A stretch of DNA of 64,000 nucleotides, from assembly GCF_001421965.1 (NCBI RefSeq), contig NZ_LMLP01000001.1, positions 124,001 through 188,000 on the forward strand, written 5' to 3'. Of this stretch, positions 1 through 64,000 are shown in pieces. The stretch comes from Sphingomonas sp. Leaf67 (GTDB lineage Bacteria > Pseudomonadota > Alphaproteobacteria > Sphingomonadales > Sphingomonadaceae). The notes beneath the pieces were generated by a model, which searched no databases, was not told the origin of the DNA, and worked only from the letters and a program-made list of their open reading frames with translations. Every line of letters starts with the position of its first letter. The stretch's first letter is position 1. The position numbers and the translations under genes are program-made.

Positions 1-1
1 T

Positions 2-1576
2 CTGGGCTATACGGTGGTCGGGCTGCACGTCGATCCCAATGACTGGCAACGGCCGGGCACCGATGCGATCGTCCGGCAGGTGATCGAGCAGGTCGAGGAC
101 GCGAGCGCCGACAGTTCGCGCAACGTCGTGCTGCTGCACGACGGCGGCGGCGACCGGGCGCAGACGGTGGCGGCACTGCCCCGGATCATCGCGATCCTGC
201 GGGCCAAGGGCTATCACTTCGTCACCGCCTCCGCGCTGGTCGGCGTGCCGCGCGCGGTCGCGATGCCGGTGGTTGCCGGGCGTGATCTGGCGGCGGTGCG
301 GACCGATGTCGCGATCTTCATCGTCATCGCTGCAATATCGGTGCTGCTGGCGTGGCTGTTCTACCTCGCCATCGCGCTGGGCATGGCGCGGGCGGTGCTG
401 ATGGCGGGGCTGGCATGGTTCCAGTCGCGGCGCGAACGGCCAACGCCGCCGGTGTTCCAGCCGAGCGTCACGGTCATCATCCCCGCCTATAACGAGGAGC
501 GGGTGATCGCCGATTCGGTCGCGCGGGTGTTGGCCAGCGACTATCCGGGCCTGCACGTCATCGTCGCCGATGACGGGTCGAAGGACGGGACGAGCGCGGT
601 GGTCCGCGCCCGGTTCGACGACGATCCGCGCGTCACGCTGCTGACGCTGGCCAATGGCGGCAAGGCGGCAGCGCTCAACCGGGCGCTGTTGCAGGCGGAG
701 GGTGAGGTCATCATCGCGCTTGACGCCGATACCCAGTTCGAGACGACGACCATCGCCCGGCTGGCACGCTGGTTCGCGGACCCGACGCTGGGCGCGGTCG
801 CGGGCGATGCGCGGGTGGGCAACCGGGTCAATCTGGTCACGCGCTGGCAGGCGGTCGAATATCTCACCGCGCAGAACCTGGAGCGTCGCGCCCTTGCCGG
901 ATTCGATGCGATGACGGTGGTGCCGGGCGCGGTCGGCGCATGGCGGCGCGCGGCGCTGGATGCGGTCGGCGGCTATCCCGAGGATACGCTGGCCGAGGAT
1001 CAGGACCTGACCATCGCCATTCAGCGCGCCGGGTGGCGGGTCACCTACGACCCCAATGCCGTCGCCTGGACCGAGGCACCGGAGACGTTCAAGGCATTGG
1101 CGAAGCAGCGCTATCGCTGGGCATTCGGGACGCTGCAATGCCTGTGGAAGCACCGCGCGATCCTGCGCACCGGCAAGCCCGCCGGACTGGCGCGGATCGG
1201 CCTGCCACAGGCATGGCTGTTCCAGATCGCGTTCGCTGCGGTCTCGCCGCTGATCGATCTGGCGCTGCTGCTGTCGATCGTCGGTACGGCGGTGCGGGTG
1301 GCGCAGCATGGCTGGGCACAGACCAGCGGCGACGTGTCGCAAATGGGGCTGTACTGGCTGTGCTTCACCGCGATCGACGTGGCGTGCGGCTGGGTCGCCT
1401 ATCGGCTGGACGGGAACAAGGCCCGCTATCCCGCACATCTGCTGGTCGCGCAGCGGCTGGTCTATCGTCAGATCATGTACTGGGTCGTGCTGCGGGCGAT
1501 CGCGTCGGCCATCGGCGGGTTCGTGGTCGGGTGGGGCAAGCTGGAGCGGACCGGGAGCGTGCAGGCGGCGGCGTGA
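2..1576 (+). CDS. Polysaccharide deacetylase / GT2 glycosyltransferase fusion, 5' end missing
   Basis: The reading frame is open from the left edge, so only the C-terminal 524 codons are visible. The first ~85 residues match the end of a NodB deacetylase domain (VDPNDW, then LLHDGGGDR). Membrane segments follow at about 100-130, then a processive family 2 glycosyltransferase with PAYNEERV, ADDGSKDGTS, DADTQFE, EDQDL and QRYRW, and C-terminal membrane helices. It aligns throughout with the C-terminal half of the complete GH18-NodB-GT2 protein at 8351-11722, so the missing part is probably a GH18-like and a deacetylase domain (inference). It likely polymerises and partly deacetylates an amino-sugar exopolysaccharide at the inner membrane. 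An internal GTG at 14 is not the true start. Confidence 0.85.
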   Translation: MGYTVVGLHVDPNDWQRPGTDAIVRQVIEQVEDASADSSRNVVLLHDGGGDRAQTVAALPRIIAILRAKGYHFVTASALVGVPRAVAMPVVAGRDLAAVRTDVAIFIVIAAISVLLAWLFYLAIALGMARAVLMAGLAWFQSRRERPTPPVFQPSVTVIIPAYNEERVIADSVARVLASDYPGLHVIVADDGSKDGTSAVVRARFDDDPRVTLLTLANGGKAAALNRALLQAEGEVIIALDADTQFETTTIARLARWFADPTLGAVAGDARVGNRVNLVTRWQAVEYLTAQNLERRALAGFDAMTVVPGAVGAWRRAALDAVGGYPEDTLAEDQDLTIAIQRAGWRVTYDPNAVAWTEAPETFKALAKQRYRWAFGTLQCLWKHRAILRTGKPAGLARIGLPQAWLFQIAFAAVSPLIDLALLLSIVGTAVRVAQHGWAQTSGDVSQMGLYWLCFTAIDVACGWVAYRLDGNKARYPAHLLVAQRLVYRQIMYWVVLRAIASAIGGFVVGWGKLERTGSVQAAA

Positions 1577-1647
1577 GCCGTTCGCCAGCCGCGCTATCGA
1601 TACGCACCAAGCGTCCGAGCCCGGCCCCGCATCGGCGTACCAGACGA

Positions 1648-2994
1648 TCAGCGCGGCAACGTCATCCGGACCATAAGGCCGGGATCGTTGTCGCCCAGTT
1701 CCAGCGTCCCGCCATGCAGCCGGGCGACCGCCGCGACCAGCGGCAGGCCCAGCCCCGCCCCGCTCTCGTGCCGCGACGGGTCCAGCCGACCGAAACGTTG
1801 CAGCGCCGCCGCCCGGTGTTCGGGCAGGATGCCGGGGCCATCGTCGCGAACCACGACGACAACGGTGCCGGCATCGGACTCGACCGACAAGCGAATCGTT
1901 CCTGCACCATATTTCAATGCGTTATCGATCAGGTTTGACACGGCCTGTCCGACCATTTCGCGGTGGACGTCGGCAGTGGCCGGCGCGGCCGGAAGGACCG
2001 CAATCGCCAGTCCGCGATCCTCGGCAAGGGGTTCGAACAGATCGGCAAAGTCGGCCACCAGCGCCGTCAGATCGGTCGGACTGAAGGCATCACGACCGAT
2101 CCCTGCTTCGGCGCGCGTGATGCGCAGGGCGGTGTCGAGCATCCCGAGCAACCGGTCGCCCTCGTCCATCGCGCGGAGCACCGCGATCCGGCCGTCTTCG
2201 GTATCGGCGGCGGCCAACGCCCGTTCCAGCGTCGCGCGCAGCCGGGTCAGCGGCGATCGGAGGTCGTGGGCGAGAGCATCGGTCGCCATCTTCAATTCGC
2301 CGACCAGCATCGCGATCCGGTCGAGCATGGCGTTGACCGACTGTCCTAGCTTGTCGAACGCGTCGCGCCCGCCCAGCAAGGCGACGCGACGGTCGAGATC
2401 ACCCGCGGTTACCGCCGCGACGGTATCGACGGTGCGCCACAGCCGCCGGGCAATGATCCGTGCCGCGACCCAACCGGCAAGCGTGGCGAGCGACAACGCG
2501 ACGATCATCGCGGCGACCATCGCCATTTCCATGGCGCCGACAAAGGCCCGTTCGCCCTCGATCACATGCCCGGTCAGCAGCCGGGTGCCGTCGGGCAGGA
2601 CGGTACCGATCACCCGCATCGATTCGGGCTGGTCGCGACGGACGCGGAACAATTCGATGGTGGCGGGCGATCCGGGGGACACGTTGGGCGGCCAGGCTCC
2701 GACATTCCCGGCCTGCGGCGTACCATCGCGCGCCGTCACCAGCACCACCGACAAGGGCCGGTCGCTGCGGTCGAGCCGCAGTTCGGCCGCCGCGCGCAAA
2801 CCGGTCACACCCCGCGCCGCCCATGCCTCCAGCAAGGTCGCGCGGAGCCGTTGCGCTTCTTGCGTGGCGCTGGCGGTCAGGCGGCTTTCGGTGATCGTCC
2901 GCACCGTCAGCAGCGTCACCGCCGCACCGGCCAGTTGCAGCGCAAAGACCAGTGCGGCAAATCGCAGCGTCGCCGACCGGATGAGCAGCGTCAG
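1648..2994 (-). CDS. HAMP-domain sensor histidine kinase
   Basis: This is the sensor of an OmpR-type two-component pair, lying directly downstream of its response regulator. From the N-terminus it has a membrane helix, a periplasmic stretch of about 100 residues, a second helix (VGAMEMAMVAAMIVALSLAT), HAMP, the phosphoacceptor box HDLRSPLTRLR, the N box NLIDNALKYG, the G1 box VRDDGPGI and the G2 box GAGLGLPLV. Ordinary GTG/ATG starts would begin inside the first helix (GTG at 2919). The upstream in-frame CTG at 2994 overlaps the regulator's TGA as CTGA, follows a G-rich Shine-Dalgarno-like run and restores a full helix. I therefore propose a 448-residue protein with a CTG start. The signal sensed is unknown. 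Confidence 0.85.
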   Translation of the reverse strand: MTLLIRSATLRFAALVFALQLAGAAVTLLTVRTITESRLTASATQEAQRLRATLLEAWAARGVTGLRAAAELRLDRSDRPLSVVLVTARDGTPQAGNVGAWPPNVSPGSPATIELFRVRRDQPESMRVIGTVLPDGTRLLTGHVIEGERAFVGAMEMAMVAAMIVALSLATLAGWVAARIIARRLWRTVDTVAAVTAGDLDRRVALLGGRDAFDKLGQSVNAMLDRIAMLVGELKMATDALAHDLRSPLTRLRATLERALAAADTEDGRIAVLRAMDEGDRLLGMLDTALRITRAEAGIGRDAFSPTDLTALVADFADLFEPLAEDRGLAIAVLPAAPATADVHREMVGQAVSNLIDNALKYGAGTIRLSVESDAGTVVVVVRDDGPGILPEHRAAALQRFGRLDPSRHESGAGLGLPLVAAVARLHGGTLELGDNDPGLMVRMTLPR

Positions 2995-3674
2995 GGTTCG
3001 CCCCCCAGCTTATAGCCCGACCCGCGCACGGTATGCAGCAGGCGGCGCGGCTCGCCATCGTCGATCTTGCGGCGCAGACGGCTGATATGCACGTCGGTCA
3101 CGTTGCTGCCCGGATCGAAATGATAATCCCACACGCCCTCCAGCAACATGGTGCGCGTCACCACCTGTCCGGCATGGCGCAACAGATATTCGAGCAGACG
3201 GAACTCACGCGGTTGCAGGTCGATGACCCGCGCACCGCGCCGCACCCGACGCGCCAGCAGGTCCATCGTCAGATCGTCGCAGGTCAGCATGGTCTCGGCC
3301 GCCGGTGCGCCGGCCGGCTGACGCCGGGTCAGCAGCCGCACCCGCGCCAGCAACTCGGCGAAGACGAACGGTTTGGTCAGATAATCGTCGGCCCCTTGCG
3401 TCAACCCCGCGACCCGGTCGTCGGGCGATCCCATCGCCGACAGGATCAGCACCGGCGTCGTCACGCCGGCGGCGCGCATCGCCGCGATCGTTGCCATGCC
3501 GTCCATTTGCGGCAGCATTCGGTCCATGATGATACAGTCATACCCGCCGTCGATCGCGTGGAATAATCCGTCGCGCCCGTTGGCGGCGCGATCGACCACG
3601 AACCCGGCTTCGGTCAGCCCCTTGCCGATATAGGCTGCCGTTTCTTCATCGTCCTCGACGGTCAGGATCTTCAC
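2991..3674 (-). CDS. OmpR/PhoB-family response regulator
   Basis: This 227-residue regulator has an N-terminal receiver domain with the acidic pocket EDD at 7-9, phosphoacceptor Asp51 in IIMDRMLP and the conserved Lys in LTKPF. A C-terminal winged helix occupies about 130-225 and ends in the usual VRGSGYKL strand. It presumably binds DNA when phosphorylated by the downstream kinase, whose reading frame overlaps its stop. Its 5' end overlaps the upstream PDZ gene by 29 bp, so the three genes form one transcription unit. Target genes are not visible. The neighbouring polysaccharide synthase genes are plausible targets by position only. Confidence 0.92.
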   Translation of the reverse strand: MKILTVEDDEETAAYIGKGLTEAGFVVDRAANGRDGLFHAIDGGYDCIIMDRMLPQMDGMATIAAMRAAGVTTPVLILSAMGSPDDRVAGLTQGADDYLTKPFVFAELLARVRLLTRRQPAGAPAAETMLTCDDLTMDLLARRVRRGARVIDLQPREFRLLEYLLRHAGQVVTRTMLLEGVWDYHFDPGSNVTDVHISRLRRKIDDGEPRRLLHTVRGSGYKLGGEP

Positions 3675-4044
3675 GTGACGCCACCTCCGGCGGCCGCAAT
3701 ATCAGCGAGTGGGCGCCGACGTCACCCCTTGCCGCGACATGCAGTATGACGGGACCGGCAGCGAGGGTCGAAACGTCGGCGGAGACTGGCGGATGGCCCG
3801 CAACGGCATCGATGACGTCGCCGACCTGCAAGCCCGACCGCGCCGCCATGCCGCCGGTCCGCAGACTGGTGACGACCCAACCATCGGGCAGGCGGTGCGG
3901 CGCTAAAGTCGCGCCGTCCGCCGCGAAGGTCGCGCCATCGGGGGCGACACCGAGCCACCCGGCGACCAACAATGCGCAGGCTGCCAGTCCGCAAAGCGTC
4001 ATGTCGCGGACCATGGCGAAACGGGGTGCGTCGTGAACCGACAT
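3646..4044 (-). CDS. Small membrane-anchored PDZ-domain protein
   Basis: I place the start at the ATG at 4044, which has a good GGAGG Shine-Dalgarno upstream, giving 132 residues. A short cytoplasmic N-terminus is followed by one membrane or signal-anchor segment (LCGLAACALLVAGWLGV), then a PDZ-like fold at about 60-125 with the carboxylate-loop region VVTSLRTGGMAARSGLQVGDVID. No protease domain is present. It is the first gene of the operon with the response regulator and kinase. A role as periplasmic ligand or cofactor of the sensor is inferred from context only. Confidence 0.7.
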   Translation of the reverse strand: MSVHDAPRFAMVRDMTLCGLAACALLVAGWLGVAPDGATFAADGATLAPHRLPDGWVVTSLRTGGMAARSGLQVGDVIDAVAGHPPVSADVSTLAAGPVILHVAARGDVGAHSLILRPPEVASREDPDRRGR

Positions 4045-4162
4045 CCTGCAACTCCTCCATCCCGGTCGTACACGGCGCGACCCGACCGGACGATGGGCGA
4101 CAGATGACGATGCGGTCATGTTGCGATTGACACGGGCGCGGCGGCATGGCGGTGATGCGGTC
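4045..4162. promoter_or_regulatory. Divergent promoter region between PDZ operon and LacI gene
   Basis: These 118 bp separate the start of the minus-strand PDZ-regulator-kinase operon from the plus-strand LacI gene and must hold promoters for both. I could not fix convincing -35/-10 boxes or a clean LacI-type palindrome by eye. Confidence 0.4.
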
Positions 4163-5200
4163 ATGCAGCCACCCCGATCGCGTCCGCCGCGGCGCATCAC
4201 CATCGTCGACGTCGCCCGTCACGCCGCCGTATCGACCAAGACCGTATCGCGCGTGCTGAACGGCGAGCCGCATGTCACCGACGCAGTGCGCGACCGGGTG
4301 CGCGAAGCGGTCCGGACGCTCGACTATCACCCCAACATCATGGCGCAGGGATTGGCGAGGCAACGGTCACATCTGATCGGGCTGGTCTATGAAAATCCCT
4401 CGCCCAGCTATGTCGTCGACCTGCAAATGGGCGTGCTGGACCGGTTGCGCGGCGAACGCTATCGGCTGGTGGTGCTGCCGGTTCGTTCGGTCACCGACCA
4501 TGCCGACGAGGTCGTCGGGCTGCTGCGATCGGCGGCGGTCGATGGCGTGGTGCTGGCCCCGCCGGCATCGGACAGCCGCCGCATCCTCGACGAACTGACC
4601 GCGATCGGCATGCCCTTTGCCCGGATCGCGCCGACCCGCTGGCCCGAACTGACCCCCGGCGTGGTCGTCGACGACGTCGTCGCCGCCTGCGAGGTCGCGG
4701 CACTCGTCCTGAAGCAGGGGCACCGGCGGGTCGGCATTATCAAGGGGGATCCGACCCATGCCGCCGCCGAGGCGCGCATGGCGGGCTATGCAAAGGCATT
4801 CGCCGCCGCCGGCCAGTCGATCGATCCCGATCTCGTGCTCGATGGGTTGTTCACGTTCGATTCCGGGTTCGCGGCGGCACAGACGCTGCTCACGCGGCAC
4901 GATCGGCCGACCGCGATCCTCGCGCAGAATGACGACATGGCAGTCGGTGCGCTGATGGCCGCGCGGGAGGCCGGGATCGACGTGCCGGGCGACCTGTCGA
5001 TCGTCGGTTTCGACGATTCCGAAATCGCGCGCATCACCTGGCCACGGATCACCACGATGCGCCAGCCGGTGTTCGACATGGCGGTCAGCGCGACCACGCT
5101 GTTGCTCGACCAGCTGAGCGGCGCGGAGGTGCCGGCCACTGTCGCGCACGAACATCATCTGGTCGAACGCGATTCGCTCGCGGCCGCGCCGGTCGGCTAG
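4163..5200 (+). CDS. LacI-family transcriptional repressor
   Basis: This is a 345-residue regulator. The N-terminal LacI helix-turn-helix (ITIVDVARHAAVSTKTVSRV, then the hinge helix ending LDYHPN) is followed by a periplasmic-binding-protein-like sugar domain ending IVGFDDSEIARITWPRITTM, typical of the family. The ORF is open from an ATG at 4118, but the ATG at 4163 gives the normal N-terminus. It lies divergent to the PDZ operon and convergent with the hybrid kinase; the two stop codons share the palindrome CTAG at 5197-5200. Such repressors in sphingomonads usually control carbohydrate uptake and hydrolase genes, and the GH3 gene at 12.1 kb is a possible target. The effector is unknown. Confidence 0.92.
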   Translation: MQPPRSRPPRRITIVDVARHAAVSTKTVSRVLNGEPHVTDAVRDRVREAVRTLDYHPNIMAQGLARQRSHLIGLVYENPSPSYVVDLQMGVLDRLRGERYRLVVLPVRSVTDHADEVVGLLRSAAVDGVVLAPPASDSRRILDELTAIGMPFARIAPTRWPELTPGVVVDDVVAACEVAALVLKQGHRRVGIIKGDPTHAAAEARMAGYAKAFAAAGQSIDPDLVLDGLFTFDSGFAAAQTLLTRHDRPTAILAQNDDMAVGALMAAREAGIDVPGDLSIVGFDDSEIARITWPRITTMRQPVFDMAVSATTLLLDQLSGAEVPATVAHEHHLVERDSLAAAPVG

Positions 5201-8200
5201 GCTCCCGGTTCGCCGGTCACCGCCCGCACCGTCTCGCCCTTGCGCAAGGCGGCCAGCAACGCGCCGCTGGTATAGGGTTTGGCAAGAACGATCGAATCCG
5301 CTTCCTCGGCGACCGCGCCGGGATCGCCGGTTGCGAAGACGACCAGCGCTCCGGGGCGCAGGGTGCGGGCGCGCTGTGCCAGTTCGCGGCCCGAAGCGCC
5401 GGGCAGATTGACGTCGGTGACCAGCATGTCGACGGGCGCGGTCTGCAACGCGGTGATCGCCTCTTCGGCGCTCGCCGCCTCGACCACGACGAAACCCGCT
5501 TCCTCCAGCATTTCGGCGCTGCTGATGCGGATGAGCCCGTCGTCCTCGACCAGCAGGATCGTGCGCCGGATGGTCGGCGGCGTGGTGATCGCGACCGGCC
5601 GACTGTCGACGATCTGCGGTTGCAGCGTCGCGAGGTTGCGCTGCTGCTGGTTCGACAGGACATGGCGGATTTTCCGCGCCAGCGCCTCGCGCGTGTAGGG
5701 TTTCGACAACAGCTGCACGCCCTTGTCCAGCCGCCCGCCATGAACGATCGAGTTTTCGGTGTAGCCGCTGGTGAACAGCACGGCGAGACCGGGCAACCGC
5801 TCGCGGGCCTTGCGCGCCATTTCGGGGCTCTTGAGCGCGCCCGGCATGACGACGTCGGTGAACAGCAGGTCGATCGACATGCCGCTTTCGATCACCGCGA
5901 GGCCGCTGGCGGCGTCGGACGCCTTGAGCACGCGATAGCCGAGGTCCCCGAGCATCTCGACCACCGTGGTGCGGACTTCCTCGTCATCCTCGACGACCAG
6001 CACCGTCTCGGTCCCGCCGCGCACCGGACCGGTATCGACCTGCACCTCGACATCCTCGGACTCCATCGCCCGCGGCAGATACAGCTTGATCGAGGTGCCG
6101 TGCCCGACTTCCGAATAGATTTTTACGTGGCCGCCCGACTGTTTGACGAAGCCATAGACCATCGACAGGCCCAGCCCCGACCCCTTGCCCTCGGCCTTGG
6201 TCGAAAAGAACGGTTCGAACACCCGCGCGACGACGTCGGGGGACATGCCGCTGCCGGTATCGGTCACCGCCAGCATGACATATTGCCCCGGAATCACTTC
6301 TTCGTTCGTGCGGGCATAACTGTCGTCGAGATGGGTATTGGACAGCTCGATGGTCAGCTTGCCCCGCCCTTCCATCGCGTCGCGCGCGTTGATGGCGAGG
6401 TTGAGCAGCGCATTCTCGATCTGGCCCGGGTCGATGAAGGTATTCCACAGACCACCGGCAAAAACCGTCTCGATCTCGATCGCCTCGCCGATCGCCCGGC
6501 GCAGCATGTCGTCCATGCCCTGTACGAAGCGGGTGACGTTGACGACCTTCGGCTCCAGTGCCTGTCGACGACCGAAGGCGAGCAACTGGCTGGCAAGGCG
6601 TGCGCCGCGCGAAACGCCTGCCATGGCATTGTCGACCCGACGTTCCGCCTTGGCATTGCCGACCACGTCGTGCGTCAGCAATTGCAGATTGCCGCCAATG
6701 ACTTGCAACAGATTGTTGAAATCATGCGCGATACCCCCGGTCAGTTTGCCGACGGTCTCCATCTTCTGTGATTGCGCGAGTTGCGCCTCGGCGTGCCGCC
6801 GCTCGGCGATCTCGGCGATCACCCGGCTTTCGAGCGTTTCATTGAGGCTGCGCAGCTGATCCTCGGCACGTTCGCGATGCCGGACCTGCCGGGCGAGGCT
6901 GTCTGCCTGCTCGCGCAACGCCGCCTCGGCAGCGCGCTGGTGCGAAATGTCGGTATGGACGCCGACCCATTCGGTGATTTCACCGGCGTCGCCGAGGATC
7001 GGCAGGGCACGGATAGCAAAGATCCGCCATTCACCGTCATGCCGCCGGACGCGGTGTTCGTGCACGAACATGCTACGCGCGGCGACCGCGGTATTCCAGG
7101 CAGCGATCGTCGCGGCGGCATCATCGGGATGGACCGCCGATGCCCAGCCGAAATCCTGATATTCGTCGAACGCCTGCCCGGTCAACGCCGCCCAGCCGGC
7201 CTGTTCGCCGACCATCCGGCCATCGGCGCTGTTGGTCCACAATACCCCGTGCACCGCCTGCATCGCGGTGCGGAACCGGCTGTTGCTCGCCTTGATCGCG
7301 GCAGCATCCCGGGCGCGTTCGGTCATGTCGATGCCCAGAATATATACGCCGACCGTCTGCCCGGTATCGTCCTGATGCGGGACATAGCGTATCTCGAACG
7401 CTCGGTGGCCGAGCGTCCGGTGCTGCAGCACGGTTTCGCCGACGATCCACTCGCCGGTCAGCGCCGCATCGATATCACCCTGCCGGTCGCGATACAGTTC
7501 CTTGCCGATCACCTCGCGGATATGCCGGCCGACCATCGCGTTCGATGCGCCGCCGAACCAGCTTTCATAGTTGGCGTTGACGAAGCGGTAGCGGTGATCC
7601 CGGTCGATATACGAAACGAGCATGGGCACGGCATCGGCGATGCGGCGCAGTTCGGCCTCGCTCGCCGCCAGACGTGCTTCGATCACCTTGCGCACGCTGT
7701 TGTCGATAACGGTGCACAAGACGCCATCGGCGACGCCCTGACCGTCGACGACCGGCGTGTAGTACAGGTCGAGGGTCAGCGTTTCCGAACCGTTCGCGCG
7801 CGAGAAGACGGTCGGCCGGTCACGGAACGACTGGCTCTGGCCGCGCAATGCTGCCGGCAGCACGTCCTGATAGTGGTCCCACAGTTCGGGAAACGCACTT
7901 CTGACCGGGGTGCCGAACACGGCCGGATGGCGTTCGCCAACGATCGCGCGATAGGCGTCGTTGTAGAACAGGATGTGGTCCGGACCCCATACCAGCATCT
8001 TGGCCACCGGCGAATTGACGATGTTCGCGATCGTCGCCCGCATCTGCGACGGCCAGTCCGCTGGCGGGCCGAGCGGCGTGTCAGCCCAGTCGCGCGACCG
8101 GATCAGCGCGCCGCATTCGCCGCCGGCTGCCGGCCAGTCCTTCGCCACCATGCCGCATCCCGCGCTGGCGGAGCGCAACGCACGCAGGCCGGCACGGACG

Positions 8201-8301
8201 ACCTCGTCGGCATCGGCATAGCCCCCGCCCGCCACCGCATCGGCGATGAACGCTTCCAGTTCGGGGGACAGCGATACGGTGCTGGTACGTCGTCCGGTCA
8301 T
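5197..8301 (-). CDS. Hybrid PAS histidine kinase with two receiver domains and an N-terminal RHH segment
   Basis: This is a 1034-residue soluble hybrid kinase. Residues ~1-45 (STVSLSPELEAFIADAV, GYADADEVVRAGLRAL) read like a ParD/CopG ribbon-helix-helix DNA-binding unit. About three PAS domains follow (for example LFYNDAYRAIVG, DRDHRYRFVNANYESW, EYQDFGWASAVHPDD), then a coiled coil, the H box GGIAHDFNNLLQVIGG, an HWE/HisKA-like catalytic core with INARDAMEG and GSGLGLSMVYGF, and two receivers with LLFTDVVMP and MLVTDVNLP. No membrane helix is seen. Starts at TTG 8319, ATG 8310 and ATG 8301 are all in frame; I prefer 8301 because it begins the RHH segment. It lies 50 bp downstream of the GH18-NodB-GT2 gene and is probably co-transcribed. 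The RHH part could give direct DNA binding (inference). Confidence 0.88.
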   Translation of the reverse strand: MTGRRTSTVSLSPELEAFIADAVAGGGYADADEVVRAGLRALRSASAGCGMVAKDWPAAGGECGALIRSRDWADTPLGPPADWPSQMRATIANIVNSPVAKMLVWGPDHILFYNDAYRAIVGERHPAVFGTPVRSAFPELWDHYQDVLPAALRGQSQSFRDRPTVFSRANGSETLTLDLYYTPVVDGQGVADGVLCTVIDNSVRKVIEARLAASEAELRRIADAVPMLVSYIDRDHRYRFVNANYESWFGGASNAMVGRHIREVIGKELYRDRQGDIDAALTGEWIVGETVLQHRTLGHRAFEIRYVPHQDDTGQTVGVYILGIDMTERARDAAAIKASNSRFRTAMQAVHGVLWTNSADGRMVGEQAGWAALTGQAFDEYQDFGWASAVHPDDAAATIAAWNTAVAARSMFVHEHRVRRHDGEWRIFAIRALPILGDAGEITEWVGVHTDISHQRAAEAALREQADSLARQVRHRERAEDQLRSLNETLESRVIAEIAERRHAEAQLAQSQKMETVGKLTGGIAHDFNNLLQVIGGNLQLLTHDVVGNAKAERRVDNAMAGVSRGARLASQLLAFGRRQALEPKVVNVTRFVQGMDDMLRRAIGEAIEIETVFAGGLWNTFIDPGQIENALLNLAINARDAMEGRGKLTIELSNTHLDDSYARTNEEVIPGQYVMLAVTDTGSGMSPDVVARVFEPFFSTKAEGKGSGLGLSMVYGFVKQSGGHVKIYSEVGHGTSIKLYLPRAMESEDVEVQVDTGPVRGGTETVLVVEDDEEVRTTVVEMLGDLGYRVLKASDAASGLAVIESGMSIDLLFTDVVMPGALKSPEMARKARERLPGLAVLFTSGYTENSIVHGGRLDKGVQLLSKPYTREALARKIRHVLSNQQQRNLATLQPQIVDSRPVAITTPPTIRRTILLVEDDGLIRISSAEMLEEAGFVVVEAASAEEAITALQTAPVDMLVTDVNLPGASGRELAQRARTLRPGALVVFATGDPGAVAEEADSIVLAKPYTSGALLAALRKGETVRAVTGEPGA

Positions 8302-8350
8302 CGCGAACATCTCATGCAACTCATATTGTGTGTCAACGCGTGCGACGGTT

Positions 8351-11300
8351 TCATGCGGCGGCGGCCACCTCCGGCGCGACAGACGGAGCGGCGCGTTCGC
8401 CGATCGGCGTCACGACCGTCGCAATGTCCGGTGCGGTCACGCTGCCGCTGCGCTCCAGCTTGCCCCAGCCGACGCGTGGTCCGTTCATCGCCGCCGCCAG
8501 CGCGCGCAGGACCACCGCGTACAGCAACTGGCGGTAGCCGAACCGCTGCGCCAGCATCCGCAGCGGCGGCAGGCGTTCGCCCCTGCCCTCCAGCCGATAG
8601 GCGACCCAGCCACATGCCAGATCGATCGCGGTGAACGCCGCCCAGTAGAGCACGACCCAGCCGACATCGCCGCCCGCCGCTTCCCACCCGCGATCGGCGA
8701 TGCGCCACGCGGTGGTGGCGATGCTCCCGATCAGCGCCAGGTCGATCAGCGGTGCGGCCAGCGTGAACAGCACCTGGAACACCAGCGCCTGCGGCAGCCC
8801 CAGCAAGGCCAGCCCGCGCGGACGACCCCGGCCGATGATCGCGCGGTGCTTCCACAGGCATTGCAGCGTGCCATAGGCCCAGCGATAGCGCTGACGGAAC
8901 AGAGCCCGTGCCGTCTCCGGCGCTTCGGTCCAGGCGATCGCCTCCATGTCGCAGGCGACGTGCCAGCCGGCGCGCTGGATAGCGATGGTCAGGTCCTGAT
9001 CCTCGGCCAGCGTATCGTCGGGATATCCGCCGACCGAATCCAGTGCCGCCCGCCGCCACGCCCCGACTGCCCCCGGCACGACCGTCACCGCGCCCAGCGC
9101 ATGCAACGCGCGCCGTTCGAGGTTCTGTGCGGTAATGTATTCCAGCGCCTGCCACCGGGTAATCAGGTTGACGCGATTGCCGACCTTCGCATTGCCCGCG
9201 ACCGCGCCGATCGCCGGATCGGCAAACCAGCGCAACAGCTTCGCAATGGTATCCGCTTCGAACTGGGTGTCGGCGTCGAGCGCGACGACGACGTCGCCCT
9301 TGGCGATCTGTAGCGCGGTGTTGAGCGCACGTGCCTTGCCACCATTTTCCAGTGTCAGCAGCCGGACGCGCGGATCGATGCCGAACGCGGTCCGGACGAT
9401 ATCGGACGTACCGTCGGTCGAGCCGTCGTCGATCACAATGACGTCGATCCGGACGCCGACGCTGCCGAGGATGCGGCGCACCGATGCCTCGATCACCCGC
9501 GCTTCGTTGAACGCCGGGATCAGCACCGACACCGACGTCGGGACCAGATGCGGCGCAACCGGCGGCGGACCGCCCCGGCGCGCGGCCAGCATCGCCAGTC
9601 CGGCCAAGGCGACCGACCGGGCGATGCCGATGGCGATCACCAGCAGGAATGCCGTCATCAACAGGTCGCGGGTCAGGCTGACACCGCCGAACAGGCCCCG
9701 CGCGCTGGCCGCTTCGTTCGCCTGCACGCCTTGCAACACCGGCATCACCTGATCGCGGGACAGCCCGGCGAGCCGCGACACGCCGACCAGTTCATAGCCG
9801 CGCGCACGCAGACCGCGAATGATCCCCGGCAGCGCCGCCAGCGTCCGGCTGCGATCGCCGCCCGAATCGTGGAGCAGCACGATCTGCGTCGGGCGATCGG
9901 CGGTACCGGCCTGAACCTCCGCAATCGTACGCGCGACGATCTGCTGCGGCGACGGCGTTTGCCAGTCATGGGGGTCGACGTTCAGGCCTACCGTCAGATA
10001 GCCGAGTTCGGCCCCGATCCGGGTCGCATGCAGCTCGTCGCCGCGATCGGGATCGGCATCGCCGAGGAAGGGCGGACGGAACAGCCGCATCGCCCGCCCG
10101 GTATAGGCCTCGACCAGCCGTTCGGTCGCGGTCAGTTCCAGCCGGATCGCTTGCGGCGAGCGGTGCGACAGATTGGCATGCGAGGTGCTGTGGTTGCCGA
10201 GTTCGCTACCCTCCTCGACAATCCGTCGCAGGATCGGTCCCTGCCCCAGCGCATTGGCACCGGTGACGAAGAAGGTGGCAGGTGCGCCTTCGCGCTTCAG
10301 CACGTCGAGGATCCTGGGCGTCCAGAGCGGGTCGGGTCCATCGTCGAAGGTCAGCGCGACCATGCGCCGCTGCGCGCCGGTGCGCTGGACGATATCGGGT
10401 CCGGGCAGGCGATCGACCTGCGCCGCGCGGACCATGCCGCTGGCATCGGACCGCAGCGTGCGGTGTCCGGCGGTCGCACCGGCATCCAGCCGCAATACCT
10501 CGCCCTGTCCGAGCAGCGTAACCCCGGCTGGCTGGGGCAAGGTTCCGGTCCCGGCGGCGGAACCGGTACGGGCAACGGTCCAGAAATGCGGGTCCTCGCT
10601 CCCCATGCGCCAGAGCGCAACCGCATTCGCGCCGGCGACCGACGCCGCGCGGAGCTGGTTGGCGGCGGTGACCGCATCGAGCAGCCAGACCTGATGGTCA
10701 CGCCCCCGTTCGCGATAGGCGAAGTGCCAGTTGCCGCTTGCCCGATCGAATGTCGGCACGGTCCCCGCCTGTCGCGCGAGGTTCCACGCGTCGGCCACGC
10801 GCAGCGGTTCGGTCGTGCGACCGTTCCAGTCATAGCCGTAATTGCCCAGCGCAACGATCGCGCCGGGACCGGCGGCGCGCACTGCGTCGGCGACCACCTC
10901 CGCGAACCAGGCTTGCGACGCGATCGGTCCCGCCGCACCACCCATCCAATGCTCGTCATAGGCCATCAGCACCAGCCGATCGACGACCGTCGCATAGCGG
11001 GCGAGATCCCATTCCGCGTCCGCGACCGGGGTCGCGATCATCACCTGCCAGTGACGGCGGGCAAACCGCGTGCGGAGTTCGGACAGGAAACGGCGATAAT
11101 CGGCGTGCGCGCTTGCGGGCAGGCTTTCGAGGTCGAGCATCACGCCCATTCCCCGCTCCGCCGCCACCATCGCTTCGATCTGTCCGGCGAAGCGGCTCCG
11201 CGCCTTCGCATCGGCCAGCAGCGCAGCGGTGCCGGTACCGTCCCAGCTGCCATCCTCACGCGCATTCTGCACCATCGGGATCAGCGCGGGCGGACGTTTC

Positions 11301-11722
11301 GCTTTCGCCAGTACCGCGTGCAGATAGTCATCCGTTTCATAGGCGAAGCGATGGTCGCGCCCGGCAACCGACGCGATGCCCGGTGCCAGCCAGTCGACCT
11401 CGTCCACATGACGCCCCAGCGACTGCCGCGATGCCGCATCCCACGGCATATAGAAGCCGAGCACCGGCAGGCGGCGTGCACCGGCAGCGGCCTCCCCCGC
11501 CGGCAGCCAGGGACCGGCGCTCGTTTGGAGGGGCGCAGTGGCAATCGCATGCGGACGCGCGGCATCCTCGGGGAGCGCCAGTGCGCCCCGCTGCGGCGTC
11601 CGTGTCAGTGCCGAAACGACCAGCGCGACGATCGCGAGCATCGTGACGACCAGGATCGCCGCGCCCCATCGCACCCGCCGGGCGCGCTGCCCGCTGGCAT
11701 CGTAAAAGATGGGATGTGTCAC
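8351..11722 (-). CDS. GH18-like / NodB deacetylase / GT2 tripartite polysaccharide synthase
   Basis: This 1123-residue fusion starts at GTG with AGGGGG upstream. A membrane anchor at ~20-40 precedes a GH18-like domain (about 85-390) with MLDLESLP, where the Glu sits in the usual catalytic spot although the DxxDxDxE motif is degenerate. A NodB deacetylase (about 450-660) follows with TFDDGPDP, HSTSH, FRPPFLG, VDPHDW and LLHDSGGDR. After more membrane helices comes a processive GT2 (about 735-1000) with PAFNEARV, DDGSTDGTS, DADTQFE, EDQDL and QRYRW, then C-terminal helices. It resembles PgaB plus PgaC of poly-N-acetylglucosamine export fused in one chain, with different order and content. The polymer is not known. 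It is paralogous to the gene at 2-1576. Confidence 0.9.
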   Translation of the reverse strand: MTHPIFYDASGQRARRVRWGAAILVVTMLAIVALVVSALTRTPQRGALALPEDAARPHAIATAPLQTSAGPWLPAGEAAAGARRLPVLGFYMPWDAASRQSLGRHVDEVDWLAPGIASVAGRDHRFAYETDDYLHAVLAKAKRPPALIPMVQNAREDGSWDGTGTAALLADAKARSRFAGQIEAMVAAERGMGVMLDLESLPASAHADYRRFLSELRTRFARRHWQVMIATPVADAEWDLARYATVVDRLVLMAYDEHWMGGAAGPIASQAWFAEVVADAVRAAGPGAIVALGNYGYDWNGRTTEPLRVADAWNLARQAGTVPTFDRASGNWHFAYRERGRDHQVWLLDAVTAANQLRAASVAGANAVALWRMGSEDPHFWTVARTGSAAGTGTLPQPAGVTLLGQGEVLRLDAGATAGHRTLRSDASGMVRAAQVDRLPGPDIVQRTGAQRRMVALTFDDGPDPLWTPRILDVLKREGAPATFFVTGANALGQGPILRRIVEEGSELGNHSTSHANLSHRSPQAIRLELTATERLVEAYTGRAMRLFRPPFLGDADPDRGDELHATRIGAELGYLTVGLNVDPHDWQTPSPQQIVARTIAEVQAGTADRPTQIVLLHDSGGDRSRTLAALPGIIRGLRARGYELVGVSRLAGLSRDQVMPVLQGVQANEAASARGLFGGVSLTRDLLMTAFLLVIAIGIARSVALAGLAMLAARRGGPPPVAPHLVPTSVSVLIPAFNEARVIEASVRRILGSVGVRIDVIVIDDGSTDGTSDIVRTAFGIDPRVRLLTLENGGKARALNTALQIAKGDVVVALDADTQFEADTIAKLLRWFADPAIGAVAGNAKVGNRVNLITRWQALEYITAQNLERRALHALGAVTVVPGAVGAWRRAALDSVGGYPDDTLAEDQDLTIAIQRAGWHVACDMEAIAWTEAPETARALFRQRYRWAYGTLQCLWKHRAIIGRGRPRGLALLGLPQALVFQVLFTLAAPLIDLALIGSIATTAWRIADRGWEAAGGDVGWVVLYWAAFTAIDLACGWVAYRLEGRGERLPPLRMLAQRFGYRQLLYAVVLRALAAAMNGPRVGWGKLERSGSVTAPDIATVVTPIGERAAPSVAPEVAAAA

Positions 11723-12083
11723 GCCGCCCCCTGAAACCTGATAAGCAGCGCTTAGGCCGGGAAACCGAAAATGCGGTTAATTACCCGTCTGTTCCGGGAA
11801 CGCCGCGACCACCGGATACCGCCTGCGCCCGACGGATTGATTTTCCTGTTCTGACAACGCTATCACACTGCCAGGGAATGCGACGCGGATATGGCGCGCA
11901 ACGGCCTGTCCCGGCACACTCGCCGGACCGATGCGGCAACCGAACGGGGGGAGGAACAGCATGCGCCGGATCGCGCCACGCCGCCATGGCCCGCCCCACC
12001 GCCACTTGACCGACAAGCTTGTGATCCCGTTCGACCAGTCACGTTCGTCCGAGCGTTCTTCCCCTTTGCGAAAGATACCATCG
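11723..12083. promoter_or_regulatory. 361-bp divergent intergenic region
   Basis: This is the only gene-free stretch above 300 bp. It separates the minus-strand GH18-NodB-GT2 gene from the plus-strand GH3 gene. Apart from the LacI-like operator at 11852-11865 and a GGGGGGAGGAA purine run near 11946 I see no gene, tRNA or strong terminator. The GH3 ORF is open upstream to 11931 in frame, but that part lacks protein-like features. Confidence 0.5.
11852..11865. promoter_or_regulatory. Candidate LacI-family operator
   Basis: The 14-mer TGACAACGCTATCA is a dyad with a central CG and outer TGA/TCA. Its 7-bp half-sites match at 5 of 7 positions. This is the general pattern of LacI-family operators in alphaproteobacterial carbohydrate loci. 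It lies 219 bp before the GH3 start and 130 bp before the GH18-NodB-GT2 start, and could be read by the LacI protein at 4163-5200. Binding is inferred only. Confidence 0.4.
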
Positions 12084-14375
12084 ATGTCCGCATCCCTTCG
12101 CCTTGCCGCCCTGCTCGGCAGCACGCTGCTCACCGCTGCGCCGGTGCTGGCGCAAACTACCAACAACGCTCCACAAGCCGCCACCCGCCCGACCGACGGC
12201 CCTCAGGCGCGGCCGTGGATGAACCCTGCGCTCGATGCCGATGCCCGCACCGAACTGGTCCTGAAGGAGATGACGCTCGACGAGAAATTGCAGCTGACCT
12301 TCGGCTATTTCTCGACCAAGGCCGATTGGCAGCGCACACCGATCAAGAATTACGAACCGCCCAAGGACGGACTGCCCGATTCGGCAGGCTATGTTCCGAG
12401 CATTCCGCGCCTCGGCATTCCGGGCCAGTGGCAGACCGATGCCGGCCTCGGCGTCGCGACGCAGCGTTCGCCGACGCCGCGGCTGCGCACCTCGCTTCCT
12501 TCGGGTATCGCCACCGCCGCGACGTGGAACCCGCAGGTCGCGCAAGCCGGCGGTGCGATGATCGGGCGCGAGGCGTTTCTGTCGGGCTTCAACGTGCAAC
12601 TGGCCGGCGGCATGAACCTAATGCGCGAACCGCGCGGTGGCCGGAACTTCGAATATGGCGGCGAAGACCCGCTGCTCGCCGGCATCATCACCGGCCATGA
12701 GATCAAGGGCATCCAGTCGCAGCACGTCGTATCGACGATGAAGCATTATGCGTTCAACGGACAGGAAACCAACCGCTTCAACATCGACCATCGCATCGAC
12801 GAGGCAGCGGCGCGCCAGTCGGACCTGCTCGCCTTCGAATTCGCGATCGAGACCGGCGATCCGGGATCGGTGATGTGCGCCTATAACCGCGTCAACGGCT
12901 TCTATGCGTGTGAGAATGACTGGCTGCTCAACCGCACGCTGAAGAAGGATTGGGGCTATAAGGGCTATGTGATGTCGGACTGGGGCGCGACTCATTCGAC
13001 GACGCAGGCGGCCAATGCCGGGCTGGACCAGCAATCGGGCTGGGCGTTCGATCGCTCCGCCTATTTCGCCGATGCCCTGCGGGAGGCGGTGAACAACGGC
13101 TATGTTCCCGAAGCACGGGCGACCGACATGGCGCGCCGTATCTTGTGGGCGATGTTCAAAAACGGCCTGTTCGACACGCCGGTCGCCGGCGACCGCGCGA
13201 CGACGATCGATTATGCCGCCCATGCCGCCATCACCCGCGCCGATGCCGAGGAAGGCATCGTCCTGCTCAAGAACAGCGCCGGGTTGTTGCCGCTTGCCGC
13301 CACCGCGAAATCGATCCTGCTGATCGGTGCCCATGCCGATGTCGGCGTGCTGTCGGGCGGCGGATCGAGCCAGGTCTATCCGCATGGCGGCCCGGTCAAC
13401 GGCCTTGCCGTCGCCGACGAATATCCCGGCGGCTTTCCGGGGCCGAAGCTGTACCACCCGTCGTCGCCGATGAAGGCATTGCAGGCACGGAGCCGGGCGC
13501 AAATTACCTATCTCGACGGCAAGGACGTGAAGGCCGCTGCCGCCGCCGCGCGCAAGGCTGACGTCGTGATCGTGTTCGGCGAACAATGGACCGGGGAATC
13601 GATCGACGCCCCGAACCTGAACCTGCCCGACAATCAGGACGCACTGATCGACGCGGTCGCGCGCGCCAACCGCAAGACCGTAATCGTGCTCGAAACCGGT
13701 GGGCCGGTACTGATGCCATGGCTGGGCAAGGTCGGGGCCGTGCTGGAGGCATGGTATCCGGGGACGTCGGGGGGCGACGCGATCGCCCGGGTGCTCACCG
13801 GAGAGGTCAACCCGTCGGGCCACCTGCCCGCGACCTTCCCGGCATCGCTCACGCAACTGCCGCGTCCGGTGATCGAGGGCGATCCGAAGCTCGACCGTGA
13901 TTCGCACCCGATGGGCAACTATAATATCGAAGGGGCTGCGGTCGGTTATAAGTGGTTCGACAAGACCGGTGCCAAGCCGCTGTTCCCGTTCGGCTATGGC
14001 CTGTCCTACGCCAGCTTTACGCTGGGCGGGCTGACCGCCCAACCGTTCGGCAAGGGCGTGCAGGCGCGCTTCACCATCGCCAACACCGGCAAGGTGCGTG
14101 GCAAGGGGCTGGCGCAACTATACGTCGCGGGTGCCGGCTGGGAAGCGCCGAAGCGGCTGGGCGGCTTTGCGAAGGTCGATCTGGCCCCCGGCGAAACGCG
14201 GACGATGGACGTGACGGTCGATCCGCGACTGCTGGCGACGTTCGACAGCCAGACGCGCGGCTGGAAGATTGCTGGGGGTGCGTATCAGTTGCTGCTGGCG
14301 AACAGCGCGACCGACATCGTTGCACGGACGAGCGTACAGATCGCGCCAGCGACGCTGGACAATCGGGGAAAGTAA
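12084..14375 (+). CDS. bglX: Glycoside hydrolase family 3 beta-glucosidase
   Basis: This 763-residue secreted enzyme starts at ATG 12084, where a clean signal peptide begins (SLRLAALLGSTLLTAAPVLA). The N-terminal GH3 barrel carries KHYAFNGQE and the nucleophile Asp in GYVMSDWGATHS near residue 299. The alpha/beta sandwich (GEQWTGESID) and a C-terminal fibronectin-III-like domain (FPFGYGLSYASF onward) complete the family layout. It should release terminal beta-glucose, or a related sugar, from oligosaccharides in the periplasm. The symbol is given by general similarity; substrate may differ. Its upstream region holds a LacI-like operator candidate, and a shared terminator follows. Confidence 0.9.
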   Translation: MSASLRLAALLGSTLLTAAPVLAQTTNNAPQAATRPTDGPQARPWMNPALDADARTELVLKEMTLDEKLQLTFGYFSTKADWQRTPIKNYEPPKDGLPDSAGYVPSIPRLGIPGQWQTDAGLGVATQRSPTPRLRTSLPSGIATAATWNPQVAQAGGAMIGREAFLSGFNVQLAGGMNLMREPRGGRNFEYGGEDPLLAGIITGHEIKGIQSQHVVSTMKHYAFNGQETNRFNIDHRIDEAAARQSDLLAFEFAIETGDPGSVMCAYNRVNGFYACENDWLLNRTLKKDWGYKGYVMSDWGATHSTTQAANAGLDQQSGWAFDRSAYFADALREAVNNGYVPEARATDMARRILWAMFKNGLFDTPVAGDRATTIDYAAHAAITRADAEEGIVLLKNSAGLLPLAATAKSILLIGAHADVGVLSGGGSSQVYPHGGPVNGLAVADEYPGGFPGPKLYHPSSPMKALQARSRAQITYLDGKDVKAAAAAARKADVVIVFGEQWTGESIDAPNLNLPDNQDALIDAVARANRKTVIVLETGGPVLMPWLGKVGAVLEAWYPGTSGGDAIARVLTGEVNPSGHLPATFPASLTQLPRPVIEGDPKLDRDSHPMGNYNIEGAAVGYKWFDKTGAKPLFPFGYGLSYASFTLGGLTAQPFGKGVQARFTIANTGKVRGKGLAQLYVAGAGWEAPKRLGGFAKVDLAPGETRTMDVTVDPRLLATFDSQTRGWKIAGGAYQLLLANSATDIVARTSVQIAPATLDNRGK

Positions 14376-14428
14376 GCCTGCCCTGTCGCGGCGGCGCACC
14401 CCACCTCCGCGACACCATAACAGACGAT

Positions 14429-14466
14429 AAAAAGGCCGCGATAGCAGACGCCACCGCGGCCTTTCC
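14429..14466. terminator. Bidirectional intrinsic terminator, GH3 / rpmE
   Basis: A perfect 10-bp stem (AAAGGCCGCG with CGCGGCCTTT, arms 14431-14440 and 14455-14464) is flanked by A and T runs. It sits between the convergent GH3 and L31 genes and can serve both strands. Confidence 0.8.
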
Positions 14467-14504
14467 ATAAAGTGCAGCGCGCGGGCGTCGCCCGCGCCGC
14501 CAGC

Positions 14505-14735
14505 TTACTTCTTGCCGAGCGTGAGACCGCCGAAACGCTTGTTGAAGCGTGCGACCTGACCACCCGAATCCAGCATCTGGCCACGGCCGCCGGTCCATGC
14601 CGGGTGCGCCAGCGGATCGATGTCCAGCGTCATCAGATCGCCTTCCTTGCCCCAGGTCGAACGGGTTTCGAACACGGTGCCATCGGTCATCTGGACCTTG
14701 ATGGTGTGATAGTCGGGGTGCGTTTCTTTCTTCAT
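14505..14735 (-). CDS. rpmE: 50S ribosomal protein L31
   Basis: This is a 76-residue protein beginning [13 protein letters not shown], the alphaproteobacterial L31 pattern, with [10 protein letters not shown] and [11 protein letters not shown]. It lacks the CxxC zinc ligands of zinc-binding L31, so it is a zinc-independent form. The ORF is open five codons upstream, but the ATG at 14735 matches the family N-terminus and has a GGAGAAG site before it. It is the last gene before the terminator at 14429-14466. Confidence 0.95.
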
Positions 14736-14779
14736 CGGTCTTCTCCACAAGCGGCTGGTTCCGACCAGCCCGGAAATAG

Positions 14780-14808
14780 GAAGGCGCGCCCGTACACGGA
14801 CGCGCCCA
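14780..14808 (-). terminator. Terminator after fabZ
   Basis: An inverted repeat (GGCGCG arms, extended inward by CCG/CGG with one wobble, loop TGTA on the minus strand) lies just past the fabZ stop at 14783-14806. It ends the uppS-to-fabZ operon and precedes rpmE. Confidence 0.65.
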
Positions 14809-14831
14809 CAATAGCAATGATCCGCACCGGC

Positions 14832-15302
14832 TTACGCCTTGGGCGGGTCGGCGATCATCGCGGTGAATTCGCATTCGGCGGCGAGTTCGCCGTCGATGCG
14901 CGCCTTCCCCGCAAATTTGCAGACCCGCGAACGCTTCTGCACGAATTCGGCTTCCAGCGTCAGCAGAACGCCCGGTTCGACCGGCTTGCGGAATTTCACG
15001 CCGTCGATCGACATGAAATAGACCAACTTGCCCGAACCGACGAGACCGAGGCTTTCGACCGCGAGGATGCCGGCGGCCTGCGCCAGCGCCTCGACGATCA
15101 GCACGCCCGGCATGATCGGACGGCCGGGGAAATGCCCCTGAAAAAAGCCTTCGTTGATCGTCACCGCCTTGATCGCGGTGATCGACCGGTCGGGGATCAG
15201 TTCCACGACACGGTCGACCAGCAGCATGGGATAGCGATGCGGGATCGCCGCCATCACCCGGGTGATGTCGAACGGTCCGATCGAGGTCGCCTCCCCTTCC
15301 AC
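14832..15302 (-). CDS. fabZ: 3-hydroxyacyl-ACP dehydratase FabZ
   Basis: This 156-residue hot-dog-fold dehydratase of fatty-acid elongation carries the active-site motif [12 protein letters not shown] (catalytic His) and the Glu in ALAQAAG. The N-terminal [13 protein letters not shown] is diagnostic of FabZ. It removes water from 3-hydroxyacyl-ACP in the cytoplasm. It is the last gene of the envelope operon, 2 bp after skp, as in many proteobacteria where lipid A precursors and FabZ are linked. LpxD, LpxA and LpxB do not follow here; the operon ends at fabZ. Confidence 0.96.
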
Positions 15303-15304
15303 GA

Positions 15305-15916
15305 TCAGCGGCCTGCCGGGGCCGGACGCGTGCCAGCGGCGGGGGCGGTCGGAGCGGCCTGTGCCGGCGCGGTCACGCTGACGCTGGGCAGCTGCGAATT
15401 GAGCGTGGTCAGCACGGCGTCGGTGATTTCGGTCGCCGGCGCGTTGTAGAAGCTGTTGCCCTTGTCGACGGCCAGCGTCGCACCGCGCTGCTGCGCGATC
15501 TGGGTGATGATCGGGCCGAGGCGGGTGCCGATCTGTTCACGGACATAGGCGATGTTGCGCTGAACCTGCTGTTCCTGCTGGCTGATCTGCTGCTGCGCCT
15601 GCTGCTGACGCTGTTCGAACGTGCGGATGCGGGTCTGGAGCGCGGCGTCCGGGTTGCCCTTGGCGGCGGTGACGGCGGTCTGCAGCGACTGCGCTTCGGT
15701 CTGCAGCGGCTGGCCGAGCGAGGTCGCGAGCGACTGAAGCTGCTGACGCTGCGACTGGAGCTGGGTCGTCGCCGCCTTGCACGCGGTGCAGTCGCGGAAA
15801 ATCCGCTCGGAATCGACGACCGCGATCTTCGCGTCGGGCAGCGCCTGCGCGAACGCCGGGGCGGCCGGAGCGGCAAAAACGAATGCGGCGATCGCCGCCT
15901 TGGTGAGGCTACGCAT
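15305..15916 (-). CDS. skp: OmpH/Skp-family periplasmic chaperone
   Basis: This 203-residue protein has a signal peptide ([19 protein letters not shown]), a central Gln-rich coiled coil (about 55-130; [19 protein letters not shown]) and an Ala/Pro tail. Length and position directly after bamA match Skp/OmpH, which holds unfolded outer-membrane proteins in the periplasm for the BAM complex. A CxxC pair (DCTACKA) near residue 42 is unusual for textbook Skp. The start overlaps the bamA stop by 1 bp, implying coupling. Confidence 0.88.
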
Positions 15917-18681
15917 TAGAATTGAGTTCCTACGTTGAAAGTGATGAGTTTCTTGTCGTCGCCCGGCTGGCTCAGTAGCGCCTTGGCCAGATCGATCCGC
16001 AACGGGCCGAACGGCGAGTTCCAGTTCACGCCGATACCGATCGACAGACGCGGCTTGGCCGAATCGCCAAGGAACTGTTCGAGGAACGGCTGCGTGGTGT
16101 TGATCGCGACCGTGTTCGGCTCGCCGCCCAGACAGGTACCGCCGACCGTCGTCGCATAGCCGACCGAGCAGGTCGTCTGCCGGATCGCCGGCTGGCCGGA
16201 CCCGTCGGTGAACTGGTTGTTGTAGACCTGTAGCCCGTCCGACGTCCTGATCGGCGAGCTGAACGGCAACAGCGAGGGCGAGCCGTCCTTGTTGAACTGC
16301 AACGTGCCATCGGCACTACGCGCCTGTTCGAATGCCAGCGTCGGCCGCGGCCGGGTAACGCCGAACAGCGCGCCTGCCTGAATGAAGATCGATGGCCGCA
16401 GACCCAGTTCGGCGATACCCGAACCCAGCGGCGGTTCGAGTTCGATCTTGCCGAGATAATAGGCCTTGCCGCCCAACGGGTCGTTCAGCGTCTGATCGCG
16501 TGCGGTCACCAGCGTCTGATCGCCGCCGGCAACCGAACCGGTATATTGCTGGCGCTGGATGCGCGGGCCGACGCCGCGGATATCGAAGCCACGGAACTGC
16601 GGTTCGCCGAGGTAGAAGCGATCGACGATGCGAACCGGATCGATGCCCTCACCGGCGCGCTTTTGCAGCGAGTGGATATAGCCGCCCTCGACCCCTGCGG
16701 AGAGGATGAAGCCGCCGACATTCCAGTATTTGTCGAAATCGCCGCGGATACGCGCGAACCGGACGTCACCGCCCAGACCCGCGAAGTCGAGTCCCGTAAC
16801 CAGCCGCTGGCCGCGCGACGGCCGCAGACGGTTGTTGAGATTGTCGAAGATAAGGTTCCCGCCGACCATGCTGGTCAGCCGGTTGCCGATCGAGTCGCAC
16901 AGATAGCGACCGGCCTTCAGCGGATCGCAAACGCCGTTGGTGAAATACGTCCCCTGGTCCAGCCCGACATTGTCCTGGCTCAGCTGATAGCGGCCCGACA
17001 GCGTCCAGAATTCGGTCAGCGGGACGCTGGCCACGATCTGCCCGCCGGTCGAAACCTGCGAATAGAGCGAGTTGCGGCCGGTCCCGAGGAAATTGAACGA
17101 GTTCAGATCGCGCCGGAACAGCGTCCCGCCCAGCGCAATATTCTTGTCGAACAGATAGGGTTCGGTGAAGCCCAGCTCGACCGACTTCTGATAGGTCGAA
17201 TAATTGACCGACGCCTGAAGATCCTGCCCCTTGCCGCGGAAATTGCGCTGGCGGATCGACGCCTGGATGATGAAACGTTCGAGGCTGGAGAAGCCTGCCG
17301 ACAGCGTCAGTTCGCCGGTCGACTTCTCCTCGACGTTCGCGCCCAGCACGATGCGATCCGGCGAGGAGCCTTCGGTGCGGTCGATCTCGAACTTGTCCTG
17401 GAAATAGCCGAGCGAGTTGATGCGATCCTGCGACCGCTTGATCAGGAAGGCGTTGAAGGCATCGCCCTCCGCCACGCGGAATTCGCGGCGGATGACGCGG
17501 TCCTGCGTCTGGGTGTTGCCGGTGATGTTGATCTTTTCGACATAGGTACGGTTCGCTTCGTTCAGGACGAAGGTGATCGCCATTGTATGCTTTTCGCGAT
17601 CCGGCACATAATCCGGGCGAACATCGGTGAAGGCATAGCCGAACAGGCCGGCATATTCGCTCAGCTGGTCGATCGTGTCCTCGACCAGCTTCGCGTTGTA
17701 CCAATCGCCCTTCTTCATCGGCAGCGTCTTGGTCAGCGCCGCATTGTCGAAGTCGCGGATCGCGCTCTCGACCTTTACGTCGTCGAACTTATAGCGCGCG
17801 CCTTCTTCCACCACATAGGTGATGATGAAGTCTTCCTTGTCCGGCGTCAGTTCGGCGACGGCCGAGATGACGCGGAAATCGGCATAGCCTTCGGTCAGGT
17901 AGAATTGCCGCAGCTTCTGCTGATCGGCGGCCATGCGATCTTCGTCATAGCTCGTCGCCGAGCTGAAGATGCGCCACGGCCGCGACTCCTTGGTGTACAT
18001 CTCGCCGCGCAACTGGCTGTCGCTGAACACCTCGTTGCCGAGGATGTTGATCTGGCGGACCTTGGACTTCGCGCCTTCCGACACCTCGAAAATGACGTCG
18101 ACGCGGTTCTGGTCGAGCATGACCATCTTCGGTTCGACCCGCGCGGCAAAGCGGCCCTGACGGCGATACAGTTCGATGATGCGCGCGACGTCGGCGCGGA
18201 CGGCGGTGCGGGTGAAGATCTGCCGCGGCGCGAGCTTGATCTCCTTGGTGATCTTGTCGTCCTTCAGCCGCTTGTTGCCCTCCAGCACCACGCGGTTGAT
18301 GATCGGATTTTCGCGGACCCGGACGATGATGTCGCCGGTCTCGGCGCCTTCGATCGCCACGTCGGCGAGCAGGTCCGACGCATACAGGTCCTTGATCGCC
18401 TGATCGAGGGTTTCGGGGGTGTAGGGGATGCCGATACGCAACTTGGTATAGGACAGCACCGTATCGGGTTCGATGCGCTGCGATCCCTCGACGCGGAGCG
18501 AGCGGATGGTGCGGACCGGTGCGGCGGGTACGGCAGGGGCCTGTACGGCAGGCGCGCGCACCACCGGCGCGGCAGCGGCGGGCGCACGCTGCGCCTGCGC
18601 GAAGGCCGTGCTCGAGAGCATCGTGCCCGCGAGCAGCGCGGCACCGCGCACGCCGTGAATCGAAAACTTGCTTAGCGTCAC
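15916..18681 (-). CDS. bamA: Outer-membrane protein assembly factor BamA
   Basis: This is the central outer-membrane beta-barrel insertase. After a signal peptide (GAALLAGTMLSSTAFAQA) and an Ala/Pro linker come five POTRA domains (for example IRSLRVEGSQRIEPDTV, INRVVLEGNKRL, VRQINILGNEVF, KINITGNTQTQDRVI), then a 16-strand barrel with the conserved loop-6 motif FRGFDIRGVGPR, ending in the aromatic TFNVGTQF. I chose the GTG at 18681, giving 921 residues, because the signal peptide follows it directly; GTG codons at 18708 and 18741 are also in frame. It follows rseP by 61 bp and overlaps skp by 1 bp. Confidence 0.95.
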   Translation of the reverse strand: MTLSKFSIHGVRGAALLAGTMLSSTAFAQAQRAPAAAAPVVRAPAVQAPAVPAAPVRTIRSLRVEGSQRIEPDTVLSYTKLRIGIPYTPETLDQAIKDLYASDLLADVAIEGAETGDIIVRVRENPIINRVVLEGNKRLKDDKITKEIKLAPRQIFTRTAVRADVARIIELYRRQGRFAARVEPKMVMLDQNRVDVIFEVSEGAKSKVRQINILGNEVFSDSQLRGEMYTKESRPWRIFSSATSYDEDRMAADQQKLRQFYLTEGYADFRVISAVAELTPDKEDFIITYVVEEGARYKFDDVKVESAIRDFDNAALTKTLPMKKGDWYNAKLVEDTIDQLSEYAGLFGYAFTDVRPDYVPDREKHTMAITFVLNEANRTYVEKINITGNTQTQDRVIRREFRVAEGDAFNAFLIKRSQDRINSLGYFQDKFEIDRTEGSSPDRIVLGANVEEKSTGELTLSAGFSSLERFIIQASIRQRNFRGKGQDLQASVNYSTYQKSVELGFTEPYLFDKNIALGGTLFRRDLNSFNFLGTGRNSLYSQVSTGGQIVASVPLTEFWTLSGRYQLSQDNVGLDQGTYFTNGVCDPLKAGRYLCDSIGNRLTSMVGGNLIFDNLNNRLRPSRGQRLVTGLDFAGLGGDVRFARIRGDFDKYWNVGGFILSAGVEGGYIHSLQKRAGEGIDPVRIVDRFYLGEPQFRGFDIRGVGPRIQRQQYTGSVAGGDQTLVTARDQTLNDPLGGKAYYLGKIELEPPLGSGIAELGLRPSIFIQAGALFGVTRPRPTLAFEQARSADGTLQFNKDGSPSLLPFSSPIRTSDGLQVYNNQFTDGSGQPAIRQTTCSVGYATTVGGTCLGGEPNTVAINTTQPFLEQFLGDSAKPRLSIGIGVNWNSPFGPLRIDLAKALLSQPGDDKKLITFNVGTQF

Positions 18682-18742
18682 CAAACCCACCCCAATCGGA
18701 GGAACTTTCACCACAGGACGTGCGCGCACTGCCCTAACCACG

Positions 18743-19876
18743 TCAGCCGATCAAGCCGGCCAGCCCCCGCCACACGCCGAACGTCCCCAGATCGTTCACC
18801 GTGACGAATATCATCAACGCCAGCAACAGGGCCAATCCACCACGAAACGCCCATTCCATCGTCTGCGGACGGACCGGCCCCCGCTTCACTGCCTCGATCG
18901 CGTAGAACATCAGGTGGCCGCCATCCAGCATCGGAACTGGCAACAAGTTGATGAATCCAAGATTAATCGAAACGAACGCGACGAACGTCACCAACGCCGG
19001 CCAGCCGAGTGAGAATTGCTCGCCCGACGCCTTGGCGATGCGGAGCGGCCCGCCCATTTCCTTTGCCGAGATGCGCCCGGTGATGATCCGAATGATGCCG
19101 TCCACCGTACCACGCAGGATTTCGCCAGTCATCCGAACGCCCTCGACCGGGGCCTGCCAGACGGCGACCGGCATAAAGACGGGCGAGGACGGGCCGATAC
19201 CAAGCCGCCCCCGCTTGTTGACGTTGCCGAACCGGTCGGGTTCGGACACCGCTCCGATCGTCGCATCGACGCTGCGGACCGCACCGTTGCGTTCGAAATC
19301 GATCCGGACGGTTTCGTCGGCGCGCAGGGCCGTAAACATCAGCATGTCGCGATATGTATCGACCGAGCGACCGCCCAGCGCCGTGATGGTATCGCCGGGA
19401 TACAGGCCCGCGCGTTCCGCCGGACTGCCCGGCAGGATCGACCCGATCGTCGCCGGGGTCCGGTCGACGCCATAGGCCGCCGCGAACCCGCCAAGGATCG
19501 CAACTGCCAGCAACAGGTTCACCGCCGGTCCCGCCGCGACGATGATCGCCCGTTGCCAGACCGGCTTTGCCTGAAACGTCCGCACCCGTTCGGCGGCGGG
19601 CAGTTGCAGCCATTCGGCATCGGGTTGCGACGCGGGGTTCATGTCCCCGGCAAAGCGAACATAGCCCCCCAAGGGCAACCATCCGAATTTCCAGCGCGTG
19701 CCGTGACGATCGGTGAAGCCGGCGATTTCCTTCCCGAAACCGACGGCGAAGGCGTCGACCTTCACGCCGAACCAGCGTCCTGCGGCATAATGCCCCAGTT
19801 CGTGCAGGAACACGAGCGGCCCCAGCACCAGCAGGAACGCGACGACGGTAATCAGCAACCCGGGGGATTCGATCAA
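18743..19876 (-). CDS. rseP: RIP metalloprotease RseP
   Basis: This is a 377-residue site-2 protease that cleaves anti-sigma factors and remnant signal peptides within the inner membrane. Residues ~20-30 carry the zinc motif HELGH in VFLHELGHYAAGRWFGVKVDAF. A PDZ-like domain follows (IGSILPGSPAERAGLYPGD), and the third zinc ligand lies in PVPMLDGGHL. The frame is open far upstream antisense-free but non-protein-like; the likely start is TTG at 19876, which overlaps the dxr stop as TTGA and follows AAGGA. One PDZ-like region is obvious, where enterobacterial RseP has two. Confidence 0.92.
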   Translation of the reverse strand: MIESPGLLITVVAFLLVLGPLVFLHELGHYAAGRWFGVKVDAFAVGFGKEIAGFTDRHGTRWKFGWLPLGGYVRFAGDMNPASQPDAEWLQLPAAERVRTFQAKPVWQRAIIVAAGPAVNLLLAVAILGGFAAAYGVDRTPATIGSILPGSPAERAGLYPGDTITALGGRSVDTYRDMLMFTALRADETVRIDFERNGAVRSVDATIGAVSEPDRFGNVNKRGRLGIGPSSPVFMPVAVWQAPVEGVRMTGEILRGTVDGIIRIITGRISAKEMGGPLRIAKASGEQFSLGWPALVTFVAFVSINLGFINLLPVPMLDGGHLMFYAIEAVKRGPVRPQTMEWAFRGGLALLLALMIFVTVNDLGTFGVWRGLAGLIG

Positions 19877-21030
19877 GCCGCGCAATCCTTCACACGCTCC
19901 CGCGCCAATGCGCGCGCTTCGGCATCGATCGCCAACACGGCGTCGAGCGTCTGCGGCCCTGCCGGGTCGAAGCGCTGCAAGACATCGCCGACGATTGCGG
20001 CAATTTCGAGGAAACCGATCCGTCGGTCGAGAAACGCGGCCACCGCAACCTCGTTGGCGGCGTTCAGGATCGCCGGCCGCCCGCCGCCCGCCGACAACGC
20101 GGAGCGCGCAAGTGCCAACGCCGGGAAACGCTCCAGATCGGGCGCTTCGAAGTCGAGCCGGCCGATCCGCGCCAGATCGAGACGCTCGCACGGCGTTTCC
20201 ATGCGATCGGGCCATGCCAGCGCATGTGCGATCGGCACCCGCATGTCGGGCGATCCAAGCTGCGCCAGGGTCGACCCGTCGACATATTCGACCATCGAGT
20301 GGATGACCGACTGCCGATGGACCAGCACGTCGAGTTGCTCGGGCGTGACCGGGAACAGGTGATAGGCCTCGATCAGTTCGAGACCCTTGTTCATCATCGT
20401 CGCCGAATCGACCGAGATCTTGGCACCCATCGACCAGTTGGGATGTGCCACTGCCTGTTCGGGCGTGATGCCCTGCATCTCGGCGAGCGAGCGTTCGCGG
20501 AACGGCCCACCGCTCGCGGTCAGGATGATGCGGCGGATGCGTTCGGGCGGACAATCGTCGAGGCACTGGAACACGGCATTATGTTCGCTGTCGACCGGCA
20601 GCAACGTGGTGCCGGCCCGGCGAGCCGCGGCCATCATCACGTCGCCTGCCGAAACCAGTGCTTCCTTGTTGGCGAGCGCCACCGCGCCGCCACGGGCGAG
20701 CGCCGCCATCACCGGTTTGAGACCAGCGGTGCCGACGATCGCCGCCATCGTCCAGTCGACGGCACGGGCGGCGGCATCGATCACCGCCTGCTGACCGCCC
20801 GCTGCCTCGATCCCGCTATCGCCCAGCGCGTCGCGCAGTGCCGGCAGACAAGCCTCGTCGCCGACCACCGCCAGCTTCGCACCCACCCGCCGCGCCGCTG
20901 CCGCCAGCTTGCCGACATCCCGGTTCGCCGTCAGTGCCTCGACCTCGAACTCGCCGGGTGCGCGCTCGATCAAGTCGAGCGTCGACGTGCCGACCGATCC
21001 GGTCGCTCCCAATATACTGACGCGCTTCAT
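19873..21030 (-). CDS. dxr: 1-deoxy-D-xylulose 5-phosphate reductoisomerase
   Basis: This is the 385-residue second enzyme of the MEP isoprenoid pathway, converting DXP to MEP with NADPH. The N-terminal nucleotide loop GATGSVGTSTLDL is followed by NKEALVSAGDV, the substrate loop SEHNAVFQCL and the catalytic-site strands ASGGPFRE and WSMGAKISVDSATMMNKGLE, all diagnostic. Its start overlaps the cdsA stop as ATGA, and its stop overlaps the rseP TTG. The MEP product feeds UppS, encoded two genes upstream. Confidence 0.97.
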   Translation of the reverse strand: MKRVSILGATGSVGTSTLDLIERAPGEFEVEALTANRDVGKLAAAARRVGAKLAVVGDEACLPALRDALGDSGIEAAGGQQAVIDAAARAVDWTMAAIVGTAGLKPVMAALARGGAVALANKEALVSAGDVMMAAARRAGTTLLPVDSEHNAVFQCLDDCPPERIRRIILTASGGPFRERSLAEMQGITPEQAVAHPNWSMGAKISVDSATMMNKGLELIEAYHLFPVTPEQLDVLVHRQSVIHSMVEYVDGSTLAQLGSPDMRVPIAHALAWPDRMETPCERLDLARIGRLDFEAPDLERFPALALARSALSAGGGRPAILNAANEVAVAAFLDRRIGFLEIAAIVGDVLQRFDPAGPQTLDAVLAIDAEARALARERVKDCAA

Positions 21031-21830
21031 GCCAAATACAGTCCTGCCAATAGCATCAGCGCCGCGGCCGGCGCGACCGGCACCAGCCCGTCGAGCCGGT
21101 CCATCACCCCGCCATGGCCGGGCAGGACATTGCCCGAATCCTTGACTCCGGCCATACGCTTCAATTGGCTCTCATAGAGATCGCCCACCTGCGCCAGCAC
21201 CGCCAGCAACGGCGTTGCCAGCACCAGATGCAGCGGTAGACCGGCATATTGCAGCATGCCGCCCAATACCGACGCGGCGATGACCCCGCCGATCAGCCCG
21301 GCCCATGTCTTGTTCGGGCTGATCGTCGGTGCCAGCTTCGGTCCGCCGATCGTCCGGCCCGCAAAATAGGCACCGATGTCGCAAGCCCAGACCAGCGCCA
21401 TCGCCCAGAAGGCGAGCAACAGCCCGTCGGGTCGATCGCGCAGGAACACGACGGCCAGCGCCGGAAAACCGCAATACAGGATACCGCGCGCCAGCTTCGG
21501 CAGGCGGGTGGTGATGACGACGAAGAACGCCGCGCCGATGATCAGCCCGAACGCCAGGAACCCCGCCCCCGCCGCCAGGGGCGACAGGATCGCCAGCGGC
21601 ACCGTCAGCGCCAGTTGCGCGAGTCGCTTATGCTGGCGCGACACGTTATGCAGATCGGCCCATTCGGCCATCATGAACAGGGTGCCGATCGCGACCAGCA
21701 GCCAGAAGGCGAACCCGCCCAGCCACAGCGTGGTCGCGGCGACCGCGATCATCCCGACACTGGCGAACGTACGGGTGGCGAGGTCGGACTTGCGGCGTGC
21801 TGCGGGATCGGCGACGGGACCCTGCGTCAC
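21027..21830 (-). CDS. cdsA: Phosphatidate cytidylyltransferase CdsA
   Basis: This 267-residue multi-pass membrane enzyme makes CDP-diacylglycerol from phosphatidate and CTP. The C-terminal signature KDSGNVLPGHGGVMDRLDGL is intact, with SPNKTWAGLIGG before it. About eight hydrophobic segments are visible. The GTG start at 21830 overlaps the uppS stop as GTGA and follows a GGGGG run. CDP-diacylglycerol is the substrate of PssA, encoded at 26280-27047. Confidence 0.95.
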   Translation of the reverse strand: MTQGPVADPAARRKSDLATRTFASVGMIAVAATTLWLGGFAFWLLVAIGTLFMMAEWADLHNVSRQHKRLAQLALTVPLAILSPLAAGAGFLAFGLIIGAAFFVVITTRLPKLARGILYCGFPALAVVFLRDRPDGLLLAFWAMALVWACDIGAYFAGRTIGGPKLAPTISPNKTWAGLIGGVIAASVLGGMLQYAGLPLHLVLATPLLAVLAQVGDLYESQLKRMAGVKDSGNVLPGHGGVMDRLDGLVPVAPAAALMLLAGLYLA

Positions 21831-22591
21831 AGGCCCCCGAACCGGCGCTGCCGCCGGCCATAGGCGGCGATCGCCTCCGCCAGTGCCGCACCGTCGAAGT
21901 CCGGCCACAGCGTGTCGACGAACAGCAGTTCGGCATAGGCCGCCTGCCACAGCAGGAAATTCGACAGCCGCTGTTCGCCCGAGGTGCGGATCATGAGGTC
22001 GAGCGGCGGCAGGTCGTGCGTATCGAGTTCGCGATCGATCGCCGCTTCGTCGATCGCCGACACCGGCATGCCCGCAGCGACCCGCTCGGCGAGGCGACGG
22101 GCCGCCGCGACCAATTCGGCCTGCGCGCCATAGTTCAGCGCAATGGCGAGGATCGGGCCGGTATTGGTCGCGGTGCGGACAACGGCCCCTTCGATCAGCT
22201 TGACCAGATCGGGCTGCAACGCCTGATAATTGCCAAGAATTCTTAGCCGCACGCCCTCGCGATGCAGTTCGTCGATCTCGCTTTTCAGGAAATGGCGCAG
22301 CAACCCCATCAGGTCGCCAATCTCCTGTTCGGGACGGCGCCAGTTCTCCGAGGAAAAGGCGTAGAGGGTCAGCGCCTCGACGCCCTGCTCGCGTGCCGCA
22401 CGCGCGATGTTCCGCACCGCCTCGACACCCTGCCGATGCCCGGCGATCCGCGGCAGGCGCCGGGCCTTTGCCCAGCGGCCATTGCCGTCCATGATGATCG
22501 CGACGTGGCGGGGAATCGAGGCGGTATGGGGCACCCCCGGTGCCGCGCGATCGTCCGCCGGAACCGAAGTGCGAGCGGCGAACGACGTCAC
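21827..22591 (-). CDS. uppS: Undecaprenyl diphosphate synthase
   Basis: This 254-residue cis-prenyltransferase makes the lipid carrier for peptidoglycan and polysaccharide export. It has the P-loop-like [13 protein letters not shown] with the Mg-binding Asp, [22 protein letters not shown] and the C-terminal [18 protein letters not shown]. It starts at GTG, overlapping the frr stop as GTGA. The N-terminal ~25 residues extend beyond the E. coli protein and may be dispensable, or a later start may be used. Confidence 0.96.
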
Positions 22592-23145
22592 TTGCCGAGG
22601 ATTTCCTTTTCCTTCGCGCTTGCCGTCGCGTCGAGCTCGGCGATGGTCGCGTCGGTCAGCTTCTGGACTTCGGTTTCGTGACGCTTGCGCTCGTCCTCCG
22701 AATAGACGCCCTTCTTTTCATCGGTCTTCAGGCTTTCCATGCCGTCGCGCCGGACGTTGCGGACCGCGATGCGCGCCGATTCGGCATATTTGCCGGCCAG
22801 CTTGGCCAGTTCCTTGCGGCGTTCCTCGGTCAGGTCCGGGATCGGCAGGCGCAGCGTCTGACCATCGACGATCGGGTTGAGGCCGAGGCCGGCCGAACGG
22901 ATCGCCTTGTCGGCCGGGCCGACATTCGACTTGTCCCATACCTGCACCGACAACATGCGCGGTTCGGGTGCCGAGACGGTCGCGACCTGGTTCAGCGGCA
23001 TGTGCGCGCCATACACCTCGACAGTGACCGGATCGAGCAACGATACCGCCGCCCGTCCGGTACGCAGTCCGCTCAGGTCGCCCTTCAGCGCCTCGACCGC
23101 GCCGGCCATGCGACGTTCCAGATCGGCCTTGTTATATGCGGCCAT
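22588..23145 (-). CDS. frr: Ribosome recycling factor
   Basis: This 185-residue factor splits post-termination ribosomes with EF-G. The family pattern is intact: the N-terminal helix, [20 protein letters not shown], the hinge and domain II with [15 protein letters not shown], and [18 protein letters not shown]. It follows pyrH by 18 bp in the classic rpsB-tsf-pyrH-frr order and overlaps uppS by 4 bp. Confidence 0.97.
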
Positions 23146-23163
23146 AACCGACTTCCTTTTGAA

Positions 23164-23886
23164 TCAAGCGTTGTTCTGAACGATCGTCGAAACACCATCA
23201 CCCGCCAGTACGGCGGCAAGGTTGCCTTCGTCACGGATGTTGAAGACGACGATCGGGATATTGTTGTCGCGGCACAGCGCCACGGCCGATGCGTCCATGA
23301 CCTTCAGGTCGTCGGCCAGCACCCGACCGAAGCCGAGCGTATCGTACCGGGTCGCCGTCGGCACCTTTTTCGGGTCGGCATCATACACGCCGTCGACGCT
23401 GGTACCCTTGAACAGCGCTTCGCACCCCATTTCGGCGGCGCGCAGCGCGGCGGTGGTGTCGGTGGTGAAGAACGGGCTGCCGGTGCCGGCGGCGAAGATC
23501 ACGACGCGGCCCTTCTCCATATGGCGGACGGCACGACGGCGGATATAGGGTTCGCACACCGATGCCATCGGGATCGCCGACTGAACGCGCGTCTCGACGC
23601 CGATCTGTTCGAGCGCGTTCTGCATCGCCAGCGCGTTCATCACGGTCGCGAGCATGCCCATATAATCGGCGCTCGCCCGTTCGAAGCCCTGCGCGGCGCC
23701 CGCCACGCCGCGGAAAATGTTACCGCCGCCGACGACGACGCACACCTCATGGCCCTCGCCCCGTGCCGCCTTGATCTCGCGCGCGACGCGGTCGCACATC
23801 GCCGGATCGATGCCGAACTGCCCCGATCCCATCAGGACCTCGCCCGAGAGTTTCAGGAGGATACGGTTGAAACGGGGACGGGACAT
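23164..23886 (-). CDS. pyrH: Uridylate kinase PyrH
   Basis: This 240-residue bacterial UMP kinase phosphorylates UMP to UDP in pyrimidine synthesis. Motifs are [13 protein letters not shown] at the N-terminus, [30 protein letters not shown] and [11 protein letters not shown]. It lies between tsf and frr and starts at ATG 23886, 146 bp after tsf, with the tsf terminator between them, so it may have its own promoter. Confidence 0.97.
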
Positions 23887-23971
23887 GACACCTGCGAAAA
23901 TAGCCGATCGGGAGCGCGGCGGACCCTAGCCGTGAGCGTCCGCAAAGCCAAGCGGCGTTATGTCGAACCGA

Positions 23972-24008
23972 AACGGGCCGCGAGGATGGTCTATCCTCGC
24001 GGCCCGCA
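23972..24008 (-). terminator. Terminator after tsf
   Basis: A perfect 13-bp stem (arms 23974-23986 and 23994-24006, loop of 7) lies 24 bp past the tsf stop. The following T run is only three bases, so read-through into pyrH is possible. Confidence 0.75.
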
Positions 24009-24032
24009 AGGCCGTGAAACGGAAGCGCGAAT

Positions 24033-24962
24033 TTAGCGGGCGAGGCCTGCCGTCGCGGCGACTTCGGCGGCGAAGTCGCTCTCTTCCTTCTCGATGCCTT
24101 CGCCGAGCTGGAAGCGGACATAGTCCTTCAGCACGATCGCGGTGCCGGCATCCTTCGCTGCCTTGGCGACGACGTCGGCGACCGGCGTCTTGCCGTCCAT
24201 GACGATCGGCTGGCTCAGCAGCGCATTTTCCTTGGCGAACTTCTTCACCGAACCTTCGACCATCTTGGCGATGATGTCGGCCGGCTTGCCCGAGTCGGCA
24301 GCCTTCTCGGTCGCGATCTGACGCTCACGCTCCAGAATGTCCTGATCCAGACCGCTCTCGTCGAGCGCCAGCGGGAAAGCGGCGGCAATGTGCATCGCGA
24401 TCTGCTTGCCGAGCGGCTCGAGCACGTCGACACCGGCGTCCGATTCGAGCGCGACGAGCACGCCGATCTTGCCGAGGCCCGGTGCGGCGGCGTTGTGGAC
24501 GTACGGGATCACCGCGCCCTTGGTAACTTCGACGGCCTTCGCGCGACGCAGCACCTGGTTCTCGCCGATGGTCGAGATGTTGGCGACCAGTGCGTCCTCG
24601 ACGGTGCCGCCGTTCGGCATCGTCTGGCCCTTCAGCGCGTCGACATCGTCGCCCTTTTCCAGCGCAATCGCGACGACGTCACGAACGAAGCCCTGGAACT
24701 GGTCGTTCTTCGCGACGAAGTCGGTCTGGCTGTTGACCTCGATGGCAACGCCCTTGGTGCCGGCAACGGCAACGCCGACCAGACCTTCGGCGGCGGTGCG
24801 GCTCGACTTCTTGGCGACGGCGGCAAGGCCCTTGGTCCGCAGCCAATCGACGGCGGCTTCCATCTCGCCGTTGTTTTCGGTCAGCGCCTTCTTGCAATCC
24901 ATCATGCCGGCGCCCGAGCGCTCACGCAGTTCCTTGACGGCGGCGGCGGTAACTTCTGCCAT
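24033..24962 (-). CDS. tsf: Elongation factor Ts
   Basis: This 309-residue nucleotide exchange factor for EF-Tu begins with the UBA-like domain ([19 protein letters not shown]) and carries the core motif [16 protein letters not shown]-like segment [13 protein letters not shown] and the second half with [12 protein letters not shown]. It follows rpsB by 90 bp, a gap that contains a long imperfect hairpin. Length is normal. Confidence 0.97.
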
Positions 24963-24993
24963 GATCTGGCTCCTGTTTGGTGTTCGATATGCT

Positions 24994-25034
24994 TGCGGGC
25001 GAGGCAGCGCGTGTTTCGCCCTGCCCCGCCCGCA
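24994..25034 (-). promoter_or_regulatory. Imperfect hairpin between rpsB and tsf
   Basis: Arms at 24994-25007 and 25021-25034 pair over 8 bp, one mismatch and 5 more bp. It may attenuate transcription or stabilise the mRNA between the two genes. No T run follows on the minus strand. Confidence 0.5.
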
Positions 25035-25052
25035 CGTCAGTTCCGTGACAGC

Positions 25053-25835
25053 TTACGCTTCGACCGGAGCTTCCGACTGCTCGACGCTCAGCGCCTCTTC
25101 CGCCGGCGGCTCGTCCATCGCGCCGAGATCGCGGCCCGAATGCGCCATCGCTTGCTGACCGCCACGAGTCGCGGCGATCGCGATCGCTTCGCAGTACAGA
25201 CGGATCGCGCGGCTGGCGTCGTCGTTCGCCGGCACCGGGAAAGCGATGCCGTCCGGCGAGACGTTCGAATCGAGGATCGCGACGACCGGGATACCCAGCG
25301 TGTTGGCTTCCTTGATCGCCAGTTCTTCCTTGTTCGCATCAATGACGAACATGATGTCGGGAATGCCGCCCAGATCGCGGATACCGCCGAGCGACAGCTC
25401 CAGCTTGTCCTTCTCGCGGGTCAGGTTCAGCACTTCCTTCTTGGTCAGGCCGTGCGTGTCGCCCGACAGCTGCTCTTCGAGCGCCTTGAGACGCTTGATC
25501 GAGTTGCTGATCGTCTTCCAGTTGGTGAGCATGCCGCCCAGCCAGCGATGGTTGACAAAATGCTGGCCCGACTTGCGAGCGGCTTCGGCGATCGGCTCCT
25601 GCGCCTGACGCTTGGTGCCGACGAACAGGACCTTGCCGCCCGACGCGACAGTCGACGACACGAATTCGAGCGCGCGCGCGAACAGCGGCACGGTCTGCGA
25701 CAGGTCGAGGATGTGGACGCCGTTACGATCGCCAAAGATGTACGGCTTCATTTTCGGGTTCCAGCGGTGGGTCTGGTGGCCGAAGTGCGCGCCCGACTCG
25801 AGCAGCGCCTGCATGGTGACGACGGGTGCCGCCAT
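25053..25835 (-). CDS. rpsB: 30S ribosomal protein S2
   Basis: This 260-residue protein has the S2 hallmarks [41 protein letters not shown] and DPNKE-like [12 protein letters not shown]. An acidic ~25-residue C-terminal tail goes beyond the core fold. It heads the rpsB-tsf-pyrH-frr translation cluster and has a structured leader upstream. RBS AAGGAA precedes the ATG. Confidence 0.97.
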
Positions 25836-25861
25836 AGGATAATTCCTTCCGGTTGATCCTC

Positions 25862-25919
25862 TGGGAAGCAGGAACCCTTATCGAGCCAAAGGCTCGGGCA
25901 CCGGTATGTACGCTTCCCA
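25862..25919 (-). promoter_or_regulatory. Structured 5' leader of rpsB
   Basis: Between the likely promoter and the rpsB start, outer arms TGGGAAGC (25862-25869) and GCTTCCCA (25912-25919) pair perfectly. They enclose a hairpin CGAGCC-AAA-GGCTCG (25882-25896). This is a plausible autoregulatory S2-binding leader, a mode known for rpsB in other bacteria. No specific Rfam match could be tested. Confidence 0.5.
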
Positions 25920-25939
25920 TGTGGGGTTGAGACCGGCGC

Positions 25940-25967
25940 CCTTAGCGCAGGACGTGCTAACGATCAA
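25940..25967 (-). promoter_or_regulatory. Candidate rpsB promoter
   Basis: On the minus strand TTGATC and CTAAGG are separated by 16 bp, placing transcription start shortly before the structured leader. The -10 match is partial. Confidence 0.35.
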
Positions 25968-25970
25968 GTC

Positions 25971-25999
25971 TTGACGTTGGAACGATATGAGAACATTAC
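25971..25999 (+). promoter_or_regulatory. Candidate promoter for the 74-aa membrane protein
   Basis: TTGACG and CATTAC are separated by 17 bp on the plus strand, about 95 bp before the ATG at 26093. It is divergent from the rpsB promoter candidate. Confidence 0.35.
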
Positions 26000-26092
26000 A
26001 GGTCCAGAAGCGGATCATGGAACCGTGATCCGGCCGAGATGTTCGACAAATTGCGGTTTTTTGGAATCGCATCTGTTCCGGGGAGTTTTGAG

Positions 26093-26317
26093 ATGGCCCT
26101 GTTTGCTTACGCCTTGTTCGCCGCCGCGTTCATGATCGCCATGGGAACGATCGTCGCCACCATCCTGCCGGCGAGCGATCGCATCCTGCGCCTGCTGCGC
26201 CAGGGTCCGGAATGGTCGATCGATCCGCTGCCGCCGGTTCGCCTGACGTCGCGACGCGGCGTCATCCGGCAGCGCGCTGTTACGGTCGCGCCGCAGCCGC
26301 TTCGCGCTGCCGCCTGA
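26093..26317 (+). CDS. Small single-span membrane protein, unknown function
   Basis: A 74-residue protein preceded by GGGGAG. One strong hydrophobic segment fills residues 3-24 (LFAYALFAAAFMIAMGTIVA), followed by a basic cytoplasmic tail with several Arg residues. I do not recognise the family. Its last 38 bp overlap the 3' end of pssA on the other strand. The RBS, candidate promoter and clear membrane segment support a real gene; translation has not been shown. The upstream in-frame ATG at 26039 is less likely. Confidence 0.6.
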   Translation: MALFAYALFAAAFMIAMGTIVATILPASDRILRLLRQGPEWSIDPLPPVRLTSRRGVIRQRAVTVAPQPLRAAA

Positions 26318-27047
26318 TCCGGCCATAGCTGCGGATGCTGAACGGTAGCGTCGCCAGATAGGCGACGCATACCACCGTCAACGTCTGCCACGGGGCGGAT
26401 ACCAGTGCCGCGGCCACCACGACCAGTCCGACGATCGCTTCAAAGCGGATGTGGCGGCGAAGTTTAAGCGACGACCAGCTGAACGTCGCGAGGCTCGACA
26501 CCATTAAAAACGCGACGAATGCCACCCATGGCGCCACGATCCATGGCGAGCGAAAGATCGCCTCACCGCTCCAGATCCAGGCATAGAGCGGCAACATCGC
26601 AAGGCCCGCGCCGGCCGGCGCCGGAATGCCGGTCAGGAAACCCGCCGATTTATGTGGCTGTTCGGCGACGTCGATCCGCGCATTGAACCTGGCAAGCCGC
26701 AGCGCAGTGAACACAGCATAGATCAACGAGACGATCCAGCCGACGCGCGGTTCGTTGAGCAACGCCCATAGATACATGATCAGCGCCGGCGATACGCCGA
26801 ACGAGATCGCATCCGACAGCGAATCCAATTCCGCTCCGAACCGGCTCTCACCGCGCAACATGCGCGCGACCCGGCCGTCGATACCGTCGAGAACGCCAGC
26901 CAGCAGCACCATCAGCACGGCGCGTTCCCATTCGCCGCCGATGGCGAACCGGATACCGGTCAGGCCGGAACATAAAGCGAGCGCGGTGACCGCGTTCGGA
27001 GCGAGGGCACGCAGCGGAATACCGCGGACTGGCAGGGGGCGCCGCAT
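26280..27047 (-). CDS. pssA: CDP-diacylglycerol-serine O-phosphatidyltransferase
   Basis: This 255-residue membrane enzyme transfers serine to CDP-diacylglycerol to form phosphatidylserine. The CDP-alcohol phosphotransferase signature DGIDGRVARMLRGESRFGAELDSLSD is complete (D-G-x2-A-R-x8-G-x3-D-x3-D). Several membrane helices follow. It is the second gene after psd with a 2-bp gap, so the two steps to phosphatidylethanolamine are co-expressed. Confidence 0.95.
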   Translation of the reverse strand: MRRPLPVRGIPLRALAPNAVTALALCSGLTGIRFAIGGEWERAVLMVLLAGVLDGIDGRVARMLRGESRFGAELDSLSDAISFGVSPALIMYLWALLNEPRVGWIVSLIYAVFTALRLARFNARIDVAEQPHKSAGFLTGIPAPAGAGLAMLPLYAWIWSGEAIFRSPWIVAPWVAFVAFLMVSSLATFSWSSLKLRRHIRFEAIVGLVVVAAALVSAPWQTLTVVCVAYLATLPFSIRSYGRIRRQREAAAARP

Positions 27048-27049
27048 CG

Positions 27050-27781
27050 TTACTGCGCAATCCCGGAGGGCGCGGGCAGGCCCGGTCGACCAAGGACCGT
27101 CTCCCCGGCGACGCTGCGCTGGCCGAGCACGACCTGCGGCGCGATCCCTTCAGGCAGGAACACGTCGACCCGGCTGCCGAATCGGATCAGTCCGACCCGC
27201 TGCCCGGCGGCAACGAAGTCGCCCGATTTCACGAAACCGACGATCCGCCGCGCGACGAGTCCCGCGATCTGGGTGAAGCCCACCCGCTGGCCGTCGAGGC
27301 TCTCGACCACGACATGCTGGCGTTCATTCTCGTCGCTCGCCTTGTCGAGATCGGCATTCAGGAATTTGCCCGAAATATAGACCACCTGCCGGATCGTTCC
27401 GGCAATCGGGGTGCGGTTGATATGGACGTCGAACACCGACATGAAAATCGATACGCGCACCAGCGGCTGATCGCCGAGACCGTTCGGCCCGCGCAATTCC
27501 GGCGGCAGTTCGACGCGCTCGATCATCGTCACCAGCCCGTCGGCAGGCGCGACGATCAGCCCCTCGCCCTGCGGCGTGGTGCGGATCGGATCGCGGAAAA
27601 AGGCCGCGACCCACAAGGTGACCAGCGCCATCGGCCAGGCCAGCGTCTCCCACGCCATGAAAGCGAAGAAAGCGGTGACGGCGGCGGCGATGAGGACGTA
27701 TTTGCGCCCTTCGGGATGAACCGAGGGCCAGCGCCACTTGACGGTCGTGGTGCCGACCGCGGGCTTTTCGAGCGATGCCAT
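27050..27781 (-). CDS. psd: Phosphatidylserine decarboxylase proenzyme
   Basis: This 243-residue short-form decarboxylase converts phosphatidylserine to phosphatidylethanolamine at the inner membrane. Two N-terminal membrane segments precede the catalytic part with [21 protein letters not shown] and the self-cleavage site FGS in [13 protein letters not shown], whose Ser becomes the pyruvoyl group. The ORF runs upstream to 27967, but the ATG at 27781 fits the family. It is divergent from icd, 121 bp away. Confidence 0.95.
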
Positions 27782-27902
27782 GAAGCGTGGTGTACCCAAG
27801 GCGGGCCGTGCTGACAACCGCCGCGCATTCCCGACCCGGTTGATCCTTGCCAACCGACCCCGTAAGGCCGCGGCAATCGCAACAGACATCGAGAGCAGGC
27901 GC

Positions 27903-29123
27903 ATGGCGAAGATCAAGGTCAAAACCCCGGTCGTGGAAATCGACGGCGACGAAATGACCCGCATCATCTGGGCATGGATTCGCGAGCGGCTGATCCAGCC
28001 CTACCTCGAAATCGACCTCGACTATTACGATCTCGGCATCGAAAAGCGCGACGAGACCGACGACAAGATCACCGTCGACAGCGCCAAGGCGATCCAGAAG
28101 TACGGCGTCGGCGTGAAGTGCGCCACGATCACCCCCGACGAACAGCGCGTCGAGGAATTCGGCCTGAAGAAGATGTGGCGTTCGCCCAACGGCACGATCC
28201 GCAATATCCTCGGCGGCGTCGTATTCCGCGAACCGATCGTCATTTCGAACGTCCCGCGCCTGATCCCCGGCTGGACCAAGCCGATCGTCGTCGGCCGCCA
28301 TGCGTTCGGCGACCAGTATAAGGCGACCGATTTCAAGGTCCCCGGTGCCGGCAAGCTGACCATGAAGTGGGAAGGCACCGACGGTCAGGTGATCGAGGAG
28401 GAGGTGTTCGACTTCCCGGCCGCCGGCGTCGCCATGGGCATGTACAATCTCGACGAATCGATCCGCGATTTCGCGCGCGCGTCGATGAACTATGGCCTCG
28501 GCCGCGGCTGGCCGGTGTATCTGTCCACCAAGAACACGATCCTCAAGGCGTATGACGGCCGCTTCAAGGATATCTTCGAAGAGGTGTTCGCGGCAGAGTT
28601 CAAGGACAAGTTCCAGACCGCCGGCATCGAATATCAGCATCGTCTGATCGACGACATGGTCGCCTCGGCGCTCAAGTGGCATGGCGAATTCGTCTGGGCC
28701 TGCAAGAACTATGACGGCGACGTGCAGTCGGATCAGGTCGCGCAGGGCTTCGGTTCGCTGGGTCTCATGACCTCGGTCCTGATGTCGCCAGACGGCAAGA
28801 CGATCGAGGCCGAGGCGGCGCATGGCACCGTTACGCGTCACTATCGCCAGCATCAGCAGGGCAAGGCGACCTCGACCAACCCGATCGCGTCGATCTTCGC
28901 GTGGACCGGTGGCCTGAAGTATCGCGGCAAGTTCGACGATACGCCCGAAGTCACCAAGTTCGCCGAAACGCTGGAGCGCGTCTGCATCGAGACCGTCGAG
29001 GCGGGGCATATGACGAAGGATCTCGCGATCCTGATCGGTCCGAACCAGCCATGGATGACCACCGAACAGTTCTTCGAACAGGTTCGCGTCAACCTCGAAT
29101 CGGCGATGGGTTCGCAGGGCTGA
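27903..29123 (+). CDS. icd: NADP-dependent isocitrate dehydrogenase
   Basis: This 406-residue TCA enzyme oxidises isocitrate to 2-oxoglutarate. It is the homodimeric type II, eukaryote-like form: it starts [19 protein letters not shown], has [27 protein letters not shown] and [18 protein letters not shown]. The long in-frame upstream extension to 27738 is not protein-like; ATG 27903 is the family start. A terminator follows at 29151. Confidence 0.97.
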
Positions 29124-29150
29124 TCCACGCCGACCTGACGGTCGAATGAG

Positions 29151-29181
29151 CGGCGTCCATCCCATCGGATGGGCGCCGTTC
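29151..29181 (+). terminator. Terminator after icd
   Basis: A 12-bp stem with one T-G wobble (arms 29151-29162 and 29167-29178, loop CATC) is followed by TT. It lies 28 bp past the icd stop. Confidence 0.7.
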
Positions 29182-29229
29182 GTGCGTTAGCGGTTGCCGC
29201 CACCGTGTCGCATCCGCAACAATGCGCCC

Positions 29230-31005
29230 ATGCCGTTGCCGATTGATTCCACGCCGTTCAGCGATTCGCTGGTCATTCTGGGGGCCGCCGGCCTCGTCAT
29301 TCCTGCCTTTGCCCGGTTTCGCGTCAATCCGGTGATCGGGTTCATCCTCGTCGGCGTTCTTGTCGGTCCGTTCGGGCTGGGCGCGTTGGTCGACCGGGTG
29401 CCGTGGCTCTATCACATCACGATTACCGACCGGCATTCGATCGAGCCCTTTGCCGAATTCGGCATCATCCTGCTGCTGTTCTCGATCGGTCTCGAACTGT
29501 CGTTCAAACGGCTTTGGGCGATGCGGCGGCAGGTGTTCGGGCTGGGTGCCGCCGAGCTGCTGGGATCGGGTCTGCTGATCGGCCTTGCGCTGATGGTCAT
29601 GGGGCAGGCGAGCACCGGTGCGATCGGCCTTGGCCTTGCCCTTGCCCTCTCCTCAACCGCGCTGGTGCTGCCGATGGCAGGCACCACCGGGCCGGTCGGG
29701 CGCACCGCCTTCGCGATGTTGCTGTTCGAGGATCTGGCGCTCGTGCCGATCATCTTCGCATTGGGCGCGTTGGCACCGACCGCAACCGATGAGGGTTGGG
29801 TCGGCCTTGCCAACACGGCGCTATGGGGCGGGGTCAGCGTCGCGGCGCTGTATCTTGCCGGAAGGTTCATCCTGCCGAAGCTGTTCGCACAGGCAGCGCG
29901 GACCAAAAGTCCCGAATTGTTCCTGTCGGCCAGCCTGCTGGTGGTGATCGTCGCCAGTCTGGTCACCACCGCCGCAGGCCTGTCGCCCATCGTCGGCGCG
30001 CTGCTCGCCGGACTGCTGATCGCCGAGACCGAATATCATAGCGAGGTCGAGGTCATCACCGCGCCGTTCAAGGGGCTGGCGCTCGGCGTGTTCCTGATTA
30101 CCATCGGCATGAGCCTCGACATCGCGACGATCGTCGAGAATTGGCCCGAATTGCTCGGTGCGATCGCCGGGGTGGTGGTGGTGAAGGCACTGGTCACCAG
30201 TATATTGTTGCGGCTGAACGGCGTGCGCCCCGGCACCGCGACCGAAACCGGGCTGTTGATGGCCAGCCCGTCCGAAACGACGTTGATCGTGCTGGCGGCG
30301 GCGACGCAGGCGCAGTTGATCCAGGCATCGACCGCCGCCTTCTGGCAGACGGTCACCGCGATCGGCCTGACCATCACGCCGCTGCTGGCGATGCTCGGCA
30401 AGCGCGCATCGCGGCGGATCGAACGCCGGACCGGTAGCGAGGAATCGCCCCCGGTCGACCCGACCGGATCGGGCGTCGTCATCATCGGGTTCGGCCGGGT
30501 CGGTCGTCTGGTCGCGGAAATGCTCAAGACGCACGGCAAGCGTTATATTGCCGTTGACTCGGACATCGACAATGTCGCGTTGGCGCGGGCCGAGGGGCAC
30601 CCGATCCTGTTCGGTGACGTCGCGCGCTCGGAACTGGTCGATCGGCTCGATCTGGGCCGGGCCACCGCACTGGTACTGACGATGGATGATCCGGTGTTGA
30701 CCGTGCGGTTGACGCGGCGCGTGCGAGGGTGGGTGCCGAACCTCACGATCCTCGCCCGCGCCCGCGACGCCGCGCATGCCGCCGAACTCTACGCTGCCGG
30801 GGTGAGCGATGCCGTGCCCGAAACGCTCGAAAGCTCGCTGCAATTATCCGAAGCGGTGCTCGTCGATCTCGGCGTCGCGATGGGACCGGTCATCGCCTCG
30901 ATCCACGAAAAGCGCGACGAGTTGCGCCAGATGATCCGCGAACAGGCAAGCATCGAGCGCGAGCCGCGCATCCGGCGGCTGCGGCGGGTCGACGATCCGA
31001 CCTGA
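29230..31005 (+). CDS. KefB-type monovalent cation:proton antiporter (CPA2) with RCK-N domain
   Basis: This 591-residue protein has about 12 membrane helices in residues 10-390 (LLLFSIGLELSFKRLWAM, the catalytic-like LLFEDLALVP, LLAGLLIAETEYHSEVE). A cytoplasmic NAD-binding RCK domain follows (VVIIGFGRVGRLVAEML) to about residue 540 and a charged tail. The family exports K+ or Na+ in exchange for protons. Whether it is glutathione-gated as in E. coli KefB cannot be told. Start ATG 29230 is chosen over 29194. Confidence 0.9.
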   Translation: MPLPIDSTPFSDSLVILGAAGLVIPAFARFRVNPVIGFILVGVLVGPFGLGALVDRVPWLYHITITDRHSIEPFAEFGIILLLFSIGLELSFKRLWAMRRQVFGLGAAELLGSGLLIGLALMVMGQASTGAIGLGLALALSSTALVLPMAGTTGPVGRTAFAMLLFEDLALVPIIFALGALAPTATDEGWVGLANTALWGGVSVAALYLAGRFILPKLFAQAARTKSPELFLSASLLVVIVASLVTTAAGLSPIVGALLAGLLIAETEYHSEVEVITAPFKGLALGVFLITIGMSLDIATIVENWPELLGAIAGVVVVKALVTSILLRLNGVRPGTATETGLLMASPSETTLIVLAAATQAQLIQASTAAFWQTVTAIGLTITPLLAMLGKRASRRIERRTGSEESPPVDPTGSGVVIIGFGRVGRLVAEMLKTHGKRYIAVDSDIDNVALARAEGHPILFGDVARSELVDRLDLGRATALVLTMDDPVLTVRLTRRVRGWVPNLTILARARDAAHAAELYAAGVSDAVPETLESSLQLSEAVLVDLGVAMGPVIASIHEKRDELRQMIREQASIEREPRIRRLRRVDDPT

Positions 31006-31023
31006 CGTCCTGTCCGTGCAAAG

Positions 31024-31060
31024 AGCGCCGCCGCCGGCATCGATCCGGGGCGGCGCTGTT
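31024..31060. terminator. Terminator between antiporter and dehydrogenase genes
   Basis: A perfect 9-bp stem (AGCGCCGCC 31024-31032 with GGCGGCGCT 31049-31057) followed by GTT lies between convergent genes and may serve both. Confidence 0.65.
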
Positions 31061-31069
31061 CGTCGCTGC

Positions 31070-32119
31070 CTAGCCGCGACCGATCAATCGGCGGGCGATC
31101 GCATCGGCGACGTCCGAATGCGGCAGTCCGCTCGCGTCGCTTTCGTCCCACACCTCGACCAGCCGGTCGGGAATGCGCGCGATGCGGCTTTCGACCTCGG
31201 CACGGTCGCCCTGCCCCAGATATTCGAGCGCGACGTTGATGATGCCGCCGGCGTTGATGACATAGTCCGGGGCATAAAGGATGCCGCGCTCTTGCAGGCG
31301 CTTGCCGTCCCCTGCCGTCGCCAGCTGGTTGTTCGCGCCGCCGGCCACGGCCTTGCACCGCAACGCCGCGATCGTGGCCTCGTCCAGCACCGCGCCGAGT
31401 GCGTTCGGGCTGACGATGTCGGCCTCCAGCGTCAGGACCGATGCCGGGTCAGCGGTCGTGGCCCCCAGTTCGCTGGCCAGCGCTTCCGCCCGCGCTTCGT
31501 TGACGTCGGCCAGCGTCAGCACCGCGCCGTCCTTCGCGAGCAGCCGGGCAAGGCCACCACCGACCGAGCCGACGCCCTGTACCGCCACGCGCACGCCGCG
31601 CATGTCGTCGGTACCGAGCGCCCGCTTCGCCGCTGCGCGCACGCCGAGATAGACGCCCATCGCGGTGAACGGGCCGGGATCGCCGCCGGCATTGCCCGCC
31701 GCGACCGGCAGGCCCGACACATATTTGGTGGCGCTGGAAATAGTGATCATGTCGGCTTCGGACATGCCGACATCCTCGGCCGTCACATAGCGACCGCCGA
31801 GCGATTCGACCGCTCGACCGAACGCGCCGAGCAATTCGGGGGTCTTGGCCCCGCCCTCGGGCGCCAGAACCACGCCCTTACCGCCGCCCATCGGCAGGCC
31901 GGCCATCGCATTCTTGAAGCTCATACCGCGCGACAAGCGGAGCGCGTCGGTAACGGCCGCTTCGCTGCTGGCGTACCGCCAGAAGCGGACACCGCCCGCC
32001 GCCGGTCCGAGCGTGGTCGAATGGACCGCGATGACGCAGCGCAAGCCGGTCCGGTGATCCGAGAACAGGTGGATGCCTTCGTGATCGTCGAAGTCGGGAT
32101 AGCCCCAATCGGTTTGCAC
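31070..32119 (-). CDS. Leu/Phe/Val-type amino-acid dehydrogenase
   Basis: This 349-residue protein belongs to the Glu/Leu/Phe/Val dehydrogenase family. It has LGPAAGGVRFW, the catalytic Lys in GLPMGGGKGVVLAP, the nucleotide fold VAVQGVGSVGGGLARLL and GGANNQLA. It should reversibly deaminate a branched-chain or aromatic amino acid with NAD. The frame is open to 32188, but that part lies in the tRNA-His gene; GTG 32119 with GGAG upstream is the likely start. Exact substrate cannot be read from sequence; leucine dehydrogenase is the most common annotation. Confidence 0.88.
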   Translation of the reverse strand: MQTDWGYPDFDDHEGIHLFSDHRTGLRCVIAVHSTTLGPAAGGVRFWRYASSEAAVTDALRLSRGMSFKNAMAGLPMGGGKGVVLAPEGGAKTPELLGAFGRAVESLGGRYVTAEDVGMSEADMITISSATKYVSGLPVAAGNAGGDPGPFTAMGVYLGVRAAAKRALGTDDMRGVRVAVQGVGSVGGGLARLLAKDGAVLTLADVNEARAEALASELGATTADPASVLTLEADIVSPNALGAVLDEATIAALRCKAVAGGANNQLATAGDGKRLQERGILYAPDYVINAGGIINVALEYLGQGDRAEVESRIARIPDRLVEVWDESDASGLPHSDVADAIARRLIGRG

Positions 32120-32145
32120 GGTGGCGGCTCCAGCGCTGTAAGGGA

Positions 32146-32223
32146 TGGGGCGACCGACGGGACTTGAACCCGCAACTTCCGGCATCACAAGCCGGCGCTC
32201 TAACCAATTGAACTACGGTCGCC
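32146..32223 (-). tRNA. tRNA-His (anticodon GTG)
   Basis: A full cloverleaf is visible. The acceptor arm GCGACCG pairs with CGGTCGC, with the extra G at -1 opposite C73 that is specific to tRNA-His. The anticodon loop is CTTGTGA and the T arm contains GGTTCAAGTCC. The CCA end is encoded at 32146-32148. It lies just upstream of the dehydrogenase gene on the same strand. Confidence 0.97.
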
Positions 32224-32303
32224 GTGGAAGGGCGCGATTAGCCGGGCCGCACGCATCGGTCAAGCAGTGGCGTGCCGACAATCCTTCTGGCAGGAAAAAG
32301 ACC

Positions 32304-32981
32304 ATGGAAACGGTCCCAGCCCCTGCCCCCGCCCACCCGAATTTCGGCTCCGGCTTTCCGAGCGAGCCGGTCGTCGCGCATATCATGACCCGCCCGGGCG
32401 TGCAGCGCGTGCCCAGCGCCAGGCTGTCGCTGTTCATCCGGCGCGCGCTGATCCCGGCCGAGCTGTGCGAGGCGTTGATCGAGCGGATCGACGCCAAACG
32501 CCGCCCGTCGACGATCGCCGACGCGAATGGTGACCCGACCTTCCGCACCAGCGAAACCTGCGACCTCGATTCGACCGATCCGGTAGTCGCGGCGGCCGAG
32601 TCGCTGATCCTAGACTTTTGCGGCCTCGACCCCGCGCATGGCGAGCCGTTGCAGGGGCAACGCTATGCCGTCGGACAGGAGTTCAAGGCGCATACCGACT
32701 ATTTCGACCCGCACGGCGGCGACTTCGCGCGATATTGCTCGGTTGCCGGCAACCGGACCTGGACGGTGATGCTGTACCTGAACGAACCCGGCGCGGGCGG
32801 CGCAACGCGGTTCAAGGCGATCGACAAGATCGTCCAGCCCGAAACCGGCAAATTGCTGGCGTGGAACAACCTGCGCGCCGATGGCAGCCCCAATCCGGCG
32901 ACGTTGCATCACGGGATGAAGGTCCGCGACGGTAGCAAATATGTGCTGACGAAATGGTTTCGCGAGCGCCCGTGGGGATAG
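32304..32981 (+). CDS. 2-oxoglutarate/Fe(II) dioxygenase, prolyl-4-hydroxylase-like
   Basis: This 225-residue protein begins at ATG 32304 after AGGAAAAA. The double-stranded beta-helix carries the iron triad His/Asp in AHTDYFDP and the distal His in TLHHGMKV, and a basic residue for 2-oxoglutarate near GSKYVLTKW. The pattern NRTWTVMLYLN and GGATRF matches bacterial P4H-type proteins. The substrate is unknown. It is convergent with the TonB receptor gene and they share a strong terminator. Confidence 0.85.
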   Translation: METVPAPAPAHPNFGSGFPSEPVVAHIMTRPGVQRVPSARLSLFIRRALIPAELCEALIERIDAKRRPSTIADANGDPTFRTSETCDLDSTDPVVAAAESLILDFCGLDPAHGEPLQGQRYAVGQEFKAHTDYFDPHGGDFARYCSVAGNRTWTVMLYLNEPGAGGATRFKAIDKIVQPETGKLLAWNNLRADGSPNPATLHHGMKVRDGSKYVLTKWFRERPWG

Positions 32982-32985
32982 GCGA

Positions 32986-33017
32986 ACGGGCCGCCGGCAT
33001 CGCTGCCGACGGCCCGT
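32986..33017. terminator. Bidirectional terminator, hydroxylase / TonB receptor
   Basis: A 14-bp stem with one mismatch (arms 32986-32999 and 33004-33017, loop TCGC) lies between the two convergent stop codons. Confidence 0.75.
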
Positions 33018-33036
33018 CGATCCGTTCCGAACGGGA

Positions 33037-35853
33037 TCAGAACTGGGCGGTGATTCCCAGTGAGAACATCCGGCCGAGATTGTAGCGGTTGATATAGACC
33101 TGATTTCCGCCGAAATCCTGACCTTCGGAGAAGCGCGTACCGGTCAGGTTGCGGGCCTCTGCCTTCACTTCCAGCTGCGCGCCGGCGACTTCGATGCCCT
33201 GCCGTGCGACGAGGTCGAGGCGGATGCCCGGACGCTCGACGATATCGGGCTGGAACCCGCTGCCTGACAGGTTCGACGGACCGCGATTGGTCACGCGGTC
33301 GCTGGCATAGTTGAACAGCAAGGTCAGCTGCGACAGAGCCGCCGTATCTTCGACCCCCAGCTGGACGTTGACCAGATGGTCCGACTGGCCGGTCAGCGGC
33401 GCGCCGTCGCGGAACAGCGCGTTCGCCCGACCGAAGCCGGCCTGACAGCCGCCGATACCGGGCGATCCCAGCGCCGCCGCCGGGTTGGGCACGCAGGTGC
33501 CGTCCGCCGTAATCTGCGACTGGGTGTAGGTATAGTTCGCCAGCAGCAGCAGGCGGCGGGTCGCAAAGACATTGCCGAGACCGCTCAGCGGCACGTATTT
33601 CAGCGCCTCGACCTCGGCACCATAGAGCGTCGCCTTGGGCAGATAGGTGAAGCCGGTCTGCAACGTCGCGTCGGGGCTGGGATAGAAGCCCGCCTGTTCG
33701 ATCGGGTTGTCGATACGCTTGTAGAAGCCTGCAGCGGTAATGCGTTGATCGCGACCGAAGAACCATTCGTAGCGACCCTCGAGGTTCCAGAGCTTGGAAT
33801 CGCGCAGGTTCGGGTTACCGAAGAACAGGCGATCCGAGTCTGGATCGCGGAACTGCTGCGGGGCCAATTCGCGGAACTGCGGACGCGAGATCGTCTTCGC
33901 GCCACTGAGGCGAAGCTGCATGTCCGACGCGAAGTTCCACGTCAGCGTGCCCGCCGGCAACCAATAGGCATTCTTCAGGATCGTCGGCGTCAGATTGATC
34001 GGCGTGACCCGCTCGTTCGCCGTTTCGTACCGGACACCGGCCACGGCGCGCAGCCCGTCCGACACTTCCGCCTCGGCCTGCACATAGCCGGCATGGATTT
34101 CGAGACTGGCGTCATAGGCATAGGCACCGGCCTGGGTATTGAACTGCAGCTCGATCGTGCAGGCACCAGCACCGCGCTGCGGACAGGCGTTGAACAGCGA
34201 ATCGGGCGACAGCAGATAGTCGGGTCGCAACAGATTGTTCGGGAAACCGGGGGCGGTGCCGGCACCGTCGCTGGTCTGATAGTTGAACTGCAACCGGCGC
34301 GACGAACGGTCGGTGTTCGAATAGAAATAGCCGGTCGATACGGTCATCGGACGATCGGTCGGCAGCTTGTACGCGAGATCCGCCTGTCCGGTGTACAGGT
34401 CTTCGTTCAGTTCGCTGAACACGACGCTGGCAAACGGCGAGAAGCGCTGCGTCACCTGATAGGCACCGTTGCAGTTGAAGCCGCGCGACACCGGGGCATC
34501 GGTGACCGTGATCGGATAGCCGTTGGTGGTGCGGTTCGAGCACAGATAGTCGAACTGGCGTTCGTACGGCGCATTACGCTTCGAATTGGCGAAGGCACCG
34601 CGGGCGTCGAACTTCAGCGCGTCGGTCAGCTTGAATTCGCCGACCAGCTGGCTCTCGATCAGCTGGCGTTCGAACCAGTTGGTGTTCTGTTGAACGCGCA
34701 AGCCGCTGAAGTTGTTGTAATTGTCCGACGCCGCCAGACGACCCTGCTTCAGCGTGTCGTGGATGTAGACGTTGGTCCAGCGCAGCGTATTGTCGTTGAA
34801 CTCATAGCCCAACCCGACCAGCCCGTTGGCGACGATCCGGTTGTCGGTCAGCACGGTATGGAAGTCATTGCGGACCGTGCCATTTTCGCTGACGCTGTCT
34901 TGCTGGGTTGCGTCACGCGTCCGGAACGTATTCGACAGGCCGAGCGAGGCGATGACGCCCAGACGATCGCTGCCGACATCGAACACCGACCCGCCGGAAA
35001 TCTCGCCCGACAGGTTCGCCGGCAGCTGGTTGTTGGCCTGCAACAGCGAGGTCCGGGCATTGTCGAGCTGCGCGACCTGCGCGACCGGGATCAGGCCCGA
35101 TCCCTTGTCCGCATTGCGGATGAACGACGGCACGCCGCGCGTCCCGTCGTCATAGCCGATCCAGTCGCTCTTGCCGCCGGCATAGACATAACCGAGCTCG
35201 CTGGTGGTGACGGTATCGGCAGCGACCGATCCGCCGATCGACAGGAAGTTCTTCTTCGGGATCGCCTTCGACGTCAGGTTGATGACACCACCGCCGAATT
35301 CACCGGGAAAGTTGACCGAATAAGTCTTCTGCACCAGCGCCGACCCGACGATCGACGTCGGGAAGATGTCGAGCGGAACCGACCGGCGCAGCGGTTCGGG
35401 GCTGGGCAACGGCGAACCGTTGAGCAGCGACGACGAATAGCGATCGCCGAGACCACGGACATAGACGAAACCACCACCGACGACCGACAGCCCGGTCACG
35501 CGGGTCAGTGCGCCGGCGATGTCGCCGTCGCCGGTCCGGGCGATGTCCGCTTCCGACAGCACCGACACGATTTGCGGCGTGGCGCGCACGACGTTCGGAA
35601 TATTGCGGCCGACGACGACAATTTCCTCGCCGGCGGCTTCGTCGAAGCCGGGTGACGAGACTTCGGCCGGAGCGTCGGTCGTCGTGCCGTCCTGCGGCGC
35701 GGATGCCGCGGTATCGGGTTCGGTGCCGGTCTGGACGACCGGAGGCGTCGTGGTCGCCGGGGCGGCCGGCGTCGTCGACTGTGCCAGCACGGCCGGCGCA
35801 ACCAGTTGCGAGGTCAGGAGGAGGAGTGTTGCGTAAGCGCGGCGGTGCTGCAT
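33037..35853 (-). CDS. TonB-dependent outer-membrane receptor
   Basis: This 938-residue receptor starts at ATG 35853 with AAGGTGG upstream. A signal peptide (ATLLLLTSQLVAPAVLAQS) and an Ala/Thr/Pro linker precede the plug domain (about 100-230; LTRVTGLSVVGGGFVYVRGLGDRYSSSLLNG). The 22-strand barrel follows and ends in an aromatic strand with terminal Phe. The ligand is unknown. It lies 104 bp downstream of a beta-helix lipoprotein gene and is probably its functional partner, although an inverted repeat between them may reduce read-through. Confidence 0.93.
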   Translation of the reverse strand: MQHRRAYATLLLLTSQLVAPAVLAQSTTPAAPATTTPPVVQTGTEPDTAASAPQDGTTTDAPAEVSSPGFDEAAGEEIVVVGRNIPNVVRATPQIVSVLSEADIARTGDGDIAGALTRVTGLSVVGGGFVYVRGLGDRYSSSLLNGSPLPSPEPLRRSVPLDIFPTSIVGSALVQKTYSVNFPGEFGGGVINLTSKAIPKKNFLSIGGSVAADTVTTSELGYVYAGGKSDWIGYDDGTRGVPSFIRNADKGSGLIPVAQVAQLDNARTSLLQANNQLPANLSGEISGGSVFDVGSDRLGVIASLGLSNTFRTRDATQQDSVSENGTVRNDFHTVLTDNRIVANGLVGLGYEFNDNTLRWTNVYIHDTLKQGRLAASDNYNNFSGLRVQQNTNWFERQLIESQLVGEFKLTDALKFDARGAFANSKRNAPYERQFDYLCSNRTTNGYPITVTDAPVSRGFNCNGAYQVTQRFSPFASVVFSELNEDLYTGQADLAYKLPTDRPMTVSTGYFYSNTDRSSRRLQFNYQTSDGAGTAPGFPNNLLRPDYLLSPDSLFNACPQRGAGACTIELQFNTQAGAYAYDASLEIHAGYVQAEAEVSDGLRAVAGVRYETANERVTPINLTPTILKNAYWLPAGTLTWNFASDMQLRLSGAKTISRPQFRELAPQQFRDPDSDRLFFGNPNLRDSKLWNLEGRYEWFFGRDQRITAAGFYKRIDNPIEQAGFYPSPDATLQTGFTYLPKATLYGAEVEALKYVPLSGLGNVFATRRLLLLANYTYTQSQITADGTCVPNPAAALGSPGIGGCQAGFGRANALFRDGAPLTGQSDHLVNVQLGVEDTAALSQLTLLFNYASDRVTNRGPSNLSGSGFQPDIVERPGIRLDLVARQGIEVAGAQLEVKAEARNLTGTRFSEGQDFGGNQVYINRYNLGRMFSLGITAQF

Positions 35854-35889
35854 GACCGTTGATCCACCTTGTAATTCGTCAAAGAGCGA

Positions 35890-35923
35890 ATGCCGGGACG
35901 GGCGTATCGGCCCGCCCCGGCAT
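35890..35923 (-). terminator. Intercistronic hairpin between lipoprotein and TonB receptor
   Basis: Arms 35890-35903 and 35910-35923 form a 14-bp stem with one mismatch and a 6-base loop, 34 bp past the lipoprotein stop. It could terminate or attenuate transcription so that the two genes are made in different amounts. Confidence 0.65.
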
Positions 35924-35957
35924 CGGCGTGTCATCGCGGGTTACGCGATGGGTCGGA

Positions 35958-37589
35958 TCAACGGCCCTGGCAGGCGAAGTAGACCGACGAGAAGACCGGC
36001 GGGCCGGCGTCCTGCTTGGTGGTGTCGGCCGCACGGATCGTCGAGCGGTCCGTCGCGCTGGTTTCGCCAGCAATCAGGTTGATGCAGGCGACGTTGCCGA
36101 CCGACTTCACCACGCCGTTAACGTAGCGCATGTCCGAACCGCCGCGTTGACGGATCGCCGCCGGCGCGAGTGCCGTCTGGATGAAGGTGAAGTTGGCGTA
36201 GGTGCTATAGGTACGCGGCAGCAGGTCTTCGCCGTTGTTCGAGTCGATTTCGGTCGAGAACGAGTCGGCGGTCGCGCCGAGCACGCGCTGCGCCGCGATC
36301 ATGAACTGCATGAAGCCGCGATAGCCGTTGTCGATGTCGAAGCCGTCATCGTCAGCGCCAGTGATGGCGATGTACTTCAGGTTGGTCGTACCGCCGAAGA
36401 TTTCGATGCCGTCATCGGCCGAATTGTGGCTCTGGATATGATCGAGCACGGTGCCGCTGCCGGTACCGCCCAGCGTCAGGCCCTGCAATTCGTTGCCGTC
36501 GCTGATCGCGATGCCCGAATAGCGGATCTGGACATAGGACATCTGGCCCGAATTGTCGGCGGCGTTCGGCCCGCCGTAGAAGCGGCCGGTCACGCCTTCG
36601 ATCGCCTGCTGACACGTCGTCGACGAACCGTCGGCAGTATTCGGGCCGGTGCCGGTGGCGCAGACGGCGGTCGGCGCACGGCCGAGCAGGATGATACCGC
36701 CCCACTGACCCTGCGACGCGTCCGACACGCCGTTGTTTGCGAGGTTCTGCTGCGAGGTGAAGATGATCGGTGCGTCGCGCGTACCGATCGCCGAAATCTT
36801 CGAACCGCGGTTCACCAGCAACAGGTCGTTGGTGTTTTCCGACGAATCGGCTGCGATCACCGCACCGGCAGCGATCGTCAGCGTCACCCCATTGGCACCA
36901 ACACTACCTTCGTCGCGACCAACTTCGGTCTGCCCGCGCAGGCGATACACGACGCCCGCGATCTTCGGCAGCGACAGATCGGTGGTGATGTTCTGCGGCA
37001 GGCGGCAATAGCGCAGCGTCGGGCTAGTCGAGCTGTTCGTGCCATCGTCGGTCGTGCCGGTCGGACAGACCGAGGTCGCAGCGGCATAGGTACCGATCGA
37101 TGGCACCGAGGTGCAGCGCGCGCCCGAACCACCGAATTCGGCCGAGGTCGAGTTGCAGGTCCAGCCCTGGAACGCGGTATCGGTCGGACCGTTCAGCGCG
37201 CCGACATAGTTGGTGCTGGTGAAGAAGCTGTTGATCGTCGACGGATCGGCTGCGGTCGTCAGCGACGTCGCGCCGACCGGATACACGCCGTTCAGTACCG
37301 ACCCGACGCCGTTGACGTTGTTGTTGGTGCCGGCGTTGACGATCGCGAGCTGTTCGTCCGACGTCACGGTGATGCCGTTGACAGTGGTTTGCGCGGCGAA
37401 CTGCGCAGCGGTGATCGCGCTTGGCGTGGCCGACGCGGTTGGGGTGGGCGTGGGAGCCGGTGCCGGAACCGTCACGTTGATGCTGCCGGCACCCGGCGAG
37501 GCGACGCCATCGGCTCCGCTGCACCCGGCCAGCGCGGCACAAGCCGTCGTCGCCATGAGAATAAAGCCGAAGCGCTTGCTGCTGGCCAT
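35958..37589 (-). CDS. Beta-helix-like lipoprotein paired with TonB receptor
   Basis: This 543-residue predicted lipoprotein has a lipobox LAGC at about 20-23 after a short signal peptide, then a Pro/Thr linker (APTPTPTASATPS). The rest is rich in Gly, Asn, Thr and Ser with repeated strand turns (GGIILLGRAP, YVQIRYSGIAI, LDHIQSHNSADDGIEIFGG, DDGFDIDNGYRG), which suggests a right-handed beta-helix or similar surface fold. Four or more Cys pairs may form disulfides. Genes like this accompany TonB receptors in sphingomonads and Caulobacter relatives; the ligand is not established here. ATG 37589 is preceded in frame by GTG 37592, and either may be used. Confidence 0.75.
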   Translation of the reverse strand: MASSKRFGFILMATTACAALAGCSGADGVASPGAGSINVTVPAPAPTPTPTASATPSAITAAQFAAQTTVNGITVTSDEQLAIVNAGTNNNVNGVGSVLNGVYPVGATSLTTAADPSTINSFFTSTNYVGALNGPTDTAFQGWTCNSTSAEFGGSGARCTSVPSIGTYAAATSVCPTGTTDDGTNSSTSPTLRYCRLPQNITTDLSLPKIAGVVYRLRGQTEVGRDEGSVGANGVTLTIAAGAVIAADSSENTNDLLLVNRGSKISAIGTRDAPIIFTSQQNLANNGVSDASQGQWGGIILLGRAPTAVCATGTGPNTADGSSTTCQQAIEGVTGRFYGGPNAADNSGQMSYVQIRYSGIAISDGNELQGLTLGGTGSGTVLDHIQSHNSADDGIEIFGGTTNLKYIAITGADDDGFDIDNGYRGFMQFMIAAQRVLGATADSFSTEIDSNNGEDLLPRTYSTYANFTFIQTALAPAAIRQRGGSDMRYVNGVVKSVGNVACINLIAGETSATDRSTIRAADTTKQDAGPPVFSSVYFACQGR

Positions 37590-37770
37590 CACCGATGAAC
37601 TCCCGAAACCTGGTTTGTCGTTATGCGGGCGCGAGGCCCGGCGATCGTCCAGGGCTCCCCCTCTGGCCGATCCACGCTTGCCCGTTAGGATCGGCGGATG
37701 ACGGCACCATGCGATTCCGGTGAAGGTTCGAAGACGGTACGGTTTCGATTTTGTGACAGTGCGCCGGATC

Positions 37771-37786
37771 GGGACGGCAGCGTCCC
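37771..37786. repeat. Perfect hairpin upstream of lipoprotein gene
   Basis: GGGACG-GCAG-CGTCCC is a perfect 6-bp stem with a tetraloop. It lies in the 265-bp gap between tRNA-Val and the lipoprotein gene, next to the large tRNA terminator. Confidence 0.5.
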
Positions 37787-37794
37787 GAATCAGA

Positions 37795-37850
37795 AACGGC
37801 CGCCCGGCACATCGCCTCTGGACAGAGGTTCGACATGCCGGACGGCCGTT
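37795..37850 (-). terminator. Large two-hairpin terminator after tRNA-Val
   Basis: Outer arms 37795-37809 and 37836-37850 pair over 15 positions with one mismatch. They enclose a second hairpin, CCTCTG-GA-CAGAGG at 37815-37828. The minus strand continues into TTTCT. It lies directly after the tRNA-Val gene. Confidence 0.7.
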
Positions 37851-37854
37851 GATC

Positions 37855-37929
37855 TGGTGGGCGCGACAGGGATTGAACCTGTGACCCCACCCGTGTGAAG
37901 GGTGTGCTCTACCGCTGAGCTACGCGCCC
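37855..37929 (-). tRNA. tRNA-Val (anticodon CAC)
   Basis: The acceptor stem GGGCGCG/CGCGCCC, D arm TAGCTCAGCGGTAGAGCA, anticodon loop TTCACAC and T arm GGTTCAATCCC fold normally. The CCA end is encoded at 37855-37857. It is downstream of HU on the same strand. Confidence 0.97.
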
Positions 37930-37940
37930 GGAAAGCCGGA

Positions 37941-37966
37941 GGCCGGCTCCCTAAAGGGGTCCGGCC
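37941..37966 (-). terminator. Hairpin between HU gene and tRNA-Val
   Basis: GGCCGG and CCGGCC arms with four more inner pairs around CTAAA form a compact stem 15 bp past the HU stop. Confidence 0.55.
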
Positions 37967-37980
37967 ATGGTGTCCAGAAC

Positions 37981-38253
37981 TTAATTCACCGAGTCCTTCA
38001 GGCCCTTGCCGGCCTTGAACTTCGGCTGCGAGGACGCCTTGATCGTCATCGGTTCACCGGTGCGTGGGTTGCGGCCGGTCGATGCCTTGCGCTTCGATAC
38101 CGAAAACGTGCCGAATCCGACAAGGCGTACTTCGTCGCCCTTCTTGAGCGCCGCCGAGATGACGTCGAATACCGCTTCGACCGCCTTCATCGCATCGCCG
38201 CGGGTAAGCCCCGAATGGTCGGCGACCTGCCCGATCAGCTCCTGCTTGTTCAT
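37981..38253 (-). CDS. hupB: HU-family DNA-binding protein
   Basis: This 90-residue nucleoid protein has the IHF/HU layout: helices 1-2 (NKQELIGQVADHSGLTRGDA), GDEVRLVGFGTFSVSKRKA and the DNA-clasping arm with GRNPRTGEPM, then the C-terminal FKAGKGLKD. It lies downstream of lon, the arrangement common in proteobacteria. ATG 38253 gives the family start; longer in-frame starts are not supported. Confidence 0.96.
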   Translation of the reverse strand: MNKQELIGQVADHSGLTRGDAMKAVEAVFDVISAALKKGDEVRLVGFGTFSVSKRKASTGRNPRTGEPMTIKASSQPKFKAGKGLKDSVN

Positions 38254-38403
38254 CCCGTGGAACCCCCTTCGTATCAGAAAAATATGACCAAACTCGAACG
38301 CGGCAATAAGGCCGCTTCGTCGAAACCTGTCAAAGCAAATTGGCAAAGTCAGCGCAATCCAATGGATTGCGTAACATCGCTGCCATGCGTCGGTTGGGCG
38401 ACG

Positions 38404-38428
38404 CCGGCGGGACGGTGTTACCCGCCCC
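38404..38428 (-). terminator. Weak hairpin after lon
   Basis: GGCGGG (38406-38411) and CCCGCC (38421-38426) form a 6-bp stem just past the lon stop. No T run follows, so termination is uncertain. The rest of the 186-bp gap should hold the HU promoter. Confidence 0.35.
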
Positions 38429-38439
38429 GCCCCCGTGGA

Positions 38440-40923
38440 TCAATGCGGTCGCGATTCGGCGATACCGGGTACCGGTACGGGCGGCTGCGCAGCCAGATCG
38501 TCGGCCTCGGTCCAATCGATCGCGGTCAGCGGTTCGGTCAGGGCGAGTCGCAGCACTTCGTCGACATGCGACACCGGAATGATCTCCAAACCGCTGCGGA
38601 CGTTCGCCGGGATCTCCGCCAGATCCTTTTCGTTCTCGATCGGAATCAGCACGGTAGTAATACCCCCGCGCATCGCCGCCAGCAGCTTTTCCTTCAAGCC
38701 GCCGATCGGCAACACGCGCCCGCGCAGCGTCACTTCGCCGGTCATCGCCACCTCGCGCCGCACCGGCACCCCGGTCAGCGTCGACACGATCGAGGTGACC
38801 AGCCCGATGCCGGCAGACGGCCCGTCCTTGGGAACAGCACCTTCGGGCAGATGGATATGCACGTCCTTGCGATGGAACAGGCTCGGCTTGATGCCATAGC
38901 CTGGCGAGCGCGCCTTGACGTAGCTCCACGCCGCCTCGACCGATTCCTTCATCACGTCGCCGAGCTTGCCGGTGGTCTTGACCGACCCCTTGCCCGGCAC
39001 GGTGACGCTTTCGATCGTCAGCAATTCGCCGCCGACTTCGGTCCAGGCGAGACCGGTGACCGCACCGATCTGATGCTCTTCCTCGCCAACACCGAAGCGA
39101 TACTTACGAACGCCGGCAAATTCCGACAGGTTTTCCGGCGTGACGGTGACCGACGTTGCCTTGCCCTCAAGGATACGGCGCAAGGCCTTGCGAGCCAGCT
39201 TCGCGATCTCGCGCTCCAGCGTCCGCACGCCCGCTTCGCGGGTGTAATAGCGGATCAGGTCGCGAAGCCCTTCCTGCGTCAGTTCGAACTCGCCCGCTTT
39301 GAGGCCATGGGCATCGACCTGCTTGGCGACCAGATGCCGTTCGGCGATCTCGACCTTCTCGTCCTCGGTATACCCCTCCAGCCGGATGATCTCCATCCGG
39401 TCGAGCAACGGCTGCGGCAGGTTCAGCGTGTTGGCGGTGCATACGAACATCACGTCCGACAGATCGATGTCGATCTCCAGATAGTGGTCGTTGAACTTCG
39501 CATTCTGTTCGGGGTCGAGCACCTCGAGCAATGCCGATGCCGGATCGCCGCGGAAATCCTGGCCCAGCTTGTCGATCTCGTCGAGCAGGAACAGCGGGTT
39601 CGACGCTCCGGCCTTGCGCAGATTGGTGACGATCTTGCCCGGCAGCGAGCCGATATAGGTCCGGCGATGGCCGCGAATTTCGGCCTCGTCGCGCACGCCA
39701 CCCAGCGACTGCCGAATGAATTCGCGCCCCGTCGCCTTGGCGATCGACTTGCCGAGGCTGGTCTTGCCGACGCCCGGCGGGCCGACGAGACACAGGATCG
39801 GCCCCTTCAGCTTGTTGGTCCGCGCCTGCACCGCCAGATACTCGACGATCCGGTCCTTTACCTTTTCCAGCGCGTAATGATCCTCGTCGAGGACGGTCTG
39901 CGCAACCGCGATGTCCTTCTTCAGTTTGGACTTCTTGCCCCATGGCAGGCCCAGCAGCACGTCGAGGTAATTGCGCACGACGGTCGCCTCGGCGCTCATC
40001 GGCGCCATCGTCTTGAGCTTCTTCAGCTCCGACGTCGCCTTGGTCCGTGCTTCCTTGCTGAGTTTCAGCGTGGCGATCTTCTGGGTCAGCTCGGCGATTT
40101 CGTCGCCATCGCCATCCTCGCCCTCGTTACCGAGTTCGCGCTGGATCGCCTTCAACTGCTCGTTCAGATAATATTCGCGCTGGGTCTTCTCCATCTGCCG
40201 CTTCACGCGGCTGCGGATCTTCTTTTCGACCTGTAATACGCCCAGTTCGCCTTCCATGAAGGCGAACACCATTTCCAGCCGCTTCTGCGGATCAGCCTCG
40301 ACCAAGAGAGCCTGCTTGTCGGCGACCTTGACCGCGATGTTGCCAGCGACCGCATCGGCGAGGCGCGAGGCATCGTCCAGCTCGGAAAGCTGCACCGCGG
40401 TTTCGGCGGGCAGCTTCTTGTTGAGCTTGGCGTAATTCTCGAACTGGTCGACGACCGACCGCATCAGCGCCTTCAGTTCGGCACTCGGCTGGGCGACGGT
40501 TTCGGTGACGCGCTCGTCCATGCCCGCATCGGCATCTTCCAGCGTCGTATCACCCGCTTTGGCCGGAGCGACGGTCGCCACCAGATAATTGTCGACCGTT
40601 TCCAGTTCGGTCAGCGTCGCGCGCGCCTTGCCCGACACCAGCACCCGTACCGTACCGTCGGGCAGCTTCAGCATCTGCATGACTTCGGCCGAAACACCGA
40701 CATCGTACAGGTCTTCGCGCGCCGGATCGTCCTCACCCGGGTCGAGTTGCGCCACGAGGAAGATTTCCTTCGATCCCGCCATCGCCGCTTCCAACGCGGC
40801 GACCGACTTGTCGCGCCCGACGAACAGCGGCACGATCATATGCGGAAAGACAACGATATCGCGCAGCGGCAGCACCGGCAGCTTCAGCGGCTCGGACGAA
40901 ACGGAATTGGTAATCTCGGACAT
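38440..40923 (-). CDS. lon: ATP-dependent protease Lon
   Basis: This 827-residue Lon A protease has the N-terminal substrate domain (LPVLPLRDIVVFPHMIVPL), coiled helices, the AAA module with Walker A GPPGVGKTSLGKSIA and Walker B LFLLDEIDK, and the protease domain with catalytic Ser in PKDGPSAGIGLVTS and Lys in GLKEKLLAAMRGG. It degrades misfolded and regulatory proteins. ATG 40923 has GGAG upstream. It is divergent from the M1 peptidase gene and upstream of HU. The C-terminal tail ends in a Pro-rich stretch. Confidence 0.97.
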   Translation of the reverse strand: MSEITNSVSSEPLKLPVLPLRDIVVFPHMIVPLFVGRDKSVAALEAAMAGSKEIFLVAQLDPGEDDPAREDLYDVGVSAEVMQMLKLPDGTVRVLVSGKARATLTELETVDNYLVATVAPAKAGDTTLEDADAGMDERVTETVAQPSAELKALMRSVVDQFENYAKLNKKLPAETAVQLSELDDASRLADAVAGNIAVKVADKQALLVEADPQKRLEMVFAFMEGELGVLQVEKKIRSRVKRQMEKTQREYYLNEQLKAIQRELGNEGEDGDGDEIAELTQKIATLKLSKEARTKATSELKKLKTMAPMSAEATVVRNYLDVLLGLPWGKKSKLKKDIAVAQTVLDEDHYALEKVKDRIVEYLAVQARTNKLKGPILCLVGPPGVGKTSLGKSIAKATGREFIRQSLGGVRDEAEIRGHRRTYIGSLPGKIVTNLRKAGASNPLFLLDEIDKLGQDFRGDPASALLEVLDPEQNAKFNDHYLEIDIDLSDVMFVCTANTLNLPQPLLDRMEIIRLEGYTEDEKVEIAERHLVAKQVDAHGLKAGEFELTQEGLRDLIRYYTREAGVRTLEREIAKLARKALRRILEGKATSVTVTPENLSEFAGVRKYRFGVGEEEHQIGAVTGLAWTEVGGELLTIESVTVPGKGSVKTTGKLGDVMKESVEAAWSYVKARSPGYGIKPSLFHRKDVHIHLPEGAVPKDGPSAGIGLVTSIVSTLTGVPVRREVAMTGEVTLRGRVLPIGGLKEKLLAAMRGGITTVLIPIENEKDLAEIPANVRSGLEIIPVSHVDEVLRLALTEPLTAIDWTEADDLAAQPPVPVPGIAESRPH

Positions 40924-40959
40924 GGACACTCCACGACCCGGCCGAACTGCCGGACCCAC

Positions 40960-40974
40960 CCACCTATATGGTGG
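40960..40974. promoter_or_regulatory. Palindrome in the lon / aminopeptidase intergenic region
   Basis: CCACC-TATAT-GGTGG is a dyad in the 94-bp gap between divergent lon and M1 peptidase genes, 37 bp upstream of the lon ATG. It looks like an operator; no known regulator consensus was recognised. Confidence 0.4.
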
Positions 40975-41017
40975 TACTTACCGCCCCATCAATCTCCGGT
41001 CGATGGGAAGCTGATCG

Positions 41018-42718
41018 GTGGCCTTTCCCCTGACGCTCCTGCTTGCCGGCGCGGCGGCGCTATCGCCGGCCCCAAAACTGCCACCGATCCCGCCGGTGCA
41101 TCCGATGACGCTTCGATCTGGAGGGCAGGTCGCACCGGAACGTGCTGCGTTGCGGCTGGCGCATGTCGACCTCGCGATCGAAGCGCTGCCGGCACGGCGC
41201 GCGCTGTCCGGGCGGGCCGTCCTTACGCTCGATGCACGGGCGGCGACGCCGCGAATTATCATCGACCTCGACGATGCGTTGACCGTGTCGGCAGTAGCGA
41301 TCGGCGGGACCGCCCTGCCCAAGGCGGCGTGGCGGCAGGGCGGCGGGCAGATCGTCATCGATCGTCCGCTGTCCACCGGACAACGAGCGGCAATCGACAT
41401 CCGCTATGCCGGGCAACCACGCGTCGCCAAACGAGCGCCATGGGACGACGGCTTCGTATGGAGCGAATGGCAGGGCAAGCCATGGTTCGGCACCACCGCC
41501 CAGCTGACCGGCTGCGACCTGTGGTGGCCTTGTCTCGATTTTCCGGCGGGTGAGCCGGCGACGGCGGACCTGCACTTCACCGTGCCCGCCGGCCTGTCCG
41601 CGCCCGCCAATGGCGTGTTGCGCGGGATCGACCGGCTACCGGACGGGCGCACGACGTGGAACTGGCATTCGGGATCGGTGAACCCCTACGCGCTGACGAT
41701 CAGCGTCGGGCCGTACCGCGAGATCAGCGGTACCTATCGCAGCCGTTATGGCAACGTCATCCCGCTCCATTTCTGGCACCTGGTGGGCAAGGATGCCCCG
41801 GCCGCGAAGCTGTTCGACGAATTCGCCCCGACACTCGATTTCTTCGAACAGGTTATCGGCCCCTACCCGTTCGCCGATCAGAAGGTCGGCGTGGTCGAGA
41901 CGCCGTATCTCGGCATGGAGCATCAGACGATCAACGCCTATGGCAATGGCTACAAGCCGGCACCGGAGGGCTTCGACTGGCTGTTCCAGCACGAATTCAG
42001 TCACGAATGGTTCGGCAATCAGATGACGGCGGCCGACTGGGACGATTTCTGGCTGCACGAATCGTTCGCCGCCTACATGCAGCCGCTCTATGCGAAGTGG
42101 CGGGAGGGCGATGCCCGTTACATTGCCATGATGCTGGTCCAGCGCGACCGGATCGCCGCCAAGGTTCCCGTCGTGTCGGGCGTTCCCCGCACCGCGCGCG
42201 AGATGGAGGGGAAGGCTGGTCCCGGCACCGACGTCTATTTCAAAGGCGCGTGGATGCTCCACACGCTGCGCCACCTGATCGGTGACCGGGCCTTTTTCGC
42301 CGCGACCCGGCGGCTGGTGTACGGGCGCCCCGATCCGAAGCCCGGCAATTTCCAGCCGCGGTTTGCGACCACCCGCGATTTAGAGATCGCTGCGGCGCAG
42401 GAAAGCCGCCGCGACCTCGGCTGGTTCTTCGACACCTATCTGCGGCGGGGCACCCTCCCCGACCTGATCGAGACCCGCGATGGCGATCGTCTGGCGCTGC
42501 GGTGGAAGGTGCCGGGCGATGGCCCATTCCCCCTTCCGGTCGAGGTCGAGGTCGACGGCGTCGTACGAACCGTGCCGATGGCCGACGGCAGCGCCACGAT
42601 CATCCTGCCGGCCGATGCGCACGTCGTGATCGATCCGATGGCGCGATTGCTACGCCGATCGATCGCGGTCGAACGGATGCAGGCACCGATTGCGCCGCCA
42701 AACGTTGCAACGCCATGA
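41018..42718 (+). CDS. M1-family metallo-aminopeptidase, secreted
   Basis: This 566-residue peptidase starts at GTG and has a likely signal peptide (FPLTLLLAGAAALS). The N-terminal beta domain is followed by the thermolysin-like core with the exopeptidase motif variant GMEHQ and the zinc site HEFSHEWFGNQ plus the downstream Glu in WLHESFA. It removes N-terminal residues from peptides, probably in the periplasm. It lacks the long C-terminal domain of E. coli PepN. It overlaps the next small gene by 4 bp (ATGA) and is divergent from lon. Confidence 0.92.
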   Translation: MAFPLTLLLAGAAALSPAPKLPPIPPVHPMTLRSGGQVAPERAALRLAHVDLAIEALPARRALSGRAVLTLDARAATPRIIIDLDDALTVSAVAIGGTALPKAAWRQGGGQIVIDRPLSTGQRAAIDIRYAGQPRVAKRAPWDDGFVWSEWQGKPWFGTTAQLTGCDLWWPCLDFPAGEPATADLHFTVPAGLSAPANGVLRGIDRLPDGRTTWNWHSGSVNPYALTISVGPYREISGTYRSRYGNVIPLHFWHLVGKDAPAAKLFDEFAPTLDFFEQVIGPYPFADQKVGVVETPYLGMEHQTINAYGNGYKPAPEGFDWLFQHEFSHEWFGNQMTAADWDDFWLHESFAAYMQPLYAKWREGDARYIAMMLVQRDRIAAKVPVVSGVPRTAREMEGKAGPGTDVYFKGAWMLHTLRHLIGDRAFFAATRRLVYGRPDPKPGNFQPRFATTRDLEIAAAQESRRDLGWFFDTYLRRGTLPDLIETRDGDRLALRWKVPGDGPFPLPVEVEVDGVVRTVPMADGSATIILPADAHVVIDPMARLLRRSIAVERMQAPIAPPNVATP

Positions 42719-42951
42719 AACAGCTTGGAAAACGCGCGGCCGAGATGGCGGCGACCTTCATGATCGGCGACGGTATGCTGGGCTTGTTGCAGCCGCGCCG
42801 CCATGTCGAACTATGGCAGGAGCGTGCGGGCGGCGCGCAGTTTCTGGTGCGACCGTTTGTCGACCATCCGAACCGCCGCCGCGCCTATGCCGTCTTGCAG
42901 ATCGTCGCGGGGCTGGCACTCGCCGCGCGGCAGGTTACGTCACCACGGTGA
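42715..42951 (+). CDS. Small hypothetical protein coupled to the M1 peptidase
   Basis: This 78-residue protein starts at an ATG that overlaps the peptidase stop (ATGA), so translation is probably coupled. It has mixed amphipathic helices (LGKRAAEMAATFMIGDGMLGLL), a basic middle (DHPNRRRAY) and a hydrophobic C-terminal helix. I do not recognise a family. A peripheral membrane protein is possible. Confidence 0.6.
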   Translation: MKQLGKRAAEMAATFMIGDGMLGLLQPRRHVELWQERAGGAQFLVRPFVDHPNRRRAYAVLQIVAGLALAARQVTSPR

Positions 42952-42989
42952 CCCGTTAGCCGCAGAGGCAACGCATTGTGTTGGATCGT

Positions 42990-43691
42990 TTATCGTGAAG
43001 CGATCGTGTCGATCCATGCGGGAAGGTCGCCAAGACCCGACAGTTGCTTGAAGCGGTCGTGATTAGATGGCGGCGGTGCGGCTTCGTGCGTCCATGCCAG
43101 CGGCTGCGGTACGAACGCCGCCCACGCTCCGGCGGCCAGCGCGGGCAGGACGTCGGATCGCATCGAATCACCGGCCATCACCGCCCGCTCCGCCGGAACA
43201 CCATAGCGATCGAACAGCCGCGCAAAGGTGTCGACCGTCTTGTCGCTGACGATCTCGATCCCTGAAAACCGGTCGCCCAGCCCCGACGCCGCCAGCTTCG
43301 CCTCCTGATGCAGCAGGTCGCCTTTCGTCACCAAAACCAGTCGGCCACGGTCGGCCAGGGCATCGAGCGTTGCCTCGATCCCGTGCAGCAGTTCGACCGG
43401 ATGGGCGAGCAGCCGTCGTCCGGCGGCAAGCAGGTCGACGATTACCCCGCTCGGCAATCGCTGACCGCCCAGTTCGAGCGCGGTTTCGATCATCGACAGC
43501 GTGAACCCCTTGGCACCATAGCCATAGAGTTTCAGGTTGCGCGCCTCGCACGCCTCAAGGGTTTTCATCGCCACATCGCCGTCCGCAAAGGGCCGAAGCA
43601 TCGCGACAAAGGCGGCATGCGCCTCCTCGAAATGCCGCATATTGTGCCACAGCGTGTCGTCGGCATCGAGGCAGATGAGGTCGATCGGCAT
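42990..43691 (-). CDS. HAD-family hydrolase
   Basis: This 233-residue phosphatase-like protein has HAD motif I DADDTLW with the nucleophile Asp, a cap region at ~20-95, motif II LVTKGD, the conserved Lys in VSDKTVDTF and motif IV AGDSMRSDVLPALAAG. The substrate cannot be named; small phosphorylated metabolites are typical. It is downstream of clpX across a terminator. Confidence 0.87.
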   Translation of the reverse strand: MPIDLICLDADDTLWHNMRHFEEAHAAFVAMLRPFADGDVAMKTLEACEARNLKLYGYGAKGFTLSMIETALELGGQRLPSGVIVDLLAAGRRLLAHPVELLHGIEATLDALADRGRLVLVTKGDLLHQEAKLAASGLGDRFSGIEIVSDKTVDTFARLFDRYGVPAERAVMAGDSMRSDVLPALAAGAWAAFVPQPLAWTHEAAPPPSNHDRFKQLSGLGDLPAWIDTIASR

Positions 43692-43740
43692 GACTCAGGC
43701 GATACCGGACGACCAGGCCCGCCAAAAGCCCATAAACGAA

Positions 43741-43771
43741 ACGGGCGCCGGTTATCCGACGCCCGTCTTTC
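43741..43771 (-). terminator. Terminator after clpX
   Basis: ACGGGCG (43741-43747) and CGCCCGT (43760-43766) form a 7-bp stem. On the minus strand it follows the clpX stop and is followed by TTTCG. Confidence 0.65.
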
Positions 43772-43788
43772 ACTACAGGGTGGGCAGC

Positions 43789-45054
43789 CTACGCCGCGTC
43801 GCCCGCTTTTTTCTTCTCGGCATAGACGCGGACCGGTTCCTTGCGGCCCTCGATCACGTCCTTGTCGATCACGACTTCATCGACGCCATCCATCGACGGC
43901 AGATCGAACATCGTGTCGAGCAATATGCCTTCGAGGATCGACCGCAGCCCGCGCGCACCGGTCTTGCGCTCGATCGCGCGCTTCGACACCGAGACCAGCG
44001 CCTCGTCGTTGAAGCCGAGCTTCACACCCTCCATGTCGAACAGCTTCTGATACTGTTTAACCAGCGCGTTCTTCGGTTCGGTCAGGATCTTCAACAGCGC
44101 CGCAACGTCGAGATCTTCCAGCGTTGCGATCACCGGCAAACGGCCGACGAATTCGGGGATAAGGCCGAACTTGAGCAGATCCTCCGGCTCGGTCTGGCGC
44201 AGCACCTCGCCGGTGCGGCGCTCTTCGGGTGCCGCGACATAGGCACCGAAGCCGATCGATTTGCCCTGCAGACGGTCGGCGATGATCTTTTCGAGACCCG
44301 CGAACGCACCGCCACAGATGAACAGGATGTTCGTCGTATCGACCTGCAGGAACTCCTGCTGCGGATGCTTGCGCCCGCCCTGCGGCGGAACCGACGCGGT
44401 CGTGCCCTCCATCAGCTTGAGCAGCGCCTGCTGCACGCCCTCGCCCGACACGTCGCGCGTAATCGACGGGTTTTCGGCCTTGCGGCTGATCTTGTCGATT
44501 TCATCGATGTAAACGATCCCGCGCTGCGCCCGCTCGACGTTATAGTCCGACGCCTGCAGCAGCTTGAGGATGATGTTCTCGACATCCTCGCCGACATAGC
44601 CGGCTTCGGTCAGCGTTGTCGCGTCCGCCATGGTGAACGGCACGTCGAGGATGCGTGCCAGCGTCTGCGCCAGCAACGTCTTTCCGCAACCGGTCGGGCC
44701 GACCAGCAGGATGTTCGACTTCGCCAGTTCGACGTCGGCACCCTTCTGACCATGGTTCAACCGCTTGTAATGGTTGTGAACCGCGACCGACAGGACACGC
44801 TTGGCCTGCTTCTGCCCGATGACGTAATCGTCGAGCACGTTGCAGATTTCCTGCGGCGTCGGGACACCGCCGTCCTTCTTGGCGACCAGAGCCGACTTCG
44901 TTTCCTCACGGATGATGTCGTTGCACAGTTCGACGCATTCGTCGCAGATGAACACGGTCGGACCCGCGATCAGCTTACGCACCTCATGCTGCGACTTGCC
45001 GCAGAACGAGCAGTACAGTGTGCTCTTGGAGTCGCCGCCGCTGAGCTTCGTCAT
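43789..45054 (-). CDS. clpX: ATP-dependent Clp protease ATP-binding subunit ClpX
   Basis: This 421-residue unfoldase has the N-terminal zinc domain ([12 protein letters not shown], then CDECVELC), Walker [16 protein letters not shown], Walker [11 protein letters not shown], the pore loop GYVGEDVE and the ClpP-docking IGF loop SIGFGAY. It threads proteins into ClpP. It lies 129 bp downstream of clpP, the usual order. Confidence 0.97.
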
Positions 45055-45183
45055 TCAAATCATCTCCCGCGCCGCCGTGGCGCGTCTTGCCGCCTGTCAG
45101 GATACACACAGGCTCATATCCGGCAATGCCTTAAAAGTTTATCCGACCGCGCCGCCGGTTGATGCGCGGTCGGCCGAACCGCC

Positions 45184-45813
45184 TCAGGCTCCCGAGCTTC
45201 CTTCCTCGGGCGCGCCCGGACGCTTGTCGAATACCTGATCGACCAGTCCAAACGCCTTGGCCTCGTCCGCTTCGAGGAAGGTATCGCGGTCCATCGCCCG
45301 TTCGATCACATCCAACGGCTTCCCGGTGTATTTCGCGTAAAGGTCGTTCATCCGACGGCGAATACGCAGGATTTCCTTGGCCTGGATTTCGATGTCCGAC
45401 GCCATGCCCTGCGCGCCGCCCGACGGCTGGTGGATCATGATGCGCGCGTTGGTCAACGCTACACGCATGCCGGGTTCGCCCGACGCCAGCAGGAAGCTGC
45501 CCATCGACGCCGCCTGACCGATGCAGACCGTGCCGACGCGTGGACGGATATACTGCATGGTGTCGTGGATCGCCATACCGGCCGTCACCACGCCGCCCGG
45601 CGAATTGATGTACATCCAGATGTCCTTCTTCGGATTTTCCGATTCGAGGAACAGCAGCTGAGCGGTGATCAGCGAGGCCATATGATCCTCGACGCCGCCG
45701 GTCACGAACACGATGCGTTCACGCAACAGGCGCGAATAGATGTCAAAGCTGCGCTCGCCGCGGCTCGACTGTTCGATGACGATAGGGACGAGGCCGTCGT
45801 GAATATCCTGCAT
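45184..45813 (-). CDS. clpP: ATP-dependent Clp protease proteolytic subunit ClpP
   Basis: This 209-residue serine protease has the oxyanion region INSPGGVV, the catalytic Ser in GQAASMGS, His in [11 protein letters not shown] and Asp in the following [14 protein letters not shown] region. It forms the tetradecameric chamber capped by ClpX. ATG 45813 with GGGAA upstream gives the family N-terminus ([20 protein letters not shown]). Confidence 0.97.
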
Positions 45814-45906
45814 TGGGTTCCCGCTGAGTAGAATTCGCCCCCTACATCGGCGCTCGCGGAAGGCGACGCAAGAGGCTACCCCGCCGCAGCGCACCCGGAA
45901 AGATGG

Positions 45907-46833
45907 TTAGCGGCCACCCGGTGCGCGGTGCGCGAGATAGGCAAGCCGTCGAACCTCCCGCCTGCCGCGTACGACGGTATCGAGGATCAACCCCGAGAAC
46001 AGGCAGAGCGACGCCAGGATCACGAGGCCGGTCGCGAGGATCGCGGTCGGAAAGCGTGGCACCAGTCCGGTCTTTGCATAGGTGATCGCGAGCGGTACCG
46101 CGAGGATCACGGCGAGCACCGCCAGCGCCAGCCCGATCGCACCGAAAAACCACAGGGGCCGCTCGATCCGGTAGAGCGTCGCGATGGTACGAGCGATGCG
46201 AAAGCCGTCGCCATAGGTCGACAGCTTCGAGGCCGATCCCTCCGGACGGGCGAAATAGCGCGTGGCGATCTCCGCCACCGGCATGCGAAGTTCGAGCGCG
46301 TGGACGCTGATCTCGGTCTCGATTTCAAACCCGGCCGACAGCGACGGAAAACTCTTTACGAACCGGCGCGAAAACACCCGGTACCCTGACAGGATATCGG
46401 TGAAACTCCGGCCGAACAGCCGGGCGAGCATGCCCGTCAGCATGGCATTGCCGAAGCGGTGACCGCGCCGATAGGCCAGTACGGCCTCGCTTACCCGTTG
46501 CCCGACGACCATGTCGAGTTGTTCGTCGATCAACCGCGCGACCAGTTGCGGTGCCGCCTCCGCGTCATAGGTCGCATCGCCGTCGGCCATGACGTAGATG
46601 TCGGCGTCGATGTCGGCGAACATCCGTCGCACGACCGCACCCTTGCCCTGCAGGCGCTCGGTCCGCACCACCGCCCCCGCCGCCTGCGCGACCTCGATCG
46701 TGCGATCGGTGGAGTTGTTGTCGTACACATAGACGGTCGCCTGCGGCAGCGCGGCGCGGAACTCGGCGACGGTCGCCGCGATCGCGGCTTCTTCGTTATA
46801 GCAGGGCAGCAGGACGGCGACGGTCATGGACAT
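45907..46833 (-). CDS. GT2 glycosyltransferase with C-terminal membrane helices (GtrB/DPM-like)
   Basis: This 308-residue enzyme has a GT-A domain (AVLLPCYNEEAAI, VYDNNSTDRTIEVA, ADGDATYDAE, LSGYRVFSRRFVK) in residues 1-230 and two or three hydrophobic helices at the end. This is the pattern of enzymes that load a sugar onto polyprenyl phosphate (dolichol-phosphate-mannose-synthase-like or GtrB). Acceptor and sugar are not known. ATG 46833 or 46827 may be the start. It sits between tig and clpP, which is an unusual insertion in a proteostasis cluster. Confidence 0.85.
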   Translation of the reverse strand: MSMTVAVLLPCYNEEAAIAATVAEFRAALPQATVYVYDNNSTDRTIEVAQAAGAVVRTERLQGKGAVVRRMFADIDADIYVMADGDATYDAEAAPQLVARLIDEQLDMVVGQRVSEAVLAYRRGHRFGNAMLTGMLARLFGRSFTDILSGYRVFSRRFVKSFPSLSAGFEIETEISVHALELRMPVAEIATRYFARPEGSASKLSTYGDGFRIARTIATLYRIERPLWFFGAIGLALAVLAVILAVPLAITYAKTGLVPRFPTAILATGLVILASLCLFSGLILDTVVRGRREVRRLAYLAHRAPGGR

Positions 46834-46882
46834 GCCCGGGCGTACAACATCCCGCGTCGCCGAAAGCAAGCATCCCGACAGC

Positions 46883-46924
46883 AAAAGGCCGCCCGCTCCC
46901 GTTCGGGAAGCGGACGGCCTTTAT
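46883..46924 (-). terminator. Terminator after trigger factor gene
   Basis: Outer arms AAAGGCCG and CGGCCTTT enclose an inner CCGCT/AGCGG stem with a GTTC loop. It lies 20 bp past the tig stop and has A and T runs on both sides. Confidence 0.75.
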
Positions 46925-46943
46925 GCCGTTCCGTCCGGACCGA

Positions 46944-48554
46944 TCAGCCTTCTTCGGCTTCGGTCTCGACCTTCTTCTTGGCGCGTGGCTTCTTGGCCGG
47001 TGCCGGTTCGGCCTCCGCGTCAGCGGTTTCGGCCGGCGCATCGTCGGCCTTCTTCGCAGGTGCCTTGCGGGTCGCGGCCTTCTTCTTGGGCGCTTCGGCT
47101 TCGGCCGGCGCGTCGGGCGAAGCCGGCTCGACGTCCTTGGCCGTTACCGGCTTCGCCGCAGCGTGGTCATGGTCGTGGCTGTGATCGTGACCGCAGTCCG
47201 GGCCATGCACGTGCGGCACCGCACCTTCTTCGCTCTCGATCGCGGCTTCGAGTTCCTCGCGCGACACTTCGCGGTCCGTGATCTCGGCCTTGCCGAACAG
47301 GAAGTCGACGACCTTGTCCTCGTACAGCGGGGCACGCAGCTGGGCGGCCGCCATCGGCTCCTGCTGGACATACTGCATGAAACGCTGGCGATCTTCCGGG
47401 CCGTACTGCTGCGCGGCCTGCATGATCAGGCGCTGCATTTCCTGCTGGCTGACCTCGATGCCGTTGGCCTGGCCGATTTCCGACAGCAGCAGGCCGAGGC
47501 GGACGCGACGGACGGCGATCTGGCGATAATCCTCACGCTCGGCTTCCAACTCGGCACGGGCGGCTTCCGGATCGGCTTCGTGGCCGGCTTCATGCTGAAG
47601 CTGTGCCCAGATCTGCTCGAACTCGGCTTCGACCATCGACGGCGGAACTTCGAAATCATGGCCGGCGGCGAGCTGATCGAGCAGCTTGCGCTTCATGTGC
47701 GTGCGGGTCAGGCCGTTGAGTTCCTGCTCGATCTGGCCCTTGATGAGGCCACGCAGCTGCTCGAGGCTTTCGAGACCCAGCGACTTGGCGAACTCGTCGT
47801 CCGGACCGCCTTCGGCAGGTACCTTCACATCGGTGATCTTCAGGTCGAAGGTCGCGGCCTTGCCCTTCAGGTTTTCGGCCTGATAGTCGTCGGGGAAGGT
47901 GACGTTGATCGTCTTTTCGTCGCCCTTCTTCACGCCGACCAGCTGGTCTTCGAAACCGGGGATCAGACGACCCGATCCGATCTCGATCGACATGCCTTCG
48001 CCGGTGCCGCCGTCGAACGCGACGTCGTCGACCTTGCCGACGAAATCCATTACGACCAGATCGCCGGTCGCGGCCTCATGGCCTTCCTCGGCGTCTTCGT
48101 GGCGCTTGTTGCTGCTGGCGAGCTGTTCGATCTGCTGATCGACCACCGTTTCGTCGGCGGGGACGGTCAGGCGCTCCAGCTGCAGCCCGTCGATCGCCGG
48201 GGCCGGCACGTCGGGCAGGACTTCCAGCGAGACCGAAACCGCAGCGTCCTGGCCGGGCGCATAGGTGCCGTCGAGCGACACCTGCGGGGCGGTGGCAGGG
48301 CGCAGCTTCTGTTCGGCGATCAGCGTCTGGATGCCGTCCTGGATCGAGCTGTTGAGCGCATCCTGCGCCAACGCCTCGCCATGCATCTTGCGAACCAGGT
48401 TCGCCGGCACCTTGCCGGGGCGGAAGCCGGGCATCTTCACGGTCGGGGCAACGCGCTTGACCTCGGCATCGACCTTTGAGTCGATATCTGCCGCGGTGAT
48501 GGTCAGCATGTAGGCGCGCTTCAGGCCCTCGTTCAACGTCTCGACAGTCTGCAT
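46944..48554 (-). CDS. tig: Trigger factor with extended His-rich C-terminal tail
   Basis: This 536-residue ribosome-bound chaperone starts at ATG 48554. The N-terminal ribosome-binding domain carries the signature region GFRPGKVPANLV, the PPIase domain follows (VVMDFVGKVDDVAFDGG, GFEDQLVGVKKGDEKTINVTFP), then the long helical C-domain. After the normal end near residue 430 there is a metal-site-like run HVHGPDCGHDHSHDHDH and an Ala/Lys/Glu tail of about 80 residues. Core length is normal; the tail is the oddity, discussed in the findings. It precedes the GT2 and clpP genes. Confidence 0.95.
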   Translation of the reverse strand: MQTVETLNEGLKRAYMLTITAADIDSKVDAEVKRVAPTVKMPGFRPGKVPANLVRKMHGEALAQDALNSSIQDGIQTLIAEQKLRPATAPQVSLDGTYAPGQDAAVSVSLEVLPDVPAPAIDGLQLERLTVPADETVVDQQIEQLASSNKRHEDAEEGHEAATGDLVVMDFVGKVDDVAFDGGTGEGMSIEIGSGRLIPGFEDQLVGVKKGDEKTINVTFPDDYQAENLKGKAATFDLKITDVKVPAEGGPDDEFAKSLGLESLEQLRGLIKGQIEQELNGLTRTHMKRKLLDQLAAGHDFEVPPSMVEAEFEQIWAQLQHEAGHEADPEAARAELEAEREDYRQIAVRRVRLGLLLSEIGQANGIEVSQQEMQRLIMQAAQQYGPEDRQRFMQYVQQEPMAAAQLRAPLYEDKVVDFLFGKAEITDREVSREELEAAIESEEGAVPHVHGPDCGHDHSHDHDHAAAKPVTAKDVEPASPDAPAEAEAPKKKAATRKAPAKKADDAPAETADAEAEPAPAKKPRAKKKVETEAEEG

Positions 48555-48620
48555 TCTCGAAGCTTTCGTCAAAGGAATCGATTCGGGGCGGCTCCAGCAT
48601 CGACCGGGCGGCGGCGTCAC

Positions 48621-48705
<85 letters not shown>

Positions 48706-48842
48706 CGAGCGGACGCCGCCGGCACGGGCGCGTCTATAGCAGCCATGCACGCCGGGGCAAGTCGCCACGCTTCGCAGAGTTGCGGGCGGGCCGCAACCCG
48801 TGTCCACGGGACGCGTTGAGGGAAATGAAGGAGAGCGCGTTC

Positions 48843-49073
48843 ATGCCCGTAGAACCACCCATCCCCGCCGAAACCCCCGCCCCCGATCCCGGCGTCGCAC
48901 CGACCACGCCGCCGCCCGAATATCCGATACCGCAGACCGAGCCGGGACAACCGACCGCCCCGCCGCCCGAAATCGACGTGCCCGGCCCCGACATTGACGT
49001 GCCATCGCCCATGCCTGGGGGCGACCCCGGTGTGACGCCGGTACCTGGCCAACCAGTGATGGATGGGAACTGA
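48843..49073 (+). CDS. Proline-rich small protein, unknown
   Basis: A 76-residue low-complexity protein dominated by Pro, Asp and Glu (for example PPEYPIPQTEPGQPTAPPPE, VPGPDIDVPSPMPGG). It has GGAG upstream of the ATG. No fold or family is recognised; it is probably disordered. The next gene starts 1 bp after its stop, so the two are likely one operon. Confidence 0.5.
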   Translation: MPVEPPIPAETPAPDPGVAPTTPPPEYPIPQTEPGQPTAPPPEIDVPGPDIDVPSPMPGGDPGVTPVPGQPVMDGN

Positions 49074-49074
49074 C

Positions 49075-49293
49075 ATGAGCGACCGCGATCGCAGCAGCCA
49101 CCCCGACAGCCCGCCCGAAGGCGACACCGATCGCCGCAGCGACATCGAAAAGGCGGTCGACACCGTCAATGGCGACGTCGAACGGGCCGGTACCGACGCC
49201 GGTGCCACGTCACCGACCGAACCGACCGTCTCGCCTGACAGCGCAGGCGGGTCGGGCGGTGTCGTCCGCAATCAGGAAGGCGACGGCCAATAG
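49075..49293 (+). CDS. Acidic, disordered small protein, unknown
   Basis: A 72-residue hydrophilic protein rich in Asp, Ser, Gly and Thr (SDRDRSSHPDSPPEGDTDRR, then DIEKAVDTVNGDVERAG). It starts immediately after the Pro-rich gene. One short amphipathic helix may form at 26-42. I recognise no family. Composition resembles stress-related disordered proteins, which is speculation. Confidence 0.5.
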   Translation: MSDRDRSSHPDSPPEGDTDRRSDIEKAVDTVNGDVERAGTDAGATSPTEPTVSPDSAGGSGGVVRNQEGDGQ

Positions 49294-49294
49294 G

Positions 49295-49924
49295 TCAGCG
49301 CGAAACGACCCGCCGCGCGGTGATGACCTTCACCGGCGCGGCGGGCATTTCGCCTTTGAACGCGCCATTGGTCGCCTTGGCCGGATCGACCGGCGTATCG
49401 AGTATCCTGGTCAGGACATCGCGCCCCTCGACGATCCGCGCGAAGGCGGCATAGCCCTGCCCGTCGGCCGGTACGCCCGGCGCGGCATCGAGCGAACGCC
49501 GCTGATCCCCGACCGAAATCGTGAACTCCCCCCGCGCCGTTCCGACGCCGAGTCGCGCGACCGATAGCGTGCCATCGGTGTGCGACAGACCGGTCTGAGT
49601 CGTCGGTTCGTGCTTGATCGGCGGCAGATACCGTTTCGCGTCGGTGTGCGGGCCGAACTGCACGAAGCCGAAATCGGGGCCGACCTTGACGATGCGGTAG
49701 AAGCTGACGCCGTCGAGCCGCTTCTGATCGACATAGCGCAGAAAATTGGCGGCGGTGATCGGCGCGCGCTTCGTCTCCACCTCGACGACCAGCGTTCCCG
49801 CCGTCGTGACGATCGCGACGCGCGGCAGCGGCGCTTCGGCCGGTGTCGAAACCGGTGCCTGTGCCAGCGCCGGTCCTGCCCATGCCAGCGCCAACAGCAA
49901 CGCGCGTCGCGTCGTCTTCATCAT
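49295..49924 (-). CDS. Periplasmic cyclophilin-type peptidyl-prolyl isomerase
   Basis: This 209-residue protein has a signal peptide ([19 protein letters not shown]) and a cyclophilin fold with the catalytic Arg in FYRIV, VQFG and [10 protein letters not shown]. Some core positions are non-canonical (FYR for FHR). It should speed proline isomerisation in the periplasm. Its ATG overlaps the gatB stop as ATGA, giving unusual coupling to a translation gene. Confidence 0.85.
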
Positions 49925-51405
49925 CCCAGCGCCTTCTTCAGCAGGTCGTTGACCACGCCCGGATTGGCCTTGCCGCCCATCGCCTTCATCGTCTGGCCGA
50001 CGAAGAACCCGAAGAGCTTGTCCTTGCCGCCGCGGTAGTCGGCGACCTTGTCGGCGTTCTTTGCCATGACCTCGGCGATCACCGCCTCGATCGCACCGGT
50101 GTCGCTGGTCTGCTTCAGGCCGCGTTCCTCGACGATCGCGTTCGCCCCCTGCCCTGTTTCGAGCATGAATTCGAATACCTGCTTCGACAGCGTGCCCGAC
50201 AGCGTGCCGTCGGCGACCAGCTTCAGCAATTCCGCGCCTTGTGCCGGCGAGACCGGGCTGTCGACAATGCCCTTACCCAACCGGTTCAGCGCCCCGTACA
50301 GGTCAGAAATCAACCAGTTGGCGGCGGACTTTGCCGGCACGTCCGAACCGCATTCGGCCAGCAGCGCCTCGAACCAGCGCGCCGTTTCAACCTCGGCGGT
50401 CAGTACGGCGGCGTTGTACGCCGACAGGCCCAACTCGCCCTCATAGCGATTGCGCTTGGCATCCGGCAGTTCGGGCAGGCTCGCACGGCATTCGTCGAGG
50501 AATGCGTCGTCGAGTTCGAGCGGCAGCAGGTCGGGATCGGGGAAGTAGCGATAATCATGCGCGTCTTCCTTCGATCGCATCGACCGGGTCACGCCCTTGT
50601 CCGGATCGAACAGGCGGGTTTCCTGCACGATGCGGCCGCCATCCTCGATCACCGCGACCTGCCGATTCGCCTCATATTCGATCGCGGCCATTACGAACCG
50701 GACCGAGTTGACGTTCTTGGTCTCCGTCCGCGTGCCCAGTTCCTCGCCCGGCCGGCGCACAGAGACATTGACGTCGGCGCGCATCGACCCCTGATCCATA
50801 TTGCCGTCGCACGACCCGACATAGCGCAGGATCGTCCGCAGCTTCGACAGATACGCCCCTGCCTCGGCTGGCGAACGCATGTCGGGACGGCTGACGATCT
50901 CCATCAGCGCGACGCCCGACCGGTTGAGGTCGACGTACGAGCGGGTCGGATGCTGGTCGTGCATCAGCTTGCCGGCATCCTGCTCGACATGGATGCGCTC
51001 CACGCCGATCGTCTTGGTCGGGCTGTCGGGATTCTTCTCGTCGAGCACGACCGTGACCGACCCCTCGCCGACCAGCGGGTGGTAGAGCTGGCTGATCTGA
51101 TAGCCCTGCGGGAGATCGGCGTAGAAATAATTCTTGCGGTCAAAGCGCGACCATTTGTTGATGACCGCATCGATCGCCATCCCGGTCCGGACTGCCTGCC
51201 GAATGCATTCGCGATTCGGCGTCGGCAACATGCCCGGCATCGCGGCGTCGACCAGCGACACCTGCGTATTCGGCTCGGCACCGAACGCGGTTGCCGCCCC
51301 GGAGAACAGCTTGGCGTTCGACGTGACCTGAGCATGGACTTCGAGGCCGATCACGACCTCCCAGTCGCCGGTCGCGCCACGGATGCGATAGGTGGATTCG
51401 GTCAT
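49921..51405 (-). CDS. gatB: Asp/Glu-tRNA(Asn/Gln) amidotransferase subunit B
   Basis: This 494-residue subunit binds and activates misacylated tRNA for amidation by GatA. It starts with [13 protein letters not shown] and carries [31 protein letters not shown] and VKNVNS-like TKNVNSVRF, with the C-terminal YqeY-like tail. RBS AGAAGAAA precedes the ATG. It is 127 bp downstream of gatA. That gap holds no recognised gene. Confidence 0.97.
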
Positions 51406-51532
51406 CGTCTTTTTCTTCTGCTCCGACCAAAGCGTTTGGTGACGGCATTTTCACACCGATCAAACAACACTCCGAACAATTCCGTTATGACCTCGTCGAT
51501 CGCCTGGAAGAGCAATTCGGCAAGGAAATGAA

Positions 51533-53014
51533 TCACCACCACTTATCCGCACGGGCAACAAATCCGGCCCGCTGCTCGATCGCCAGTCCGGCGTTCAATA
51601 CGCCCTGTTCATCGAGCGGTCGGCCGATAATCTGCAACCCCAGCGGCAACCCGTCCTTGTCGACGCCGCCCGGCACACTCATCGCCGGCAGGCCCGCCAG
51701 CGACGACGGCACGGTGAAGACGTCGTTCAGGTACATCGCAATCGGATCGGCGCTCTTTTCGCCCAGCGCGAACGCCGCCGACGGCGCGGTCGGGGTCAAC
51801 AGCACGTCGCACTGCTCGAACGCCGCTTCGAAATCGCGCGCGATCAGCGTCCGCACCTTTTGTGCCTGCGTATAATAGGCGTCGTAGAAACCGGCCGACA
51901 GCACATAGGTGCCGATCATGATCCGGCGCTTCACCTCGTCGCCGAAGCCCGCGGCGCGGGTCGCGGCATACATGTCCTGCAGGCCGGCACCATCGGGCAG
52001 CACCCGTTGACCATAGCGCACGCCATCATAGCGGGCGAGGTTCGACGACGCTTCGGCCGGAGCGATGATGTAATAGGCCGGCAGCGCATATTTGGTATGC
52101 GGCAGCGAGACCTCGACGATCTCCGCGCCGGCATCCTTCAGCCAGTCGATGCCTTGCTGCCACAGCGCCTCGATCTCGGCGGGCATGCCGTCGACACGAT
52201 ATTCCTTCGGGATACCGACGCGCTTGCCGCGCAGGTCGGCGTTGAGGCCCGCTTCCCATGCCGGCACCGGCAGGTCGAGCGACGTCGCGTCCTTCGCATC
52301 GAACCCCGCCATCGCCTCCAGCATGATCGCACAGTCGCGGGTATCGTGCGCCATCGGCCCCGCCTGATCGAGCGACGAAGCGAAGGCGACGACGCCGTAG
52401 CGCGAGCAGCGGCCATAGGTCGGCTTGATGCCGGTGATCCCGACGAACGCGGCCGGCTGACGGATCGAGCCGCCGGTATCGGTGCCGGTCGCCGCGGGGC
52501 ACAGCCGCGCCGCGATCGCCGCCGACGAGCCACCCGACGACCCGCCCGGTGCCAGCGGCGCGGTATCGCCCGGCCGACGCCATGGCGAGATGACGTTGCC
52601 GAACGCACTGGTTTCGTTGGACGATCCCATGGCGAACTGGTCGAGGTTCAGCTTGCCCAGCATCCCCGCACCGGCATTCCACAAATTGCCCGACACGGTC
52701 GATTCATATTGCGGCACGAAGCCCTTCAGGATGTCGCTCGCCGCCGTGGTCTCCACGCCCTGTGTGCAGAACAGGTCCTTCATGCCGATCGGTACACCGG
52801 CAAGGGGCTTGAGCGTCTCGCCGGCGGCGCGCGCGTCGTCGGCTGCCCTGGCAGCGGCACGCGCATGGTCGGGGGTCTCGACAAGGAACGCGTTGAGCGG
52901 CTTTGCAGCGGAGACCGCGTCGATGAACGCATCGGCGACGTCGCGGGCGGAAAAATCGCCGCCGCGCACGCCGTCGCGGATCGCGGCGACGCCAAGGTCG
53001 GTCAGGTTCGACAC
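51533..53014 (-). CDS. gatA: Asp/Glu-tRNA amidotransferase subunit A
   Basis: This 493-residue amidase subunit releases ammonia from glutamine. The Ser-cisSer-Lys triad is seen in [11 protein letters not shown] (Lys), [11 protein letters not shown] and [18 protein letters not shown] 53014 overlaps the gatC TAG by one base (TAGTG). The frame is open to 53647, but the upstream part is antisense of other genes. Confidence 0.96.
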
Positions 53015-53301
53015 TATTCGATCACTTTCGGAACGGTGAAAAAGCCATGCTCGCCCTGCGGCGCATTGGCGAGCACACGGTCGCGGACGTCGCCATCGGT
53101 GACGACATCGTCGCGCAGGCGCAGATGATTGGGGATGACCGCGGTCATCGGTTCGACGCCGCTGGTATCGACCTCGCCCAGTTGCTCGATAAAACCGATG
53201 ATATTGCCGAGTTCGGGTGCCAGCTTTTCGGCTTCGGCATCGGTGATCGCGATACGGGCAAGGCCGGCCACGCGTTTGACGGTTGCAGGTTCGACGGACA
53301 T
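53014..53301 (-). CDS. gatC: Asp/Glu-tRNA amidotransferase subunit C
   Basis: This 95-residue stabilising subunit has the usual N-terminal [12 protein letters not shown], the middle [21 protein letters not shown] and the C-terminal RLRDDVV and FFTVPKVIE. It starts the gatCA(B) operon and is divergent from the DUF3089-type gene 105 bp away. Confidence 0.96.
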
Positions 53302-53406
53302 GGCATGGGCGGCTAGCATTCCGGCGAGCCCCCCACAAGCACCGCAAAGCGGTTGCGTGGGAACGCCGCTTCCCCCACCAATGCCGAGATAACGGCGGAG
53401 ACGGGG

Positions 53407-54516
53407 TTGGCGCGCAAATTCCTGTATGTGGTGGCGGCACTGATCGTGCTGGCGATCGCCGCGCTGTTCGCCTTTCGCCTGTTCGGCAACCACCTGTTGC
53501 GCCGGGCGATGGTCCCGGGCGTCGCGTTTCGCGCCGAACCCGCGATGCCGGCCAACGCCTATGCCGACCGCGCCCTGTGGTTCGCCCGGCCGGGACTGAC
53601 CAATACGCCGGTCGACTGGCTGCCGCAGGGTATCGCACCGACGGCACCGGGCGATGCCGAAGTCTTCTTCGTTCATCCGACGTCGTTCGTCGGCACCGAT
53701 CGCTGGAACGCCGCGCTCGATGATCGCGAATCGAACGGCCGGGCGCAGGTGTTCCTGCGCGGACAGGCCAGCGCGTTCAGCGCCGCCGGTCGGGTCTGGG
53801 CACCGCGCTATCGCCAAGCGACGTTCGGTGCCTTCCTGACCGGCGACGCCGCGGCCACGCAGGCGCTCGATCTCGCCTATCGTGACGTTGCGGCGGCGTT
53901 CGATACGTTCGTCGCCGAAGCCGATCCGAAGCGCCCGATCATCCTCGCCGGGCACAGCCAGGGCGCACTGCACCTGACGCGACTGCTGCGGGAGAAGGTT
54001 GCCGGCACCCCGCTCGCCCGCCGCATCGTCGCGGCTTATGTCGTCGGCTGGCCGGTATCGAAGGCGACCGACCTGACCGCCCTTGGCCTGCCCGAATGCA
54101 CCACCGCCGATCAGGCGCGCTGTCTGCTGTCGTGGCAGAGCTTCGCCGAACCTGCCGACCCGACGCTCATCGTCGAGCGATATGACGCGTCGACCGGGTT
54201 CGACGGACGTGCACGCAGCGGGACGCCGATGGTATGCACCAACCCGCTGACCGACACCGCCAACGCCGCCGCGCCGGCCAGCGCGAATCAGGGCACGCTG
54301 ATCCCAGACAAGGAGCTGACCGATGCGACGATGACGCCGGGTCTGGTCCCCGCCCGTTGCGACGAACGCGGTGTCCTGCTCATTGGCGACAGCCCGCCCG
54401 ATCTCGGCCCCTATGTGCTGCCGGGCAATAACTGGCACGTGTACGATTACAGCCTGTTCTGGGCGAATGTCCGCGCCGACGCACTGCGCCGGCTGGCGGC
54501 ATGGGAGAAACGATGA
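53407..54516 (+). CDS. DUF3089-like alpha/beta hydrolase, membrane-anchored
   Basis: This 369-residue protein has an N-terminal hydrophobic anchor ([20 protein letters not shown]) and a lipase-like nucleophile elbow [27 protein letters not shown] and [15 protein letters not shown] match the DUF3089 family. The substrate is unknown. The start is uncertain: TTG 53407 has GGAG at good spacing, while TTG 53353 gives a longer form. It overlaps ruvX by 4 bp. Confidence 0.78.
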
Positions 54517-54983
54517 TTACCGAAGACCGCGCCTTCTTTCGCGACGCGCTGCCCGAAGGCGGTCGGCTGATCGGGCTCGACGTCGGGACCAAGACGATCG
54601 GCACCGCGCTGTGCGATGCCGGATGGAGCTTCGCCAGCCCGGCGATCCTGATCAACCGGACCAAATTCACCGCCGACAAGGCGCAACTGACGACCCTGAT
54701 CCGCCAGCAATCGGTGCGCGGCATCGTCGTCGGCCTGCCGCTCAACATGGACGGCACCGATTCGCCACGGACGCAGTCGATCCGGGCGTTCGCCCGCAAT
54801 CTCGACGACAGCGGCCTGCCGATCTTCCTGTGGGACGAACGCTGGTCGACGGTCGCCGTCGAACGGCAGATGATCGCCGAAGACCTCAGCCGCGCCAAAC
54901 GCGCCGAACGCGTCGACAAGCTGGCTGCCGCCTATATCCTGCAAGGGGCGATCGACGCACTGGTCAACGTTCCGCTCGGCTGA
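54513..54983 (+). CDS. ruvX: Holliday junction resolvase-like RuvX (YqgF)
   Basis: This 156-residue RNase-H-fold nuclease has [15 protein letters not shown] at the N-terminus, [10 protein letters not shown] and [14 protein letters not shown]. The family processes pre-16S rRNA 5' ends and is named for its resolvase resemblance. The ATG overlaps the upstream hydrolase stop as ATGA with GGGAGAAA before it. Confidence 0.93.
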
Positions 54984-55023
54984 CCTTGCGCAAGCGCGTG
55001 GCCCGGCCTAACCGGTCGCCTCA

Positions 55024-56013
55024 ATGCATAGCTCAGACCACCGCCCCGCCGCCATGATCGATGGGGGTGCCGTTTTCCCGCATCGCCACCTGACCGGGAT
55101 CGAGGGGTTGCAGCCTCATGAGATCCTGTTCCTGCTCGACGAAGCGGAACAATGGATAGACGCCAATCGCAGCCGCGGTCCCAGCGACCACCGGCTGGAC
55201 GGCGTGACCCAGATCAACGCCTTCTTCGAAAACAGCACGCGCACGCTGTTGTCGTTCGAGATCGCCGGCAAGCGGCTGGGGGCCGACGTGGTCAACATGC
55301 ATGCCGGCCAATCGAGCGTGAAGAAGGGCGAGACGCTGATCGACACCGCCGTGACGCTCAACGCGATGCGCGCCGACGTGATCGTCATCCGCCACGGTTC
55401 GTCGGGCGCGGTGCAGCTGATCGCCGACAAGGTCGATTGCCCGGTGCTGAATGCGGGCGATGGCTGGCACGAACATCCCACGCAGGCGCTGCTGGATGCG
55501 CTGACCATCCGCCGGCGGCTGGGGGAAATCGCCCACAAGCGTGTCGTGATCTGCGGCGACATCCTGCACAGCCGGGTCGCGCGGTCGAACATCCTTGCCC
55601 TCACCACGCTTGCCGCCGAAGTCCGCGTCGTCGCGCCGACGACGTTGATGCCGCAGGCGATCGAATCGATGGGCGTCACCCCCTTCACCGATTTCGACGC
55701 CGCGCTGGAGGGGGCCGATGTCGTGATGATGCTGCGGTTGCAGAATGAGCGGATGAACGGCGGATTCATTCCCTCGACCCGCGAATATCATCTCCGCTAC
55801 GGCCTGACCCGCGAACGGCTGAAACGGGCCGAACCACACGCGATCGTCATGCATCCGGGACCGATGAACCGGGGGATCGAGATTACCAGCGACGTCGCCG
55901 ACGATCCCGAACGCTCCACCATCACCGAACAGGTTGAAATGGGCGTCGCGGTGCGCATGGCGTGCCTCGACGTGCTGACCCGACGCAGCCGCGGCGTGGA
56001 GGGCTGGGCATGA
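55024..56013 (+). CDS. pyrB: Aspartate carbamoyltransferase catalytic subunit
   Basis: This 329-residue enzyme commits carbamoyl phosphate to pyrimidine synthesis. The carbamoyl-phosphate loop [38 protein letters not shown] and HPGPMNRG are intact. The first ~25 residues exceed the E. coli length and no strong Shine-Dalgarno precedes ATG 55024; ATG 55054 is an alternative. It overlaps the degenerate dihydroorotase gene by 4 bp, the pyrB-pyrC' arrangement of the large ATCase class. Confidence 0.96.
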
Positions 56014-57212
56014 GCATGATCTTTACCGGCGGCACGCTGGTTTGTCCCGATGCCGGGGTGAACAACGGCGACCTGACCATCATCGGCGATACCATCGCGA
56101 TCGACGCCGCCGACGCCGAACGCATCGACATAACCGGCAAACTGCTGGCACCCGCGATCGTCGATCTCGGCGTATTCGGCATCGATGCCGCCGCGTGCCG
56201 GGCGGGCGGGATCGTCCGGGTCGGACTGATGCCCGATCAGGCCCCGGTCCTCGACGATCCGGGCATCGTCGCGCGGGCGGCGCATATGGGCAAGCCCGAT
56301 ATCTGGATCCACCCGCTATCGGCCGCGACGCAGGGGCTGCGCGGCACCGACCTCGCCGAAATGGCGATCAACGCCGAAGCGGGTGCGGTGGCGGTCGCGA
56401 CCGGGCGGCGATGGATCGCCGACAGCGGCGTGATGCGCAAGGTGCTGGCCTATGCGCGCGACTGCGATCTGGTCGTGGTCGCCCATGCCGAGGACGGCGG
56501 CGTCGCTGGCGACGCGGTGGCGACGTCGGGCGAGACGGCGACGCGGCTCGGCCTGCCCGCTGCACCCGCCATCGCCGAAGCGCTGGCGATCGCGCGCGAC
56601 GTGATGCTGGCGGAGGATACGGGCGCGCGGCTGCATTTCCGACAGGTGACGACTGCCGCCGGGTTCGATCTGATCCGGGCGGCCAAGCGACGCGGCGTTC
56701 GCGTCACCTGCGGCATCACCCCCGCCCATCTCTATTTCTCCGACATCGCGATGAGCGATTTCCGGACCTTCGCCCATCTCTCGCCGCCGTTGCGCGACGA
56801 AGGCGATCGTCGCGCCGCGCGCGCCGCGCTGGCCGACGGGACGATCGACGTGTTGTGTTCGGGGCATGATCCGCGCGGTCCCGAGGCCAAGCGCCTGCCC
56901 TTCGCCGATTCGGAACCCGGCATGGCGGGGGCGGAGACGCTGTTGGCGCTTGGGCTGGGGCTGGTTCGCGACGGGCTGATCGAACTCGACCGCCTCTTCG
57001 CGTTGCTGGCGCGGAACCCGGCGAAGCTGCTCGGCCTCGATACCGGCACATTGGCCACCGGTGCGCCCGCCGACCTGATCGTCGTCGATCAGGACACGCC
57101 GTGGCAGGTCCGCGCCGACGCACTGGCGGGCAAGGCGGCGAACACGCCGTTCGATGGCCTGCCGGTGCAGGGCCGCGCGGTTCGGGTGATAAAGGGCGGC
57201 GCGTTCCTGTAA
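56010..57212 (+). CDS. pyrX: Dihydroorotase-like subunit, catalytically degenerate (PyrC'/PyrX type)
   Basis: This 400-residue amidohydrolase-fold protein aligns with dihydroorotase but the first metal motif, normally a D-x-H-x-H after the P/A-x-x-V-D strand, reads VDLGVFGID and lacks both His. The later zinc residues are only partly kept: AHAEDGG and TPAHL remain, while the usual T-D-H-A-P-H reads CSGHDPRG. I infer a structural, non-catalytic partner of PyrB, as in the Pseudomonas ATCase. A true dihydroorotase must then be elsewhere. Start ATG overlaps the pyrB stop. Confidence 0.85.
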
Positions 57213-57229
57213 AGGAACGCGCCGCCTCC
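57192..57229. terminator. Terminator with the pyrX stop codon in its loop
   Basis: A perfect 13-bp stem (57195-57207 with 57214-57226) closes a 6-base loop TGTAAA that contains the TAA stop of the upstream gene (57210-57212). It lies before the convergent SPOR gene. Confidence 0.75.
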
Positions 57230-57255
57230 TCCTGGGAGAGGCTCGGGAAACTGGA

Positions 57256-58488
57256 TCAGCGCGAGGCGAGGCGTTCGGGACGGGCCCAATTCGCCAGTTG
57301 CTCGCCGGCATGGGTACGAACGAAACAGCGTTCGCCCTTTGCCCGTACGCGACCGCACAGCGACGCGGCATCGGCACGGGCGAGACCGCCGACCGACAGC
57401 CGGTAGAAACTGGCGCCACGGACGCTCGCCTGCATACCCTGTGGCGACATTCCGGCAAGCCGGGGTACGTTTCGACTCAAACGCCGCCAGGCGGACCGGG
57501 CAACCGCCGGGGTATCGAACGCGCCAAGCTGCACATAATACCCACCAATGTCACGCGACTTCGGTGCAGCCGCCATGCGGACCGGGCCGATCGAATTGCC
57601 ACGGGGGCGATAATCGCTCGGCAACGCCTGCACGACCTCCTGCCGGGGCGCGAAGGTGATGGCCGGGCGAATGACGGTCGCCACCTGCGTCGGCGCAGCC
57701 ACCGGCTCGTCCATGACCGGCTCGGCCAGAGCGACCGCCACCGGTGCGGCATCGCCCGGTGCCGAAAGTGCCAGCTGCGTCGGTTGTCCCCGATCGACGG
57801 CAGGTGTCACGCCGAGCAACGCCGCGACCTGCTGCGCCGCCGATTGCGGCCGCGCGAAACCCGCCCATTCGACCAGTCGCGCATCGACCTGTTCGGGCGA
57901 CATGTCGACCGACGCAACCGTGCGCGCTTCGACCCAGCGCCCGTCGAGGGCCAGCGCAAGCGCAAGATTTTGTCGCATCGTCGCGGTCGCCGCCGGATCG
58001 CGCGCAGCTTCGCTGAGCAACGCGATACCACCGGCCGGATCACCCGCCAGCGCCAGCGCCAGTCCGCGATCGGCATTTGCGATCCGCGCGGCATGCGCGG
58101 TCAGCGTCACGCGCGCCGCCACCCATTCGCCGGTCGCGGTCTGCGCCAGCGCAAGGTTCAATGCGGCGCGGCCATCGGCCGGGTTCAGCGCCAGCACGTC
58201 GCTGAACGCCTGAGTGGCGGAGGCAAACCGTCCCGCCTGAAGATAGGCCTTGCCCAACAGCGTGCGAAAAGCGGGATCGCGCGGGGCGAGCGAGACCGCT
58301 TGTTCGGCGAAGGTCACGGCTTCGTCGCCGCGCCGCTTCGCGAGCGCCTTGGTCGCCTTGCCCGCCAGCTTCTGCGCCATGTTCTGTTCGGACGATGCCA
58401 CCGCCACGGTGCCGCTGGCGACCAACGCCAGCGAACCGCCGAGCATCGCCGTGGCCAGACCGACCGATATCAGCAGATGGGTCTTCAT
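57256..58488 (-). CDS. TPR protein with C-terminal SPOR domain
   Basis: This 410-residue exported protein has a signal peptide (LISVGLATAMLGGSLALVAS), TPR-like repeats at ~35-200 (EAVTFAEQAVSLAPRDPAF, ATQAFSDVLALNPADGRAAL), a linker, and a SPOR domain (GGYYVQLGAFDTPAVARSAW to the end). SPOR binds denuded septal peptidoglycan. It overlaps the preceding 131-aa gene by 4 bp, in a ParA-led operon, which suggests a cell-division or envelope role. Confidence 0.85.
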   Translation of the reverse strand: MKTHLLISVGLATAMLGGSLALVASGTVAVASSEQNMAQKLAGKATKALAKRRGDEAVTFAEQAVSLAPRDPAFRTLLGKAYLQAGRFASATQAFSDVLALNPADGRAALNLALAQTATGEWVAARVTLTAHAARIANADRGLALALAGDPAGGIALLSEAARDPAATATMRQNLALALALDGRWVEARTVASVDMSPEQVDARLVEWAGFARPQSAAQQVAALLGVTPAVDRGQPTQLALSAPGDAAPVAVALAEPVMDEPVAAPTQVATVIRPAITFAPRQEVVQALPSDYRPRGNSIGPVRMAAAPKSRDIGGYYVQLGAFDTPAVARSAWRRLSRNVPRLAGMSPQGMQASVRGASFYRLSVGGLARADAASLCGRVRAKGERCFVRTHAGEQLANWARPERLASR

Positions 58489-58880
58489 TGCGTGCCCTTT
58501 GCGGCCCCATCGGGGGCAAGGCGCTGAACGAGCGCCGCGATGTCGGAGGTCGACGGGAGGGACCGATCGAGCGCTTCGCGCACGAACGCCTCCGGGGAAA
58601 GGTTGCGTACCGTCGCCGCCAGCCGCAACCGCAACAGCCGGTCGGCATCGAGCGTCAGGACGATCGATCCTTCCCCCGCTGACGGCGCGACCTGGAGCAT
58701 CGCCCGCTCGCGCAGGACGGCCGGAACCGGCGTCGTCGGCTCGCCCAGATCGTTCCAGCCGAGATCGTCACCAGGATCGGTCGCATCGCCGGTCCCGTGC
58801 GGCCGCATCGCCGGACGTGCCTCTCCCTTGCGGGCCAGCAGGCCGGGATTGATCTGCGAAGGGTTGCGTGGTGTGGCCAT
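58485..58880 (-). CDS. Small protein between ParA and SPOR genes, possible RHH C-terminus
   Basis: This 131-residue protein has a disordered N-terminus (NPSQINPGLLARKGEARPAM) and a C-terminal stretch SIVLTLDADRLLRLRLAATV, then NLSPEAFVREALDRSL, which has the strand-helix-helix layout of CopG-like proteins. It is 2 bp after parA and overlaps the SPOR gene. It may be a DNA-binding or adaptor partner of ParA. No family is recognised with certainty. Confidence 0.6.
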   Translation of the reverse strand: MATPRNPSQINPGLLARKGEARPAMRPHGTGDATDPGDDLGWNDLGEPTTPVPAVLRERAMLQVAPSAGEGSIVLTLDADRLLRLRLAATVRNLSPEAFVREALDRSLPSTSDIAALVQRLAPDGAAKGTQ

Positions 58881-58882
58881 GA

Positions 58883-59587
58883 CTAGCCCCGCACCCGACG
58901 GCCAAAGCCCCCGGCAGTACGCGGACCACCCGACAGCGTCGGCACGGCGAACACGGTACGACGGAAATTCTTTTCGAGGCGATCCTGGATATAGTTCCAC
59001 AGCGCCTCGATCTCGGCGCTCGACTTCGACGTCGGATCGATCTCCATGACCGTCCGCCCGTCGACCATCGACGATGCGAAATCGACGCGGTGATGGACCG
59101 TCACCGGCGCGACCGTGCCGTGTTGCGACAGGGCCATCGTTGCCTCTGCCGTGATCTTGGCGCCCGGCGTCGCCGCGTTGACGACGAAGACCAGCGGCTT
59201 GCCGGCACGATCGCACAGGTCGACGGTCGCGCCGACAGCGCGCAGGTCGTGCGGGCTGGGCCGGGTCGGCACCACGATCAGTTCGGAAACCGCGATCACG
59301 CTCTGGATCGCCATCGTGATCGCCGGCGGGGTATCGATCACCGCCAGTTTGAAACCATGTGCGCGCAACGTTTCCAGATCGGCCGCCAGGCGCGCGACCA
59401 GCGTCTGCGCGAACGCCGGTTCGTCGGTGACGCGCGCGTTCCACCAGTCGGCCAGCGACCCTTGCGGATCGATGTCGACCATGACGACCGGACCCGCGCC
59501 CGACCGCTCGGCCTGCACGGCGAGATGCCCGGACAATGTCGTCTTGCCCGATCCCCCCTTTTGCGATGCCACCGCCAGAACGCGCAT
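58883..59587 (-). CDS. ParA-family ATPase (orphan)
   Basis: This 234-residue MinD/ParA ATPase has the deviant Walker A KGGSGKTTLSGHLA, DIDPQGSLADWW and the Walker B-like VIDTPPA. No parB is next to it. ATG 59587 with GGGAG upstream is chosen over GTG 59608, which overlaps the ribosome site. It heads an operon with a 131-aa protein and a SPOR protein. Confidence 0.9.
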   Translation of the reverse strand: MRVLAVASQKGGSGKTTLSGHLAVQAERSGAGPVVMVDIDPQGSLADWWNARVTDEPAFAQTLVARLAADLETLRAHGFKLAVIDTPPAITMAIQSVIAVSELIVVPTRPSPHDLRAVGATVDLCDRAGKPLVFVVNAATPGAKITAEATMALSQHGTVAPVTVHHRVDFASSMVDGRTVMEIDPTSKSSAEIEALWNYIQDRLEKNFRRTVFAVPTLSGGPRTAGGFGRRVRG

Positions 59588-59740
59588 GCCGCTTACGTCT
59601 CCCTTCACTTGCAGCCGGGATTTGCACGGACAGGACTAAAATGCGGTTAACGTCCTGTACGGGATCGACCGATCGCGAAAGCCGTTCCGCCGATCGGCAA
59701 GCGCTGATAATGGACGGCGATGATCGCAAGGGGGACTTGG

Positions 59741-60631
59741 ATGCGCGGTGCGATGGGGGCGGCTCTGGCGGCGGCAATGCTGGCGGCACCGGCGTTTGCC
59801 GATGTGAAGGCCGGGGTCGAGGCATGGGCGCGGGGCGACTGGACGACGGCGGTCGGCGAATGGCGCGAGCCGGCGGTCGCGGGCGATGCCGATGCCCAGT
59901 TCAATCTGGGGCAGGCGTACAAGCTCGGTCGTGGCGTGCCGATGAACCTGACCGAAGCCGAACAATGGTATGCCCGCGCTGCGCAACAGGGGCACCGGCA
60001 GGCCGAGGAAAATTACGGCCTGATCCTGTTCCAGAACGGCAAGCGCCCCGAAGCCGTCCAATGGCTCGAAAAATCGGCAAACCGCGGCGAAGCGAGAAAC
60101 CAGTTCGTCCTCGGCACGATGCTCTTCAACGGTGACGCCGTGCCGAAGGACTGGCGGCGCGCCTATGCGTTGATGACGCGCGCGTCGTCGGCGGGATTGC
60201 CGCAGGCGGCGGCGACGCTGGCGCAGATGGACCGGTATGTTCCGCTGCCCGACCGGCAGGCGGCGCTGGCGATGGCGCGCGATCTGGAGCGGGGTGCCGG
60301 ACGCCCCTCCCTGCCCGCCGCGCCCGAGGCGGCAAAGGCCACTCAGATTGCCAAGGCTCCCCCCGCCCCCAAGCCGGTCCCTCGCACCGCTCCGTCGGCG
60401 TCGTCGGTTGCCGCGGGTAACTGGCGGGTGCAGCTCGGCGCGTTCCGCGATGCGGGCAATGCGCGGCGGCTGTGGACCGAAGTCGCGGGACAGTTCGCCG
60501 GTCGCCAGCCCTTTTACGACGATGCCGGCGGCGTCACCCGGTTGCAGATCGGCCCGTTTGCCAGCAGTGCCGAGGCGAGCCGCGCCTGTGCCACGATCCG
60601 CCCGACGACCTGCGTCCCGGTAAAGCGGTGA
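59741..60631 (+). CDS. Sel1-repeat protein with SPOR domain
   Basis: This 296-residue exported protein has a signal peptide (GAMGAALAAAMLAAPAFA), Sel1-like repeats at ~25-170 (DADAQFNLGQAYKLGRGVPM, EAEQWYARAAQQGHRQAEEN), a Pro/Ala linker, and a C-terminal SPOR domain (NWRVQLGAFRDAGNARRLW). AAGGGGGAC precedes ATG 59741. It is divergent from the ParA operon, 153 bp away, so the two SPOR genes may be co-regulated. Confidence 0.85.
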   Translation: MRGAMGAALAAAMLAAPAFADVKAGVEAWARGDWTTAVGEWREPAVAGDADAQFNLGQAYKLGRGVPMNLTEAEQWYARAAQQGHRQAEENYGLILFQNGKRPEAVQWLEKSANRGEARNQFVLGTMLFNGDAVPKDWRRAYALMTRASSAGLPQAAATLAQMDRYVPLPDRQAALAMARDLERGAGRPSLPAAPEAAKATQIAKAPPAPKPVPRTAPSASSVAAGNWRVQLGAFRDAGNARRLWTEVAGQFAGRQPFYDDAGGVTRLQIGPFASSAEASRACATIRPTTCVPVKR

Positions 60632-60767
60632 TTGCCGCCGCCCCGCTGATTATGGTGCAGATCGGCGCTCGGGCTGCTGCAAGCCTGCGCCGACATCGCC
60701 ATGTGACGGCCGCTCGCGACGCGCAGTAACGCTGTTCGCGCGACCCGGACGTTCCCGCGCGCTGCGA

Positions 60768-61649
60768 TCAGCCGCGCACCCACTCCGACGGAGCGATCCC
60801 CTGTATATACAGCAGTGCGGTCAGGTCATTATGGTCGATCCGGACCCCTGCCTCGGCAGCGACGATCGGCTTGGCATGATAGGCGACGCCTAGCCCCGCG
60901 CGGCGGATCATCGGCAGGTCGTTGGCCCCGTCGCCGACCGCCAGTGTCGCTTGCTCGTCGATGCCCAATTCATCGATCGCACCGAGCAGGGTGACTTCCT
61001 TGGTCGTCGCATCGACGATCGGCTTGGCAACCTTGCCGGTCAACTTGCCATCCTCGATCAGCAGGCGATTGGCGATCATGCGGTGAAACCCCAGCTCGGT
61101 GCCGACCGGCTCGGCAAAGCGGGTGAAGCCGCCCGATACGAGGATCGTCGTTGCGCCGCGTGCGCGCATCGTCCGGATCAGCGTCTTCGCCCCCGGCATC
61201 AGCCTGACCCTTTCGTCGAGGCACCGCTGGATCGCGTTTTCGTCCAAGCCTTCCAGCAAGGCGACGCGGGCATCGAGCGCCGATGCGAAGTCGAGTTCGC
61301 CGCGCATCGCGCGTTCGGTCACCTCGGCGATCTGCGCCTTGATCCCGGCATAGTCGGCCAGTTCGTCGATACATTCGACGGTGATCATCGTCGAATCCAT
61401 GTCGGCGACCAGCAGCTTCTTCTCACGGTTCGCAGCGGGCTGAACGGCGACGTCGGCTCCCACAACAATGCCTTCGATCGCTTTCCGCGCTGCGGCTGCA
61501 TCGCTGGCGAACCGGATATCGGCGGCGCGGCCTTCGTCGATCCACGTCCAGCCCTCGACCAGACAGCCGGCCACGTCCAGCCGATCGGCGGCGGCGGAAA
61601 TATCGCCCGCGGCGATCGATTCGGCTGCTATCAGCGTGGCGATGAACAT
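60768..61649 (-). CDS. serB: Phosphoserine phosphatase SerB
   Basis: This 293-residue enzyme makes serine from phosphoserine. HAD motif I is [17 protein letters not shown], motif II ILVSGGF, then [11 protein letters not shown] regulatory N-terminal ~75 residues precede the core. Start ATG 61649 has AGGAG upstream. Its start codon overlaps that of miaA on the other strand (palindrome CATG). Confidence 0.95.
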
Positions 61650-62577
61650 GGCGAAATCTCCTGACCGTCCGAGGGTCGCGCTCATCGCAGGCCCGACCGC
61701 CAGCGGCAAGTCCGCGCTGGCGATCGCTATCGCCCGGGCGCACAACGGCGTCGTCATCAATGCCGACAGCGCGCAAGTGTATCGCGACCTGCGTATCCTG
61801 TCCGCGCGCCCCTCGCCCGAAGAAGAGGCACAGGCACCGCACCGGCTGTTCGGCCATGTCGACGGCGCGGACAGCTATTCGGCGCCGGCATGGGCGAAGG
61901 ACGCGATCCGAGAGATCGACGTAGCCCATGCAGCAGGCAAGCTGCCGGTGCTGGTCGGCGGCACCGGCCTGCATCTGCGGACCCTGATCGACGGCATCGC
62001 GCCCGTCCCCGACATCGACCCTGCCATCCGAGAGGCCGTCCGTGCGCTGCCGGTGGCCGAGTCTGCCGAGGCGCTCCGCATCGCCGATCCGGCAGCCGCC
62101 GCCCGTCTGAACCCGGCCGATACCACCCGCATCGCCCGTGCGCTGGAAGTGGTGCGCTCGACCGGCCGGACGCTGGCCGACTGGCAGCGCGACCGGACCG
62201 GCGGGATCGGCGACCGCATCGCACTGTCGACCATGATTCTCCTGCCCGAGCGCGACTGGCTGACCGATCGCTGCGACCGTCGCCTGTCGGCCATGTTCGA
62301 TGGCGGCGCGGTCGAGGAAGTCGAGACGTTACTGGCGCGCGACGACATCCCACCACAGGCGTCGGTCAGACGCGCGATCGGCGTGATCGAGATCGAACGC
62401 TGGCAAAACGGTACATGGACCCGCGACGAAGCACTGACCGCCGCCCGCTTCGCAACGCGGCAATATGCCAAACGGCAGTATACGTGGTTCCGCAACCAGC
62501 CGCCGGCCAACTGGCTTCGCACCAGCGAAACCGAAACATGCGCGCTATCATCACAATTCGACACTTTATTACGTTAA
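61648..62577 (+). CDS. miaA: tRNA dimethylallyltransferase MiaA
   Basis: This 309-residue enzyme adds a prenyl group to A37 of tRNAs reading UNN codons. It has the P-loop [40 protein letters not shown] and [12 protein letters not shown]. The first ATG at 61648 lies on the serB start; ATG 61642 is in frame and also possible. No strong ribosome site precedes either. The prenyl donor comes from the MEP pathway. Confidence 0.94.
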
Positions 62578-62583
62578 AGATGG

Positions 62584-62612
62584 TTGACACGTACATTTAT
62601 GGCGACTAGCGA
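62584..62612 (+). promoter_or_regulatory. Candidate promoter of ilvB
   Basis: TTGACA at 62584-62589 is a perfect -35 box. A weak -10 (TAGCGA) lies 17 bp further at 62607. It is just after the miaA stop. Confidence 0.35.
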
Positions 62613-62661
62613 CGCCGCTCCAACGGTGCTATTCGCGCCTGCGAAAATGTTGAGGAGTTGA
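62599..62661 (+). other. Possible 20-codon leader ORF before ilvB
   Basis: An ATG at 62599 opens a 20-residue ORF ending TGA at 62661, 6 bp before ilvB, overlapping its ribosome site. It has one Val and two Leu but no Ile run, so it is a weak attenuator candidate. Chance ORFs of this size are common. Confidence 0.2.
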
Positions 62662-62667
62662 AGACCC

Positions 62668-64000
62668 ATGACCGAGAAGAGTGGAGCCGCCATTTTGGTC
62701 GAGGCCCTCGTCGACCTCGGCGTGGAAGTCGTATTCGGCTATCCCGGCGGCGCGGTGCTGCCGATCTACGACGCGCTGTTCGAACATAGCCGGATCAAGC
62801 ACATCCTCGTCCGTCACGAACAAGCCGCGACCCATGCGGCGGAGGGCTATGCCCGCTCGACCGGCAAGCCGGGCGTCGTGCTGGTCACCTCGGGTCCGGG
62901 GGCGACGAACGCGATTACCGGCATCACCGACGCGCTGCTCGATTCGATCCCGATGGTCGTCATCACCGGACAGGTTCCGACCGCGCTGATCGGCACCGAC
63001 GCGTTTCAGGAGGCCGATACCGTCGGCATTACGCGTCACTGCTGCAAGCACAATTATCTGGTGAAGGACCCTGCGAAGCTCGGCCATGTCATTCACGAGG
63101 CGTTTCATATCGCCACCGCCGGCCGCCCCGGCCCGGTCGTGGTCGATATTCCGAAGGACGTGCAGGTCGCGACCGCGCGCTACACCAAGCCCGGCCCGAT
63201 CCAGCACAAGACCTATCGTCCGAAGGTGAAGGCCGACCGGGCGCAGATCGAGCAGGTCGTCGACATGCTGGCGGCGGCCGAACGGCCGGTGCTGTACACC
63301 GGCGGCGGCATCATCAATTCGGGTCCGGGCGCGTCGCAGCTGCTGCGCGAACTGGTCCGGGTGTCGGGCGCGCCGGTCACCTCGACGTTGATGGGGCTCG
63401 GCGCCCTGCCCGCTTCCAGCCCGAACTGGCTGGGGATGCTGGGGATGCACGGCACCTATGAAGCGAATATGGCGATGAACGAGGCCGATCTGGTCATCGC
63501 CATCGGCGCGCGTTTCGACGACCGGGTGACGGGACGTCTCGACGCTTTTTCCCCGCGCAGCCGCAAGGTCCATATCGATATCGACCGGTCGAGCGTGAAC
63601 AAGATCGTGCGCGCCGATCTGGGCATCATCGCCGATGCGGGCCATGCGATGGAGGACATGGTCCGCGTCTGGAAAGCGCGTCAGCATCCAAAGCCGGACC
63701 TGTCGGGATGGTGGACGAAGATCGACGGCTGGCGTGCGAAGCGTTGCCTCGACTTCCCCGAATCGACCAGGGAGATCATGCCGCAGCGTGCGATCCGTGC
63801 GCTGTACGCGGCGACCAAGCATCGCGCGCCGATCATCTCAACCGAGGTCGGCCAGCATCAGATGTGGGCCGCGCAGCATTTCGGGTTCGAAGCACCAAAC
63901 AAGTGGCTGACCAGCGGCGGTCTCGGCACGATGGGCTATGGCCTGCCCGCCGCGATCGGCGCGCAGCTCGGGAATCCGGGGGCGCTGTGCATCGACATCG
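62668..64000 (+). CDS. ilvB: Acetolactate synthase large subunit, 3' end missing
   Basis: The visible 444 codons encode the biosynthetic acetohydroxyacid synthase large subunit, first common step of valine, leucine and isoleucine synthesis. Visible motifs are FGYPGGAVLPIYDAL, the catalytic Glu in RHEQAATHAAEGYAR, SGPGATNAI and the start of the TPP domain (ISTEVGQHQMWAAQ, GGLGTMGYGLPAAIGA). AGGAG precedes the ATG. The gene runs past the right edge; ilvN probably follows (inference). Confidence 0.96.
   Translation, partial: MTEKSGAAILVEALVDLGVEVVFGYPGGAVLPIYDALFEHSRIKHILVRHEQAATHAAEGYARSTGKPGVVLVTSGPGATNAITGITDALLDSIPMVVITGQVPTALIGTDAFQEADTVGITRHCCKHNYLVKDPAKLGHVIHEAFHIATAGRPGPVVVDIPKDVQVATARYTKPGPIQHKTYRPKVKADRAQIEQVVDMLAAAERPVLYTGGGIINSGPGASQLLRELVRVSGAPVTSTLMGLGALPASSPNWLGMLGMHGTYEANMAMNEADLVIAIGARFDDRVTGRLDAFSPRSRKVHIDIDRSSVNKIVRADLGIIADAGHAMEDMVRVWKARQHPKPDLSGWWTKIDGWRAKRCLDFPESTREIMPQRAIRALYAATKHRAPIISTEVGQHQMWAAQHFGFEAPNKWLTSGGLGTMGYGLPAAIGAQLGNPGALCIDI

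Follow-up and report, generated by a model that had tools for sequence, protein, structure and literature searches.

A chromosomal ParA and its RHH partner associated with SPOR genes in Sphingomonadaceae: locus, relatives and a putative ParA-docking motif

Described ParA and SPOR systems

Among the closest described systems is ParF/ParG, the type Ib plasmid partition system of TP228. Its ParA lacks an HTH, and the small protein encoded after it has a C-terminal RHH domain and, at the other end, a flexible tail; residues 8-22 of this ParG tail bind ParF, and the tail bears an arginine-finger-like motif (PMC7308502). ParF/ParG are among the best PDB matches of the pair described here. Besides this similarity, there are differences, as the present system is chromosomal, no parH-like array is seen, its tail is distinct (LLARKGxAxPAMR) and SPOR genes are linked to it, while its relatives have SPOR-fused partners. 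A chromosomal ParA with an RHH partner is also present in archaeal SegA/SegB (PMC9178275). SegA/SegB belongs to another domain of life, and in the genome analysed here the pair coexists with a further ParA whose gene adjoins one for ParB. We know of no SPOR link for SegA/SegB. McdAB and other cargo-positioning ParA/MinD systems likewise combine a dedicated ParA with a partner linking the cargo (PMC10241942). Compared to the present system, the cargo of McdAB consists of carboxysomes. McdB is not known to be an RHH protein.

Regarding the envelope, HubP/FimV combine a periplasmic peptidoglycan-binding domain and a membrane-spanning region with a cytosolic part by which polar systems are organised (PMC12918733). 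A comparable three-part layout is predicted for the SPOR-fused adaptors discussed below. HubP binds ParA1, and the domain of HubP/FimV is LysM, not SPOR, with a long acidic cytosolic domain and not a short N-terminal motif; to our knowledge, their genes are not located beside a dedicated ParA. Proteins of the RgsS type have a cytosolic tail and a transmembrane segment but, as far as we know, neither a ParA-linked N-terminal motif nor a ParA next door. RgsS itself, which is FtsN-like, carries at the septum and growth pole a periplasmic C-terminal SPOR domain, a feature shared by the fused adaptors (PMC7822825). Neither the operon nor a ParA-linked SPOR adaptor was found in the literature covered (titles and abstract starts, with most subscription papers and bioRxiv outside the scope), and the whole words 'ParA' and 'SPOR' are both absent from the Zymomonas genetics paper PMC10746277.

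The four-gene locus

The window, i.e., the whole stretch of 64,000 nucleotides analysed from Sphingomonas sp. Leaf67, carries on the minus strand parA (58883-59608), a gene for a 131-aa ParG-like partner (58485-58880) and a TPR-SPOR gene (57256-58488), with a gap of 2 bp between the first two and an overlap of 4 bp between the last two, and on the plus strand a Sel1-SPOR gene (59720-60631) divergent from parA. Checking of the coordinates confirmed this tightly packed arrangement as the first-pass annotation had described it. The same annotation spoke of a ParA without ParB, which holds in that no ParB adjoins, the sole ParB_N match of the genome being next to another ParA (G000:C12); nevertheless, an RHH protein is commonly the ParB equivalent of ParF-type ParAs, and the RHH partner here has that usual place.

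The ParA is a ParF-like ATPase without N-terminal HTH, matching Pfam AAA_31 (4.6e-13), and in PDB it is matched best by partition proteins of the ParA/ParF type. It probably starts at the ATG at 59587 (MRVLAVASQKGG), because homologs begin there in most rows of alignment A2, and the P-loop, with the deviant Walker A KGGSGKTT, lies about ten residues past this likely start, in agreement with the short HTH-less ParA of type Ib as judged from Pfam and PDB. Its PSPHD segment is equivalent to Ser108/Asp111 of ParF; the aligned residues S118/D121 do not vary across 25 rows. The NCBIfam model ParA_partition (NF041546) gives 163.4 bits, below its cut-off of 180, which is a naming threshold and no defining trait of type Ib. 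The protein also exceeds the Pfam MipZ cut-off of 20.7 with 25.4 bits, but its AAA_31 score is the higher one, no ParB adjoins and the partner is an RHH protein.

This partner consists of an N-terminal motif, a variable linker and a C-terminal RHH domain at about residues 70-110 (58551-58673, minus strand). Searched alone, the window protein has no match in Pfam, NCBIfam or PDB. Among 29 orthologs compared with Pfam (E up to 1), 14 match Antitox_RHH, 13 RHH_10 and 7 ParG, the window copy matching none, and the family profile finds only two PDB entries at E<=10, both RHH and both weak, namely SvtR (E 0.027) and ParG (E 0.44). The AlphaFold model has block-mean pLDDT values of 84-96 over residues 71-110, which align mostly to RHH proteins with a top Z of 6.3, graded middling by the tool; Foldseek matches of the model are weak (best E 0.63) and interpretable in the RHH region only. 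The CopG-like end noticed before is thus borne out by ortholog Pfam matches, the PDB profile and the predicted fold, and with the gap of 2 bp, the type Ib trait of a small RHH partner directly downstream of parA is present. At the strand positions where RHH proteins usually have T and R, the window copy and its nearest relatives carry other residues, namely V and T in the case of the window and Leaf22; over 79 loci, T/R is kept in 63 and changed in 6, while 10 could not be fitted to the pattern.

As for the flanking proteins, TPR-SPOR matches Pfam TPR_19 (1.4e-12) and SPOR (5.7e-11; residues 315-392, 57313-57546, minus strand), and Sel1-SPOR matches Sel1 (9.2e-17) and SPOR (1.2e-15; residues 232-294, 60413-60601, plus strand), the SPOR scores of 43 and 58 bits exceeding the cut-off of 21. 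Both have signal-peptide-like starts and no N-terminal ParA-partner motif; they look exported, so direct contact with ParA is not expected for either. The identification of TPR-SPOR as FtsN was rejected, as it reaches 45.8 bits against a cut-off of 300 on the NCBIfam Caulobacter FtsN model and the FtsN candidate sits elsewhere: a 243-aa SPOR protein with a transmembrane-like segment (G000:C19:115617), flanked by argS-like and nagZ-like genes, both named by eye. The gene order argS-ftsN-nagZ marks the ftsN neighbourhood, and FtsN itself has a cytosolic tail and a transmembrane segment.

The gene set is widespread in Sphingomonadaceae. Among 80 named-record loci, which are the best 80 of at least 458 confirmed and are therefore biased towards close relatives (Sphingomonadaceae stands in the title of most records, though not of all), parA adjoins the 131-aa gene in 79, more than expected by chance; at the remaining locus, L201, only 53 bases separate the match from the contig edge. 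TPR-SPOR follows downstream at all 79 parA-bearing loci of this best-80 sample, with Sel1-SPOR upstream at 71. Over 59 family genomes, ParA (E<1e-90) and the N-terminal motif (E<1e-6) co-occur perfectly: 41 genomes have the two together, and 18 lack them altogether. In five family genomes, the SPOR pair lies at one locus without a parA match there. The SPOR link at the locus is real, yet not obligatory.

We give hardly any credence to the idea that the pair is left over from a plasmid, as a selfish or vestigial element that serves no function in the cell. This idea would agree with the absence of the pair from about a quarter of the family (ParA at E<1e-90 in 113 of 148 genomes) and with four genomes lacking any parA match between the two SPOR genes; however, ParA identity across those 113 genomes is 73-82% (63% in G094 alone), its catalytic residues are invariant in 25 rows, and locus and partner are conserved together.

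The region upstream of parA

A conserved element precedes parA (59617-59651, minus strand), reading GTTAACC-N5-TTA followed by a TGxxAT(CC)-like part and resembling a CtrA box. With at least 7 of 8 letters, the TTAA-N7-TTAA-like element occurs in 71 of 77 upstream regions, compared to 3.6% of shuffles. Such strong conservation could indicate that the main role of the RHH protein is to regulate transcription from the divergent parA/Sel1-SPOR promoters, assisted by ParA, with co-regulation explaining the linkage, and ParG is known to repress its own operon as well (PMC7308502). We find this reading improbable, since the element resembles a CtrA box and not an RHH operator array, and it is not evident at outside loci that have the RHH protein: at the 20 outside loci searched, the best match is 7/8, reached in 5. 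An actual CtrA box was also considered, but searching the own genome for two exact patterns showed no enrichment of either (3 matches each, compared to 4 in the control), and for this reason, together with the lack of an evident element at outside loci, CtrA identity is not claimed.

The N-terminal motif, its carriers and a proposed mode of action

The motif GLLARKGEARPAMR covers residues 13-26 of the 131-aa protein (58803-58844, minus strand), compared to residues 8-22 for the ParF-binding tail of ParG, and is a putative ParA-docking and ATPase-activating tail. L14-G19, A21, P23 and A24 of this tail (LLARKGxAxPAMR) are invariant in 29 rows, and the window copy scores 19.2 bits. Profile A3 detects the motif in 41 of 59 Sphingomonadaceae genomes, each time as a single copy at the parA locus; the remaining matches listed have E>=0.009. 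A second conserved motif, DDLGWNDLG (residues 38-46, 58743-58769, minus strand), was seen by eye only in the Sphingomonadaceae members inspected and not in the outside proteins inspected.

Relatives of the ParA-RHH pair are found on plasmids and on other alphaproteobacterial chromosomes. Plasmid ParAs (30 listed of 55) have 54-63% identity, the same range as the ParA clade, and two trees favour neither plasmid-to-chromosome nor the reverse as the direction of origin. Six plasmid cassettes were inspected for the motif, with 22-32 bits in four, 7.0 in one, inside the control range, and -5.4 in another. The SPOR-type protein used as a query against plasmids matches 15 records, by the SPOR domain only (24% cover).

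Across the class, the ParA clade is present at E<1e-70 in 46 of 380 non-family genomes, its limit being drawn where the match strength drops from 6e-66 to 7e-47. From 57 outside loci, L278, L296 and L302, ending at or near parA, were dropped, leaving 54, among which are the short L310, L297 and L220 (1.0, 1.7 and 2.0 kb after parA) and L304, which at 47% identity may fall outside the clade. The gene directly after parA encodes an RHH-type partner in 40 of these, none with a SPOR gene within 2.6 kb downstream, or less at contig ends, whereas in nine it fuses the motif, a transmembrane helix and a SPOR domain; five (L275, L277, L286, L293 and L304) are neither by the HMMs. Eight fusions passed Pfam SPOR, and that of L287 rests on a custom HMM seeded with three of the nine. 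At control ParA loci, 20 of 28 weaker ParA places, four of them with less than 1.8 kb after parA, a downstream SPOR gene is found in 0/20. SPOR-type ParAs require two label changes in each of two ParA trees, the second leaving out six rows of the first (L279, L304, L315, L316, L317 and L319), and may have one single origin.

With a matrix refined, like the RHH HMM, on the same outside loci as scored, the motif exceeds 8 bits in 44 of 49 outside RHH/SPOR-type partners, a count reached already in the initial round, which used six seed windows, and falls below 8 in the other 5 and in 2 of 6 plasmid partners; the maxima are 5.9 bits for shuffled sequences and 8.8 for control loci. From its sequence, it looks like a portable ParA hook on DNA binders or septal-glycan sensors. 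Because the gene set is conserved and fusions appear at 9/54 outside loci against 0/20 controls, ParA and septal-glycan binding form a recurrent association, which supports in part the uncharacterised system for placing division or envelope complexes that was proposed at first pass. Evidence against a single four-gene system comes from the five family genomes with the SPOR pair but no parA match there, from the 40 RHH loci without SPOR and from the exported look of both SPOR proteins of the window, which lack the motif. Moreover, ParA and its RHH partner by themselves make up a partition cassette of the plasmid type, so the core is not wholly new in kind.

We consider it rather probable that the pair is such a cassette (type Ib, ParF/ParG-like) fixed in the chromosome, where tail-driven ParA gradients position the RHH cargo. 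ParA-ATP dimers would coat the nucleoid, and the RHH protein would dimerise via its C-terminal domain, leaving the N-terminal tail free. This tail would then dock on ParA and trigger ATP hydrolysis, and the ParA gradients arising in this way would place the cargo bound by the RHH domain. Less firmly, in Sphingomonadaceae the pair might act in step with envelope constriction, as SPOR recurs in two ways, by linked genes here and by fused adaptors elsewhere.

An alternative, which seems unlikely to us, is a second DNA-segregation system, where ParA helps to move chromosomal DNA at sites occupied by the RHH protein, the SPOR genes being mere long-standing neighbours. The plasmid kind of the cassette and the archaeal SegAB, a ParA and RHH pair segregating chromosomes (PMC9178275 and PMC12284271), are in line with it; however, no tandem or direct-repeat, centromere-like array was found at parA, in a search that degenerate short boxes could escape, and another ParA, adjoined by a ParB gene, is already present in the genome. 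The 40 RHH loci without SPOR and the five genomes where the SPOR pair occurs apart from parA would be expected of mere neighbours, but the SPOR-fused adaptors are then left unexplained, and the RHH strand residues are altered in the window clade.

Returning to tail-driven positioning, a broader proposal can be made tentatively, that a plasmid partition cassette was domesticated in Alphaproteobacteria into a plug-in positioning module, with the portable N-terminal hook ASLxxxLLxRKGxA placed on various effectors: RHH binders of DNA, TM-SPOR sensors of septal glycan, a protein with a receiver domain and maybe further ones. Through the hook fused to SPOR, ParA on the nucleoid would be connected across the membrane with denuded glycan at the septum, so that the position of the chromosome and wall constriction are coupled; in Sphingomonadaceae, the ParA-RHH pair and the separate exported SPOR proteins would share this task. 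The hook-SPOR fusions, by their domain composition, hint at a machine tying the nucleoid to the cell wall. For Alphaproteobacteria, a dedicated ParA with a partner motif fused to septal-glycan-binding SPOR would be a concrete molecular link between nucleoid position and septal wall synthesis. If true, a plasmid stability cassette would have been repurposed as a cell-organising device, and a short motif would allow the prediction of ParA cargo from sequence.

PAS-like third genes (cluster 5), present at 7 of 20 outside loci, found no support as further motif carriers, their best scores, 8.5 (L225) and 6.4 (L301), being below the control maximum. We take cluster 5 to resemble PAS; the two members scanned have no Pfam match above cut-off. 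The third genes at L210 and L220 have a motif score of -2.0. Separately, an unrelated frame at L287 has a motif score of 9.3.

A ParA and its small partner form one unit

From left to right, the window (G000:C1:124001-188000) carries pyrC (+), TPR-SPOR (57256-58488, -), a 131-aa gene (58485-58880, -), parA (58883-59608, -), Sel1-SPOR (59720-60631, +), serB (-) and miaA (+), the flanking names being assigned by eye; the tight packing of the three minus-strand genes described in the first-pass annotation is borne out by this map. The ATG at 59587 is the likely start of parA, because most homologs begin there. ParA is present at E<1e-90 in 113 of 148 Sphingomonadaceae genomes, with 73-82% identity except in the window's own genome and G094 (63%), and parA adjoins the small gene at 79 of 80 loci from named records (best 80 of 458). 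In 59 genomes, the profile of the partner's N-terminal motif gave one strong match (E<1e-6) per genome in 41, exactly the 41 ParA-positive ones when the lists are compared, the other 18 lacking both. ParA and partner are one unit. The window's own genome has a second ParF-like ParA (G000:C20:277258-277878, L333; 35% identity), outside the clade of window ParA relatives.

Searched singly, the 131-aa protein had no match in Pfam, NCBIfam or PDB. Alignment of its orthologs, the closest named counterpart being from Sphingomonas sp. Leaf22 (95% identity, among the best 80 of 458 loci), reveals an N-terminus of the form FASLxxxLLARKGxAxPAMRPQ, then EDLGWNDMG, a variable linker (total length 127 to 505 aa) and a C-terminal part of the form AFTLRLDxxRHLKLRLAxxxxxRSAQQLVTEALD. 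This last part is an RHH domain, in agreement with the CopG-like end first proposed, as seen by ortholog Pfam matches at E up to 1 (Antitox_RHH in 14, RHH_10 in 13 and ParG in 7 of 29 members), by two weak matches of the family profile to RHH proteins in PDB, its only ones at E<=10 (SvtR/56B, E 0.027; ParG, E 0.44), and by the AlphaFold model. Residues 71-110 of the model (pLDDT block means 84-96) align to CopG, Arc, PutA and other RHH proteins with middling Z up to 6.3, and its Foldseek list includes ParG at E 1.1. The strand residues T and R, which we take from CopG to be DNA contacts, are retained at 63 of 79 loci, 10 of 79 falling outside the pattern; the window and Leaf22 carry V and T instead, which makes strict DNA recognition less favoured in the window's lineage.

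According to PMC7308502, ParG binds ParF through residues 8-22 of its tail, which also bears an arginine-finger-like motif. The motif of the 131-aa protein lies at residues 13-26, so it is a natural inference by analogy that the partner tail would dock on ParA by the ParF/ParG route. In the window ParA, S118 and D121, invariant across 25 ParA rows, occupy the alignment positions of ParF Ser108 and Asp111.

Plasmid relatives and SPOR neighbours in Sphingomonadaceae

Window-type ParA (E<=1e-40) occurs in 55 records of a plasmid collection; in the 30 listed, it is 54-63% identical, and 28 of these plasmids are under 63 kb. Among six cassettes inspected, those from Comamonas, Deefgea, Methylomonas and Thiothrix have a small gene 3' of parA with the motif (22-32 bits) and an RHH-like end by eye; the Xanthomonas cassette has a weaker likeness, its 7.0 bits lying within the control range. 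For Lichenicola, ungapped scoring gives a failing -5.4, a similar stretch being visible nonetheless. Because motif-bearing plasmid cassettes were found, the unit is, judged by sequence, a plasmid-type partition cassette, chromosomal and at one fixed place in Sphingomonadaceae. All 12 Sphingomonadaceae ParAs used in trees group together with modest support (96/62; 64 in the second tree), and these trees set no direction of plasmid/chromosome transfer.

At this place, TPR-SPOR lies downstream at 79 of 79 parA loci and a divergent Sel1-SPOR upstream, within 4 kb, at 71 of 79 (best 80 of 458); in 20 further loci, including the window's, TPR-SPOR is found at 19 and Sel1-SPOR at 14, L053 lacking both. 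Among the 59 genomes, TPR-SPOR matches adjoin parA in 41 of 41 parA-positive ones, Sel1-SPOR not being found in G010, G052, G053, G055 and G058. TPR-SPOR matches also occur in 11 of 18 parA-negative genomes, some via the SPOR domain alone, and in four of these (L270-L273) the usual place still holds the two SPOR genes, pointing away from each other, and no parA or small-gene match lies between them. In a fifth, L269 (G008), an RHH-type frame lies between the SPOR genes without a parA match, and the genome has no strong N-motif match, possibly a decaying intermediate. The presence of SPOR genes in parA-negative genomes speaks against a closed four-gene unit. Moreover, each SPOR protein of the window opens with a signal-like hydrophobic segment and neither carries the motif, so direct binding to ParA is not expected. 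TPR-SPOR was rejected as FtsN, whose candidate sits elsewhere in the genome. In a 2.1 Mb family genome, 20 Sel1-type matches lie along one contig (G024:C7), an unusual expansion.

Upstream of most parA starts, at about 60-100 bp, a CtrA-box-like element is conserved across the family (window 59617-59651, -), 71 of 77 regions matching TTAA-N7-TTAA in 7 or all 8 letters vs 3.6% of shuffles. An excerpt of PMC7200025 gives the Hyphomonas CtrA consensus as TTAA-N7-TTAAC; the CtrA reading stays a lead, because exact CtrA-type sites are not enriched across the own genome.

SPOR-fused partners outside the family and the candidate cargo

In the class-wide sample, the clade border was set at a gap in match strength (6e-66 vs 7e-47). 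Clade ParA occurs at E<1e-70 in 46 of 380 non-family genomes, nine having 2 or 3 copies. Downstream sequence was examined at 57 loci (56 above this line plus G304), three ending at or near parA; the partner at the other 54 is RHH-type in 40, SPOR-type in 9 (L276, L280, L281, L282, L283, L284, L287, L291, L292) and neither in 5. All nine SPOR-type proteins run from the motif (31-41 bits) through a hydrophobic segment (mean hydropathy 1.96-2.71) to a C-terminal SPOR, above the Pfam cut-off in eight (E 5e-7 to 8e-15) and assigned by our own custom model in L287. No segment of hydropathy 1.6 or more was found in the 40 RHH-type proteins. Among 20 control loci, from 28 ParA places in the next similarity class (33-43% identity), none has a SPOR gene, and four have RHH matches (E 4e-8 to 7e-3). 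One RHH-type and one SPOR-type copy coexist in each of G157, G270, G290, G354 and G373; further motif carriers adjoin clade parAs at L275, L286, L293 and, as a short frame, L303.

The best-supported scheme joins ParA, partner tail and cargo domain, its parts being taken from sequence and its docking, hydrolysis and gradients from ParF/ParG: ParA-ATP would sit on the nucleoid, the tail would stimulate its hydrolysis, and the partner's other domain would set the cargo. For the window system, a septum or envelope cargo is more likely than chance, given the SPOR neighbours and SPOR-fused relatives; DNA may instead be the cargo, in view of the plasmid ancestry and the partner's RHH domain. The system had been called uncharacterised, but its core pair belongs to an already known class, type Ib partition. 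The window pair differs from it by the tail motif family and its fixation beside SPOR genes, and its relatives by the motif-TM-SPOR fusions, none of which is described in the literature titles and abstract openings searched. The fused adaptors stand out among these, and a larger story may lie there.

Other genes accompany some clade parAs. At L276, a receiver-domain protein (Pfam Response_reg 1.6e-25; DivK-like by eye) about 815-1478 bp past parA adjoins the SPOR-type adaptor and begins with the motif-like SPSLSLFARKGAAS (16.8 bits). A third gene recurs past parA at L209, L210, L212, L213, L215, L218 and L222; the two scanned had no Pfam match above cut-off, by eye it is PAS_5-like, and some copies start ASLxRIxVRKP-like, with scores not above controls. 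At L285 and L286, a MucR/Ros-like regulator gene, by eye, follows the RHH-type partner gene.
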